From a virus, in IMG/VR virus record IMGVR_UViG_3300042884_000166, positions 1-39,798 of that record: a DNA stretch of 39,798 bases. One strand, given 5' to 3'. Below are positions 1 to 39,798 of the stretch, in pieces. The notes below the pieces were generated by a model. The model was given only the letters and a program-made list of their open reading frames with translations. It ran no database searches and had not been told where the DNA came from. Each line of letters starts with the position of its first letter. The first letter of the stretch is position 1. The position numbers were made by a program, and so were the translations under genes.

Positions 1-233
1 TCATTTTGTTCTTGCCTTTGCTCTTGTATAGTTTTCTCTCCGATCAGTCTTCGAGGGTTGCTACAGACTGGGCATCTTGGATTTCCACAGTCCATTGCTC
101 TCTGTTTTACATAGCGATGTGGACTGGTTACTGGTATTCCATTTGTCTTAGCTATCTTAACTTGCTTCGTTGCTTTCACAGAATCTTTATGTCTGCGTTT
201 AGAATGCAACAGTTTGTCGTTCTCATTTGACAT
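1..233 (-). CDS. Small zinc-ribbon-like phage protein (3' end cut by window edge)
   Basis: A leftward reading frame starts at an ATG (231-233) preceded by a perfect AGGAGG Shine-Dalgarno sequence and stays open to the left edge, so at least 77 residues are visible and the stop is outside. The N-terminal half is basic (HSKRRHKDSVKATKQVKIAK). A cysteine cluster CGNPRCPVCSNPRR follows, which looks like a small metal-binding knuckle. Such short basic Cys-cluster proteins are common in phages and have no assigned function. The reading frame and start are well supported; the role is unknown. Confidence 0.7.
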   Translation of the reverse strand, partial: MSNENDKLLHSKRRHKDSVKATKQVKIAKTNGIPVTSPHRYVKQRAMDCGNPRCPVCSNPRRLIGEKTIQEQRQEQN

Positions 234-249
234 GTTACCTCCTAGTTAT

Positions 250-324
250 CTATAAGCATACTCGCCTACGTTTAAGAGCGTATGGTCGTGAACGTTTAAG
301 GTTACTCTTTCGAGCCGATTGCAT
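250..324 (-). CDS. Tiny basic peptide, 24 aa
   Basis: ATG at 322-324 follows a strong GAGGAG ribosome site at ideal spacing. The frame reads MQSARKSNLKRSRPYALKRR and ends RVCL, with about a third of residues Lys or Arg, then TAG. It lies 16 bases before the next gene, in the tightly packed style of this genome. A peptide this short could equally be a leader or a chance frame. The ribosome site is the main evidence. Confidence 0.4.
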   Translation of the reverse strand: MQSARKSNLKRSRPYALKRRRVCL

Positions 325-347
325 CGCTTCTCCTCACAGTAGCTTCA

Positions 348-449
348 TTATGTCTTTGAGTAATCAACTCGTGACTCCCTCTTTAGCGGAGGTTGCGATA
401 CTGAAGGATTAGTTTCCATGCGAGTTTGGATTGATTCTTCTTCACGCAT
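348..449 (-). CDS. Tiny hypothetical ORF, 33 aa
   Basis: The frame opens at an ATG overlapping the end of the upstream tiny ORF (shared ATGCGTGA) and encodes a polar peptide beginning MREEESIQTRMETN and ending VDYSKT. No convincing Shine-Dalgarno sequence precedes it, so translation would need coupling to the upstream frame. Chained overlaps of this kind recur along this strand, which is the only support. No function is suggested. Confidence 0.3.
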   Translation of the reverse strand: MREEESIQTRMETNPSVSQPPLKRESRVDYSKT

Positions 450-540
450 GCTTATAGATGCCCACCTTTGGTAATGGTGGTGGGCGACCATTGAAACGAA
501 AACTCACTCGTGCATCTTTCGATGTAGAGGAGCGAGCCAT
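442..540 (-). CDS. Tiny hypothetical ORF, 32 aa
   Basis: The frame starts with an ATG two bases after the stop codon of the next upstream gene (TAACATG) and encodes MARSSTSKDARVSFRFNGRP followed by a proline-rich end. Its coding DNA contains a strong hairpin, GCCCACC paired with GGTGGGC (459-484). That hairpin might be the real functional element, for example a 3'-end or RNA-stability structure for the gene before it. No upstream ribosome site is seen, so the call is tentative. Confidence 0.35.
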   Translation of the reverse strand: MARSSTSKDARVSFRFNGRPPPLPKVGIYKHA

Positions 541-541
541 G

Positions 542-715
542 TTATTCTTTTAATGCGTACAGCAAATCATCTGTTGGTATAATACCAGCGTCGAGTAAGG
601 TGCCCTCTGGATCCATAGTTTCTGCTGCGACAAATCTTAGAGTCCTAAGTTCATCGATAGCTTCACCACGGTCAAAGTCAAAATCTTCAATCAACTTCTC
701 AACAAGCAGATTCAT
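542..715 (-). CDS. Small acidic phage protein, 57 aa
   Basis: ATG at 713-715 follows AAAGGAGTACATT, a clear ribosome site. The product starts MNLLVEKLIEDFDFDRGEAI and ends DDLLYALKE, is acidic and probably helical, with no cysteines or membrane segment. It comes directly after the rubredoxin gene (12 bases between), so it belongs to the same transcript as the rubredoxin/rubrerythrin pair. I do not recognise a family. Confidence 0.65.
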   Translation of the reverse strand: MNLLVEKLIEDFDFDRGEAIDELRTLRFVAAETMDPEGTLLDAGIIPTDDLLYALKE

Positions 716-726
716 AATGTACTCCT

Positions 727-858
727 TTAGAGGGTTACGAGTTCATAGTCTTCTTTACTTACACCACATTCTGGACAATTCACATCGTCAGGTAAACTGT
801 TGTAGTCTTCCACTGACAGGATATGTCCACATACTATACAACGGTAAACTTGATCCAT
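727..858 (-). CDS. Rubredoxin-like protein, 43 aa
   Basis: The product is the size of a minimal rubredoxin and carries the two expected knuckles: YRCIVCGHIL near the start (Cys-x2-Cys-Gly) and NCPECGVSKEDYEL near the end (Cys-Pro-x-Cys-Gly). These four cysteines would bind one iron as an electron carrier. ATG at 856-858 follows AGGAGG, and the start overlaps the rubrerythrin stop (ATGA), so the two are translationally coupled. In bacteria rubredoxin is the usual electron donor to rubrerythrin, which detoxifies peroxide. Phage rubredoxins are rare. It was missed by a 60-residue cut-off. Confidence 0.8.
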   Translation of the reverse strand: MDQVYRCIVCGHILSVEDYNSLPDDVNCPECGVSKEDYELVTL

Positions 859-1310
859 CACAGACCTCCTAATACTTGCTTGTATGCGTTTGCGTGACGC
901 TCTTCAACTCTCTTCAATGCTGCGAATCGCTTCTCAGCTTTGATCAACATTGCTTGGAATTGCTCAGCATGTTCTTTAGACTCTTCGATCTGGTCTTTGA
1001 TCTCTTTCATCCAATGGCTTGCGCCATCTAAACGAGCTTGAATCTCAAACCGAGGATACATCTCTTCGAACTCATACGTCTCACCTTCGATAGCCAAAGT
1101 CAAGCAACCCTTGGTTGATGGCTTCCCGATTAACAACTCGAGATGTCCCCAAGCATGTAGGATCTCTTGGTCTGCTGTGTGTTCAAAGTGCTTCGCTACT
1201 TCTTCAAATCCTTCTTCTCTAGCAATCTTGGCAAAGTATCTATACTTGATGTGAGCCATAGACTCACCAGCAAGAGCACTCTCAAGATTCTGAAGTGTGC
1301 TGTTACTCAT
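858..1310 (-). CDS. Rubrerythrin-like di-iron ferritin-fold protein
   Basis: A 150-residue four-helix protein of the rubrerythrin/ferritin-like class. Helix 1 carries Glu16 in ALAGESMAHIKY. Helix 2 has the E-x2-H iron ligand pair in ADQEILHA (Glu49, His52). The second half has a further acidic helix with EESKEHAEQF. The C-terminal rubredoxin domain of classical rubrerythrins is absent; that domain is encoded separately by the overlapping downstream gene. The family reduces hydrogen peroxide in the cytoplasm. Together with IscU/IscA and a desaturase nearby, it suggests the phage supports iron and redox metabolism during infection. Confidence 0.8.
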   Translation of the reverse strand: MSNSTLQNLESALAGESMAHIKYRYFAKIAREEGFEEVAKHFEHTADQEILHAWGHLELLIGKPSTKGCLTLAIEGETYEFEEMYPRFEIQARLDGASHWMKEIKDQIEESKEHAEQFQAMLIKAEKRFAALKRVEERHANAYKQVLGGL

Positions 1311-1540
1311 TTCTTCTCCATCTCATCTATAGGTTTATAATCTAGATAGTCTCCATACTCACTTCTGTATAGACACGCATCCTTCTCTAATATTTTAACT
1401 TCTAAATCGTAATGTAGGATATCATAGTCGACAAATGTATGGTCTTTGTTGTAGATTCTAAACACGTGTCCATCTTCTACACGAATCAAAATGCCACGAA
1501 CTCCTTTAGCATCTTTAACTTCTCTTATCTTATTCGTCAT
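1307..1540 (-). CDS. Hypothetical phage protein, 77 aa
   Basis: The chosen start is MTNKIREVKDAKGV (ATG at 1538-1540); the longer frame upstream overlaps another small gene and is not needed. The product is charged, with a beta-rich middle (GILIRVEDGHVFRIYN), and ends DEMEKK, whose stop overlaps the rubrerythrin start by four bases (ATGA). Ribosome-site sequence is weak, so coupling to the preceding membrane peptide is likely. Function is unknown; it resembles small SH3-like phage proteins only in general character. Confidence 0.6.
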   Translation of the reverse strand: MTNKIREVKDAKGVRGILIRVEDGHVFRIYNKDHTFVDYDILHYDLEVKILEKDACLYRSEYGDYLDYKPIDEMEKK

Positions 1541-1625
1541 CCTTGATGTTGTCCTTGAATATATCTGTGTTGTCAACCAAAATATAGATCACTACAACAG
1601 CAACTATTAACCAAACCCAAATCAT
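1530..1625 (-). CDS. Single-span membrane peptide, 31 aa
   Basis: ATG at 1623-1625 follows GAGGAGACTGCT. The frame encodes MIWVWLIVAVVVIYILV, one hydrophobic span of about 17 residues, then a charged tail DNTDIFKDNIKDDE, likely inserted in the inner membrane. Its 3' end overlaps the next gene by 11 bases. This is one of several very short membrane proteins in this genome (others near 2.7, 6.2, 32.5 and 33.0 kb). The specific role is unknown. Confidence 0.65.
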   Translation of the reverse strand: MIWVWLIVAVVVIYILVDNTDIFKDNIKDDE

Positions 1626-1635
1626 AGCAGTCTCC

Positions 1636-2001
1636 TCAACTAATTTCTAAGCCTGTATACGTTTCTACTTTAGTTTTCAGTTTCTGAAACGGTGTACCAG
1701 GACCATGCTCATCCCACTTCTTATCACCTTTATACTCTAATGCTATGTGTAACATTTCGTGTAACATAGTTTCTGTCAGGTCTTTGTAGTTCTTATTCTT
1801 GACGGTGGAGATCTCCATCTGATACGTTCGGAAAGGATCATCCTCAGCATCTTCAGGATTAATCCAACCATAGACATTCTCATCTTTGATTAGATCGAAC
1901 TCTACACACCACTCTGGAACAACATCTATCTTGAGAGGAACCAGCACAGTCGAGTGTAGATGTGCATACAACATACGACATAGTGCTGATGTAATCTTCA
2001 T
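1636..2001 (-). CDS. SprT-like zinc metalloprotease domain protein
   Basis: The 121-residue product carries the zincin motif HEMLH (residues 81-85, within TMLHEMLHIALEY) followed about 14 residues later by DEHGPGTPFQKL, where His99 is a candidate third zinc ligand. This HExxH plus downstream H-G-x2-F pattern is that of SprT/Spartan-like proteases, found in many phages. The N-terminal half has the short strands typical of the fold. Cellular Spartan degrades DNA-protein crosslinks; the phage substrate is not known. The gene ends just before the membrane peptide's ribosome site. Confidence 0.7.
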   Translation of the reverse strand: MKITSALCRMLYAHLHSTVLVPLKIDVVPEWCVEFDLIKDENVYGWINPEDAEDDPFRTYQMEISTVKNKNYKDLTETMLHEMLHIALEYKGDKKWDEHGPGTPFQKLKTKVETYTGLEIS

Positions 2002-2002
2002 A

Positions 2003-2602
2003 TTAATCCCATAAGTTTAAATAGTACTTGCCGAAAAGTTCAAAACCTTTCTGCTTCCTTTTGTAGTGAGCCTTGAGACCCTTCATGTCGACTTTGAAAG
2101 TGTCATTAGGACCTTTCTTCGACTCGTAGAGGGTCGGTTTACCTTCTTTGTCCCAAGCAACAGGCACGGTGATTCTGTCGTGCGTACCGCTGTAGAATTG
2201 TTCTTCAGCAGTATCGTCCAACAACTGTTCGAATGCCCAGATCATCTCGTCCATTACAGCGTTCCACTCTTTCTCGCCCTGTTCCATCGCTTCGTCCGAG
2301 TCATCCCGAACAAACTGACTAGGAACTCCATGTTTAGTTTCTTTGAGTTGCTTCAACATGGGAACAATGATTTTGGCTAGGGTGTGATCCATGCTCCAAG
2401 TGTCGTACTTGTCGATGTGGATGTAGTCTACTCTAGGGTTGATCTTGTTTGCGACGGTGGAATGAATCTGACAAAGCTTCTCCAACCACTTTGGTGGTTC
2501 GTGATCAAAAGCGTCGTAGTTCTTCCTCCAAAAGAAAAACTTCTCTAAGATTGTATATGGAGAAATCCAATTGCTTTTGTACTTGCCGATAAAAACTTTC
2601 AT
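2003..2602 (-). CDS. Conserved phage protein of unknown function, 199 aa
   Basis: A complete 199-residue frame starting MKVFIGKYKSNWISPYTILE after AGGAGAAGTC. The N-terminal segment (FIGKYKSNWISPY...EKFFFW) and the middle (EKEWNAVMDEMIWAFEQLL) read like a conserved family I have seen in large phage genomes as a hypothetical protein; I cannot name it. The protein is rich in Trp, Lys and Asp and has no signal peptide. One base separates it from the metalloprotease gene. Confidence 0.7.
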   Translation of the reverse strand: MKVFIGKYKSNWISPYTILEKFFFWRKNYDAFDHEPPKWLEKLCQIHSTVANKINPRVDYIHIDKYDTWSMDHTLAKIIVPMLKQLKETKHGVPSQFVRDDSDEAMEQGEKEWNAVMDEMIWAFEQLLDDTAEEQFYSGTHDRITVPVAWDKEGKPTLYESKKGPNDTFKVDMKGLKAHYKRKQKGFELFGKYYLNLWD

Positions 2603-2618
2603 GACTTCTCCTATAATG

Positions 2619-2777
2619 TTAGAGTGTATTTACTATGATGAATGTGGAAATGATAGCAAATGCGAGAACTATCACTGTACCTTTGATTCTGTACAAGCGA
2701 CGCTCATCATTTATTTCTTTCCGCTTGCCATGCTTGCGCATGTATTCTGCTAAGTCGTCACATGGATTCTGATCCAT
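2619..2777 (-). CDS. Small membrane protein, 52 aa
   Basis: ATG at 2775-2777 follows GGAGAAAAT. The product has a polar N-terminal half (MDQNPCDDLAEYMRKHGKRK) and one C-terminal membrane span, GTVIVLAFAIISTFIIV, giving an N-in tail-anchored topology by the positive-inside rule. It sits between the dCMP deaminase and the 199-residue conserved gene. Its DNA falls outside any longer frame. The role is unknown; such proteins in phages are often membrane-directed host-takeover factors. Confidence 0.65.
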   Translation of the reverse strand: MDQNPCDDLAEYMRKHGKRKEINDERRLYRIKGTVIVLAFAIISTFIIVNTL

Positions 2778-2785
2778 ATTTTCTC

Positions 2786-3184
2786 CTATTTAATTTGTTC
2801 GACATGTATTCCTAAATCAGTAAGTAAACGCAACCCAGCAGGATCGCGATAATCAGACCTGTAGTAGAAACGAGAAATTCCAGCAGAGCCAAGGACAGCA
2901 GCACAGGGTACGCAACAAGCATGATTACAATAGACAGAAGCACCACTAAGCTTGACACCATGTTTGCTAGCGAAAGCGACAGTGTTAACTTCTGCGTGTA
3001 TAACTTCTTTTTTAGTAAATCCATTTTCATCCTCACAATTGTTATCGTATCCTGGTGGTGTACCATTGAATCCAGTCGCGACTATACGATCGTCTATGAC
3101 TGCTACTGCTCCTACCTGTAGACGCTTCGCTTTGGATTCCAATGAGATCAACTCTGCGATTCGCATAAAAGTTTCATGCTTCAC
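2786..3184 (-). CDS. dCMP deaminase (zinc cytidine/deoxycytidylate deaminase family)
   Basis: The 132-residue protein has the full deaminase signature: HAE (63-65, in EVIHAEVNT) and the zinc cysteines CxxC at 91-94 in HACCVPCAAVL. N-terminal ISLESKAKRLQVGAVAV and GFNGTPPGYDNNC are the substrate-loop segments typical of phage and bacterial dCMP deaminases. It converts dCMP to dUMP. Here dUMP would feed the thymidylate-synthase-like hydroxymethylase at 15.8-16.8 kb, so the enzyme probably serves modified-thymidine synthesis as well as normal dTMP supply. Its start overlaps the stop of the preceding gene (ATGA). Confidence 0.88.
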   Translation of the reverse strand: MKHETFMRIAELISLESKAKRLQVGAVAVIDDRIVATGFNGTPPGYDNNCEDENGFTKKEVIHAEVNTVAFASKHGVKLSGASVYCNHACCVPCAAVLGSAGISRFYYRSDYRDPAGLRLLTDLGIHVEQIK

Positions 3185-3447
3185 AGATCACCATTCTTCT
3201 CGATCACGACGTCTTCGTAGGGACCAGTCATGCGACGGTAGAACTCCAACTTGGCACCTTCGAGAGCACCAATTACGTCGTTGTGTTTCTGATAGCGTGC
3301 AGAGTACTTGTCACCATTCTCTGATGTTGCTGCGAGATACTGATGACACAACATTGTGATACAGTAGTTAAGCTGTCCAGCTGTCATTGGTTTGACATAG
3401 CTAATGTCAACAAATTGGCGACGGTCTTCTTGTAATATGTATGGCAT
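3181..3447 (-). CDS. Conserved phage protein (DUF6899-like), 88 aa
   Basis: Starts MPYILQEDRRQFVDISYVKP and contains the conserved pattern T-x-GQLNYCIT, followed by a helix ending EGAKLEFYRRMTGPYEDVVI-EKNGD. The pattern (MPYI...GELNY...GALE-AKLEFYRR...PYED-KI-NGD) is a widespread small phage/bacterial family of unknown function that I recall as DUF6899; the assignment is from memory. It is coupled to dCMP deaminase by a four-base overlap, which may or may not reflect function. Confidence 0.7.
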   Translation of the reverse strand: MPYILQEDRRQFVDISYVKPMTAGQLNYCITMLCHQYLAATSENGDKYSARYQKHNDVIGALEGAKLEFYRRMTGPYEDVVIEKNGDL

Positions 3448-3457
3448 AATAATCTTT

Positions 3458-4027
3458 CTATAATGGTTGTATCTCAGAAAACAACTCTGGATAATATAAT
3501 TTAAATGTTTGTTTTGTTCGAATTAGTCCCGATGGCATGTGAATGTAACGACGCTTTGGAACACCTTTACAATTGCTAGGTTTTCCTTTACGATTCTCTG
3601 ACATCTTCTTACGAACTTCTTCCGAATGCTTTGTCTTTCCGACTGTGATAGCAGAAATCTTTAGCTTTGTTTCTTCAGAGTGATTCCAACCAACACGTTG
3701 CTTGGCTTTCTCAGAAATCAGTTTCTTAGTGACTTCAGAGTGGTGCTTTCCGAACATGCCGTTTCTTTCTCCAGTGGACAACCAAGAGCACAAAGCCGAG
3801 TTTTCCTCTGGAGTTAACTTCATTCTTTTGGATATCTTTCTACAGGCACCATAGTCTCCTTGAGAGAAATGGATGTCGTAGTGTTCTTGAATAGTACACT
3901 CTAGCCAGTTGGATGGCTCGTTGTTGTAATGGTCACCATCTATATGATGAATCTCATACGATCGCCCATTTGGCTCTTTCTTTATCTTTCGATTATGATG
4001 TAGTTCAAACAGGCGACGGTAGTTCAT
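3458..4027 (-). CDS. HNH homing endonuclease with NUMOD3-type repeats
   Basis: The 189-residue product has an N-terminal HNH module (EIHHIDGDHYNNEPSNWLECTI, about residues 25-50) and a C-terminal array of short basic helix motifs of the NUMOD3 type: FGKHHSEVTKKLISEKAK, WNHSEETKLKISA and TKHSEEVRKKMSENRKG. This is the classical free-standing homing endonuclease layout. The N-terminal module nicks or cuts DNA and the repeats lie along the target. It is a selfish mobile gene inserted between metabolic genes. Its start overlaps the preceding stop, so no disruption of a neighbour is visible. Confidence 0.82.
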   Translation of the reverse strand: MNYRRLFELHHNRKIKKEPNGRSYEIHHIDGDHYNNEPSNWLECTIQEHYDIHFSQGDYGACRKISKRMKLTPEENSALCSWLSTGERNGMFGKHHSEVTKKLISEKAKQRVGWNHSEETKLKISAITVGKTKHSEEVRKKMSENRKGKPSNCKGVPKRRYIHMPSGLIRTKQTFKLYYPELFSEIQPL

Positions 4028-4458
4028 CGATAATATTCCTCAACGGCATCAATGCCTTCGTCTAAGGTGTGTACAATTTCTGTAGCATAAAAGTCTACAA
4101 ATGGATGTACATCTTGATCCTCATCTAGAATGACAATGATAATCTTGTTCTTGGTGTGAGCATGAGCAATCTCTGCAATTGATCCCCAACGACGTCCGCC
4201 TTTGGATGAATCTCTAAGATCTGCTAGGATCACACGGCTGTGTGCTATATCTTGTAGGTCGGCTTTTACTACTCGGCGAGCCAAGTTTCTAGTACGCTCT
4301 GGACCTACTAAGTGAAGAGGTGCTCTGCGTGTTGGATCTAGTGTCTCAATACCACGCAGTACTAACTTATTGGTTGCCTCTAGTCTCCAACCTCTCATCT
4401 GCTCGTTTGTCAGTTGTTCCATTCCACCGCAAAGATATGTAGCTTCTTTTACTGTCAT
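4024..4458 (-). CDS. Nucleoside 2-deoxyribosyltransferase-like protein
   Basis: The 144-residue protein fits the NDT/YtoQ-like Rossmann family: N-terminal ATYLCGGME (nucleotide loop), then RRVVKADLQDIAHSRVILADLRD and the motif RRWGSIAEIAHAHTKNKIII, with a Ser-x2-Glu-like catalytic stretch (GSIAEIAHA). Family members cleave or exchange nucleobases from deoxynucleosides, or hydrolyse modified nucleotides. In a phage with predicted hypermodified thymidine it might salvage or clean unusual nucleotides; that is inference. It follows iscA with an 18-base gap. Confidence 0.7.
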   Translation of the reverse strand: MTVKEATYLCGGMEQLTNEQMRGWRLEATNKLVLRGIETLDPTRRAPLHLVGPERTRNLARRVVKADLQDIAHSRVILADLRDSSKGGRRWGSIAEIAHAHTKNKIIIVILDEDQDVHPFVDFYATEIVHTLDEGIDAVEEYYR

Positions 4459-4476
4459 AATATTTCCTTGTAATAG

Positions 4477-4788
4477 TTATACTGCGAAAGAACTGCCACA
4501 CCCGCATGTCGATTTGGCATTTGGGTTGTGGATCGTAAACTGGGAACCTTTCAGTCGATCACTAATGTAATCGATAGTAGCACCAGTAAAGTACTGCATA
4601 CTCATAGAGTCGACGATGAGCTGTCCAATGACAAAGTCGTCATCTTGTTTCTCATCCTCTATGTTGAAACCATAGTTGAAACCTGAACATCCTCCGCCTT
4701 CAATGAAAGCTCGGACATACTTTCCTCCATCTGAGAGTACCTCAGAGATCTGGTTTGCTGCGCTGTCTGTGACGGTTAACATTTGCAT
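4477..4788 (-). CDS. iscA: IscA/ErpA-type A-type Fe-S carrier
   Basis: A complete 103-residue A-type carrier. The three cluster ligands are present: Cys34 in IEGGGCSGFNYGF and Cys95/Cys97 in the C-terminal STCGCGSSFAV. The family accepts a 2Fe-2S or 4Fe-4S cluster from the IscU scaffold and passes it to target enzymes in the cytoplasm. It overlaps the end of iscU by 13 bases, so the two are translationally coupled. It is closest in character to proteobacterial ErpA/IscA, suggesting acquisition from a host. Likely clients here include the rubredoxin neighbourhood, but no phage Fe-S enzyme is certain. Confidence 0.88.
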   Translation of the reverse strand: MQMLTVTDSAANQISEVLSDGGKYVRAFIEGGGCSGFNYGFNIEDEKQDDDFVIGQLIVDSMSMQYFTGATIDYISDRLKGSQFTIHNPNAKSTCGCGSSFAV

Positions 4789-5159
4789 TTTACCTCGTAA
4801 TCATGAATCGCTGCTTTCACAGCATCTTCTGCTAGGATAGAGCAATGAATCTTCACAGGTGGAAGTGCTAGTTCCTCCGCAATCTGGCTATTCTTGATGC
4901 TACCTGCTTCAGCCAATGTCTTACCCTTGATCCACTCTGTGACGAGCGAGCTTGACGCAATTGCTGAGCCGCATCCATATGTCTTGAAACGAGCATCTCT
5001 AATAACACCATCTTCGTCCACCTTTATCTGTAGTTTCATCACATCGCCACACGCTGGTGCGCCAACCATGCCAGTTCCAATTGTTGGGTCTGACTTGTCG
5101 AACGAACCTACGTTGCGAGGGTTCTCATAATGGTCGATAACTTTATCTGAATATGCCAT
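4776..5159 (-). CDS. iscU: IscU Fe-S cluster scaffold
   Basis: A complete 127-residue IscU, colinear with the E. coli protein by residue number. The ligands Cys37 and Asp39 (GAPACGDV), Cys63 (KTYGCGSAIASS), His105 and Cys106 (VKIHCS) are all present, as is the LPPVK motif (99-103) that the HscA chaperone recognises. The protein should therefore work with the host IscS cysteine desulfurase and HscA/HscB. It is followed by the overlapping iscA gene. An intact scaffold plus carrier in a phage is unusual; it implies that Fe-S assembly limits infection or that cluster demand rises. Confidence 0.92.
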   Translation of the reverse strand: MAYSDKVIDHYENPRNVGSFDKSDPTIGTGMVGAPACGDVMKLQIKVDEDGVIRDARFKTYGCGSAIASSSLVTEWIKGKTLAEAGSIKNSQIAEELALPPVKIHCSILAEDAVKAAIHDYEVKCKC

Positions 5160-5160
5160 A

Positions 5161-5865
5161 TCAACTCCTCAATTTCATCAGTCCAAGTCTATTGAACAAC
5201 TTGAACCACATCCAACCTATGTCAAACTCCCACCACTTTCTACTCAGCTTTGGATTTGCTGGGTTCTCGTGATGATTGTTGTGTAATTCTTCACCACCGA
5301 TAATTACTCCTAGTGGCGAGAGATTTGTGGAACGATCTTTAGTGTCAGTGTTCCTGTAACCTAGGAAGTGTCCTAAACCGTTCACAACACCAGCAGCCCA
5401 GAAAGGAATCCAGATCATCTGAATCAACCAGATAACGATACCCCAACCATGGAACAGTAAAGTGTTGATCACAAGAAGTGACATTACTCCTAGCAACTCG
5501 TGCTTCGAATATAGATTCTTCTCAATCCAGTCGTCAGGTGTTCCTACTCCGTACTGTTTGACCATGTCATCGTCACCTGATGCTGCGGCATAGTAAAACG
5601 CACCACCAAATAGAATCCTCCAGATGCCCTCATTCACAGGGGAGTGTGGATCATCCTTCAGATCACAGAACCTATGGTGCTTCCTGTGGATAGCAACCCA
5701 CTGTTTAGTGACCATGCCTGTAGTTAGCCATAACCAAAACCGCATGAAGTGCTCTAGATACTTGTTGAAGATAAAGCCACGGTGGGCTTGTCCTCTGTGT
5801 AAGAAAAGAGTGACACAAACAATGGTGATGTGAGTCGTCACCAGTAGATAAATTAACTCTAACAT
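5161..5865 (-). CDS. Membrane fatty-acid (delta-9 type) desaturase
   Basis: A 234-residue integral membrane protein with the three His boxes of acyl-CoA/acyl-lipid desaturases: HRGQAH (23-28), HRKHH (60-64) and HNNHH (195-199). Hydrophobic spans lie around residues 3-20, 40-52 and 125-165. The family inserts a cis double bond into a membrane lipid acyl chain using a di-iron centre and two electrons. The phage version is shorter than most bacterial ones at the C-terminus but keeps every ligand. It sits next to iscU and near rubredoxin, a possible electron donor. It could change membrane fluidity during infection. Confidence 0.88.
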   Translation of the reverse strand: MLELIYLLVTTHITIVCVTLFLHRGQAHRGFIFNKYLEHFMRFWLWLTTGMVTKQWVAIHRKHHRFCDLKDDPHSPVNEGIWRILFGGAFYYAAASGDDDMVKQYGVGTPDDWIEKNLYSKHELLGVMSLLVINTLLFHGWGIVIWLIQMIWIPFWAAGVVNGLGHFLGYRNTDTKDRSTNLSPLGVIIGGEELHNNHHENPANPKLSRKWWEFDIGWMWFKLFNRLGLMKLRS

Positions 5866-6110
5866 TATACACCTCTCAGAGTGTGCATAAGCTGTGAAAG
5901 TAAGTCTTGAGCTTTGTGGTCTCTAGAGTCCGCTCTGGCTTCTAGATAGGGTAAGATGTGATCTACAACAAAGTTGCCTAGCTCGATATTCTCTTCTGCT
6001 AAGTTGTTGTACATCAGATCTTGCTCGTGAAATATTTGTTCAGTTAAATGTTTGACCTTCTCCAAGCAACATCCTTTAGAGCAATTCAATCGTCGAAAAT
6101 CTGTCGCCAT
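5865..6110 (-). CDS. Hypothetical Cys-containing helical protein, 81 aa
   Basis: The start is placed at MATDFRRLNCSKGCCLEKV (ATG at 6108-6110), which has AGGAGTATAGC upstream, rather than at an earlier in-frame codon. A cluster CSKGCC near the N-terminus is followed by acidic helices (EQIFHEQDLMYNNLAEENIE). The stop overlaps the desaturase start by one base. The tight coupling to the desaturase hints at a shared role; no family is recognised. Confidence 0.6.
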   Translation of the reverse strand: MATDFRRLNCSKGCCLEKVKHLTEQIFHEQDLMYNNLAEENIELGNFVVDHILPYLEARADSRDHKAQDLLSQLMHTLRGV

Positions 6111-6167
6111 GCTATACTCCTGTAAGAAATCAATCGAGGACACTCGTTAGAATGCCCTCTCAGATTA

Positions 6168-6275
6168 CTAACCAAACAACAAATAAAATCCTACTGCTGT
6201 AAGACCGATAGCTAGTATGCTAAGTGCTTGGAATTGTCGATAGCAAAACTTATCTTCAATCTTAGGCTTTTGCAT
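6168..6275 (-). CDS. Single-span membrane peptide, 35 aa
   Basis: ATG at 6273-6275 lies inside the 3' end of the preceding gene, with AGGACTAAAA as ribosome site. The frame encodes a polar N-terminus (MQKPKIEDKFCYRQFQ) and one membrane span (ALSILAIGLTAVGFYLLFG). It is too short for a length-filtered annotation. Overlap with its neighbour and a hydrophobic, codon-consistent sequence support it. The role is unknown. Confidence 0.6.
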   Translation of the reverse strand: MQKPKIEDKFCYRQFQALSILAIGLTAVGFYLLFG

Positions 6276-6534
6276 TTTTAGTCCTAGTCTTCTTTACGCT
6301 ACCTGGCATCTCTAGTCCAAACTGCTTCAGTACCTCTGGCATCTTGACTTGGGTAGTCGTGACGGTGGTAGTGACGTTAGGACCTTTGAAAGTGATAGTC
6401 ACTAGGTCATCGCTTTGAGTTACAATCGGCATTACTTGCATTTGCTTGAAACTCTCGATTGCTGCTTCGAATCGATCTTCAAGTTCACGCAATGATGTTT
6501 CAAAGTTTTGTTTCGTGTTGAAAAAGTCAAACAT
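6262..6534 (-). CDS. Hypothetical phage protein, 90 aa
   Basis: Starts MFDFFNTKQNFETSLRELED after AGGAGAATTTA. The N-terminal half looks like a coiled helix, the middle is a Thr/Val-rich strand region (TITFKGPNVTTTVTTTQV), and the C-terminus is basic (KKTRTKNAKA). This may be a small structural or accessory protein. Its end overlaps the 35-residue membrane peptide by 14 bases. No family recognised. Confidence 0.6.
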   Translation of the reverse strand: MFDFFNTKQNFETSLRELEDRFEAAIESFKQMQVMPIVTQSDDLVTITFKGPNVTTTVTTTQVKMPEVLKQFGLEMPGSVKKTRTKNAKA

Positions 6535-6575
6535 TAAATTCTCCTAAATGGTTAAGTCTGTATGGCGAAATGCCA

Positions 6576-7043
6576 TTAGCTCTTCTTATGATATATAGAG
6601 GGTTTCTTGTTGAGGCTATATACTTTGATGTCACCACCAGAGTATAGATCCACTTGACATGCTGCCCATACAGCATCTTCGACGGTGTGACCTAAACGAA
6701 TAGCTCCAAGAGCAATATTCTGTCCACATCCAATTCCGTCTTGTTTGTCGATCTTATAGAATTCTAGAGACTTGTCTGAGATAAATATCCCATCCTCGTT
6801 CAGAACCATAAAGTCTGCATCGTTATCTGCGTGGATATCTGGTTTGTCTTTATCCTTTTTGCCGTTCTTATACCATTCGACGACTTTTTGGATAGAGCTC
6901 CAATCACCAGCTCCACCAATGTATCCTTCGGGGATCTCGAACACTTTATCTACATTCAGATTTTTACTGTTAGAGTCCTCGTCGGATACTTGGCTGTCAG
7001 TTACAATGATCATACGTTTTGCGTCACCAATCATTACTGTCAT
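6576..7043 (-). CDS. Proteasome/HslV-like Ntn-hydrolase
   Basis: The 155-residue product resembles phage Ntn-hydrolases related to HslV and proteasome beta subunits: N-terminal MTVMIGDAKRMIIVTDSQVS (candidate nucleophile Thr2 exposed after Met removal; Asp16-Ser17 in the conserved TDSQ), the GGAGDWS turn, and the C-terminal signature IGCGQNIALGAIRLGHTVEDAVWAAC followed by SGGDIKVYSL. The family forms a barrel peptidase or amidase. Why phages carry it is unknown; a role in virion assembly or host protein turnover is possible. The inserted KNGKKDKDKP loop is lysine-rich. Confidence 0.7.
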   Translation of the reverse strand: MTVMIGDAKRMIIVTDSQVSDEDSNSKNLNVDKVFEIPEGYIGGAGDWSSIQKVVEWYKNGKKDKDKPDIHADNDADFMVLNEDGIFISDKSLEFYKIDKQDGIGCGQNIALGAIRLGHTVEDAVWAACQVDLYSGGDIKVYSLNKKPSIYHKKS

Positions 7044-7046
7044 TTT

Positions 7047-7208
7047 TTAGTCTTTCTTATATGAATTTGCTACTTCGATGTCTATTACTAATTGTTTCAA
7101 TCTGCTGATTGTGTCAGCATCAGGTTCCCTCTCAAGAAACAAGATGATACCTGGTAAAACAAAAGCTTCCTGCCAAGTTTCAAGATCTTCAAGATGAAAG
7201 CTACTCAT
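7047..7208 (-). CDS. Hypothetical protein, 53 aa
   Basis: Start taken at MSSFHLEDLETWQEAFVLPG (ATG at 7206-7208), preceded by GGGAGGGAAAGTA and overlapping the upstream stop in a TAATG junction; the longer frame runs into the preceding gene. The peptide is amphipathic with a short hydrophobic stretch (FVLPGIILFL). It lies just before the Ntn-hydrolase. Function unknown. Confidence 0.55.
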   Translation of the reverse strand: MSSFHLEDLETWQEAFVLPGIILFLEREPDADTISRLKQLVIDIEVANSYKKD

Positions 7209-7411
7209 TACTTTCCCTCCCTGTGCGTTACCAACCAAAGCCAATAATTTAAGCCAGTAAAATCTAACTGCTTAGAGTAAAGTTTGTCTCGATATTTGAA
7301 ACCGAAACTCTCAAACCGCTCTTTGATATTGGTTTGCTCTGATCGGACATAATGCCACTGTGGGTTAGTGATGTCTGGTACTATTCGATGCTCGATTGTT
7401 GCATGTTCCAT
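7208..7411 (-). CDS. Hypothetical protein, 67 aa
   Basis: Starts MEHATIEHRIVPDITNPQWH inside the 3' end of the lytic transglycosylase gene (31-base overlap, another frame), after the site GGAAGC. The sequence is Trp- and Tyr-rich and ends with NYWLWLVTHREGK. It is part of a chain of overlapping genes (transglycosylase, this, the 53-residue protein). Its place beside a muralytic enzyme could point to a lysis-related role, but nothing in the sequence proves it. Confidence 0.55.
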   Translation of the reverse strand: MEHATIEHRIVPDITNPQWHYVRSEQTNIKERFESFGFKYRDKLYSKQLDFTGLNYWLWLVTHREGK

Positions 7412-7887
7412 GTTTTAGCTTCCTTATAAAGTTGTTGAAATTTGGTTTGCTGCTTCAGTATTAACTGCTCGTATCCTGGTGTGTTCCCAGAGTATCTCCT
7501 CAGATTCCCTTTGAACTCCACTAGGATGTCAGTTCCTACTTCGATATTGTGCTCTGGATCAAAAGCTAATGCCTTGCATTTGCTATGGTCTGGAAAGCGT
7601 TTACAGTGCATAGGCACCATGACTTGCATTAGACCTGTAGCTCCGCTAGGGTTTCTAGCATTTGGATTGAAACGAGACTCTACTGCGATGATACTAAAAA
7701 CTCGCATTGGGTCTAGATTCTTTCTCTCCGATACTTCGAACACATGTTCTACAATTTGACTGGCGTGACTGGTCTTGTACGTCTCTTCGATAAATGTTAC
7801 GAACTTATCTCGGATAGTAATCTCTTGTGCTATAGTGGCACTAGGAGCAAGAGCAGCAATCAGCAATACAGTAATAAAGTTTCTCAT
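7381..7887 (-). CDS. Secreted lytic transglycosylase (SLT fold)
   Basis: A 168-residue protein with a Sec signal peptide (MRNFITVLLIAALAPSATIA, cleavage near residue 20). The SLT domain has catalytic Glu70 in AVESRFNPNARNPSGATGLMQV, the GLMQ motif, and NIEVGTDIL further on. Two cysteines (KRF...KC) may form a disulfide in the periplasm. The enzyme cleaves the glycan backbone of peptidoglycan with formation of anhydromuramyl ends. It may be the lysis enzyme or may help DNA entry; no holin is recognised next to it, although several small membrane proteins are nearby. Confidence 0.85.
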   Translation of the reverse strand: MRNFITVLLIAALAPSATIAQEITIRDKFVTFIEETYKTSHASQIVEHVFEVSERKNLDPMRVFSIIAVESRFNPNARNPSGATGLMQVMVPMHCKRFPDHSKCKALAFDPEHNIEVGTDILVEFKGNLRRYSGNTPGYEQLILKQQTKFQQLYKEAKTWNMQQSSIE

Positions 7888-7907
7888 AGTAATTCTCCTT
7901 GTAGGAG

Positions 7908-8327
7908 CTATTGTTTAGATATCTTGTCCAACTGCTTCTGGACTTTCTTGACATAGTTTGAGACCTTTGGAGAGTAGTCAAACTCATCCGAGGTTTCGAA
8001 CTTTACAAGCATATCTACGAGTTTCTGAGTCATCTCGATTAATTTCAACTGCTCGGCGAACCTAGCAGAGTTTGCATCGATAGTCTTCAGACCCTCAACA
8101 AGAGCTGATCTAAGGAAGACGTCCCAAAACATATCACGTTGTTCTATATCTAGATCAATTGTTATGGTTGAGCTTCCATCAGGATTATCCTTGATGTCAC
8201 TTACCATACACGTGTGGTTTTGGAAAACTTCTGGATTACTTCCAATAGTTTTATACTGAGATTCTTTGGTGATCTCTTCAAGTCTTTTCTCGCGATCGGA
8301 CTTAGCGGATGTCTTCTTAGTTGGCAC
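7908..8327 (-). CDS. Hypothetical phage protein, 139 aa
   Basis: Starts MPTKKTSAKSDREKRLEEIT after AAGGAGAATCTAAG. The N-terminus is Lys-rich and disordered. The middle has strand-forming sequence (SSTITIDLDIEQRDMFWDVF) and the C-terminus is helical (LKLIEMTQKLVDMLVKF; VKKVQKQLDKISK). Its start overlaps the preceding gene's end by 11 bases. I recognise no family; the layout suggests a small soluble oligomeric protein. Confidence 0.6.
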   Translation of the reverse strand: MPTKKTSAKSDREKRLEEITKESQYKTIGSNPEVFQNHTCMVSDIKDNPDGSSTITIDLDIEQRDMFWDVFLRSALVEGLKTIDANSARFAEQLKLIEMTQKLVDMLVKFETSDEFDYSPKVSNYVKKVQKQLDKISKQ

Positions 8328-8592
8328 TTAGATTCTCCTTGTATTTTGCAAGTTCAATACGACATTGTGCTGCGAACGTGCTATTACGAGAAGTAAATAA
8401 GATTCGATTAAGTGCTGACCGCAATTTGATGTCAGTTTCAGCTTTGGCAATTGCCTCGCTTAGTAGTGGCATAAATGAGCTGTCAAAGTTATGAAGCACC
8501 GATAATGCCTCTGGCAATGAAATCACTAGAGCTTTCCTAGCGGATTCAACTACTTGAGGTGGGAGTGCTTCGCGTTCTGTGGTTTGTGTCAT
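8317..8592 (-). CDS. Hypothetical helical protein, 91 aa
   Basis: Starts MTQTTEREALPPQVVESARK and is predicted by eye to be entirely helical, with two regular heptad-like stretches (LVISLPEALSVLHNF; LSEAIAKAETDIKLRSAL). The start has AAGAAAGTA upstream, a modest ribosome site. The 3' end overlaps the next gene by 11 bases. No family or localisation signal seen. Confidence 0.6.
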   Translation of the reverse strand: MTQTTEREALPPQVVESARKALVISLPEALSVLHNFDSSFMPLLSEAIAKAETDIKLRSALNRILFTSRNSTFAAQCRIELAKYKENLSAN

Positions 8593-8604
8593 GTCATTAC
8601 TTTC

Positions 8605-8889
8605 TTATTTAAATGGGTTTTCTTCTTTTGGTTTTCTCTTAGATTTCTTTATCGTGTTCTGCTCGGGAGCTTTTCCGATAGCGAAATCATATGGAAGATA
8701 CCAATCTAATGCTTCAAGTTGATCTACTAGCCACTCTTTTGTGAGAGGGTTTGGAGTCCAACGAGGTGTTGCACCATGCGAATGAAAGAATTCTCTAAGA
8801 TATTGCGTAGTTAATTCCTCCAGACTGGCTTCCCGATTTATTGAGATGCGAGCTACAGCACTCTTTTCAGGACGTTTCAGATCGTACAT
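8605..8889 (-). CDS. Hypothetical protein, 94 aa
   Basis: The start is placed at MYDLKRPEKSAVARISINRE (ATG at 8887-8889). It has AGAGGAGGAAC at ideal spacing; the longer frame reads through a promoter-like repeat and is rejected. The C-terminus is basic (IKKSKRKPKEENPFK). This is the first gene after the leftward promoter-like repeat at 8901-8920, so the lysis/auxiliary block may be expressed as a late or middle unit from here. No family recognised. Confidence 0.65.
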   Translation of the reverse strand: MYDLKRPEKSAVARISINREASLEELTTQYLREFFHSHGATPRWTPNPLTKEWLVDQLEALDWYLPYDFAIGKAPEQNTIKKSKRKPKEENPFK

Positions 8890-8900
8890 AATGTTCCTCC

Positions 8901-8920
8901 TCTTAACTGGAGCGTCAGAG
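8901..8920 (-). promoter_or_regulatory. Candidate phage RNA-polymerase promoter (leftward copy)
   Basis: The element CTCTGACGCTCCAGTTAAGA reads leftward, directly before the ribosome site of the 94-residue gene. The same 17-base core recurs only at 23284-23303 and 27149-27168 (leftward) and 36519-36538 and 36594-36613 (rightward), each pointing along the local transcription. The CCAGTTAWGR end resembles the CACTATAG-type initiation part of T7-family promoters. A single-subunit RNA polymerase is encoded in the same genome. The function is inferred. Confidence 0.6.
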
Positions 8921-8973
8921 GGATTCCACAGCATTTGAGCCGTTTTGTGTTGAAGGGTACAGAGGGGTCTAGT

Positions 8974-9210
8974 TTAGACTTGATCGCCCTGTGGTGGGTC
9001 TGAGGGGACTCCCCAGCATCGTTTCCGAAGTTCCTTTGCTCTCAGTCTTATCTCAGGATGAACCAGTAGTCCATACATATCTGGATCTACAATATCATCT
9101 AGAAATAATCTTAGTACTAGCAACTGTTCTTCTTTAGTTAGATCTGAGGAGCATTCAGTGATAGCTACTACTGACTTACAGTTGTAGTATGTCCAAAAGT
9201 CATTGTTCAT
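8974..9210 (-). CDS. Hypothetical protein, 78 aa
   Basis: Starts MNNDFWTYYNCKSVVAITEC, overlapping the end of the HAD phosphatase gene by 11 bases. The middle is helical (TKEEQLLVLRLFLDDIVD) and the C-terminus is basic, then Pro-rich (RLRAKELRKRCW...). It is the last gene of the inositol-phosphate-synthase/HAD unit before the 8.9-kb promoter-like repeat. No family is recognised. Confidence 0.6.
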   Translation of the reverse strand: MNNDFWTYYNCKSVVAITECSSDLTKEEQLLVLRLFLDDIVDPDMYGLLVHPEIRLRAKELRKRCWGVPSDPPQGDQV

Positions 9211-9601
9211 TTTTCCTATCGTCGTTCCATTGGTTTTCCTTGTTCACCAAATTCGACACCAGATGGACTATCTTGAGATCTGGATGGATGCTCTTGATAA
9301 CTTCAATCTGAACTTCGTCGTCTTCGAAATGAACTCCTATATCATATCCTTGTTGTTTTAGTTTTTGTATGATGATAGCTTTGTGAGCACCTGAGGATTC
9401 CCGAGTTTTCTGATCGAAACGTATTGGGTTGAAATGTACAGGATTGAAAATGCCACGGTCACGCAGCATCTCCAATGTGTACTCTTCCTCGTCAACACTG
9501 CGACCAGTGATAATGTGATCATGTACACCTGGGAACACACCTGTTAGATCTGATCCCAAGTAAATCACACCATCAATATCGAAAGTGTTGATTCGTTTCA
9601 T
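9200..9601 (-). CDS. HAD-superfamily phosphatase-like protein
   Basis: The 133-residue protein has the HAD aspartate motif I at its N-terminus (RINTFDIDGVIYLG; Asp8 nucleophile, Asp10 acid/base), motif II-like ITGRS, a basic segment with the candidate motif III Lys (SSGAHKAIIIQKL) and motif IV FEDDEVQ. It is small and cap-less, like phage and polynucleotide-kinase-type HAD phosphatases. It overlaps the myo-inositol-phosphate synthase gene by four bases, so an inositol-phosphate or another sugar-phosphate is a plausible substrate; that is inference from context. Confidence 0.75.
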   Translation of the reverse strand: MKRINTFDIDGVIYLGSDLTGVFPGVHDHIITGRSVDEEEYTLEMLRDRGIFNPVHFNPIRFDQKTRESSGAHKAIIIQKLKQQGYDIGVHFEDDEVQIEVIKSIHPDLKIVHLVSNLVNKENQWNDDRKNEQ

Positions 9602-10875
9602 TCGTAATCCGTTTCACCAGCTTGGAAGGTGTAAGCTAAATTCTTCGCCTTCGGTTTGTTGATGGTGCGTTGAGCTTCTGTGAGATCTGTGTACACTCGA
9701 CGAGCAAGTGCGTCACACTCCCATTTAGCATCTTCGGTCTTCAACTGCAACGGTGGCGTTTTCTGTGTCCATGCTGACGGTCCTCGTAGGAAACCTACAA
9801 TGCCCATCTCAGACGCAACTTTACAGAAGCGAACTGCAGACACAACTACACCTCCAGAGTTAGGAGAATCTTGAACTGACAATCGTGCTGTCAACTCATA
9901 GCGTGCTCCGCCAAATCCATAGGCAACGATATCTAGATTCGCAACTTTATTGTCTGAACCTACATATGTTCCACCAGGTTTTTGTTGGACGGTTAGAGAA
10001 GGACCAGCATATAAAGTCATGCCAGCTGTAGACTCATCACGAACAATGTTCTGTCCCTTGAGTACGTTCTCTTTCGATACGTGCTTGCTGTGGAGACGCT
10101 CTTGCTTCGACATGTTCAGGAAGTCAGTGTTAGCTGTGCGACCTGTGCGAATGTTCTCTTGACCTTGTGTAGAGCCACACGCCATGTTCATCTGAATGTG
10201 TTGAGTTACCATGAGACCAGAGTCTAACATAGCACCTTGCAATACTTCAGACAATCTTGACGCACCCCATGCAGATCGCATATCGCTACCTACAATGGTC
10301 AGACCCTTGTCGATGAAGAGTTGTTCGACACGCATAGTTTCTTTGGTCTCAATCACGGTTGGGATACAGTTCACAAAGTGAACACCTGCTTCCAATGCAA
10401 CTTCAATCCAGAATTGCGTAGCCTTCTCTGAACCAACAGGTAAATAATTTACTAGAACATCAACTTTAGATTCTTTCACTTTCGTGACAATCTCGTTGAA
10501 GTCTAGAGCAGTAGCCGCACCAACTCTGAATGATACTTCACTAGGGAAGTCTAACATGTGTGGAGCTAGACCATCCATCGTAGGTGCAGAGTACACCATT
10601 GAACCTTTAGGAATGACGGTGTCATCTAACTCTTTGACATGATCCATTGCGCAGTTTGGTTTTGCACGCAATGCTTCAGCGAGAGGTTTGTTTACTTTGC
10701 GACGGTCAATATCAAAACCAATGACAAAGTTAAGATCACTGGCTAAGTATCCGCCAATGCTTTCATACATGAGACCAACTTTATCTTCAGGATTTTGACT
10801 GTAATACTGACAGCCCTCTACTAGGGACTTCGCACAGTTACCAACACCGATAATTCCTACATTAATTCTATTCAT
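9598..10875 (-). CDS. myo-Inositol-1-phosphate synthase
   Basis: A 425-residue NAD-dependent synthase of the actinobacterial/archaeal type. It opens with the Rossmann motif NVGIIGVGNCAKSLVEGCQYY and continues with the family's typical stretches DLNFVIGFDIDRRKV, VLVNYLPVGSEKATQFW, VHFVNCIPTVI, IVGSDMRSAWGASRL and QHIQMNMACGSTQGQENI. The enzyme converts glucose 6-phosphate to inositol 1-phosphate. It is rare in phages. It lies between the DNA-modification enzymes and an overlapping HAD phosphatase, so inositol or its phosphate may be used for DNA modification or lipid change. Upstream is a hammerhead ribozyme, so its mRNA should start about 75 bases before the ATG. Confidence 0.87.
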   Translation of the reverse strand: MNRINVGIIGVGNCAKSLVEGCQYYSQNPEDKVGLMYESIGGYLASDLNFVIGFDIDRRKVNKPLAEALRAKPNCAMDHVKELDDTVIPKGSMVYSAPTMDGLAPHMLDFPSEVSFRVGAATALDFNEIVTKVKESKVDVLVNYLPVGSEKATQFWIEVALEAGVHFVNCIPTVIETKETMRVEQLFIDKGLTIVGSDMRSAWGASRLSEVLQGAMLDSGLMVTQHIQMNMACGSTQGQENIRTGRTANTDFLNMSKQERLHSKHVSKENVLKGQNIVRDESTAGMTLYAGPSLTVQQKPGGTYVGSDNKVANLDIVAYGFGGARYELTARLSVQDSPNSGGVVVSAVRFCKVASEMGIVGFLRGPSAWTQKTPPLQLKTEDAKWECDALARRVYTDLTEAQRTINKPKAKNLAYTFQAGETDYE

Positions 10876-10943
10876 ACTTTTCCTTCAAGTTATTTCAGTT
10901 TATAGTCATTGGCCATCACGGAATTGCGATAGAGTAGGACTTT

Positions 10944-11004
10944 GTGTAAGACCAAAGCCACGGTTGTGGCAATGGTTTCGTCCATAAGGACTCATCAGTT
11001 ACAC
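10944..11004 (-). ncRNA. Hammerhead ribozyme HH-a (type I)
   Basis: On the leftward strand: stem I GUGUAA/UUACAC, core CUGAUGA, stem II GUCC-UUAU-GGAC, GAAA, long stem III, then U16.1 and C17 (complement of 10950) before stem I closes. Stem III is an imperfect hairpin with CCAUUGCCACAACCG on one side and GUGGC/UUUGGU on the other. The stop codon (TAG) of the upstream hypermodification gene shares its last base with stem I. Cleavage would free the inositol-phosphate-synthase mRNA. Confidence 0.88.
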
Positions 11005-11819
11005 TAAAAGAATGTATACCCAGATCGAAATCTCTCTGGTATGTCTTTCTTAGTTTCTTTGAACAAAAGATACTTATCAGTTTCACACATAATATTCTGC
11101 CAATCTTGAGCACAAAGCTTAGGAATGTTAGAGTCCAGTGTCGGCTCCACAGCAGCTATCATATCTTGCAACTTTTCTAAGAAATTGTTTTGTTTGATTT
11201 TGACATCAGGATAAACTCTTTGCAATCCTCTCAAAGAACCTGGTCCTGGTGTAGCCCAAGTCCACCAGTCTACAGCTTGGTTGAGCACAATTGTGTGTTT
11301 CAAATCAGCAATTATCTGACCAGCCATAAAATTACCAATGCCTTTTACACTTGTTAAAACTCTACATGCGTTCTCTAAGGACTCGTCGTAAACTTGAGAG
11401 CGTAAAGAATGGATTGCTTCAACTCTTTCAGCAACTCCTCTGTAGATGCTCATTCCTGGTGTTGGTCTGATAAAATATGCACGGTTGAATGGAGCAACAT
11501 GATGTGAAACAAAACAGTCTTGAAGTTTGTTTTCTATCGCATCTGCAGTAAACACTAGTGGGTATCCAATTATATCTAAAGCATCTGTTCTATTGGTATG
11601 TCTAGCCAATGCTGCGGCACCGACTAGAGTTTCTTTCGGTTTGTTCTTCAACCAATCAAGAACGTATCTAGAAACTTTGTCGTCTTGTCGTCTGACATTA
11701 CAATACCTAAAGCCATTGAACATTGGGTCCGAAGACCAAGGGAACTCTTTACCAGCTTCCTTGTTCTTCAGAACTTTCCATCTTTCGTTTACCCAGTATG
11801 TGACATGACCAGTGTTCAT
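11004..11819 (-). CDS. Hypermodified-base enzyme, HMUDK-helical/aGPT-PPlase-like fold
   Basis: The start is MNTGHVTYWVNERWKV (ATG at 11817-11819, ATGA overlap with the preceding gene), giving 271 residues. Diagnostic stretches of the phage 5-hmdU DNA kinase helical-domain / alpha-glutamyl-putrescinyl-thymine pyrophosphorylase family are FRYCNVRRQDDKVSRYVLDW, SVKGIGNFMAGQIIADLKH (helix-hairpin-helix), DWWTWATPGPGSLRGLQRV and KLCAQDWQNIMCETDKY. The fold is that of HhH DNA glycosylases. Such enzymes act on hydroxymethyl-uracil in phage DNA on the way to hypermodified thymines. The exact reaction cannot be read from sequence; family assignment is from memory of motifs. Confidence 0.75.
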   Translation of the reverse strand: MNTGHVTYWVNERWKVLKNKEAGKEFPWSSDPMFNGFRYCNVRRQDDKVSRYVLDWLKNKPKETLVGAAALARHTNRTDALDIIGYPLVFTADAIENKLQDCFVSHHVAPFNRAYFIRPTPGMSIYRGVAERVEAIHSLRSQVYDESLENACRVLTSVKGIGNFMAGQIIADLKHTIVLNQAVDWWTWATPGPGSLRGLQRVYPDVKIKQNNFLEKLQDMIAAVEPTLDSNIPKLCAQDWQNIMCETDKYLLFKETKKDIPERFRSGYTFF

Positions 11820-13072
11820 TGCAATCTCGCTGGTACTGGCGCACCAATCTGTCTTAGATAATCTAAGTTCAGATTTGGGTCTTTCCAACTAGGATGATCT
11901 GCATCTTTCCATTTGAGATACTGTACAGGTCTGTACTTATGTCTCACGGCTGTCTGTTGATCTTTCGTGTAGAAATTATCCCAATCAGAATCTAACAGCT
12001 CAATGCTCTCAGACTTTGCTTTGAACAAATCCAACTCTATATGAGCGTTTGGCTCGTCACGGTAGAGGTGGTGAGTGTTCAAGTTCATACCTTGATGCAT
12101 CACAACTTTGAAGTAGTCTGTGTGATATCCATAGTCGTGCAGAGCAGGACCCTTGGCCATCAGACCAGTTACGTATGGCTTCCAGTCGATAGCACCACCA
12201 ATGTCATTATAATCTGACCAGTGGTTCTTCAACATTTGGTATTGATCTGCCAATTCGTTACTCGTCCAGAATGTGAACTCTTTAGGCTTGCCGTTGTTAC
12301 CTTGAGCAGTCTTTCTGTATTCACACTCCACAGATTCGAAGTTGTACACGTCTGCATGAAATGGAATTCTCTTGTTCATGTATGTGAGCAATTCGACAGT
12401 GTTCTCTTCCATCATTCTGATCTCTGTGTCGTTCACCTTATACTCTGGTGCACACAAATCTTCACGGTTGAATAGATAGCACATTGCCTTGAACTGAGAC
12501 CACGTTCCAGACTTATCGTACAGTTGTTGATCCCAATGATCGATGTCCCAGTCAAAGAACTCGTATAGAGTTTGTTGAGCGAGCCAACCTGTCATCCTAC
12601 CAATACCATAAAACTCAGTGATGCCACGGTTGAGACGATAGTAGTTATCTCTCGTGTTCCCTTGGTTCGCTAGGTCTCCTAGATATTGATACAGACTGCC
12701 ATTGCCAATCTTAGACTTGATACTCTTGATAAATGCTGGGAACTTCTTCAGTCCCCACTTAGTGTCTTTAGAGTATTTCATCCTTTGCCAGTTTCTATTG
12801 TGCCATTCCTGTAATACATCGTCAGGTGTGTTCAACAGATCTGGGAAAGTCTGCATCGTGATCATCGCAACGTGGTTACGGTAAGACTGTCCAAAGATCA
12901 TAGCATACAGAGCTTTATTGTCATTGTCCATGCCTAGCATGTCAGTGATCACTTTGCCTGTGTGATGATGATCTAAGTCTCCCTCCACACTGCGAGCAGC
13001 ATAGATTCGAGAGAAGGCTTCGAGACGGTTCTCTGGTAGACGCCAGTCTCTAGCTTGGATAATGTTTGACAT
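11816..13072 (-). CDS. Candidate amino-acid:DNA transferase-type hypermodification enzyme
   Basis: Start taken at MSNIIQARDWRLPENRLEAF (ATG at 13070-13072, site CGGAGAAGCAG); 418 residues, overlapping the glycosyltransferase gene by 23 bases. The segment FYGIGRMTGWLAQQTLYEFF is a helix-hairpin-helix-like motif matching the GIGNFMAGQI motif of the next gene, so the two appear to be distant fold relatives. Large acidic/aromatic C-terminal region (DWDIDHWDQQL; HDYGYHTDYFKVV). Size and neighbours fit the amino-acid:DNA transferases of phages with hypermodified thymidine. The family call is tentative; a role in base modification is better supported. Confidence 0.6.
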   Translation of the reverse strand: MSNIIQARDWRLPENRLEAFSRIYAARSVEGDLDHHHTGKVITDMLGMDNDNKALYAMIFGQSYRNHVAMITMQTFPDLLNTPDDVLQEWHNRNWQRMKYSKDTKWGLKKFPAFIKSIKSKIGNGSLYQYLGDLANQGNTRDNYYRLNRGITEFYGIGRMTGWLAQQTLYEFFDWDIDHWDQQLYDKSGTWSQFKAMCYLFNREDLCAPEYKVNDTEIRMMEENTVELLTYMNKRIPFHADVYNFESVECEYRKTAQGNNGKPKEFTFWTSNELADQYQMLKNHWSDYNDIGGAIDWKPYVTGLMAKGPALHDYGYHTDYFKVVMHQGMNLNTHHLYRDEPNAHIELDLFKAKSESIELLDSDWDNFYTKDQQTAVRHKYRPVQYLKWKDADHPSWKDPNLNLDYLRQIGAPVPARLQ

Positions 13073-13946
13073 CTGCTTCTCCGAATGGTTGCTCATAGAT
13101 TACATGCTTGACTTGATCCTTCAGATGTTTCTTTAGTTGAACTATAGTTTTCATCTTTACAGACCACATCCCAGTTTGTCTGGTTAGCGACGGTTGGTTG
13201 TACCATTTAGACATCTCTCTGACATTCGCATACATATGTTCAGTTTGAACTCGAGTTATGTCTGTAGCTTCAGATTTCTCACCACGGTCGCCTGATGCTT
13301 GCATGCCACCAGGTCGTTTACCATAGCCACCAGCATCTCCAACGACTACACCATGGAAAAGTAGGATTGCTCCATCTCGTTCCAACACTTGAGATGTCCG
13401 ACAGACATCGTCATTGTGCTTCAACCACGGTGGAACTTTGTGATGCTCCTGTGGGAAACATCCCCAGACTTGACTCATGAGAAATGGTTTGATCTCAGCG
13501 AACGCATCCTTCTTCCATAGCATGTTACCATCTATAGAAAATGAACAGGCTGTGATACCAAACTTCTTCATCTCAGTAGCAGCAAAGTCCACATACTTTT
13601 GGAAATCCATAGGTACTGGAGACTTTGCATTGTCTAGATATGGAGGATGGAAAGTGCCCTTGTAGGAGACATCATCATCGAATTGGAACAGAAGCATGTC
13701 CTGTCCCATATAATAATCGACAATAAAGTTTCCTACAGCAGCATTACCAATCACACCAACTACAATATCTTTGACCTCATACTCTCCAGTCAAAGATTGC
13801 TCATACAGTTGCTTCTCTTCTTCATTCGCAACAAAAACTACAACGTTGTCTTTGAGAGAAACTCCCATCTTACACAATGAAGATAGGGCTTTCTTCTTTA
13901 TCAGATCGTATCGTTTGTAGCTCTTGATCGCTATAATGTAATCCAT
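13050..13946 (-). CDS. TET/JBP-associated-type glycosyltransferase (putative DNA base glycosyltransferase)
   Basis: The start is MDYIIAIKSYKRYDLIKKKA (AGGAGCATT upstream), 298 residues. It opens with the nucleotide-sugar strand (IIAIKSYKR), carries a DxD-type metal/sugar motif in LLFQFDDDVSYKG, and has later GNMLWKKDAF and KHNDDVCRTSQVLERDGA segments. The arrangement matches the GT-A-like glycosyltransferases found beside TET/JBP and hydroxymethyl-pyrimidine genes in phages (TAGT class). It would attach a sugar to hydroxymethyl-uracil in DNA. Donor is unknown. It overlaps genes on both sides. Confidence 0.7.
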   Translation of the reverse strand: MDYIIAIKSYKRYDLIKKKALSSLCKMGVSLKDNVVVFVANEEEKQLYEQSLTGEYEVKDIVVGVIGNAAVGNFIVDYYMGQDMLLFQFDDDVSYKGTFHPPYLDNAKSPVPMDFQKYVDFAATEMKKFGITACSFSIDGNMLWKKDAFAEIKPFLMSQVWGCFPQEHHKVPPWLKHNDDVCRTSQVLERDGAILLFHGVVVGDAGGYGKRPGGMQASGDRGEKSEATDITRVQTEHMYANVREMSKWYNQPSLTRQTGMWSVKMKTIVQLKKHLKDQVKHVIYEQPFGEADVKHYPS

Positions 13947-14709
13947 AATGCTCCTCATCATGTTCTGGTGACCAATGTTTCACGGTTGCAGTTTCTTCGT
14001 CGTATAGGGAATGATCTAGAATCTTGGCCATGCGTGCCATTCGCAACGCATACTCCTCATCCAAACCAGCGTTCACATACGCTTCGACAACTGTGTTCCA
14101 ATTGATGCCACCTTTCTTCAGAATTCCTTCGGCACGTTTACCACCGACACCAGGAATTCCATCGTAGCCATCAGTCTTGTCTCCCATCAGAGTTTGCATG
14201 TAGAACCACTTACGAGCATCTTCAATGTTGATTTGATGCATCTCATCTTTGGGACCATTGATCCCAAGTTTGAAGAATCGTCCTGGAACACCCATCATGT
14301 CCTTATCGAGCGACACAATAATGTACTTACCAGGATAGCGTGTAGCGAGAATGCCCATGCAATCGTCCGCCTCTAAACCAGGTCGAACGTAGTGTGGGTA
14401 CTTATCCATAGCCCACTCTTTCAGAGCTGTGTATCCTAGTGGTTTGCGACCCTTACGGTTAGACTTATAGTCTGGATTCAAATCCTTCCTAAAGTTTCTA
14501 CCATGTGTGAAGCATAATGTGAATTTCTCCACACCTGTTCCATGTTGATACTTCTTCAGAAGTTGTTCGAATATAGCTTTAGCAGCTTTCAGATCTGTAT
14601 CAAGAGTCCAAAGATCTCTGTCCCACTCGATCTCTACTTCAGATGAGATACACGCTTGGTAGCATGTGATATCTGCATCAATCAGTAGTTCGTCATAAGT
14701 TCCGTTCAT
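13870..14709 (-). CDS. 5'-3' exonuclease (T7 gp6/FEN-like)
   Basis: The start is MNGTYDELLIDADITCYQAC (TGATG junction with the preceding gene). The 279-residue protein has the FEN/PIN nuclease acidic pattern: LIDADI near the N-terminus, RKDLNPDYKSNRKGRKP (helical arch), GLEADDCMGI, VSLDKDMMGVPG, and the H3TH segment MGDKTDGYDGIPGVGGKRAEGIL. In T7-like phages the enzyme removes RNA primers and degrades host DNA. It is co-transcribed with DUF3310 and MazG genes; the modification cluster follows immediately. Confidence 0.88.
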   Translation of the reverse strand: MNGTYDELLIDADITCYQACISSEVEIEWDRDLWTLDTDLKAAKAIFEQLLKKYQHGTGVEKFTLCFTHGRNFRKDLNPDYKSNRKGRKPLGYTALKEWAMDKYPHYVRPGLEADDCMGILATRYPGKYIIVSLDKDMMGVPGRFFKLGINGPKDEMHQINIEDARKWFYMQTLMGDKTDGYDGIPGVGGKRAEGILKKGGINWNTVVEAYVNAGLDEEYALRMARMAKILDHSLYDEETATVKHWSPEHDEEHYGLHYSDQELQTIRSDKEESPIFIV

Positions 14710-14975
14710 CAATGTAATCCACCTTTCAGACCTTCGGTCTCTAACTCAAGCTCTCTTGCGATATTCCTGAGTGTTGCTATTAGAAGAATTGTTTCTTCTC
14801 TGTATTGAGGATCTAAACTAGAGTCGTGTTTGTTGCGACGGTAGTCTAAATATTCTTCGAACACTTGTTCCAATCGCTGAGCAACTGGTGAGACTGGCAC
14901 TCCATCAATATTGATATCGATTACCAGTTCACCTTCTTCAACGAAAGGCATAATGTGGACGTGCTTGATTTCCAT
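14709..14975 (-). CDS. Hypothetical protein, 88 aa
   Basis: Starts MEIKHVHIMPFVEEGELVID with a clear strand-rich N-terminus and a helical C-terminus (QRLEQVFEEYLDYRRN; ETILLIATLRNIARELELE). It is coupled on both sides: two bases after the DUF3310 gene and TGATG overlap with the exonuclease. Ribosome site AAGGATAAAT. No family recognised. Confidence 0.6.
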   Translation of the reverse strand: MEIKHVHIMPFVEEGELVIDINIDGVPVSPVAQRLEQVFEEYLDYRRNKHDSSLDPQYREETILLIATLRNIARELELETEGLKGGLH

Positions 14976-14977
14976 AT

Positions 14978-15388
14978 TTATCCTTGGTTAGTGTACCGAC
15001 GGTCGGCTTCCGCAGCGAAATCCATCTCCCACTGCTCTATCGTTCCAGTCGTGAATCCATCATCGCTGATTTGTCTACGCAGAACTTCGTTCAGTGTTGC
15101 GAATGGGACATCTCCACCATGGAATCTAGACTTGTAGTCCGCCTGTTCAGCAGCTTTGGAGGCTTCGATCACTAACAGCTCACGCTTCTTCGCTAGATAG
15201 TGCATCGCTTTGTCAAGATCCTCTATTGCCTTCTCAGGACCTCCCTTACGACCGAGTCGCCAGAGGTATTTAGTTGCATTACCTAGCAGATAGTCCCAAC
15301 CCATGCCTACAACGATATCCCAATGATCTGGTAATCCGTTGGCATTCTTGTAATGGGCACCACCGACTTGCTTATCGTTAGCACTCAT
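14978..15388 (-). CDS. DUF3310-containing phage protein
   Basis: The 136-residue product carries the DUF3310 (protein of unknown function) signature VGGAHYKN near residues 8-15, then DHWDIVVGMGWDYLLGNATKYLWRLGRKGGPEKAIEDLDKAMHYL, split here for length into its hallmark parts: a YLLGNATKY turn and W-R-x-GRK-GG-EKA-EDL-KA. The domain is common in T7-like and other phages near nucleotide-metabolism genes and is often annotated nucleotide kinase-like; the reaction is unknown. Its start overlaps the MazG stop by one base. Confidence 0.82.
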   Translation of the reverse strand: MSANDKQVGGAHYKNANGLPDHWDIVVGMGWDYLLGNATKYLWRLGRKGGPEKAIEDLDKAMHYLAKKRELLVIEASKAAEQADYKSRFHGGDVPFATLNEVLRRQISDDGFTTGTIEQWEMDFAAEADRRYTNQG

Positions 15389-15696
15389 TATCGATTGTCT
15401 CCAGATCCTGATAGCACGGCTCGCTTCATACGGCTAGCGAGTTTGTCTAAGTTCATCTGAGCGACTTCTTCAAGAGTGAATCCTAATTCTTGCGCTGCTA
15501 GAGTTACGCACCAGAGTACGTCTCCGAGTTCTTTAGCGACTTCTACACGATCAACTTCGGTATTGTCACGGACTGCTTTAGCATACTTACTGGCAATCTC
15601 ACCAGCTTCGCCTGCGATATTCAACACTGCATATGTAATGTCAGCTGTTGGTAGTTTAGTGCTCATAGCACCTAATTGATACTCATTAAGTTTCAT
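15388..15696 (-). CDS. MazG-like nucleotide pyrophosphohydrolase
   Basis: The start is MKLNEYQLGAMSTKLPTADI (AGGAGTCGTAC upstream); 102 residues. The MazG metal-binding helices are visible: AGEAGEIASKYAKA (E-x2-E) followed by EVAKELGDVLWCVT (E-x2-D). The family hydrolyses NTPs or dNTPs to monophosphates, and phage versions may limit (p)ppGpp-related signals or non-canonical dNTPs. With predicted modified thymidine, removing canonical dTTP or dUTP would make sense, but substrate is not shown. Hammerhead HH-b lies directly upstream, so this is the first gene of its processed mRNA. Confidence 0.85.
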   Translation of the reverse strand: MKLNEYQLGAMSTKLPTADITYAVLNIAGEAGEIASKYAKAVRDNTEVDRVEVAKELGDVLWCVTLAAQELGFTLEEVAQMNLDKLASRMKRAVLSGSGDNR

Positions 15697-15717
15697 GTAC
15701 GACTCCTGTAATAGGTT

Positions 15718-15776
15718 GTGTAAGACCACGACTCTCCCGAGTGGTGGTTTCGTCCATTAGGACTCATCAGTTACAC
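15718..15776 (-). ncRNA. Hammerhead ribozyme HH-b (type I)
   Basis: Leftward strand: stem I GUGUAA/UUACAC, CUGAUGA, stem II GUCC-UAAU-GGAC, GAAA, stem III CCACCACU/AGUCGUGG with one C-C mismatch and loop CGGGAG, then U16.1-C17 (complement of 15724). The TAG stop of the thymidylate-synthase-like gene shares one base with stem I. Cleavage would separate that gene from the MazG-DUF3310-exonuclease unit. Confidence 0.92.
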
Positions 15777-16828
15777 TATTGAGTTACTGTGTCTGGATTA
15801 GTCAGATCTTGACCATGTCCAATGATTTGCTCTGGTGTCTTCAGACGACGTTGCAACCATTCAATGGATGCTGTCTTGAAGTCACACTGTGACATATACT
15901 TCTGTAACAAGTTGATAGCACCAAAGGTGTCACCAGACTTGTGTTGTGTATACGCAAAGTACAACGGTTGAGCTACTCTAGTAAATGATTGATTAGAATA
16001 GTTCTTTGCTGTGCTCTCAGGATACTCACAGAAATGTGCACACTCCGATAAGAATGTATCCGCATCGTTCACGAGTGGGAACGGTTGGTTGTCTATCTCA
16101 GTGTAAGGATCGTTGACTCGGATCGCACCTAACATCACATCGTGACGATATCGCTCTACAAGTTTAGTCCAAGCTGGAAGATCAGTGTACACATGCATAC
16201 AATTGGAAACTTGATAGTAGTGTCCTACTTTCACTCCAACTGCTGCTGCGACATACTCTTGAATCATAGAGAAGTGACTCTTGTTCGCACCTAGAGCTCC
16301 CCAGATCAAGTCGTTGCTACGGTTGAACACTGTAAGATGTAACTTACCACCACGAATCTTGAAGACCATTTGCGTATTGCAAGCCTTATCCTTCGTGATC
16401 TTGTTTAGATCTAGTGTACACCATAGTTGAACAACTGCCTGACGAGTGTCGTGATTCTGACGCAACTGGTTGACAACCTCTCTCAACTGGTCGAATCCGA
16501 AATGATTTCTCATACGGAATCCATACGCAGCATTGAAAGTCTTACCATCGTCACTGAAGTTTGCCATGTTCTTGACAATCTTTGCGAGGAACGATAAGTC
16601 GTTTCTACCAGCTAGCATCCACAGTCCTTCAAGATAATTGAAGAATGGATTCTCATCACGAATTGGACAAAAGATCTGTCGCTCGAGAGGCTTTAGATAT
16701 TCAATGGTTGTGATACCATCAAACTCTAATGTAGGACCATTACGAGATGCCTGTGGAAAGCCACTGTCCAACGCATGGTTGATCATTAGTGGCAATCCGA
16801 CATGGGCATTCTTAACTGATACTTGCAT
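15776..16828 (-). CDS. Thymidylate-synthase-like enzyme (candidate dUMP hydroxymethylase)
   Basis: A 350-residue thymidylate synthase-fold protein. The catalytic cysteine is Cys150 in KDKACNTQMVF; the conserved Arg-Ser and Asp-x2 region is VFNRSNDLIWGALGANKSHF (Arg170), with GHYYQVSNCMHVYTD as the C-terminal ligand segment. Canonical enzymes have P-C-H next to the nucleophile and R-S-x-D-x2-LG-PFN; here A-C-N and WGALGAN replace them. Such departures are typical of hydroxymethylases and other specialised relatives in phages with modified pyrimidines. With dCMP deaminase, the P-loop kinase and glycosyltransferase it probably makes 5-hydroxymethyl-dUMP. Plain dTMP synthesis cannot be excluded. 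Confidence 0.8.
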   Translation of the reverse strand: MQVSVKNAHVGLPLMINHALDSGFPQASRNGPTLEFDGITTIEYLKPLERQIFCPIRDENPFFNYLEGLWMLAGRNDLSFLAKIVKNMANFSDDGKTFNAAYGFRMRNHFGFDQLREVVNQLRQNHDTRQAVVQLWCTLDLNKITKDKACNTQMVFKIRGGKLHLTVFNRSNDLIWGALGANKSHFSMIQEYVAAAVGVKVGHYYQVSNCMHVYTDLPAWTKLVERYRHDVMLGAIRVNDPYTEIDNQPFPLVNDADTFLSECAHFCEYPESTAKNYSNQSFTRVAQPLYFAYTQHKSGDTFGAINLLQKYMSQCDFKTASIEWLQRRLKTPEQIIGHGQDLTNPDTVTQ

Positions 16829-17408
16829 TGCAGAACTCCTTCACGAGGTTGTCTACATAGGTGTTGCAGTTATCACGGTCATCGTACAATACATTCATAC
16901 GACTATCCCACTCACGCCAAGTTGTGCTTTGCTTCTTCACAGTGCGGAAATAATTCTGCCTGTCAGCGATCTGCTGTTCTGTGAATGGCTCAGTACGACC
17001 TGTGCGAGCAATGGCGGATTCAATCATAACGTCGACAGAAGTGTTCAGTAACACCATGTGACAGTCATGACCAGCATCCAACTGTGGCTTCAAGAATTCC
17101 TTCCACGGCTCTATCGAACCAGTGGCACGGACTCCCTCGCAGATGACATTACCTTTCGGTAACAACTCTGCAACCAAACGTTGTGTCTCTTCTTTGCTCT
17201 CGAGAGAGTCGAGACCGCCATAGATAACTCGATACGAACCTAGGATGTAGGTGTTGATCTTTGGCAGATAACTGTACAACACACGCTCAGTCTTAGACCG
17301 TGCTGGTCGTAAAGTGTCTACTGTAGGACCATACTTCTCGATCAAGTTACGGATGATTGTAGTCTTACCAGAGGCATTTCCACCTCGAATTTGTACAAAT
17401 GTACTCAT
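16812..17408 (-). CDS. P-loop (deoxy)nucleotide or hydroxymethyl-dU kinase
   Basis: A 198-residue P-loop kinase with Walker A GGNASGKTT (residues 9-17), a later acidic strand (GNVICEGVRATG) and a lid-type arginine region (IARTGRTEPFTEQQIADRQ). The GGN-x-SGK loop occurs in the kinases of thymidine-hypermodifying phages, which act on 5-hydroxymethyl-dUMP or on hydroxymethyl-uracil in DNA. It overlaps the TS-like gene by 17 bases, a strong operon link. Alternatively it could be a general dNMP kinase. Confidence 0.78.
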   Translation of the reverse strand: MSTFVQIRGGNASGKTTIIRNLIEKYGPTVDTLRPARSKTERVLYSYLPKINTYILGSYRVIYGGLDSLESKEETQRLVAELLPKGNVICEGVRATGSIEPWKEFLKPQLDAGHDCHMVLLNTSVDVMIESAIARTGRTEPFTEQQIADRQNYFRTVKKQSTTWREWDSRMNVLYDDRDNCNTYVDNLVKEFCNASIS

Positions 17409-17409
17409 A

Positions 17410-17949
17410 TCAAATCTCCAAATTTACTGTTCTGAAAGTTAGCGAATATCTCATACTGCTGTCGTTAGATAAAGCTGGGACATCGTGTTGCATCAGACTG
17501 TTAGCATTACCATCGAACAGGATTATTTCACCATTCTGAGTTATGTAATGATCTACCATATCATCGCTATTCCATTTCACTCTAAACAATCTAGGTGATC
17601 CGAAACTTAGATTAATAATTAGATCATCTGGACCTGTTATCTCATCGACATGATAGGGAATTCCTAGCTTGCCATCTGGATACTGTCCGATTAACACATA
17701 CTCAACTTTGATGTTGAATCTGTCCTCAATGTCTTTCTTGATTGCACTCACCACTGGAGAGGTCTCCCACGGTGAACACTTCAGAGTCTTACCAGCGTAG
17801 TAGAAATCTGAGGTTCCAAAACCTTTGGTTGGTCTTCCGATCAACTTACGGTTTGTCTTTGGATCCCAACGTTCAACTGGAGGATCAAACTCGAAGTCTG
17901 GTGTAAATTGAAAATCTGAAGGATAAAACTTAAGATGTTGTAGTCTCAT
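17410..17949 (-). CDS. AlkB-like 2-oxoglutarate/Fe(II) dioxygenase
   Basis: A complete 179-residue protein with the AlkB ligand set: His100 and Asp102 (PYHVDE), His155 (LMQHDVP) and the Arg-x5-Arg 2-oxoglutarate motif RYSLTFR (Arg167, Arg173). It follows the polymerase start region and precedes the kinase by one base. AlkB proteins remove alkyl groups from DNA or RNA. In this cluster it could instead oxidise a thymine modification, as the related TET/JBP enzymes do; both readings are possible and sequence alone does not decide. Confidence 0.85.
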   Translation of the reverse strand: MRLQHLKFYPSDFQFTPDFEFDPPVERWDPKTNRKLIGRPTKGFGTSDFYYAGKTLKCSPWETSPVVSAIKKDIEDRFNIKVEYVLIGQYPDGKLGIPYHVDEITGPDDLIINLSFGSPRLFRVKWNSDDMVDHYITQNGEIILFDGNANSLMQHDVPALSNDSSMRYSLTFRTVNLEI

Positions 17950-17958
17950 AATTTCTCC

Positions 17959-19698
17959 TCAATGAGTTTCCCACCAGTCTTTACCGATCTTAGCTTCTGC
18001 TCCGACAGGAATACGAACACCAAGAAACTCTCCAGCTTCTAGTGCAGAGTCTACAGCAATCTTGGATACCAACTCAGCATGTTCCTCTTTGACGGTGATC
18101 TGTTGCTCGTCGTGAACAAACGCTGAAATCCAAAAGTCTTTGCCGTTTACTAGTCCTGCTTTCTCACAGTTCTTCTCAGTAGTAACTACCCACTGTTTAG
18201 CTATGATAGCTGCGGCACCTTGAAGTAGACTGTTGATCGCACCATGACCAGATCGAACTGGTAACTTACGACCATCTAAAGCAAGAACATAACCACGCTC
18301 TGAAGCCTTCTTCACTTTCTCTGAGAACGTACCAAATGCTGGCAAACTTGTGAAGAATTTCTGCTTCATCGATTTACCTTCTTTGGTTCCACCACCTACG
18401 ATGGCTCCCATCTTAGCATCGCCTGCTCCATATAGGAGTGCGTATGTGAAAGTCTTAGCCACGTCGCGGGACGGTAGACCTGCTGCTTCCATTGTGCGTG
18501 TGTGTACATCACCATGCATAATCTCATTGGCATAATCACCATTGTCATATGCTGCTAGATAATGTGCCAAGCAACGCAATTCGATACCAGACAAATCCAC
18601 ACCAACTAGTTTGTAACCACCAGGTACTGTGAACAACTGACGGATCTCTTTGCCGTATGGTTTACGAACAGAAGGAATCTGTGCCATGTTAGGATAGCTA
18701 TGAGTAGCACGACCTGTATGTGCACCATTAACATTCATACGACCATGGATGCGACCGTTGCGAACTAAACGCAACCAAGCATTAGAACCTTCACCTAACA
18801 TACCAATACGCTTCTCTAACATAAAGTAGACAGCAAGCTTCTTGGCTTCGGGATAGTCGAGAGCGTTTAGAATTTCTTCGTTGATCTCAGCTTTCCCACT
18901 AGGTGTAAATTCTGTAGGTTTCCAGTCGTAGTTCTTCTTGAACCAGTACGCAATGTGATCTCGAGATGACGGATTGAACTCAATGACTTGGTCTTTGAGT
19001 GGTTTGCCTGTCTTCTCAGATGTGCGTTTGATAGTTCGAGTAGGGAACACTGTCACGAGACTCTTGCGAATCTCCTCGCGCTGTTCTGCCAGATCGGCAT
19101 ACATTTCGGAGGCAGCTTTCTCGTTGAATGTGAAACCATTAATCTCCATGCGAACAGCTGTCTGTTGCATCTTAGTTTCAATCTCGAGTGCTTTCGGTGA
19201 TATGTTCTGAGACACTAGATACTTGTACAGTTGTACAGTGGTCTTGTTGTCTTGAATACAATACTCTAACATTTCAGGGGAGTAAGTTTGCCAGTCTCCA
19301 GCATCGAAGTCGCCTTTATGCTCTCCGATCCTTTGACCCCAAGCCTTCAGTGTGTGCGAACCATACATTGCTGGTTCTAGACCTACAGGCTTTACTCTGA
19401 AGTCGTGATTCCTGATATCTTGATATGCTAACTTCGCCATAATCAAAGTGTCGCTAAGCTTCACTTCGGGATTAGGCTCCCACTTGAATAGTTTGTTTAG
19501 AACAGGGATGTCATAGTCAATAATGTTATGACCCACTAGTTCTTCTGCTTGTGACAGCAGTTTGAGACCTTCTTTGATCTCCATGTCACCAACATAACTA
19601 TTAATCTCGTCAGTGTCCACGTTATGGATTACCATACAGTGTGCTTTTGTCACCTGTAGATATAATCCATTAGTCTCAATGTCAAATGCTAATTTCAA
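17959..19698 (-). CDS. Family A DNA polymerase (T7-like)
   Basis: A 579-residue polymerase with N-terminal 3'-5' exonuclease (FDIETNG, Asp6/Glu8; VGHNIIDYDIPVLN) and the three polymerase motifs: A, VGVDLSGIELRCLAHYL; B, RDVAKTFTYALLYGAG; C, AFVHDEQQITV. It is clearly shorter than T7 gp5 (about 704 residues), so the thumb insertion that binds thioredoxin is probably absent. It would replicate the phage genome with the primase-helicase and SSB next door. It lies 28 bases after the primase-helicase gene. Confidence 0.95.
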   Translation of the reverse strand: MKLAFDIETNGLYLQVTKAHCMVIHNVDTDEINSYVGDMEIKEGLKLLSQAEELVGHNIIDYDIPVLNKLFKWEPNPEVKLSDTLIMAKLAYQDIRNHDFRVKPVGLEPAMYGSHTLKAWGQRIGEHKGDFDAGDWQTYSPEMLEYCIQDNKTTVQLYKYLVSQNISPKALEIETKMQQTAVRMEINGFTFNEKAASEMYADLAEQREEIRKSLVTVFPTRTIKRTSEKTGKPLKDQVIEFNPSSRDHIAYWFKKNYDWKPTEFTPSGKAEINEEILNALDYPEAKKLAVYFMLEKRIGMLGEGSNAWLRLVRNGRIHGRMNVNGAHTGRATHSYPNMAQIPSVRKPYGKEIRQLFTVPGGYKLVGVDLSGIELRCLAHYLAAYDNGDYANEIMHGDVHTRTMEAAGLPSRDVAKTFTYALLYGAGDAKMGAIVGGGTKEGKSMKQKFFTSLPAFGTFSEKVKKASERGYVLALDGRKLPVRSGHGAINSLLQGAAAIIAKQWVVTTEKNCEKAGLVNGKDFWISAFVHDEQQITVKEEHAELVSKIAVDSALEAGEFLGVRIPVGAEAKIGKDWWETH

Positions 19699-19726
19699 TA
19701 CGTTCTCCTAAAAGAGTAACTGTTGT

Positions 19727-21337
19727 CTAAAATCCATCTATAGAATCTACTGCTACTGTGTAGTTTGAGAGTCGTCCAGAGAATGGGTCGTATGACATCT
19801 TGCCACACTTACCTACTTCTCCTGTGAATCGATTCTTCAATACACGGATGGTTGTTACGTTTGCATCTCCATTGTCTGATTGTTGATTTCTTTCGAGACC
19901 AATCACCATGTCTGAGAGCTGTCCAATCGCTGCTGATCCTCGCAGTTGAGACAAAGAAGTCTCAGCTCCGTTCTCATGTCCTTCGCCCATAGGTCTGCGA
20001 AGATGCGACACCAGAATCAATCCGATACCTGTCTCTTCAACCAGTGTGCGTAACATGGTCATAGCGTTGTCAATCATGCGTCGTTCGTCGCCATCACCTA
20101 AACCAGAAACTAGGATGGACAAGTGATCTAGGATCACCCATTTACACTCTAAACCTCTAGCCATGAATCGAACTTTGTTCAACATGTTCTCAACTTCAGA
20201 CGAACCGAAGTGGTCATACATAAACAAATTGTCGTTGGCGATGATCTTGTCGTATGCCTTGCGAAATTCCTCAGGAGTGACACCTGCACGACTGATATGT
20301 AAAGGTCTGTTCAACTCAATACCCATCAATCCTAAAGCTGTCCTACGAGGATTCTCCTCTAGCATAATCATGCCGACCTTCTCTTCTTTCTTGATGAGGT
20401 GACATGCTAACTCACGAACGAATGCAGATTTACCTACACCCGAACCAGCAGTTACAGTGACAAGTTCTCCCTGTCGTAAACCACGGGTTATTCTGTTGAG
20501 TCCTTCGAATGGGTAGTCGACGGTGGAGATTACATCTTCTCTACTGACAACATCCCACAGATCTTTACCAGACACAATTCCATCTGGTCTGTAGGATTGT
20601 GCACCCCACATTGCATCTTGAAGATCCTTGACTCTACCAGCCATGAGCATCTCATTCGCATCTTTCATAGGCAAATGAGCAATCTTACATGTACCAGGTT
20701 TCAGAAGTTCTGCGCATTTCTTTGCAGCTTCTTGACCAGGTTCATCCATGTCGAACATGATAATGATTTCTTCGAAACGCTCTAGCCAGTCTAGATTCTG
20801 ACGGAAACATCTGACAGCTCCCTGTGCACCATTAGGTACAGAGACAACTGGCCACTTGTTTCCTTGAACCTGCGACATAGACAATGCGTCGATCTCACCT
20901 TCAGTCACAACGATCTTACGACCGATCAACTTTTGGTTCTGACCGAAGAATGGTAACTTAGCACCATTACCGATGATCTCAAAGTTCTTCTGTTGGTCTT
21001 TCAACTTGACAGCAATCAACTCGCCATCTTTGTAGTATGGGAACGCTTGTACGACTTTGCCGTTGTGCTTCCCTACTTTAACTCCAAACTTCTCTGCTGT
21101 CTCCAATGAAATGGATCTGGCAGATAGAGGCTTCACTGTCCACTCTAAGAATGGCTTCAGTGATTTCTCAACTTCTTTCTTTGATGCTGCTTTCTCTACG
21201 CCACCTGTAGCATTTTTATGGATGCCACAAGCGAAACAGTAGGTGTGCTGATCTGCATACACAGCGTTAGCGTCTGAACTCCCACACGCATCACACGAGG
21301 TGTGGTGTAGAAATTCTGCTTGTTCTTTATCTTGCAT
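19727..21337 (-). CDS. Primase-helicase (T7 gp4-like)
   Basis: 536 residues in three parts. An N-terminal zinc ribbon (Cys15, Cys18, Cys34, Cys37 in TSCDACG and YCFACG) selects primer sites. A TOPRIM primase follows (VVTEGEIDALSMSQ; IIIMFDMDEPGQEAAKKC). The C-terminal RecA-type ring helicase has Walker A TAGSGVGKSAF and Walker B WVILDHLSIL. Full T7 gp4A-type protein. It makes primers and unwinds DNA ahead of the family A polymerase. Confidence 0.95.
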   Translation of the reverse strand: MQDKEQAEFLHHTSCDACGSSDANAVYADQHTYCFACGIHKNATGGVEKAASKKEVEKSLKPFLEWTVKPLSARSISLETAEKFGVKVGKHNGKVVQAFPYYKDGELIAVKLKDQQKNFEIIGNGAKLPFFGQNQKLIGRKIVVTEGEIDALSMSQVQGNKWPVVSVPNGAQGAVRCFRQNLDWLERFEEIIIMFDMDEPGQEAAKKCAELLKPGTCKIAHLPMKDANEMLMAGRVKDLQDAMWGAQSYRPDGIVSGKDLWDVVSREDVISTVDYPFEGLNRITRGLRQGELVTVTAGSGVGKSAFVRELACHLIKKEEKVGMIMLEENPRRTALGLMGIELNRPLHISRAGVTPEEFRKAYDKIIANDNLFMYDHFGSSEVENMLNKVRFMARGLECKWVILDHLSILVSGLGDGDERRMIDNAMTMLRTLVEETGIGLILVSHLRRPMGEGHENGAETSLSQLRGSAAIGQLSDMVIGLERNQQSDNGDANVTTIRVLKNRFTGEVGKCGKMSYDPFSGRLSNYTVAVDSIDGF

Positions 21338-21345
21338 TTAATTCT

Positions 21346-21392
21346 CCAAGTTAGAAACACTCTAACCCACTCGTAAGAATGGGCTAGGTAAA
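21346..21392 (-). other. Intergenic double hairpin between endonuclease I and primase-helicase
   Basis: The leftward RNA contains AGCCCAUUC-UUACGA-GUGGGUU (stem CCCA/UGGG extended) and then GUUAGA-GUGUU-UCUAAC just before the primase-helicase ribosome site. There is no GAAA-plus-CUGANGA pair, so this is not a hammerhead. It occupies the position where hammerheads lie elsewhere, so it could be a processing or translational control structure. The stems are visible; the function is inference. Confidence 0.4.
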
Positions 21393-21809
21393 TCAACTTT
21401 TCTTTGGTTCCAACAGCCATGCATCTGGAATAAATCTATCAGCATATAAGAATCCATGCTTGTCGCACCAATCCGCATATGTAGTCTTAGAGGCTTTGCT
21501 GATCTTAGATCGAGAGCCTGTGAATACAAATCTGATATCTAAGTCTGGATGCTGTTCCTTGATCAGAAGGTGCTTCTGACGGTCATCGACCATGAAGCGA
21601 CCCTTCGTCTCAATTATAATGCCATTGTGAAGGACAAAGTCTGGAGTGTAACGACTTGCTTTCGCTGGCTTTAGATACTTGATAGTGATGTTCTCATACT
21701 CAAATGGGATTTCCATCTGTGTCAATTGCTCAGCTATCTTCTCTTCAAGTCCAGAGCGAAATCCATATCGCACTCCAATTTGCTTAAAACTCTGCTTCTT
21801 CGCCTTCAT
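21393..21809 (-). CDS. Endonuclease I / Holliday-junction resolvase (T7 gp3-like)
   Basis: A 138-residue resolvase colinear with T7 endonuclease I. The catalytic residues map to Glu22 (FRSGLEEKIAEQL), Asp57 (RYTPDFVL), Glu67 and Lys69 (IIIETKGRF), each two positions later than in T7 (20, 55, 65, 67). The enzyme resolves branched DNA before packaging and helps break down host DNA. Its start lies inside the 3' end of the SSB gene (26-base overlap). Confidence 0.92.
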   Translation of the reverse strand: MKAKKQSFKQIGVRYGFRSGLEEKIAEQLTQMEIPFEYENITIKYLKPAKASRYTPDFVLHNGIIIETKGRFMVDDRQKHLLIKEQHPDLDIRFVFTGSRSKISKASKTTYADWCDKHGFLYADRFIPDAWLLEPKKS

Positions 21810-22338
21810 TCAGAACTTCCTTCTTGGTGGGAGTGCTATCAACGTCATCTTCTACTGCGAAGCCTTCGCCTTCATCACCAAACAAGGACTTATTGCCGAA
21901 CTCTACGAGCTCGATAATCTGAACAGCGTTCAAGTACAGTGCGACACCAGTGTTGATGCCTTTGTCGTATGGGTTGATACTAGCGTTCACCTTTACGATA
22001 GAACCGCCACCAATCTTCAAGTCATCCGTATTCTTGATCGGTTGACCTTTAGAGTTGAACAGGCGAGGTAGGTTCTTAGACTTGAAGGTGATAATCGTGT
22101 TACCCTCTTCGTCTTCTTTGAATGGGAAAATTGCTTTTGCAATCTTCTTGTTCCCAAACTCATCTGTGAACTTCTCTCGAACCTTGTCACAGAACTCTTG
22201 CACTTCTTTGTCATCACTGGGAACAGATAATGAAATCTTATAGACTCCCTCAGGACTCCATTTAGTATCTGGTCGTGTAAGCCATGGGTACATTGCAATG
22301 CCCTTGGGCGATGTGATTCTTTCCAAACGATCTGCCAT
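21784..22338 (-). CDS. Single-stranded DNA-binding protein (T7 gp2.5-like)
   Basis: A 184-residue OB-fold protein with the phage T7-type SSB layout: strand core YKISLSVPSDDKEVQEFCDK, the FKSKNLPRLFNSKGQPI and GGGSIVKVNASINPYD segments, and an acidic C-terminal tail (FAVEDDVDSTP...LNEGEEAEF) with terminal Phe, as needed to recruit polymerase and helicase. Located directly before endonuclease I, as in T7. The strong terminator at 22372-22407 lies just upstream. Confidence 0.9.
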   Translation of the reverse strand: MADRLERITSPKGIAMYPWLTRPDTKWSPEGVYKISLSVPSDDKEVQEFCDKVREKFTDEFGNKKIAKAIFPFKEDEEGNTIITFKSKNLPRLFNSKGQPIKNTDDLKIGGGSIVKVNASINPYDKGINTGVALYLNAVQIIELVEFGNKSLFGDEGEGFAVEDDVDSTPTKKEVLNEGEEAEF

Positions 22339-22371
22339 TTATTGATTTCCTCTCGAATAATGGTAAAGCAT

Positions 22372-22407
22372 AAAAAAGCCCAACCTAGTCGTTAGTTAGG
22401 AAGGGCT
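22372..22407 (-). terminator. Intrinsic-type terminator
   Basis: Leftward RNA forms AGCCC-UUCCUA-loop-UAGGUU-GGGCU followed by UUUUUU: a GC-rich stem with small internal loop and a six-U tract, just after the 92-residue wHTH-like gene. It would end transcripts coming from the RNA-polymerase region before SSB, separating early from replication genes, or act as a partial attenuator. It is the clearest terminator in the window. Confidence 0.75.
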
Positions 22408-22412
22408 GTGGA

Positions 22413-22691
22413 TTAAGCAAACAGTTGACGAAGCTGAACAGCTGTCTCTAAGTTTGCTCGTTGAACGCTAGTTAGTTTAGCTTCTTGGTCTCGTGTACCA
22501 AACGGTAACGAGTAGAATGCCTTACCACCACGCATTGTAGTGAACACTTTATGACCACGCTCACGAAGTTGAGATACAACTTGTGGGACATGCTTCACAT
22601 TGTATTTCTCAGCGATCTCACTGGCTGTTACACCGATGACTGGGTCTGCACCCATGATAGCTTTGATTACGAAGTGTTGATTCTGTGACAT
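22413..22691 (-). CDS. Winged-helix-like DNA-binding protein, 92 aa
   Basis: The product reads as a small winged-helix: GVTASEIAEKYNVKHVPQVV (helix-turn-helix with recognition helix) followed by SQLRERGHKVFTTMRGGKAFYSLP (wing). C-terminal helix ...TAVQLRQLFA. It might regulate phage or host transcription, or act in replication. It is alone between hammerhead HH-c and the terminator, so it would be produced as a single-gene mRNA with a processed 5' end and a terminated 3' end. Confidence 0.65.
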   Translation of the reverse strand: MSQNQHFVIKAIMGADPVIGVTASEIAEKYNVKHVPQVVSQLRERGHKVFTTMRGGKAFYSLPFGTRDQEAKLTSVQRANLETAVQLRQLFA

Positions 22692-22735
22692 AGTATTACT
22701 CCATTTCAGGTTGAGACGTATACACCATGTATGTT

Positions 22736-22787
22736 GTCTAAGACCGCATCTCTGCGGTTTCGTCCATTGAGGACTCGTCAGTTAGAC
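22736..22787 (-). ncRNA. Hammerhead ribozyme HH-c (type I)
   Basis: Leftward strand: stem I GUCUAA/UUAGAC, core CUGACGA (U7C, a tolerated position), stem II GUCC-UCAAU-GGAC, GAAA, stem III CCGCA-GAGA-UGCGG, U16.1 and C17 (complement of 22742). The TAA stop of the preceding gene is inside the 5' strand of stem I. Cleavage frees the winged-helix gene mRNA. Confidence 0.92.
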
Positions 22788-23129
22788 TAGGGGTGGGCGA
22801 TCGATCACAATGTGTGAACCAGCACCAGCTACGACGGTGGCATCTGCTTGCGCAGTTGTCGAAGTGGTAGTAGAGTTGTTGTTATCATCGTCCTCGTCAG
22901 AGCTCTTCATGCCTGTGTAATCAGTTTTGAAGTGCTTGTTCAGAGCATCAAGTTTGCCTTGATATTCATCGACGATTTTGAGTTCTTTCTCAATCGCGTC
23001 CATAAGATCAGCATGATCAGGAATCGAAAGAGGATTCGACAGAATAACTTCCACATTCATGGCATGTTTTCTGATGTGTGCGTCGTAGTGTGCACGACTC
23101 GCTAAAATTAATTTATTTCTGATACTCAT
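22782..23129 (-). CDS. Hypothetical acidic-tailed protein, 115 aa
   Basis: Starts MSIRNKLILASRAHYDAHIR after AAAGGATGTTAAC-like leader sequence (TAGGAGTTAACAC). The first 75 residues are helical; then comes a low-complexity stretch rich in Ser, Asp, Asn and Thr (KSSDEDDDNNNSTTTSTTAQ), and it ends HIVIDRPPLV, with the last Val codon and the stop within hammerhead HH-c. It follows HH-d, so it is bracketed by two ribozymes. Function unknown. Confidence 0.6.
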   Translation of the reverse strand: MSIRNKLILASRAHYDAHIRKHAMNVEVILSNPLSIPDHADLMDAIEKELKIVDEYQGKLDALNKHFKTDYTGMKSSDEDDDNNNSTTTSTTAQADATVVAGAGSHIVIDRPPLV

Positions 23130-23198
23130 AGTGTTAACTCCTAAAGGATGTTAAACTACAGGAGGATTCGACTCAGGATATCGATATAGTTTGATTAT

Positions 23199-23258
23199 GT
23201 CTGAGACCACGACTCTCCCGAGTGGTGGTTTCGCCTATTGAAGGCTCCTCAGTCAGAC
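23199..23258 (-). ncRNA. Hammerhead ribozyme HH-d (type I)
   Basis: Leftward strand: stem I GUCUGA/UCAGAC (compensated change relative to GUCUAA/UUAGAC), core CUGAGGA (U7G), stem II GCC-UUCAAUA-GGC, GAAA, stem III as in HH-b (CCACCACU/AGUCGUGG), C17 = complement of 23205. It lies just downstream of the promoter-like repeat at 23284-23303, so it would trim the 5' leader of that transcript. Confidence 0.9.
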
Positions 23259-23266
23259 TGATAAAT

Positions 23267-23285
23267 GAGAAGGATGTACCTTCTC
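23267..23285 (-). other. Perfect 7-bp hairpin after promoter-like repeat
   Basis: Leftward RNA: GAGAAGG-UACAU-CCUUCUC, starting at the presumed initiation end of the promoter-like repeat 23284-23303. A 5'-terminal hairpin of this kind can stabilise an mRNA or, being between RNA polymerase gene and HH-d, can be a weak terminator without U tract. The stem is certain; its use is inferred. Confidence 0.5.
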
Positions 23286-23303
23286 TTAACTGGAGCGTCA
23301 GAG
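23284..23303 (-). promoter_or_regulatory. Candidate phage RNA-polymerase promoter (leftward copy)
   Basis: The sequence is identical over 20 bases to the copy at 8901-8920 (CTCTGACGCTCCAGTTAAGA) and follows the RNA polymerase stop codon directly. It would let the phage enzyme transcribe the 22.8-kb genes, and beyond the 22.4-kb terminator the replication genes. In T7 the first phage promoters also follow gene 1. Confidence 0.62.
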
Positions 23304-25688
23304 CTATGCGAATGCATAGTGAGACTTAGAGGTGTTTCGTAGGTCCAACGATCCTCGTTGTGGAGGAGGTAGAACCTTCGATCTCTTGTTCTCTGGCAAT
23401 GCTGCAAGAACTCTGTTGTGCAAATCTTGGAGTGGGTCCCAGTTTTCATAAAGTTCCACGAATGTGTCCTTTACGATTGCTGAGAATTGCTCCATGTCAG
23501 ACGGTAGACAACTGAAGGAATCGTGAATCAATAGGAATTGGTGTATTCCAGATTCTTTCGCTGTCAGTGCCGCCATCTGCAAGTGAGTTGCATCACAGCT
23601 GTGCACAAAGTTCGGAGACATAGATGTTCTTTGTTTACTTGCTACCAGTTGGTCTGTGTAACCATAAACAAATCTATTCTGTAATCTGCGACCTTTCACT
23701 GTCACATTGACACGTGCTTCTTTCACCTTATAGTAGGCATTGTAGACTGGGAACGACAACGGTGTGAACCAGGTGATAGGAAGATTCTCCTTCGCCATGA
23801 TTCCTGCCAAATGCTGTAACCAATCCATAACTTCCATAGGTTTAGGAGCAATCTGTCTCAAGACAGTGTCCAAGTGGTTTGCTAGATAGACTGCAGATTT
23901 AATTGGGTTCTCGAATTTGTGCTTCTTCTCAGAAATCACATCCGACATCAATTGCTCTGCCCATCCAAACAATTCCATCTTGTTCGTACTGTTAGACTTT
24001 GTTACACCGCCTTTACGAGAGCCATAGCAAATTGTCATAGTTGAACGTTTGGTTGTCTTTCGAGTGATACCAAAGTCCAACCATTCAGTTGCTAGTTTCT
24101 GCGTAGCCTCGTCTGCATTCTTCAGATCATCCTTTAGAATTTCTATGAGGATTTCTGCGGCATCACGGTAAACGTCCTCTGGTTGTTCGCCAGGAATGAG
24201 GTTCACTCGTTTGCCTGTGGTATCATCTCGGAGCATAGCACTGAAGTGCTGTAATCCAGAGTTACTACCATCGATTGCAACTGGCAGATGACATATGTAA
24301 GAGGAACCTTGAAGTTGCCACTTACGATATTCAATGCATGCTGCTGCAAACAAGAATGGCTCAGATGCACCATCTTTACCATCTTCCCCATAGAACCACT
24401 CAGGATCTGTAAATGGATCTGCACCGAACGCCATGATTCTGTCATGGTTATCGTCGACCCACTTGACTCGATTCTCGAATGATGCTTTGGAAATCTTATC
24501 GAAGTCACCAGTGTTGGCTAGGTGAATCTTCAACCAATCTCCAGCTTCTTTAGTTTCAATTGGCTTGCCATCTGCGAACATCCAAAGCGATTTCATCCAA
24601 TCTGCTGCTTGATGATTTAGCGATGGGATCGCGTAGACTCGACCACGGAAATCCAAGAATGCTGGTAAGAACATACGTTCCTCGTTGGTCATAGACCGAG
24701 CTTCAGTCAAATCTGACAGGAATGTTGCCTGTAGCGACTTGTACTGATAGCCTTCCTTCTTGCTTAGTCCCTGTGGTAGGGAGCTCGGTGGAATCTTTCT
24801 GAACTTTCTCACATGCTCACCCTTGTCAGTTACCGAGAGATGATTAATCTCATAGGCACGTCTAATGATGTGAACTAGTTCAGTGTTGATCTTGAGTGGA
24901 ACGCTTTGAATAGCATTCACAGCATCAACCCACCGAGCACCCAAGACAGCAGACTCGCGTACTACTGCTTTGTGATCACGGTTCCAAGTCTTCACCAATC
25001 GCACTTTAGATGCGACACGTTCATCGTAGTAACTACCTTCGAGAATCGATTTTGGTTCAGACAACATTGGAGAGAACACAGGTTTAGATATGCGTTGATT
25101 GTCATAGATATCGTCCATGTGTTTCAGCGCACTATCAGTTAGCACTACTCTTGTGGCTTCATTACTTATACCACCAGCGTTCTCAGATCTAATGATCACA
25201 AACGCAGGATCCGACATAGCGCATACAGTTTCAATCAGGTTCGAACCGAGCACTAATGCTCTGCGTTTGAATTCGAGTTGATCTGTAGGTTTGTCTTCAA
25301 TTTGATCATAGCACATAACTCCAATTTTACTTGCGAGTGCTGTGTATGAAGATTTATCACTAGTCCCTCCTCGAGACTTGTGTTCACCTGTTGTGTTAGA
25401 GCTTCCCTTGCCCATGTTGAATAGGACTTGGTATGCGAAGATAACGCAAGGTGCCGCACCAATCTTCTGTGCGTCTAACTGCCAATCCATCATAGGACGG
25501 TGTGGCTGGTTAGTTGTAATTACTTCTTCGAAGGCACTGATAGTGTCACCTGTCAGATCCTTCATAAAACTAAATTCTGGTGCTGTCATTCGACCAGATG
25601 CTTGAGCAGATACAAACTTACGATCATATCTATCTACACCTTTATCGAACATACCAGATTCATGGAACTTTTCTAAATGTTCGTTCAT
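23304..25688 (-). CDS. Single-subunit DNA-dependent RNA polymerase (T7-like)
   Basis: The start is set at MNEHLEKFHESGMFDKGVDR (CGAGGAAC upstream). The 794-residue enzyme shows motif A LPVAIDGSNSGLQHFSAMLR (catalytic Asp), motif B TKRSTMTICYGSRKGG (Lys and Tyr), motif C FLLIHDSFSCLPSD (catalytic Asp), and ends in YAFA, matching the functionally essential FAFA end of T7 RNA polymerase. It is shorter than the 883-residue T7 enzyme, mostly in the N-terminal domain. It would read the phage promoters proposed here. Its mRNA starts at hammerhead HH-e. Confidence 0.96.
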   Translation of the reverse strand: MNEHLEKFHESGMFDKGVDRYDRKFVSAQASGRMTAPEFSFMKDLTGDTISAFEEVITTNQPHRPMMDWQLDAQKIGAAPCVIFAYQVLFNMGKGSSNTTGEHKSRGGTSDKSSYTALASKIGVMCYDQIEDKPTDQLEFKRRALVLGSNLIETVCAMSDPAFVIIRSENAGGISNEATRVVLTDSALKHMDDIYDNQRISKPVFSPMLSEPKSILEGSYYDERVASKVRLVKTWNRDHKAVVRESAVLGARWVDAVNAIQSVPLKINTELVHIIRRAYEINHLSVTDKGEHVRKFRKIPPSSLPQGLSKKEGYQYKSLQATFLSDLTEARSMTNEERMFLPAFLDFRGRVYAIPSLNHQAADWMKSLWMFADGKPIETKEAGDWLKIHLANTGDFDKISKASFENRVKWVDDNHDRIMAFGADPFTDPEWFYGEDGKDGASEPFLFAAACIEYRKWQLQGSSYICHLPVAIDGSNSGLQHFSAMLRDDTTGKRVNLIPGEQPEDVYRDAAEILIEILKDDLKNADEATQKLATEWLDFGITRKTTKRSTMTICYGSRKGGVTKSNSTNKMELFGWAEQLMSDVISEKKHKFENPIKSAVYLANHLDTVLRQIAPKPMEVMDWLQHLAGIMAKENLPITWFTPLSFPVYNAYYKVKEARVNVTVKGRRLQNRFVYGYTDQLVASKQRTSMSPNFVHSCDATHLQMAALTAKESGIHQFLLIHDSFSCLPSDMEQFSAIVKDTFVELYENWDPLQDLHNRVLAALPENKRSKVLPPPQRGSLDLRNTSKSHYAFA

Positions 25689-25718
25689 TTCTGTTCCTCG
25701 TATAAATAACACATCATT

Positions 25719-25800
25719 GTGTAAGACTCTGGGAGCCTCGCCTGCAGAGCGTGCGAGAATAAGCCCAAAGTTTCGTCCATTTAGGACTCATCAGTTACAC
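25719..25800 (-). ncRNA. Hammerhead ribozyme HH-e (type I, long stem III)
   Basis: Leftward strand: stem I GUGUAA/UUACAC, CUGAUGA, stem II GUCC-UAAAU-GGAC, GAAA, stem III CUUUGGG/CCCAGAG capped by about 30 extra bases containing their own complementary pieces (CUCGCAC.../GCGAG), then U16.1-C17 (complement of 25725). The upstream gene is translated through the catalytic core and stops at UAA in the stem II loop. Cleavage leaves a 30-base leader on the RNA-polymerase mRNA. Confidence 0.9.
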
Positions 25801-26116
25801 TGATTTCTACTTTCTTGAAGATTAGACCTGCTTTATCGGCTTCTTCTTTGTAAGTGTTGAACACTCCGCGACCATAGCCATGCATGCCTTTAGATTCTTT
25901 GTGACAGAAATACACTGAGCCACTGTGGTTCGTGACTCGATATGCATTTCCTACATCTTCAACTTTTGTGATACCAGAAGACATTCGCCAACTGTCGCTG
26001 CCGTTATATCCTCCGTACCAACAACCGAAGACTTTCTTCAAGTCCTCGCCAATTTGTACTATTTCCCATAGGTCTGGGGCATAGTCATAATCTTTACTAT
26101 AATCATAAGATTTCAT
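25781..26116 (-). CDS. Hypothetical phage protein, 111 aa
   Basis: Starts MKSYDYSKDYDYAPDLWEIV after AAAGAACAAAT. It is Tyr/Gly-rich with strands (NAYRVTNHSGSVYFCHKESK; GYGRGVFNTYKEEADKAG). Its last codons (SVTDES, stop) are read from the hammerhead HH-e core, so the C-terminus is partly dictated by the ribozyme. It is directly upstream of RNA polymerase. Function unknown. Confidence 0.65.
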   Translation of the reverse strand: MKSYDYSKDYDYAPDLWEIVQIGEDLKKVFGCWYGGYNGSDSWRMSSGITKVEDVGNAYRVTNHSGSVYFCHKESKGMHGYGRGVFNTYKEEADKAGLIFKKVEISVTDES

Positions 26117-26131
26117 ATTTGTTCTTTCATA

Positions 26132-26728
26132 TTAGGTTTGTTGTATCCAACTTGGTTGCTCTCGTTTCTTCCACGAGAACATTCTTGATTTGTCGCCTAT
26201 GTAATAATTCTGATAGGACAACACAGAGTTGCCAGGAACCTTGTGATGCTCAGGCATCGCTGGTGTGGGTTCTGTGAATAAGCCTACAGGAATGTTGGTT
26301 GGTAGTCTGTTCTTCAACATGTCTACTAGACCAATCGCCTGTGTCTTGTGAACTTTACCATAGCGATATGTATACTCTTCACATAGCTTCTCTAGAAGAT
26401 CCGCTAGCCACATGTAGTTCTTGTCGCTTGCTCTAGTCCATACTGCTGACGGATGGTTAGCATGCGTACATGAATACATCAGTTCGTTGCGATCGTCAGG
26501 TAAATTCCAAGTCCTCTTCTTTCGTCCAAGACTCGAGATTCTAATTCCTTCAGTACCATCTAAAAGTCGATGAGTGGTTGAGAGCAACTGCGCATACTCC
26601 AATATCATTTTTACGCAATGCTTGTCCACGTGCATCTCTGCACATGTCTTCGTGTCGTTGTCTAAATAGAATATGTTCAATTGATCCCACTCCTTCTCTT
26701 GATAAAATGCCCACGGTGGAATATACAT
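26132..26728 (-). CDS. Conserved phage protein, about 182-198 aa
   Basis: Recognisable pattern: LNIFYLDNDTKTCAEMHVDK followed by HCVKMILEYAQLLSTTHRLL, then CTHANHPSAVWTRASDKNYMW. I know this as a widespread phage family (MNIFYLD...CA-x2-H-DKH-VKM-LE-AQLLSTAHR) without an assigned function; the many His/Cys/Asp suggest a metal site. Two starts are possible: ATG at 26726-26728 (TAATG coupling), or TTG at 26678-26680, which has a much better AAGGAG site and matches the family N-terminus MNIFYLD. I favour the TTG start. Confidence 0.72.
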   Translation of the reverse strand: MYIPPWAFYQEKEWDQLNIFYLDNDTKTCAEMHVDKHCVKMILEYAQLLSTTHRLLDGTEGIRISSLGRKKRTWNLPDDRNELMYSCTHANHPSAVWTRASDKNYMWLADLLEKLCEEYTYRYGKVHKTQAIGLVDMLKNRLPTNIPVGLFTEPTPAMPEHHKVPGNSVLSYQNYYIGDKSRMFSWKKREQPSWIQQT

Positions 26729-26853
26729 TATAGTAGTTCCCTGTGTTTCTGTTTGCGACTCTTCAGTTTATCTTTCTTACTGAGAATCTTCTTGGCTTTC
26801 TGAAATCGCAATGCGTACTTTTGCACTAGATTCCTCTTCCTTCTGTTTGTCAT
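26728..26853 (-). CDS. Nested basic protein, 41 aa, inside the end of the 116-aa gene
   Basis: ATG at 26851-26853 follows AGAGGAGAAACATT, one of the best ribosome sites in the window, inside the 3' part of the 26777-27127 gene in another frame. It encodes MTNRRKRNLVQKYALRFQKA and then KKILSKKDKLKSRKQKHREL-L, strongly basic and helical. Its TAA forms a TAATG junction with the next ATG, the same coupling used elsewhere in this genome. About 77 bases are coding in two frames. Likely nucleic-acid-binding; function unknown. Confidence 0.68.
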   Translation of the reverse strand: MTNRRKRNLVQKYALRFQKAKKILSKKDKLKSRKQKHRELL

Positions 26854-27127
26854 AATGTTTCTCCTCTAACATAGCGAAGAACCATCTACATTGATTGTCA
26901 GGAAAATTAAATGTATACTTGTCCATTTCATTTCTCAACGTGGTGTAGAAAATATCTTCACTTTTGAAAAAAGCAACCCACTTAGTGAGTTGCGTTAGAT
27001 ACTTTTCTTGCATGTAGCTTTTGACTTCGTTGAAGTATACAGTGCTAACTGGTCTGTTGTGATTGGGAACAGGATACCTGTCACCGAACTTAGACTTTGT
27101 CTGAGATGTTGCCTGTGGACCTGCCAT
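26777..27127 (-). CDS. Hypothetical protein, 116 aa
   Basis: Starts MAGPQATSQTKSKFGDRYPV after TAGGAGGTATC. Polar N-terminus, then helices rich in Tyr/Phe/Trp (YMQEKYLTQLTKWVAFFKSE; CRWFFAMLEEKHYD). The last 26 residues (KQKEEESSAKV...ESQEDSQ) overlap the nested 41-residue gene. It is the first gene after the promoter-like repeat at 27149-27168. No family recognised. Confidence 0.65.
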   Translation of the reverse strand: MAGPQATSQTKSKFGDRYPVPNHNRPVSTVYFNEVKSYMQEKYLTQLTKWVAFFKSEDIFYTTLRNEMDKYTFNFPDNQCRWFFAMLEEKHYDKQKEEESSAKVRIAISESQEDSQ

Positions 27128-27148
27128 GATACCTCCTAGTTGTGAACG

Positions 27149-27168
27149 TCTTAACTGGAGCGTCAGAC
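27149..27168 (-). promoter_or_regulatory. Candidate phage RNA-polymerase promoter (leftward copy)
   Basis: Leftward copy GTCTGACGCTCCAGTTAAGA, differing from the other copies only at the first base. It touches the stop codon of the upstream 59-residue gene and precedes the ribosome site of the 116-residue gene by about 15 bases. It would allow the phage polymerase to re-transcribe its own gene region, which is autogenous in effect. Confidence 0.58.
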
Positions 27169-27347
27169 TACTTGCGTCGCTTTAGGACTTTCTTCCAGTC
27201 CGCTACTTCATAGATCTGGGCGAGCCAGTCTTCAGGTAATTTCTTGCGCAGAATCGAGATTTCGATCTGTGCCTCCTCTAGAGTGTTAACTTCGACCTCA
27301 ACGGTCTCCTCAAGATCGGGTGCAATTTTAGTTACGATGAATGCCAT
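27168..27347 (-). CDS. Small hypothetical protein, 59 aa
   Basis: ATG at 27345-27347 overlaps the previous stop (TAATG) and has AAAGGAGCC upstream. The protein reads MAFIVTKIAPDLEETVEVEV then an acidic helix (NTLEEAQIEISILRKKLPED) and ends KKVLKRRK. Just below a 60-residue limit, so easily missed. It ends at the promoter-like repeat. Function unknown. Confidence 0.68.
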   Translation of the reverse strand: MAFIVTKIAPDLEETVEVEVNTLEEAQIEISILRKKLPEDWLAQIYEVADWKKVLKRRK

Positions 27348-27493
27348 TACTTTGGCTCCTTTACTTTACGTGGTGGAACAACTTTCTTGATGATAGTCAT
27401 TCCTTCGTTCCACTGTGCCATCTCTCGTGCTTCTTTGAGAGTCTTGAAGTTGAAATCTTTGCCGTTTATTGTGAATTGCCAATATGGTCTCAT
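27347..27493 (-). CDS. Small hypothetical protein, 48 aa
   Basis: Encodes MRPYWQFTINGKDFNFKTLK then EAREMAQWNEGMTIIKKVVP and a Lys/Pro-rich tail. The pattern of two strands (W-x-F-TINGKDF-FKTLKEA) plus helix is like short phage proteins that form a half beta-grasp, but no family is claimed. Coupled on both sides: ATGA overlap with the previous gene and TAATG with the next. Confidence 0.65.
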   Translation of the reverse strand: MRPYWQFTINGKDFNFKTLKEAREMAQWNEGMTIIKKVVPPRKVKEPK

Positions 27494-27672
27494 GTAGTTG
27501 CCTTTCGTTTATATTGTGTCAGTGCTCCAATTCTGTCATCCCAATGATCTTTGTGTTCTAAATCCTCTCGAATAAAGTCGCCGATCAATATGGGTGGCAA
27601 TCCTTTACGTGCTCTGTAAAGGTTGTGGAGTTTTAGTGCTAGTGCTGCTTCAAATGATAACTTCTGGTTCAT
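27490..27672 (-). CDS. Hypothetical protein, 60 aa
   Basis: Starts MNQKLSFEAALALKLHNLYR, a helical basic protein (LYRARKGLPPILIGDFIRED). Starts a few bases after the 122-residue gene and overlaps the next by four bases (ATGA). It is part of a run of four coupled small genes ending at the 27.15-kb promoter-like repeat. Function unknown. Confidence 0.62.
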   Translation of the reverse strand: MNQKLSFEAALALKLHNLYRARKGLPPILIGDFIREDLEHKDHWDDRIGALTQYKRKATT

Positions 27673-27682
27673 TTCGTTCCAA

Positions 27683-28051
27683 TCAAAAGTTATGATCGTA
27701 GTATGCGTATGCGTGGTCGTCGATATAGAATCTCCTACCTTTGTGAACCCAACGTGTTGGATTACGCTTGCTACGACGGATAGTTATGATATCTCCTTTA
27801 GGATCTTCTGTGATAATCCTTGGACCACCAGTGTCTACGCAAATCGCAGAGAAGCCACCAGGTATAAACTTAGGTGGTTGTTCTTTATTATTCTCGTGAC
27901 GCATCTCTTGAATCTGAAGTGTGATCTCAGATACTACTTTGAGAACCTTGTATGGGTTCACATCGCTGTAAGCCAAATGCATCGCGAACAGTTTATTATC
28001 CTTGTGCATTGCTGTGAGTTGTTCTTTGGTGTAAATTACTTCTTCTTTCAT
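27683..28051 (-). CDS. Hypothetical protein, 122 aa
   Basis: The start is MKEEVIYTKEQLTAMHKDNK with AAAGGAGTCTAT upstream; the longer upstream frame only translates the ribozyme. The C-terminal half is strand-rich with basic loops (GPRIITEDPKGDIITIRRSK; RWVHKGRRFYIDDHAYAYYD), perhaps a small SH3- or OB-like fold. It is the first gene of the unit released by HH-f. Function unknown. Confidence 0.65.
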   Translation of the reverse strand: MKEEVIYTKEQLTAMHKDNKLFAMHLAYSDVNPYKVLKVVSEITLQIQEMRHENNKEQPPKFIPGGFSAICVDTGGPRIITEDPKGDIITIRRSKRNPTRWVHKGRRFYIDDHAYAYYDHNF

Positions 28052-28078
28052 ATAGACTCCTTTCATAAAGTTTATGTT

Positions 28079-28128
28079 GTCTAAGACCTCTCCCGAGGTT
28101 TCGTCCAATTAGGACTCATCAGTTAGAC
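28079..28128 (-). ncRNA. Hammerhead ribozyme HH-f (type I)
   Basis: Leftward strand: stem I GUCUAA/UUAGAC, CUGAUGA, stem II GUCC-UAAUU-GGAC, GAAA, stem III CCUC-GGGA-GAGG, U16.1-C17 (complement of 28085). One of the most compact copies (50 nt). The first UGA of CUGAUGA is the stop codon of the upstream gene (CAG UCU AAC UGA). Confidence 0.95.
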
Positions 28129-28355
28129 TGAACTTTGTCGCAATAGGCTAGTATCACATACTTCGCCTTGTTGATGAGCTTGCGTGCTCTTTCAGGTTCA
28201 TCGTTCTCTAGCATGTACTGTGCATCGCTGAGAATTCCGACGGATAGTTCTAAAGATCCTGTCTTCAGACGCATGTTGTCTGCTCTCAGAATCATTGTGT
28301 CGATTTCTTCAGACAAACATCCGAACATTTCAATATCAACTTTCGCCTTATTCAT
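28119..28355 (-). CDS. Hypothetical protein, 78 aa
   Basis: The start is MNKAKVDIEMFGCLSEEIDT (ATG at 28353-28355, GGAGATAGCG upstream), overlapping the previous gene's end by eight bases. All-helical, with KTGSLELSVGILSDAQYMLE and ERARKLINKAKYVILAYCDK. It ends in Gln-Ser-Asn and stops at the UGA of the HH-f catalytic core; the same QSN end occurs in two other genes for the same reason. Function unknown. Confidence 0.65.
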   Translation of the reverse strand: MNKAKVDIEMFGCLSEEIDTMILRADNMRLKTGSLELSVGILSDAQYMLENDEPERARKLINKAKYVILAYCDKVQSN

Positions 28356-28791
28356 CGCTATCTCCATAGTAGTCGTCAAAATAATCTTCATCTTCTTCGA
28401 CAACGTCGCCAGTTTCAATAGCAATCTTGCCAAAGTAAATGATGTCACCAACTTTCTCACAGACAAATCCAGATTTGAACTCTATGATTTGTCCGCCTTC
28501 AATACTGTTAGGTGCCTCATCAATTTGACTCATGAGGACACAACCAATGCCTCCAGAGTCGACACTGTACTCGCGTGACTCTGCGTCTCTGTATGTACCA
28601 TCTCCGTATGTTGTGGAGAAGGACACAAATTCAGTTCCGTCTGCTAAACGGAATCCGCCATCAAGGACACCATTGTCCCAGATTGTTACTCGGCATACTT
28701 CATCCCAACGGTCGCTGAGAACGTAACATAAATCGCCTACATAGTAGGTACCAGGTTCCATATACACCTGTGGATTATTCTTGATTTTCAT
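28348..28791 (-). CDS. Conserved-looking phage protein with acidic tail, 147 aa
   Basis: The start is MKIKNNPQVYMEPGTYYVGD (GAAAGGAAGTACAGC upstream). The stretch PGTYYVGDLCYVLSDRWDEV, followed by FSTTYGDGTYRDAESREYSV and DSGGIGCVLMSQ, is shared with a family of small phage and bacterial proteins of unknown function (G-Y-x-GDPCYV...W). The C-terminus is very acidic (EEDEDYFDDYYGDSDE). It starts the mRNA unit released by HH-g. The role is unknown. Confidence 0.7.
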   Translation of the reverse strand: MKIKNNPQVYMEPGTYYVGDLCYVLSDRWDEVCRVTIWDNGVLDGGFRLADGTEFVSFSTTYGDGTYRDAESREYSVDSGGIGCVLMSQIDEAPNSIEGGQIIEFKSGFVCEKVGDIIYFGKIAIETGDVVEEDEDYFDDYYGDSDE

Positions 28792-28816
28792 GCTGTACTT
28801 CCTTTCATAAGAAATT

Positions 28817-28868
28817 GTCAAAGACTGCCTCGCGGCAGTTTCGTCTATAGAAGACTCGTCAGTTTGAC
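28817..28868 (-). ncRNA. Hammerhead ribozyme HH-g (type I)
   Basis: Leftward strand: stem I GUCAAA/UUUGAC (another compensated pair), CUGACGA (U7C), stem II GUC-UUCUAUA-GAC, GAAA, stem III CUGC-CGCGAG-GCAG, U16.1-C17 (complement of 28823). The UGA in the core ends the upstream gene (CAG UCA AAC UGA). Confidence 0.94.
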
Positions 28869-29080
28869 TGTGTGTTGAATCCGATAGGATCACTATCAGT
28901 TAGTGGCGTGAACTTACGACACAATGCGTTCTTTAGCTTTGCCATCTTCTTGCCAATCTTGGAGGTCGCATTCTTCTGCGTTCCTTGATCGATCAACTTT
29001 TGGATTTGTGCTACGCTCATCGCTTTGAGACGTGGGTTACCATTCTTGGTTAATAGTGAATTAACTTTCTTCTTGCTCAT
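28859..29080 (-). CDS. Small basic hypothetical protein, 73 aa
   Basis: Starts MSKKKVNSLLTKNGNPRLKA after AAGGAGCAACAC. Strongly basic N-terminal two thirds (AMSVAQIQKLIDQGTQKNAT; KIGKKMAKLKNALCRKF), ending DPIGFNTQSN with the stop in the HH-g core. Possibly nucleic-acid-binding; no family recognised. Confidence 0.65.
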   Translation of the reverse strand: MSKKKVNSLLTKNGNPRLKAMSVAQIQKLIDQGTQKNATSKIGKKMAKLKNALCRKFTPLTDSDPIGFNTQSN

Positions 29081-29103
29081 GTGTTGCTCCTTGTGGTTAT
29101 AAA

Positions 29104-29250
29104 TTAATCGTCTTTGTCCATGTCATACGCAAATGCTAGCGCAATCTCATGTTCAAATTCGTGCATCATCCTACCTTGAATGTAATATTCGTGGAGGTGT
29201 AACGGTACTTCATATAAATCTTCGTACAAACTTGCTGGAATTCTTTTCAT
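29104..29250 (-). CDS. Small hypothetical protein, 48 aa
   Basis: ATG at 29248-29250 follows AAAGAATATT, a weak ribosome site. The protein MKRIPASLYEDLYEVPLHLH then EYYIQGRMMHEFEHEIALAF-AYDMDKDD is acidic, His/Tyr-rich and helical, with a HEFEHE cluster that could bind metal. Falls below the length limit of standard gene calling. Function unknown. Confidence 0.6.
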   Translation of the reverse strand: MKRIPASLYEDLYEVPLHLHEYYIQGRMMHEFEHEIALAFAYDMDKDD

Positions 29251-29266
29251 AATATTCTTTCTTTAG

Positions 29267-29488
29267 TTATAGTTCGCAGATGTCTTCGCAGTCATCTACC
29301 ATGTTCATCTCATCATCGAATACTTGGCAAACTCCGCCATCGATAATTACAATGTACTTGTCTTCGAATTCTGCTATCAGTGGAACTGGTGATTGAACAC
29401 CAGCGAATCCATAATAGTCTGTGTCACTGAATGGTCTAAACTTTAAATTCTCTAGAAATTCTCTAGTTATCATATAGAAATTGCTCAT
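29267..29488 (-). CDS. Hypothetical protein, 73 aa
   Basis: Starts MSNFYMITREFLENLKFRPF after TAGGAGAAACATT. Acidic, with aromatic strands (YYGFAGVQSPVPLIAEFEDK; YIVIIDGGVCQVFDD). Ends DDCEDICEL. Follows the ligase gene by 16 bases. Function unknown. Confidence 0.62.
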   Translation of the reverse strand: MSNFYMITREFLENLKFRPFSDTDYYGFAGVQSPVPLIAEFEDKYIVIIDGGVCQVFDDEMNMVDDCEDICEL

Positions 29489-29504
29489 AATGTTTCTCCT
29501 AAAA

Positions 29505-30425
29505 TTAGCTCATATCCGCAGGATCGCGGAAACCAATGAACGTCGGAAAGCGTGGTGCTTCCTTCACTCCGACGGCAAAGTATTTATACTTCACTACTTT
29601 ACCTAGCAAGAGTTTGGGCTTATTCCACAGCAATTCGCGTTCTTCTTTCTTGAAGCCACTGCCGACTCCGAACTCGGCACCAGTCTTGAGGTCTCGAACC
29701 AATAGTTTACCTAAAGTTCCTTTACCTTTGCCTGTGCCTTTGCCTGTTGGACGGTTCCATTCGCCATTGATATCTTTTACTTTCTCGAGATGGGTGTTAG
29801 TCATCTCTTCTTCGTATCCAATCACAATAGCTTCTGCGTCAGCGAAACGCTTCACTTTCAACAGAGTCTGTTCTGTTGCAGTTGCGCGACCTTGCTTGTA
29901 CAATCCATCGGGACAACGAAGCATTGCTCCCTCGTATCCGATATCTAAGAATCGCTTCTCGAAGTCATTGAGATCCTCTTCGTCTGCCACGTGATAATGT
30001 GGGACTAGTGTGAGGAACTCGAGACCAAACTTGTCGATTGTCTCTCCTGCTTTATCCAAGCGATCAACGAATTTGTGTTTCGCATGGAAACGATCGAACA
30101 CGTGGAAACGGAAATCTGGTTCGCCATCCTCTGACATCACACCAGAAGTGGATGCTCGGAATGCGTCATCGGCAGTTGCACTGCCTACAATCAATTCTCC
30201 GTCTAATCCTTCAAGTTTCTTGCTAGATAAAATGCTTGCAATGAACTTGTTACGGATGGGTTTCATGTTTCGACTTACAGCAATGCCGTTCTGAATTACG
30301 CAACGGATGCCATCTAATTTTGGAGACGCCATCTTAGGGTATCTCATCTTGCCAGGTTTAACTGACTCATAATTGCTAGCCAACATTGGACTAAATACTT
30401 CTGCTACTTTCTTGGTTATTGCCAT
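29505..30425 (-). CDS. ATP-dependent DNA ligase (T7 gp1.3-like)
   Basis: A 306-residue ligase. Motif I is MASPKLDGIRCVIQ with the adenylated Lys36. LEGLDGELIVG (motif III/IIIa region), EGAMLRCPDGLYKQG (motif IV) and LLKVKRFADAEAIVIGYEEE (motif V plus OB domain) follow. The enzyme seals nicks in replicating DNA using ATP. As in T7, the ligase is encoded near RNA polymerase in the early region. It shares its transcript with several small early genes. Confidence 0.93.
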   Translation of the reverse strand: MAITKKVAEVFSPMLASNYESVKPGKMRYPKMASPKLDGIRCVIQNGIAVSRNMKPIRNKFIASILSSKKLEGLDGELIVGSATADDAFRASTSGVMSEDGEPDFRFHVFDRFHAKHKFVDRLDKAGETIDKFGLEFLTLVPHYHVADEEDLNDFEKRFLDIGYEGAMLRCPDGLYKQGRATATEQTLLKVKRFADAEAIVIGYEEEMTNTHLEKVKDINGEWNRPTGKGTGKGKGTLGKLLVRDLKTGAEFGVGSGFKKEERELLWNKPKLLLGKVVKYKYFAVGVKEAPRFPTFIGFRDPADMS

Positions 30426-30429
30426 AGTT

Positions 30430-30654
30430 TTACTCTCTTTCTAATAATTGTTCGTTTGTGTTGTTTAGTATTTCTTCGTGAAATGCTAGGAAATCACGAC
30501 ATAAGTTGCGCATGCGTAAGAACGCACTACGCTCGTGTTCGTTCATGTCTAAGCACTCCATTGTGGATGCTTCGCTCATTGCGTCTACGCATTGTTCAAG
30601 TGCACTTTCGGTGTTCTCGAACATACAATAGGACATGTTTGGTGTATTGCTCAT
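30430..30654 (-). CDS. Hypothetical acidic helical protein, 74 aa
   Basis: Starts MSNTPNMSYCMFENTESALE after GAAAGGAAGTAACT. It is Glu/Met-rich and helical (CVDAMSEASTMECLDMNEHE; AFLRMRNLCRDFLAFHEEIL). It is the first gene of the unit released by HH-h, with the ligase next. Function unknown. Confidence 0.62.
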   Translation of the reverse strand: MSNTPNMSYCMFENTESALEQCVDAMSEASTMECLDMNEHERSAFLRMRNLCRDFLAFHEEILNNTNEQLLERE

Positions 30655-30675
30655 AGTTACTTCCTTTCATAATAT

Positions 30676-30725
30676 GTGTAAGACGTCTCCCGACGTTTCG
30701 CCTATTGAAGGCTCTTCAGTTACAC
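30676..30725 (-). ncRNA. Hammerhead ribozyme HH-h (type I)
   Basis: Leftward strand: stem I GUGUAA/UUACAC, core CUGAAGA (U7A), stem II GCC-UUCAAUA-GGC, GAAA, stem III CGUC-GGGA-GACG, U16.1-C17 (complement of 30682). The UAA stop of the upstream gene lies in stem I (GUG UAA C). A minimal 50-nt copy. Confidence 0.94.
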
Positions 30726-31118
30726 TTTGTTTAGAAATTTCTTAGCGATCCACATTTTTCCGTTTTCTTTCCGAGGTAGATGTCTAATTTCTTCCACAGC
30801 TGTAATGCTGTCAATAGACAACTTATCACCCTCCAAAAGATACACAACTAAATAGTCTGCATTGTCTATCGTTTTACTAGAGATTTCTACACCTGTGTCG
30901 CACGCTCTATACTTTACCTGGTAATTTACTTGTTTACCACGTTTCTCTAGAACAACATCAACACCTGGGTAATTTTTAGGCTTTACCACACCGCCTATGT
31001 GCTCTGCAAACATGTATTCGGCATATTCACCAATTACCTTGTCTGAACTACTAAACTGTGGGTTCTTGACAGCGAGAGTAAACATGTCGTTTAAGTCTTG
31101 TAAATTTTCATTTCTCAT
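30720..31118 (-). CDS. PD-(D/E)XK nuclease-like protein
   Basis: The 132-residue product has the restriction-endonuclease-fold pattern: helix with Glu (GEYAEYMFAEHIGG), then GVDVVLEKRGKQVNYQVKYR, i.e. Asp54 and the Q-x-K of the catalytic strand (Gln67/Lys69), followed by VEISSKTIDNADYLVVYLL. Phage proteins of this type can degrade host DNA or cut branched DNA; host DNA breakdown would fit the early position. It is bracketed by hammerheads HH-i and HH-h, so its mRNA would be monocistronic. Confidence 0.72.
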   Translation of the reverse strand: MRNENLQDLNDMFTLAVKNPQFSSSDKVIGEYAEYMFAEHIGGVVKPKNYPGVDVVLEKRGKQVNYQVKYRACDTGVEISSKTIDNADYLVVYLLEGDKLSIDSITAVEEIRHLPRKENGKMWIAKKFLNKV

Positions 31119-31138
31119 AACATTTCCTTTATGTGATT

Positions 31139-31188
31139 GTGTAAGACTCCTCGCGGAGTTTCGCCTATTGAAGGCTCATCAGTTACAC
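31139..31188 (-). ncRNA. Hammerhead ribozyme HH-i (type I)
   Basis: Leftward strand: stem I GUGUAA/UUACAC, CUGAUGA, stem II GCC-UUCAAUA-GGC, GAAA, stem III CUCC-GCGA-GGAG with GNRA-type loop, U16.1-C17 (complement of 31145). The UAA stop of the upstream gene is in stem I. Confidence 0.95.
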
Positions 31189-31401
31189 TTGTGATAGCAC
31201 AAAGCTACCGAAGCACTCTTCGATCCATTCGTAAGGATCTCCTGTGCGTGCTTTCGCAACACCATATGGCATTTCGCCTGTGCTGCAATAGTACGAGAAT
31301 AACGACTCGTACAATCGTTCAGTCAGACCTTCGCCTTGTTTATACTTGGCTACGTCTTCACTGTATACTGCTAGTAATTCTTTATATGCTTCTGGTTTCA
31401 T
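31183..31401 (-). CDS. Hypothetical protein, 72 aa
   Basis: Starts MKPEAYKELLAVYSEDVAKY with ATGA overlap to the preceding gene. Helical N-terminus, then FSYYCSTGEMPYGVAKARTG and DPYEWIEECFGSFVLSQV. The final Val codon and stop lie within HH-i. The PYGVAKARTGDPYEWI pattern may be a conserved phage motif; I cannot name it. Confidence 0.63.
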   Translation of the reverse strand: MKPEAYKELLAVYSEDVAKYKQGEGLTERLYESLFSYYCSTGEMPYGVAKARTGDPYEWIEECFGSFVLSQV

Positions 31402-31814
31402 AATGTGTCCTCTATATTTGGATATGTGCCGTTCTCTCGTCCTACCAATTCGAGTTCGAATATGGATCGGAGTTGACCTTGCACTTGGTGTTGTGTGTCT
31501 AAAATAGCACGGATGTGCTCGTTGCTCAGATTACAAACTGGAACTTGGCGTTTTGGTTGATCACCATTCTTGCCATAAGTTCCCCAGTGTAGATTCTGAC
31601 GGATCACTTCGTGCGTGTCATCAGAATAAATTGAGATTTCCTCATAGGGCGCATCCTCGTGAATGTTCCTACGTAGGTAAGCGTTGCCGCCATCTGCCAT
31701 GTATTCTTTGCCATTGGCATCGAGATGTGTCTGGTAGTCGTGGCGACTGGTTGATCTCAACACTGTCCCATCGGGAGTGCGAATCTGGTTCAATATAATG
31801 AATCGTTCTGTCAT
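31398..31814 (-). CDS. Conserved phage protein, 138 aa
   Basis: The start is MTERFIILNQIRTPDGTVLR (ATG at 31812-31814, AAAGGATTGAAT upstream). The sequence SRHDYQTHLDANGKEYMADG, then YLRRNIHEDAPYEEISIYSD and HWGTYGKNGDQPKRQ and LSNEHIRAILDTQ, is one I recall as a well-conserved phage hypothetical family. Its strand-rich core suggests a small folded enzyme or adaptor. The function is not known. Confidence 0.75.
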   Translation of the reverse strand: MTERFIILNQIRTPDGTVLRSTSRHDYQTHLDANGKEYMADGGNAYLRRNIHEDAPYEEISIYSDDTHEVIRQNLHWGTYGKNGDQPKRQVPVCNLSNEHIRAILDTQHQVQGQLRSIFELELVGRENGTYPNIEDTL

Positions 31815-31824
31815 ATTCAATCCT

Positions 31825-32085
31825 TTAGATTTCATAGACTGATGCGCGAGCGGGATTTACCCATTCTGCGAATAGTCCGTGGTCTCGAAGGATCTGACAC
31901 AACAGTCCAGATTTGCCAAACTCTGGATTCTCAAGATATGAATCTCCATCGTAATAGTTTAGCCATGTGTCTGATAGCGCATCTTCAGCAGAAATGCTAA
32001 AGTTGCCATTATCATCGTAATGCTCGTAAACTGGACAGCCAAGTTTGGCTAGTTTGTTGTATGCTTTAATGTATGCTCGTTTCAT
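31825..32085 (-). CDS. Conserved phage protein, 86 aa
   Basis: The start is MKRAYIKAYNKLAKLGCPVY with AAGGAGAAACATT; the longer frame reads through the ribozyme and is rejected. Pattern YEHYDDNGNFSISAEDALSD...YYDGDSYLENPEFG...LL-ILRDHGLFAEW-NPA is shared with small phage proteins that I know only as hypotheticals. It starts the mRNA unit released by HH-j and is followed by the 138-residue conserved gene. Confidence 0.72.
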   Translation of the reverse strand: MKRAYIKAYNKLAKLGCPVYEHYDDNGNFSISAEDALSDTWLNYYDGDSYLENPEFGKSGLLCQILRDHGLFAEWVNPARASVYEI

Positions 32086-32136
32086 AATGTTTCTCCTTGT
32101 AAAATGTTGCGAGAATAAGGCAAAATTTAAATGCCT

Positions 32137-32232
32137 GTCTAATACCCTATGCCTTCCTGTCACGGATCGGTGCATAGTAATGCCATCTGGGCATCCATAG
32201 GGTTTCGTCTATTGAAGACTCATCAGTTAGAC
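32137..32232 (-). ncRNA. Hammerhead ribozyme HH-j (type I, extended stem III, UA cleavage site)
   Basis: Leftward strand: stem I GUCUAA/UUAGAC, CUGAUGA, stem II GUC-UUCAAUA-GAC (plus flanking pairs), GAAA, stem III CCCUAUG/CAUAGGG enlarged by about 45 bases with an inner GAUGCCC-AGAU-GGCAU hairpin, then U16.1-A17 (complement of 32143), an allowed UH site. The core UGA ends the upstream gene (QSN end). Confidence 0.88.
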
Positions 32233-32474
32233 TGAGATGTAACTTTTACTGCTGTGGTTCCTAGAGCAGTCTCATAGAATTTGGTTTGTTCAGAGTCTGA
32301 CAGACAATTACTTGTCATGTCCATGAATCTATCACGGATCTCATCTAAACGATTCTCTAAAACTGACATGTCACCATTGCCAACTTCGAACCAAATCTCA
32401 TATGCTCGATACAAGTCTCTGTGAAGTTGATCTAATGCTATGTTAACCATAGCTTCTTTTAATGTAATAGTCAT
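32223..32474 (-). CDS. Hypothetical helical protein, 83 aa
   Basis: Starts MTITLKEAMVNIALDQLHRD after AAGGAATTATT. All helical (LYRAYEIWFEVGNGDMSVLE; NRLDEIRDRFMDMTSNCLSD). Ends TSQSN with the stop in the HH-j core. It has CLSDSEQTKF near the end. Function unknown. Confidence 0.62.
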   Translation of the reverse strand: MTITLKEAMVNIALDQLHRDLYRAYEIWFEVGNGDMSVLENRLDEIRDRFMDMTSNCLSDSEQTKFYETALGTTAVKVTSQSN

Positions 32475-32483
32475 AATAATTCC

Positions 32484-32594
32484 TTATAGTGGTAGTGAAA
32501 ATCCAAAGAACAACAATGCGAAGAAGACGGCAAACATAATAATCCAACCTAGGATTTCTCCAAAGCTGGGTTTATCGTTGAATCGATATTTCAT
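32484..32594 (-). CDS. Single-span membrane peptide, 36 aa
   Basis: ATG at 32592-32594; site AAGGAAAGTACTAAC. The frame encodes MKYRFNDKPSFGEILG, then one membrane span WIIMFAVFFALLFFGFSL, and stops. One of five very short membrane proteins in this phage. No match claimed. The good ribosome site and exact fit between neighbours support it. Confidence 0.65.
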   Translation of the reverse strand: MKYRFNDKPSFGEILGWIIMFAVFFALLFFGFSLPL

Positions 32595-32595
32595 G

Positions 32596-32871
32596 TTAGT
32601 ACTTTCCTTTCGAATTGCGTGGATCGGGAATTGGATCGATATCTTTATTGCTAAAGCTAACTTTCCGTTTGAATCCTACAGACGGTTCGTCGTCGAACAT
32701 CAATGTAGCACGTTGTGTAATTGGCATTACCATATTCCACTGGTCTACAAATGAGTCCAATAAACCATCCGAGTAAATACTCAGAGTTATGTCGTTGTAT
32801 TTACATAGTGTTCTGAATTCCTCAGAGCTGTAATCTTTATCGTTGATTAAAACGCTTAAACTATGTTTCAT
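32596..32871 (-). CDS. Hypothetical protein, 91 aa
   Basis: The start is MKHSLSVLINDKDYSSEEFR, with AAAGGATCTATT upstream; an ATG 15 bases earlier lies in the ribosome-site region. Mixed strands and helices (TLSIYSDGLLDSFVDQWNMV; RATLMFDDEPSVGFKRKVSF). It starts the unit released by HH-k. Function unknown. Confidence 0.63.
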   Translation of the reverse strand: MKHSLSVLINDKDYSSEEFRTLCKYNDITLSIYSDGLLDSFVDQWNMVMPITQRATLMFDDEPSVGFKRKVSFSNKDIDPIPDPRNSKGKY

Positions 32872-32895
32872 AATAGATCCTTTCATAATAATTTA

Positions 32896-32944
32896 ATCTA
32901 AGACTGCTCGCGCAGTTTCGTCGTTACCGACTCATCAGTTAGAT
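32896..32944 (-). ncRNA. Hammerhead ribozyme HH-k (type I, minimal)
   Basis: Leftward strand: stem I AUCUAA/UUAGAU, CUGAUGA, stem II GUCG-GUAA-CGAC with a GNRA loop, GAAA, stem III CUGC-GCGA-GCAG with a GNRA loop, U16.1-C17 (complement of 32902). At 49 nt it is a textbook minimal hammerhead with every core base present, and the clearest copy for testing. Confidence 0.97.
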
Positions 32945-32946
32945 GT

Positions 32947-33117
32947 TTAGAACCATCCTAGGATTGCTCCTAGTGGGAATATAAATATTCCACAAGCTCT
33001 TGCAATAGTTTTTCCGCTCACATCTAATTGTGAGAACAGTTTAACTATATTTGCGATGTAGCCAAGCACAGCAGCTATCACCACAATAACAAATACAATA
33101 GTAAACGCTAATTCCAT
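32947..33117 (-). CDS. Two-span membrane protein, 56 aa
   Basis: ATG at 33115-33117 with AGGACTAAT upstream. Two hydrophobic segments (FTIVFVIVVIAAVLGYIANI; ACGIFIFPLGAILGWF) flank a polar loop (KLFSQLDVSGKTIAR), giving a hairpin in the membrane. A holin-like role is possible in principle; the early position argues against it. Its UAA stop lies two bases before HH-k. Confidence 0.66.
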   Translation of the reverse strand: MELAFTIVFVIVVIAAVLGYIANIVKLFSQLDVSGKTIARACGIFIFPLGAILGWF

Positions 33118-33126
33118 ATTAGTCCT

Positions 33127-33276
33127 TTATTTCGCTAGTAAATATAAACCAATGTTACTAAATGCGTAACCAGTGTACACTATCAAGTTTGGTAATGAAC
33201 CTTTGAAGTATTGGTCTAAACCAATCGCAAAGTAAACCAAGCCGATAATGATAATAAGATATTTCATTTCAAACAT
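33127..33276 (-). CDS. Small membrane protein, 49 aa
   Basis: The start is MFEMKYLIIIIGLVYFAIGL, preceded by AAAGGAATTAAA; the earlier in-frame codon lies in the previous gene. Two short spans (residues 5-20 and about 30-47, NLIVYTGYAFSNIGLYLLA) joined by a polar loop. It is followed by another two-span protein, which suggests a membrane-directed pair. Role unknown. Confidence 0.63.
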   Translation of the reverse strand: MFEMKYLIIIIGLVYFAIGLDQYFKGSLPNLIVYTGYAFSNIGLYLLAK

Positions 33277-33287
33277 TTTAATTCCTT

Positions 33288-33545
33288 TCAATAATTTTCT
33301 AATTCTTTTCCTACATACCAAAACCAATTGCGGAAATGGCCAGGAAACATATCACAGTCAGACTGAGCACGATCTCGAGCTTTGTCGTATAGACGTTGTA
33401 AGTCCATATAACAATCTACAAGTATCGCTACTTCGTTTAACTGCTTCATAAGTCTATTTGCCTTTTCTTCAGAACAATGCTTTTCCATGTCTGTAGTGTT
33501 GGCATAGTAAACCGCAAGCAATGCGGAGGTTTCTAAATAGTTCAT
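33288..33545 (-). CDS. Hypothetical protein, 85 aa
   Basis: The start is MNYLETSALLAVYYANTTDM with GAGGATCTATA upstream; the longer frame overlaps the preceding gene. Helical with Cys residues (KQLNEVAILVDCYMDLQRLY; AQSDCDMFPGHFRNWFWYVG). It ends ELENY. Function unknown. Confidence 0.63.
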   Translation of the reverse strand: MNYLETSALLAVYYANTTDMEKHCSEEKANRLMKQLNEVAILVDCYMDLQRLYDKARDRAQSDCDMFPGHFRNWFWYVGKELENY

Positions 33546-33546
33546 A

Positions 33547-33717
33547 TTATAGATCCTCTGCTGCAAGCATGTTACTGTTACCAGCGAATACTTCTTTGAA
33601 TGCTTTGATGAGTTCTTCATCATTTAGCTTATAAGTGAAACTTGAAGTGTCACACTCCATGTGAATGGCACTTACCATTCCCGCACGGTTAAAACCGTTG
33701 TATATAATTTTATTCAT
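33547..33717 (-). CDS. Small hypothetical protein, 56 aa
   Basis: ATG at 33715-33717 follows AAAGGAAATTATT. The product reads MNKIIYNGFNRAGMVSAIHM then ECDTSSFTYKLNDEELIKAF and ends KEVFAGNSNMLAAEDL. It is compact, with possible strand-helix topology. It is the first gene after HH-l and is followed by the 85-residue gene with one base between stop and start. It is below usual length limits. Confidence 0.67.
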   Translation of the reverse strand: MNKIIYNGFNRAGMVSAIHMECDTSSFTYKLNDEELIKAFKEVFAGNSNMLAAEDL

Positions 33718-33743
33718 AATAATTTCCTTTCAATAATAAAATA

Positions 33744-33794
33744 ATCTAAGACTGGATTTCTCCAGTTTCGTCGTTACCGACTCATCAGTTAGAT
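33744..33794 (-). ncRNA. Hammerhead ribozyme HH-l (type I, minimal)
   Basis: Leftward strand: stem I AUCUAA/UUAGAU, CUGAUGA, stem II GUCG-GUAA-CGAC, GAAA, stem III CUGGA-GAAA-UCCAG with a GNRA loop, U16.1-C17 (complement of 33750). Stem III differs from HH-k but keeps pairing. The core UGA ends the upstream gene (GCA UCU AAC UGA). Confidence 0.96.
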
Positions 33795-34102
33795 GCTAAT
33801 TCAGACAACAGTGACTTTGAAACTTTATCAATTGCTTCGATGTCTGCTTTTACAAAGCGATTACCAAACTTGATAACAATTTCAGAAGTGTTTTCAGCAT
33901 TTCTAGCATTTAGTGGGCAAATGTATCTGCTGCTTTTTACTGTAGATTCTAAAGTTTGAGATGTCTTGTTCACCAGAACAGTTACACCAGAAGGATAACT
34001 TACACCTTGCATAGATCTGTTAAATCTAATTGGCTTAACTTCTTTTAAGTTATTCAAATAAAATACTGTTACAAGACCACTATTTTTACATACTTTTTTC
34101 AT
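33785..34102 (-). CDS. Hypothetical protein, 105 aa
   Basis: Starts MKKVCKNSGLVTVFYLNNLK after TAGGAGTTTT. Strand-rich basic protein (PIRFNRSMQGVSYPSGVTVL; KFGNRFVKADIEAID) ending SELASN with the stop in the HH-l core. It shares a V-L-I-Y-pattern and small size with the next upstream gene (34124-34438), perhaps a distant duplicate. Function unknown. Confidence 0.63.
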   Translation of the reverse strand: MKKVCKNSGLVTVFYLNNLKEVKPIRFNRSMQGVSYPSGVTVLVNKTSQTLESTVKSSRYICPLNARNAENTSEIVIKFGNRFVKADIEAIDKVSKSLLSELASN

Positions 34103-34123
34103 AAAACTCCTAATAAATAAATG

Positions 34124-34438
34124 TTAAGCGTAAGCGGGATTTGAACAGCCAGTAATAGCAATCTTCAAATCGTAATATTTGTTGAACCAAGGAAGTTTCC
34201 TATTCTTTTTGTTAGGATACCCTTTTGTTCGGCCACAAACTTTTACAATAAACTGCTCATCTTGGTGCATACCAATAAAAGCATTTAGTGTTGAGGTGTG
34301 TTTCACATTAGAATTAAAGAAATCTTTCGATTCTAGAATTCGACTATTCGTGCTTCGATTCAAGCCAACGGCTGTGAACATGTGCTCTTTTAAGCGTGGC
34401 ACATAAATTAGAACTAAGTTTCGTTCTTTGTTTTTCAT
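34124..34438 (-). CDS. Hypothetical protein, 104 aa
   Basis: The start is MKNKERNLVLIYVPRLKEHM with GGAGTATTAT upstream. Basic, strand-rich (FTAVGLNRSTNSRILESKDF; QFIVKVCGRTKGYPNKKNRK). The order of features (short basic N-terminus, FxVxY strand, R-L-x-E, N-R-S) is reminiscent of the 105-residue protein that follows it, so a paralogous pair is possible. First gene after type III hammerhead HH-m. Function unknown. Confidence 0.62.
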   Translation of the reverse strand: MKNKERNLVLIYVPRLKEHMFTAVGLNRSTNSRILESKDFFNSNVKHTSTLNAFIGMHQDEQFIVKVCGRTKGYPNKKNRKLPWFNKYYDLKIAITGCSNPAYA

Positions 34439-34469
34439 ATAATACTCCAATCATAATAAGATAAATAAA

Positions 34470-34520
34470 TCTGTTTCGTCGTTTCCGACTCATCAGTGTG
34501 GATACACATCCACATACAGA
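34470..34520 (-). ncRNA. Hammerhead ribozyme HH-m (type III topology)
   Basis: Leftward strand: stem III strand UCUGU (U16.1), A17, closed stem I UGUGGAU-GUGU-AUCCACA, core CUGAUGA, stem II GUCG-GAAA-CGAC, GAAA, and the closing stem III strand CAGA. Here stem I is a capped hairpin and stem III is open, unlike the other 14. Stem III has only five pairs, so activity is less certain. It sits at the 3' end of the structured RNA at 34515-34639. Confidence 0.78.
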
Positions 34521-34639
34521 GCACCTTGTTTGCGGCACAAGATGCAAAAGCCCTCGCTAGGATTGGATAAAGGGATCCAATAATAGAGAGTGTTCGATTC
34601 GCCATAAAGGCATGCTCTCGAACTCGCATTATAATCTAA
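34515..34639 (-). ncRNA. Structured, tRNA-like RNA bracketed by two hammerheads
   Basis: No gene is present. The leftward RNA from the HH-n cleavage site to the HH-m cleavage site is 125 nt. Visible stems: an outer AGAGCAU/GUGCUCU (34612-34618 with 34518-34524), GCC-UUUAU-GGC, AUUGGAU-CCCUUU-AUCCAAU, CCU-AGCG-AGG, and CUUGU-GCCGCAA-ACAAG (5-bp stem, 7-nt loop) directly beside the outer stem. The outline recalls a tRNA cloverleaf, but T-loop, anticodon and CCA consensus are missing. GUUCGA/UCGAAC is an alternative pairing. Excision as a discrete RNA, possibly circularised, is inference. Confidence 0.6.
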
Positions 34640-34703
34640 GACTACCATGCCAGTGTTTCTGGTCTTATTGATAGTTTCGTCGTTACCGACTCATCAGTTA
34701 GAT
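34634..34703 (-). ncRNA. Hammerhead ribozyme HH-n (type I, extended stem III)
   Basis: Leftward strand: stem I AUCUAA/UUAGAU, CUGAUGA, stem II GUCG-GUAA-CGAC, GAAA, stem III CUAUC/GGUAG extended by an inner CCAG-AAACA-CUGG hairpin, U16.1-C17 (complement of 34640). It lies one base after the stop codon of the Ala/Lys-rich gene and frees the 5' end of the structured RNA. Confidence 0.93.
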
Positions 34704-34704
34704 G

Positions 34705-35247
34705 TTATGCTGCTTCCAATTCTTCGACAGTCTCTTCGACAATCTTGACGGTTGCAACTTTAGCCTTATTCTTTACAGAATTGGCTTTCAATGCTAATTT
34801 CTCAGCTTTGACACGAGCTTTCTCAGCGAGTTTGGCTTCGTGGTTCAATTGGCGAGAAACTAATTTCTCAGCTTTCAATTTGGCACGAGCTTCCGCACGT
34901 TCAAGTTTGGCTTGATTCCATGCGGCATCTTTCGCTGCTTTGCGTAGAGCACGTTCTTCGGCTTTGGCGAATTTCGCACGTTGATATGCGGCATCCTTCT
35001 CGGCTTTAGCGATTGCTTTGGCTTGAGCTTTCTCTTCTTTGATACGAGCAATGTCAATATCAATGAATCGTAGAGCTTCTTCAGAGAACTTTACATTCTT
35101 GAAGCCCATGTCACGAACTTTGTTTCCAAGTTCATAGCGATCTGTAAATGTTCCAATTTCTTTCTGTTCAACAATTTGAATGTTGCGAATCAGAACTAAT
35201 TTGTTATCTACAAGTTTTACTTCTAATGGGTTAAAGTTTGTTTTCAT
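34705..35247 (-). CDS. Ala/Lys/Glu-rich coiled-coil protein, 180 aa
   Basis: The first about 65 residues form a small folded domain (MKTNFNPLEVKLVDNKLVLI; GTFTDRYELGNKVRDMGFKN). From residue 65 on it is a long charged helix of degenerate repeats (AKAIAKAEKDAAYQRAKFAK; AERALRKAAKDAAWNQAKLE; RAEARAKLKAEKL...KARVKAEKLALKA). Coiled coil is certain by composition. It is the first gene of the whole leftward operon, the position of T7 gene 0.3-like host-takeover proteins; a role there is inference. Confidence 0.7.
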   Translation of the reverse strand: MKTNFNPLEVKLVDNKLVLIRNIQIVEQKEIGTFTDRYELGNKVRDMGFKNVKFSEEALRFIDIDIARIKEEKAQAKAIAKAEKDAAYQRAKFAKAEERALRKAAKDAAWNQAKLERAEARAKLKAEKLVSRQLNHEAKLAEKARVKAEKLALKANSVKNKAKVATVKIVEETVEELEAA

Positions 35248-35279
35248 AAGATTTACTTTCTATAGTTAAAGACAAAATT

Positions 35280-35329
35280 GTCCAATACTTCTCTCGAAGT
35301 TTCGATCATATAGATCTCATCAGTTGGAC
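35280..35329 (-). ncRNA. Hammerhead ribozyme HH-o (type I, UA cleavage site)
   Basis: Leftward strand: stem I GUCCAA/UUGGAC, CUGAUGA, stem II GAUC-UAUAU-GAUC, GAAA, stem III CUUC-GAGA-GAAG (GNRA loop), U16.1-A17 (complement of 35286). All three stems differ from the other copies while keeping pairing. It is the most upstream ribozyme and would trim the leader of the first gene. Confidence 0.94.
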
Positions 35330-35347
35330 TGATTACAATTCCGCACG

Positions 35348-35490
35348 CAATAGTTCCAGTTCTTCTCTTGCGAGAATCTTCAGTTGCTTGCGCACTAACT
35401 ATTTGTGTAGATTTGTATTGACGGTGGTTCCAGTCAAATGGGACATTCACATAGTTCCAGTTCTTCTCTTGCGAGAATCTTCAGTTACTT
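35348..35490 (-). repeat. Two-copy structured repeat, hammerhead-like but with changed core
   Basis: Two direct copies about 100 bases apart share some 36 bases. Each leftward copy reads CUGAAGA, UUCUC-GCAA-GAGAA, GAACUGG and lies within AUAGUU...AACUAU. The outermost pair changes from A-U in one copy to C-G in the other, supporting the stem. The order (outer stem, short arm, CUGANGA, stem II, GAA) is that of a type III hammerhead, but the base after GAA is C, not A, so catalysis is doubtful. Confidence 0.5.
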
Positions 35491-35599
35491 TTCATACTAA
35501 CTATGAGTAATCCTGTTTTGTTCAGTTCACTTTCGTGACTAACCACCATTGTGGTGTTTGTGGAAGTTTTACAGATCTTCCAACTGGTTGAGTTCGATT

Positions 35600-36060
35600 T
35601 ATTATTTATAGACTCCATCTGCACAACTCTGGACTAGGTCTTTACTACAGCGAGATTATTTGGATCGCAAATCCATTTGTAAGATTGAGGATTACAACTC
35701 CTAGTAAAATTAAGGATTACAACTCCTGTCAAGTTCGATAGTTTTACATCTTTCTGCATGACTCTGGACTAGATGGATCGATCGGGATTGCTCCTTTTCT
35801 TTCTAAGGAGTGTTTAGTCGGTCTGAGGAGGCTTGCAGTCATAGGATCCTAGAAGCCCTCGACAGGAGAGTAAAGGAGGACTAAAAGTTGCCCTCAGAGC
35901 TCGGCTCCTCCTCGTGTTAAGCATTTTTCTAACCCTTAGAATTGACTCGGAAAATTGTTATAATTTATCGCAGGAGCTCGGTCTGAGGCGATGATCGACA
36001 GGAGAGCTTCGCAGGTCGAAATATTGGTCTAAAAGCGACTCCTGGAGAGGATCTGATTTG
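35600..36060. repeat. Non-coding leader with short direct repeats
   Basis: No plausible gene is present. Short repeats include AGGATTACAACTCCT (about 35687 and 35713), CTCTGGACTAG (about 35627 and 35764), TCGACAGGAGAG (about 35857 and 35997), and GGTCTGAGG twice. This is where a host-type leftward early promoter is expected. The best candidate has TTGACA (complement of 35727-35732), a 17-base spacer and a poor TTTTAC -10 box; it is weak. Confidence 0.45.
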
Positions 36061-36104
36061 TCCTTATTGCCATAGTTGGGTAATCAGAGTGTGACGGTGG
36101 CTCC

Positions 36105-36505
36105 TAAACCTTAGAATATAAAAGGAAATAAAACAGTCTGCCCCATCCTAAACCTTTGAATATAAAAGGAAAATCCCTGTACAGTCTGCCCCTGTGTAAG
36201 TATTTGAATACAAAAGGATTATTCTTTGGTACTAACCCTTAGAATATAAAAGGAAATTTCTTAGATGCTGCCCCATCCTAAACCTTAGAATCTAAAAGGG
36301 AAATCCTGGGACATCCTAAACCTTAGAATCTAAAAGGAAAATATCCAGTCTGCCCCATCGCAAACCTTAGAATTCACTCAGGAAATTCCCATCTAGAGTT
36401 ACGTCTGCCCCATCCTAAACCTTAGAATCTAAAAGAAAATTTCTGTAAAATCTACCATTTCTGGACAGTCTGCCCCACTGCAACCCTTAGAATTACCTAA
36501 GGATT
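36105..36505. repeat. Iteron array, about nine copies of AACCTTAGAATnTAAAAGG
   Basis: About nine degenerate copies start near 36107, 36150, 36196, 36234, 36280, 36318, 36362, 36417 and 36482, with one outlier near 35933. Spacing is 38-65 bases, and several copies are followed by CAGTCTGCCCCAT. Each is an imperfect dyad (CCTT...AAGG); the last is a perfect one, CCTTAG-AATTAC-CTAAGG. Dyad iterons at the divergent junction, next to the terminase genes, fit binding sites for a replication initiator or for the small terminase subunit. Confidence 0.72.
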
Positions 36506-36518
36506 TCTCTACTATTTC

Positions 36519-36538
36519 CTCTGACGCTCCAGTTATGG
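36519..36538 (+). promoter_or_regulatory. Candidate phage RNA-polymerase promoter (rightward, tandem copy 1)
   Basis: Rightward CTCTGACGCTCCAGTTATGG, embedded in a 35-base perfect direct repeat (36514-36548 and 36589-36623). The orientation is opposite to the three leftward copies and agrees with the rightward packaging genes. It is expected to drive late transcription and possibly primer RNA for replication. Confidence 0.62.
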
Positions 36539-36593
36539 AAGAGTAATGAATCCTCCTAGACCCTGTCAGCGAGAAAAGGAAACCTTCAATTTC

Positions 36594-36613
36594 CTCTGAC
36601 GCTCCAGTTATGG
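36594..36613 (+). promoter_or_regulatory. Candidate phage RNA-polymerase promoter (rightward, tandem copy 2)
   Basis: Second member of the tandem pair, 75 bases after copy 1 and identical over 35 bases. Transcripts starting here would carry about 1 kb of untranslated sequence before the small terminase gene, unless used for replication priming. T7 has a comparable tandem pair (phi1.1A/B) at its primary origin. Confidence 0.62.
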
Positions 36614-36879
36614 AAGAGTAATGCCTTTGGCACCCTCTCCACTGGGTCTTCTCAAGACTCCATAGTCTGACGGTCACATTATCAGTGTTTACCCTCATGA
36701 CTCAAATCACCTACCAGTGAGTGCCTAATACCAATTAGTCTCCTCACTACTTACTGTGAATAAGCTTACCATCATGTCTCTGCCCAAGCATGAATGAGTA
36801 TTGCTGTATGCAACTTATCCCTGTAAGCTCCTTATATAGTACTCATCCTCCTGGTGAGTATCCTTAGGGCGATCATAAC

Positions 36880-37250
36880 CTTAGTCCCTTACTTAAGTTT
36901 TATCTTAAGTTATCACGTTGTCATGTCGATAATTAAGATAACTTACTCCTTAGGATCTTAAGAGTTCCTTACACTAAGCTCCTTAGGCTTCTTAAGATTA
37001 TCATTAAGATTAATATTAAGATTATCAGGTTAGTGAGTCCTCTTAGCCTCACTCAAAGACCTTCTTAGGGTTACCAGTGCTTCTAATTAAGATTAACCTT
37101 AAGTTATCCTTAGTCAACCTTTATTAGCATTAGGTGATCCCTTAGTTAGCATTAGGTTATCATTAAGTTATCCTAAGTACTTAATGTAATTCCTAAGCGA
37201 TGATCCTAAGGTTATCTTAAGGATGATTCTTAAGATTACCATGTGCATAG
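36880..37250. repeat. AT-rich TTAAG/CCTTAG repeat zone (candidate origin)
   Basis: No gene is seen. The zone is packed with near-palindromic words: ACTTAAGTT, TCTTAAGTT, ATCTTAAGAG, TTCTTAAGATT, CCTTAAGTT, TTAAGATTATC, CCTTAGG and CCTAAGG, interspersed with GTTATC and ATTAAGATTA in both orientations. It follows the tandem promoters and precedes a G-rich stretch. Such AT-rich multi-dyad DNA is typical of a replication origin or melting region. Individual copies are too degenerate for a strict consensus. Confidence 0.6.
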
Positions 37251-37633
37251 CGAGCTGCTGCCTCATTCGCACGTCCTCCTTCATCAGATCCTTACGAGTA
37301 CTGCTTAGGTCTGCAGGATGGGTTGGGGGGTGTAATCGAAAAAACTGGCGTGCCTTCCGTGCCGCACCTGGGCAAATTTAAGCCATCTTTAACGTGCCTG
37401 GAGAGGTTTCCAGACCCACCCCTCGACAGTGGTCGCTCCCAGAGCAAATAGTTGCCCTGCAGCCCTCGTCCTGCCTCGTTCCCCTTAAGGGACGTTATCC
37501 TAAATGCAATTTTGATTTGACGGTGACATCATTTTGGAATTCCCTTGAACTATTCTTTAAGTTAATCGCGCGAGTGCCCATGCGCACGTGAGAATTTAAA
37601 CAATGCTTCAAACCCTACAAAGAGAGATGAATT
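37251..37633. other. GC-richer non-coding segment before the terminase genes (possible packaging/cos region)
   Basis: Base composition changes sharply here: GGGTTGGGGGG near 37321, then GCGTGCCTTCCGTGCCGCAC near 37347-37367, and a perfect palindrome CCCTTAAGGG at 37482-37491. A rightward 65-residue frame (37394-37591) lacks a ribosome site and is not called. In HK97-type phages the cohesive-end site lies just before the small terminase gene, so cos may be here; no ends are visible in the sequence itself. Confidence 0.4.
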
Positions 37634-38083
37634 ATGACTACCAGAGTAGACTCCGTGGACGGTAAAATGGCCATGTATGAATCCCTACAAGCTCTCAAAC
37701 CTCAGATTGAAGCCCAGAAACAGGGTTTGCCGATGCCTGCACAGGACATCTTCGACTCCCTAGTCCCTCTTCGACCTGCCAAGTGGTGGGAAGAGACATA
37801 CCTTATCCAGTTGCGCCAGTTGTCTATGTCGATGTACTTGGTGTCGTTCTATCAACGCAAGGAAGCAGATTACGCTCACAAGGGTGACATGGCCGAGGCG
37901 AGGAAGTACTCCTCTCAGGTTCAAGCCAACATGGTAGTCGTGAAGCATCTACAAGGGTTGCTGCAACTGACACCTACCCAAGTCAAGGGAGAGTCCCGCA
38001 AGCATCTTGGTGCCTTGGACATTGACGCTGAGATTCGTTCTGTGGATGACCTTCAAGATGGCTTAAACTTGTATTCACACTAA
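37634..38083 (+). CDS. Terminase small subunit (P27-like)
   Basis: A 149-residue helical protein starting MTTRVDSVDGKMAMYESLQA after AGAGAGATGAATT, the first rightward gene. Features: helix bundle PAKWWEETYLIQLRQLSMSM, RKEADYAHKGDMAEARKYSS and LTPTQVKGESRKHLGALDID. Position directly before HNH and large terminase, size and helical content match the P27 family small terminase, which binds the packaging site and recruits the large subunit. Direct motif evidence is modest; the gene order is the main support. Confidence 0.72.
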   Translation: MTTRVDSVDGKMAMYESLQALKPQIEAQKQGLPMPAQDIFDSLVPLRPAKWWEETYLIQLRQLSMSMYLVSFYQRKEADYAHKGDMAEARKYSSQVQANMVVVKHLQGLLQLTPTQVKGESRKHLGALDIDAEIRSVDDLQDGLNLYSH

Positions 38084-38089
38084 GAAATC

Positions 38090-38386
38090 ATGTCAAAAAC
38101 AGCTAATCCCTTCTATAATTCTACGATTTGGAAGCAACTCAGACTCAAAATACTGGCTAGAGATGGTTATACTTGCGTAAGATGCAAGCTGACCCTCGCC
38201 AGTAAAGATCTGCAGGTTGATCATATAGTACCCATGTCAACCCACCCACAGTTCGCACTTGAACCAGGAAACTTACAGACCCTATGTCGACGGTGCCATA
38301 CTCGCGCACCCACATCTATGGGCAGAAACTCAGACTATCGTGAGAGACCCTTTGTCGGTCTAGATGGTCTTCCAGAAGGATGGTAA
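38090..38386 (+). CDS. HNH endonuclease (packaging-associated)
   Basis: A 98-residue HNH protein: NPFYNSTIWKQLRLKILARD-GYTCVRC (first zinc Cys pair), VDHIVPMSTHPQFALEPGNL (His-x-Val, HNH core) and QTLCRRCHTRA (second Cys pair and final His). HNH proteins placed beside terminase genes in HK97-like phages are needed, with the large terminase, for specific cutting at cos during packaging. This one lies between the two terminase subunits, six bases after the small subunit. Confidence 0.9.
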   Translation: MSKTANPFYNSTIWKQLRLKILARDGYTCVRCKLTLASKDLQVDHIVPMSTHPQFALEPGNLQTLCRRCHTRAPTSMGRNSDYRERPFVGLDGLPEGW

Positions 38387-38392
38387 ATATAA

Positions 38393-39798
38393 ATGATTCT
38401 CACCAAAGATTGGCAAGAGTTCCCAGAACATTGTAAATCTGCTGTCAGATGTGGTTGGATTCCACTTGACAGAGACTATGATAAGATTAAACCCAAGGAT
38501 TGGACACGTGCTGAGCGAGTAATGGCGTTCATTGAGAAGGAGTGTAAGGTCCCAGAGGGTTCCCAAGTCGGTAAACCTGTGATTTTATCACCATTCCAAA
38601 GAATGTTCATCAGAGCAGTTTACGACAATCCCAATACAGCAACACGTCGCGCAATTTTATCTATCGCCAGAAAAAATGGCAAGACAGGTTTGATTGCTCC
38701 ACTAGTGTTAGCACACATTATAGGTCCAGAGGCTAGGAAGAACTCCCAGACAGTCTCTGGTGCTATGAACAGACAGCAAGCTGGCATCGTCTTTGACGCC
38801 ATGGCTAAAATGATTAATTTGAACACCAACATGACAGCTAGAGCTGCTGTGGTCCCGTCGCAGAAATCAATTAAAGGGATCACCACAGGTGTTACATATA
38901 GAGCATTGGCTAAAGATGGCGCAGGAGCCCAAGGATTATCACCAGCAGTCGCAGTTTTGGACGAAGCTGGTCAGATTGTAGGTCCTACAGACGCATTCTT
39001 TGATGCGATCACGACCTCCCAAGGTGCTCACGACAACCCTCTACTTTTAGTGATCTCCACTCAAGCAGCTTCTGACAGTGATCTCCTGAGCATCTGGATT
39101 GATGACGCTCAGAGGTCCAATGATCCATCCACGGTGTGCCACGTTTACGAGGCAGACAAGGATAGCGATTTGATGGACGAGAATCAATGGTACAAGTCTA
39201 ATCCCGCTTTGGGAGTATTCCGTAACATTGAAGACTTGAGGACCCAGTTGAGTCGTGCTGCCCGAATGCCTACTGCCGAACCATCAGCAAGAAACCTCTT
39301 GTTAAATCAAAGAGTATCACTTCTGACTCTGGCAGTTGCACCTTCGGTGTGGAAACTTAACGGAGCGGAGCCAAACGACGAGTTATTCTACAGTTATCCC
39401 GTTCACTGCGGTCTCGACCTATCTGCTAGGAATGACTTGACAGCGTGTGTGTTGTCAGTTTTAGATCCTGAGACAGGTCTGGTTCACACCAAGCCCATTG
39501 TGTTCACACCTTTGGATAACATTGAGGATAGAGCTAGACAAGATAGAGCACCATATGATACATGGGCAAAGTCTGGTCACATGATAGCTCTACCAGGTAG
39601 ACATCTAGACTACGGTATGATAGCCGAAGAACTAGCTAAACAAACAAAAGGAATGACTATAGCCAGTGTGCAGTTTGACAGGTGGCGTATAGATGATTTC
39701 AAACCTCGCGCAGATGAGTTTGGATTTGCCTCAGAAAGTGAATGGATCCCAGTAGGTCAAGGCTTCAAGGATTTCTCACTTCGTGTCGATGGACTTGA
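38393..39798 (+). CDS. Terminase large subunit (HK97/TerL type), 3' end outside window
   Basis: Reading starts MILTKDWQEFPEHCKSAVRC and stays open to the right edge, 468 codons so far. ATPase Walker A variant SIARKNGKTGLIAPL, Walker B AVAVLDEAGQIVGP and coupling motif LLLVISTQAAS are followed by the start of the RNase-H-like nuclease domain (CGLDLSARNDLTACVLSV with its first catalytic Asp). It is the packaging motor that cuts concatemers and pumps DNA into the prohead. The missing C-terminus should hold the other nuclease acidic residues. Confidence 0.93.
   Translation, partial: MILTKDWQEFPEHCKSAVRCGWIPLDRDYDKIKPKDWTRAERVMAFIEKECKVPEGSQVGKPVILSPFQRMFIRAVYDNPNTATRRAILSIARKNGKTGLIAPLVLAHIIGPEARKNSQTVSGAMNRQQAGIVFDAMAKMINLNTNMTARAAVVPSQKSIKGITTGVTYRALAKDGAGAQGLSPAVAVLDEAGQIVGPTDAFFDAITTSQGAHDNPLLLVISTQAASDSDLLSIWIDDAQRSNDPSTVCHVYEADKDSDLMDENQWYKSNPALGVFRNIEDLRTQLSRAARMPTAEPSARNLLLNQRVSLLTLAVAPSVWKLNGAEPNDELFYSYPVHCGLDLSARNDLTACVLSVLDPETGLVHTKPIVFTPLDNIEDRARQDRAPYDTWAKSGHMIALPGRHLDYGMIAEELAKQTKGMTIASVQFDRWRIDDFKPRADEFGFASESEWIPVGQGFKDFSLRVDGL

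Follow-up and report, generated by a model that had tools for sequence, protein, structure and literature searches.

A probable small-RNA cassette framed by two ribozymes among the early genes of a T7-like phage

In a T7-like phage, 125 nt of non-coding sequence in the early region lie between two hammerhead ribozymes, one of type I and one of type III, which together probably form a small-RNA cassette that would release this stretch as a discrete RNA. The window analysed here is the whole of a 39,798-base virus record from IMG/VR. The features on which the argument depends are as follows.

23304-25712, minus strand: single-subunit RNA polymerase
34705..35247, minus strand: upstream gene, 180 aa, no family match
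34634..34703, minus strand: type I hammerhead HH-n (Rfam RF00163, 30.0 bits, E=1.4e-3, slightly under the curated Rfam cut-off with the full core present; architecture classifier; canonical when folded alone)
34515..34639, minus strand: 125-nt non-coding RNA with predicted 5'-OH and 2',3'-cyclic phosphate ends (cut positions, codon usage)
34592..34623, minus strand: predicted hairpin 1 (GUUCGA ... UGCC uuuau GGCG ... UCGAAC), in the minimum free energy (MFE) and centroid folds
34553..34590, minus strand: predicted hairpin 2, loop CCCUUU, in the MFE and centroid folds
34521..34545, minus strand: predicted 9-bp hairpin 3 (GCAUCUUGU/ACAAGGUGC, loop GCCGCAA), in the MFE and centroid folds
34468..34522, minus strand: type III hammerhead HH-m (Rfam RF00008, 47.4 bits, E=1.7e-7, slightly under the curated Rfam cut-off with the full core present; architecture classifier; canonical when folded alone)
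34124..34438, minus strand: downstream gene, 104 aa, no family match

The assignment to T7-like phages follows from gene content. Besides the RNA polymerase, the window encodes a primase/helicase, a DNA polymerase, a Gp2.5-like single-stranded-DNA-binding protein and a DNA ligase, with the large terminase on the strand opposite to the RNA polymerase gene. Proteins resembling a glucosyltransferase, a thymidylate synthase and a guanylate kinase (13050-13961, 15776-16828 and 16812-17408) jointly suggest modified DNA bases. The motif TCTGACGCTCCAGTTA.GAG recurs at 8891-8934, 23274-23317 and 27139-27182 on the minus strand and at 36509-36548 and 36584-36623 on the plus strand, and is probably the promoter for the phage-encoded RNA polymerase. 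In the non-coding region preceding the early genes (35929-36503), a 38-48 nt repeat (CTAAACCTTAGAATATAAAAGGAAAT) occurs about eight times in tandem, with its copies imperfect; this is a possible protein-binding or promoter array.

Using an architecture classifier, we found 15 hammerheads with all three stems in the window, every one on the minus strand, compared with 0.1 per genome in a shuffled control; a search for the core pattern gave 16 matches, these 15 among them, where 0.15 were expected. The hammerheads have the core CUGANGA...GAAA, three stems and an NUH cut site, and as in the arrays of Perreault et al. 2011 they recur on the coding strand among phage genes. All but one are type I, the sole type III lying at 34496. 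They are placed between genes or just 3' of a stop codon, which often falls within stem I (UAA immediately before CUGA). Compensatory changes among the copies are seen in stems I, II and III; stem I, for example, occurs as AUCUAA/UUAGAU, GUGUAA/UUACAC, GUCAAA/UUUGAC and GUCUGA/UCAGAC, and in relatives as GCCUAU/AUAGGC. Since the stem sequences vary while pairing is kept, this comparison provides strong evidence that the hammerheads function as ribozymes. Two of the type I copies on the minus strand (32226-32143 and 25794-25725) carry long structured insertions in stem III, of about 60 and 46 nt, which are kept in a relative and could be sensor or protein-binding elements. The 13 hammerheads other than HH-n and HH-m would cut same-strand messages between genes or gene blocks, as RNase III sites do in T7. 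There, such sites cut both early and late mRNAs between genes, leaving folded 3' ends.

The preliminary description of this locus had named HH-n a type I and HH-m a type III hammerhead, and the Rfam matches, the classifier and the canonical folds agree: folded singly, each has the exact canonical three-way junction as its minimum-energy structure. In HH-n, which begins its core 8 nt after the end of the stop codon of the 180-aa gene, stem I is AUCUAA/UUAGAU, stem II is GUCG/CGAC and stem III is long with an inner hairpin. Cleavage is predicted after 34640 (GUC) in HH-n and after 34515 (GUA) in HH-m, which gives the same 125-nt interval, 34639 to 34515, that was first proposed. This is, as also claimed at the outset, the only gap between successive hammerheads that contains no predicted gene, and it is the one with the sole type III ribozyme at its 3' edge. 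The type III ribozyme (34496) and the neighbouring type I copies at 34697, 33788 and 32938 have a common core and stem II with one base different, which suggests that, in this lineage, one of the two layouts was derived from the other.

Excision by the two ribozymes is well supported by this anatomy. A long early transcript would be cut during synthesis. The type I ribozyme behind the 180-aa gene would cut on its own 3' side and stay as the folded 3' end of that mRNA, while the type III ribozyme would cut on its own 5' side and remain part of the next message's 5' leader. With one ribozyme kept on the upstream message and the other on the downstream message, the middle RNA would leave almost scar-free, and of the ribozymes it would keep no more than 6 nt from stem I and some 5 nt from stem III. 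The analysis shows the sequence, the ribozyme types, the cut positions, their strand, the missing coding signal and a second, independent case (L116, below); the chemistry of the ribozymes leads us to infer cutting in the cell and the end groups. In a thermodynamic fold of the whole 236-nt stretch, cross-pairing of the near-identical stem II sequences of HH-n and HH-m is favoured over both ribozymes, so cutting may depend on folding order; HH-n would presumably be finished before the second copy of stem II is transcribed.

The interval was also said to be rich in stems. Its z-score of -2.5 to -2.7 bears this out, yet 13% of equal windows on the same strand score as low, and its degree of structure is ordinary for this genome. 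Relative to IMGVR_UViG_3300044732_000574, the 200 nt that stretch from the core of HH-n into the loop of HH-m show no substitutions and one 1-nt deletion, against 2.9% difference in the coding stretch just upstream (34745-35094; P about 0.003, a single comparison), which we take as moderate evidence for sequence constraint. The 125-nt unit is likewise free of substitutions in the relatives L008 and L009, which represent one lineage. In relatives, L009 among them, the downstream 104-aa gene has been swapped for an unrelated gene, with the break directly behind the type III ribozyme, so hammerheads may mark the borders of exchangeable cassettes.

A covariance model of the unit recovered the unit itself and its relative plus chance-level matches, with no homologue beyond the close relatives, and the homologues found are identical ones from a single relative lineage. 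Rfam families other than the hammerhead gave no match above the gathering score, and blastn with the DNA around the locus found nothing in a phage collection of 50,697 records. The phage contains no complement of at least 12 nt to the unit as an antisense target. Neither a promoter nor a terminator was found within the unit on the minus strand; a terminator-like site at 34649-34663 lies on the other strand, inside stem III of the type I ribozyme. We surveyed the wider clade through RNA polymerase and primase proteins. Hammerheads are present at the RNA polymerase gene in L015, L016 and L036 (about 54-64% identity in one of the two proteins), whose contigs are short fragments ending before the 125-nt locus. 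Relatives at or below 54% primase identity had no hammerheads in the stretches fetched, except for one marginal core in two near-identical contigs, and GTDB genomes scanned with the N-terminus of the RNA polymerase yielded nothing. The RNA polymerase gene of L015 is split by about 0.8 kb (L015:2925-3763) with an ORF that by eye resembles a homing endonuclease, likely a group I intron or similar insertion.

Scans for hammerhead pairs were run over viral contigs and genomes. In viral contigs they returned mostly type I pairs flanking short genes; in genomes they returned no further non-coding pair of type I and type III. One unrelated phage contig of 78.7 kb (L116) has just two true hammerheads, arranged as gene, type I, about 105 nt, type III, gene. 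That unit is crossed by a 51-codon GTG frame and could be coding. At L113:2645-2819, hammerheads with similar flanking sequence recur in tandem at a spacing of about 172 nt, a retrozyme-like arrangement. Across the fetched loci, a non-random sample chosen by hammerhead content, 96/109 type I hammerheads directly follow an ORF of at least 35 codons, compared with 4/12 type III (p=7e-5) and 25% of random positions. Type I hammerheads thus appear, in these loci, to stand behind genes and type III hammerheads behind non-coding RNA. Such a rule would follow from geometry: after cleavage a type I ribozyme belongs to the upstream RNA and a type III ribozyme to the downstream one. Three IMG/VR contigs, and Flavobacterium Elemovirus phages with 68 matching records, have a non-coding leader with a type III hammerhead at its end. 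In MT497017.1, a cultured phage and the record read in detail, the leader is about 185 nt long and follows a Bacteroidota-type promoter (L206:2821-3056); the element is absent from Rfam.

Several observations thus favour a released RNA: 15 same-strand hammerheads with intact cores and compensatory stems, the same order of elements in L116, type III ribozymes placed after non-coding leaders in Elemovirus and the three contigs, and a locus free of substitutions despite a swapped next gene. Counting against it are the cross-pairing in the 236-nt fold, the unexceptional z-score, the GTG frame in L116 and the presence of the unit in one relative lineage only. Our best guess, to which we give roughly even odds, is that the freed molecule is a linear small RNA acting in trans early in infection. 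More tentatively, phages in general might use such a cassette, with a type I ribozyme in front and a type III ribozyme after, to cut small RNAs that act in trans out of polycistronic transcripts, with no need of host nucleases; the RNA described here would then be a new regulatory or anti-host RNA produced in that manner.

The main rival, which we consider unlikely, is that the ribozymes serve message processing only: the interval would be a remnant of a 5' leader or a disposable, structured spacer, HH-m would do no more than trim the leader of the downstream message, and the 125-nt RNA would have no function of its own. The trimming of promoter-proximal leaders by type III hammerheads in Flavobacterium phages fits this account, as do the ordinary structural score and the lack of homologues outside close relatives. 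It is harder to reconcile with the freedom from substitutions over 200 nt, which suggests constraint, and a spacer would require just one ribozyme. Nor is the interval obviously a leader, given that it contains no promoter-like site on the minus strand.

Circularisation had been raised as a possibility for the unit. Hammerhead cleavage implies the right end chemistry, and a 5'-OH with a 2',3'-cyclic phosphate would in principle permit RtcB-type ligation. We found nothing else in its support and regard a circle as very unlikely. The phage proteins scanned included no RNA ligase, and both ribozymes are left outside the unit and so cannot religate it, unlike those of retrozymes. Pairing between the ends of the unit is not strong, and folding it as a circle gives an MFE (-35.6) no better than that of the linear form (-37.5). 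Furthermore, spliced or circular products were sought in other phage arrays and none was found (Perreault et al. 2011, PMC3088659).

It is highly improbable that the interval encodes a small protein. The preliminary description had reported no open frame; two in fact cross it on the minus strand, of 51 and 64 codons, and both score as non-coding. Against this phage's own codon usage they score -0.08 and 0.00, where the 5th percentile for real coding pieces is 0.09, and neither has a ribosome-binding site or a family match. The ribozyme site severs the 51-codon frame, and the 1-nt deletion in relatives alters both.

The proposal that the unit is tRNA-like (a mimic, or a permuted or decayed tRNA) is largely refuted already, and we give it almost no credence: a 7-bp outer stem (AGAGCAU/GUGCUCU) can be drawn beside a 5-bp arm with a 7-nt loop, as had been noted, but the stem has a pairing probability of about 4e-4 because the local 9-bp hairpin takes the same bases, the supposed T loop (GCCGCAA) departs from the consensus UUCRANN, the unit lacks CCA, and both ARAGORN and Rfam are negative. 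That arm is part of hairpin 3. About 5 kcal/mol would be lost by forming the acceptor-like stem, whose 3' strand shares bases with this hairpin and also with stem III of HH-m. At default settings ARAGORN found no tRNA in the unit, on its reverse strand or in a head-to-tail dimer standing for a permuted or circular molecule, whereas relaxed settings produced hundreds of meaningless matches; with the same program tmRNA and permuted tRNA were rejected. The Rfam tRNA model gave no match even at E=10 in a 271-nt search.

Clustered hammerheads flanking genes in phages and prophages were already known, and the proposal was that they divide long transcripts into mRNAs of gene length (Perreault et al. 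2011, PMC3088659). Those arrays, too, have hammerheads of all three types lying on the transcribed strand in the gaps between phage genes. There, however, genes are flanked, whereas in the present phage it is a non-coding RNA that lies between a type I and a type III ribozyme, in a genome with 15 hammerheads. The released unit predicted here appears to be a new variant on the gene-flanking phage hammerheads. The role of phage hammerheads has been a question since 2011, and the layout rule offers a clear, testable reason for their differing layouts; Flavobacterium Elemovirus phages that are in culture and bear a type III hammerhead provide a laboratory system. Processing by RNase III in T7 is similar in cutting between the genes of a T7-like phage and in leaving folded 3' ends; it relies on a host enzyme, in contrast to the cassette, where RNA catalysis would leave 5'-OH and cyclic-phosphate termini. 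Self-cleavage also trims a phage non-coding RNA in the case of the HDV-like theta ribozymes that neighbour phage tRNAs (PMC10879173), but these belong to another ribozyme class and act beside a real tRNA, in place of two hammerheads and no tRNA. In retrozymes and viroid-like circular RNAs (PMC4918200), hammerheads again define a unit RNA; the ribozyme is kept in the unit and units are in tandem, neither of which holds for the phage cassette. A parallel in design is the engineered guide RNA flanked by two ribozymes oriented to stay off the released RNA (for example PMC5104441). The phage cassette differs in being natural and in having hammerheads on both sides; its bracketed unit would amount to a naturally occurring form of that synthetic-biology design.
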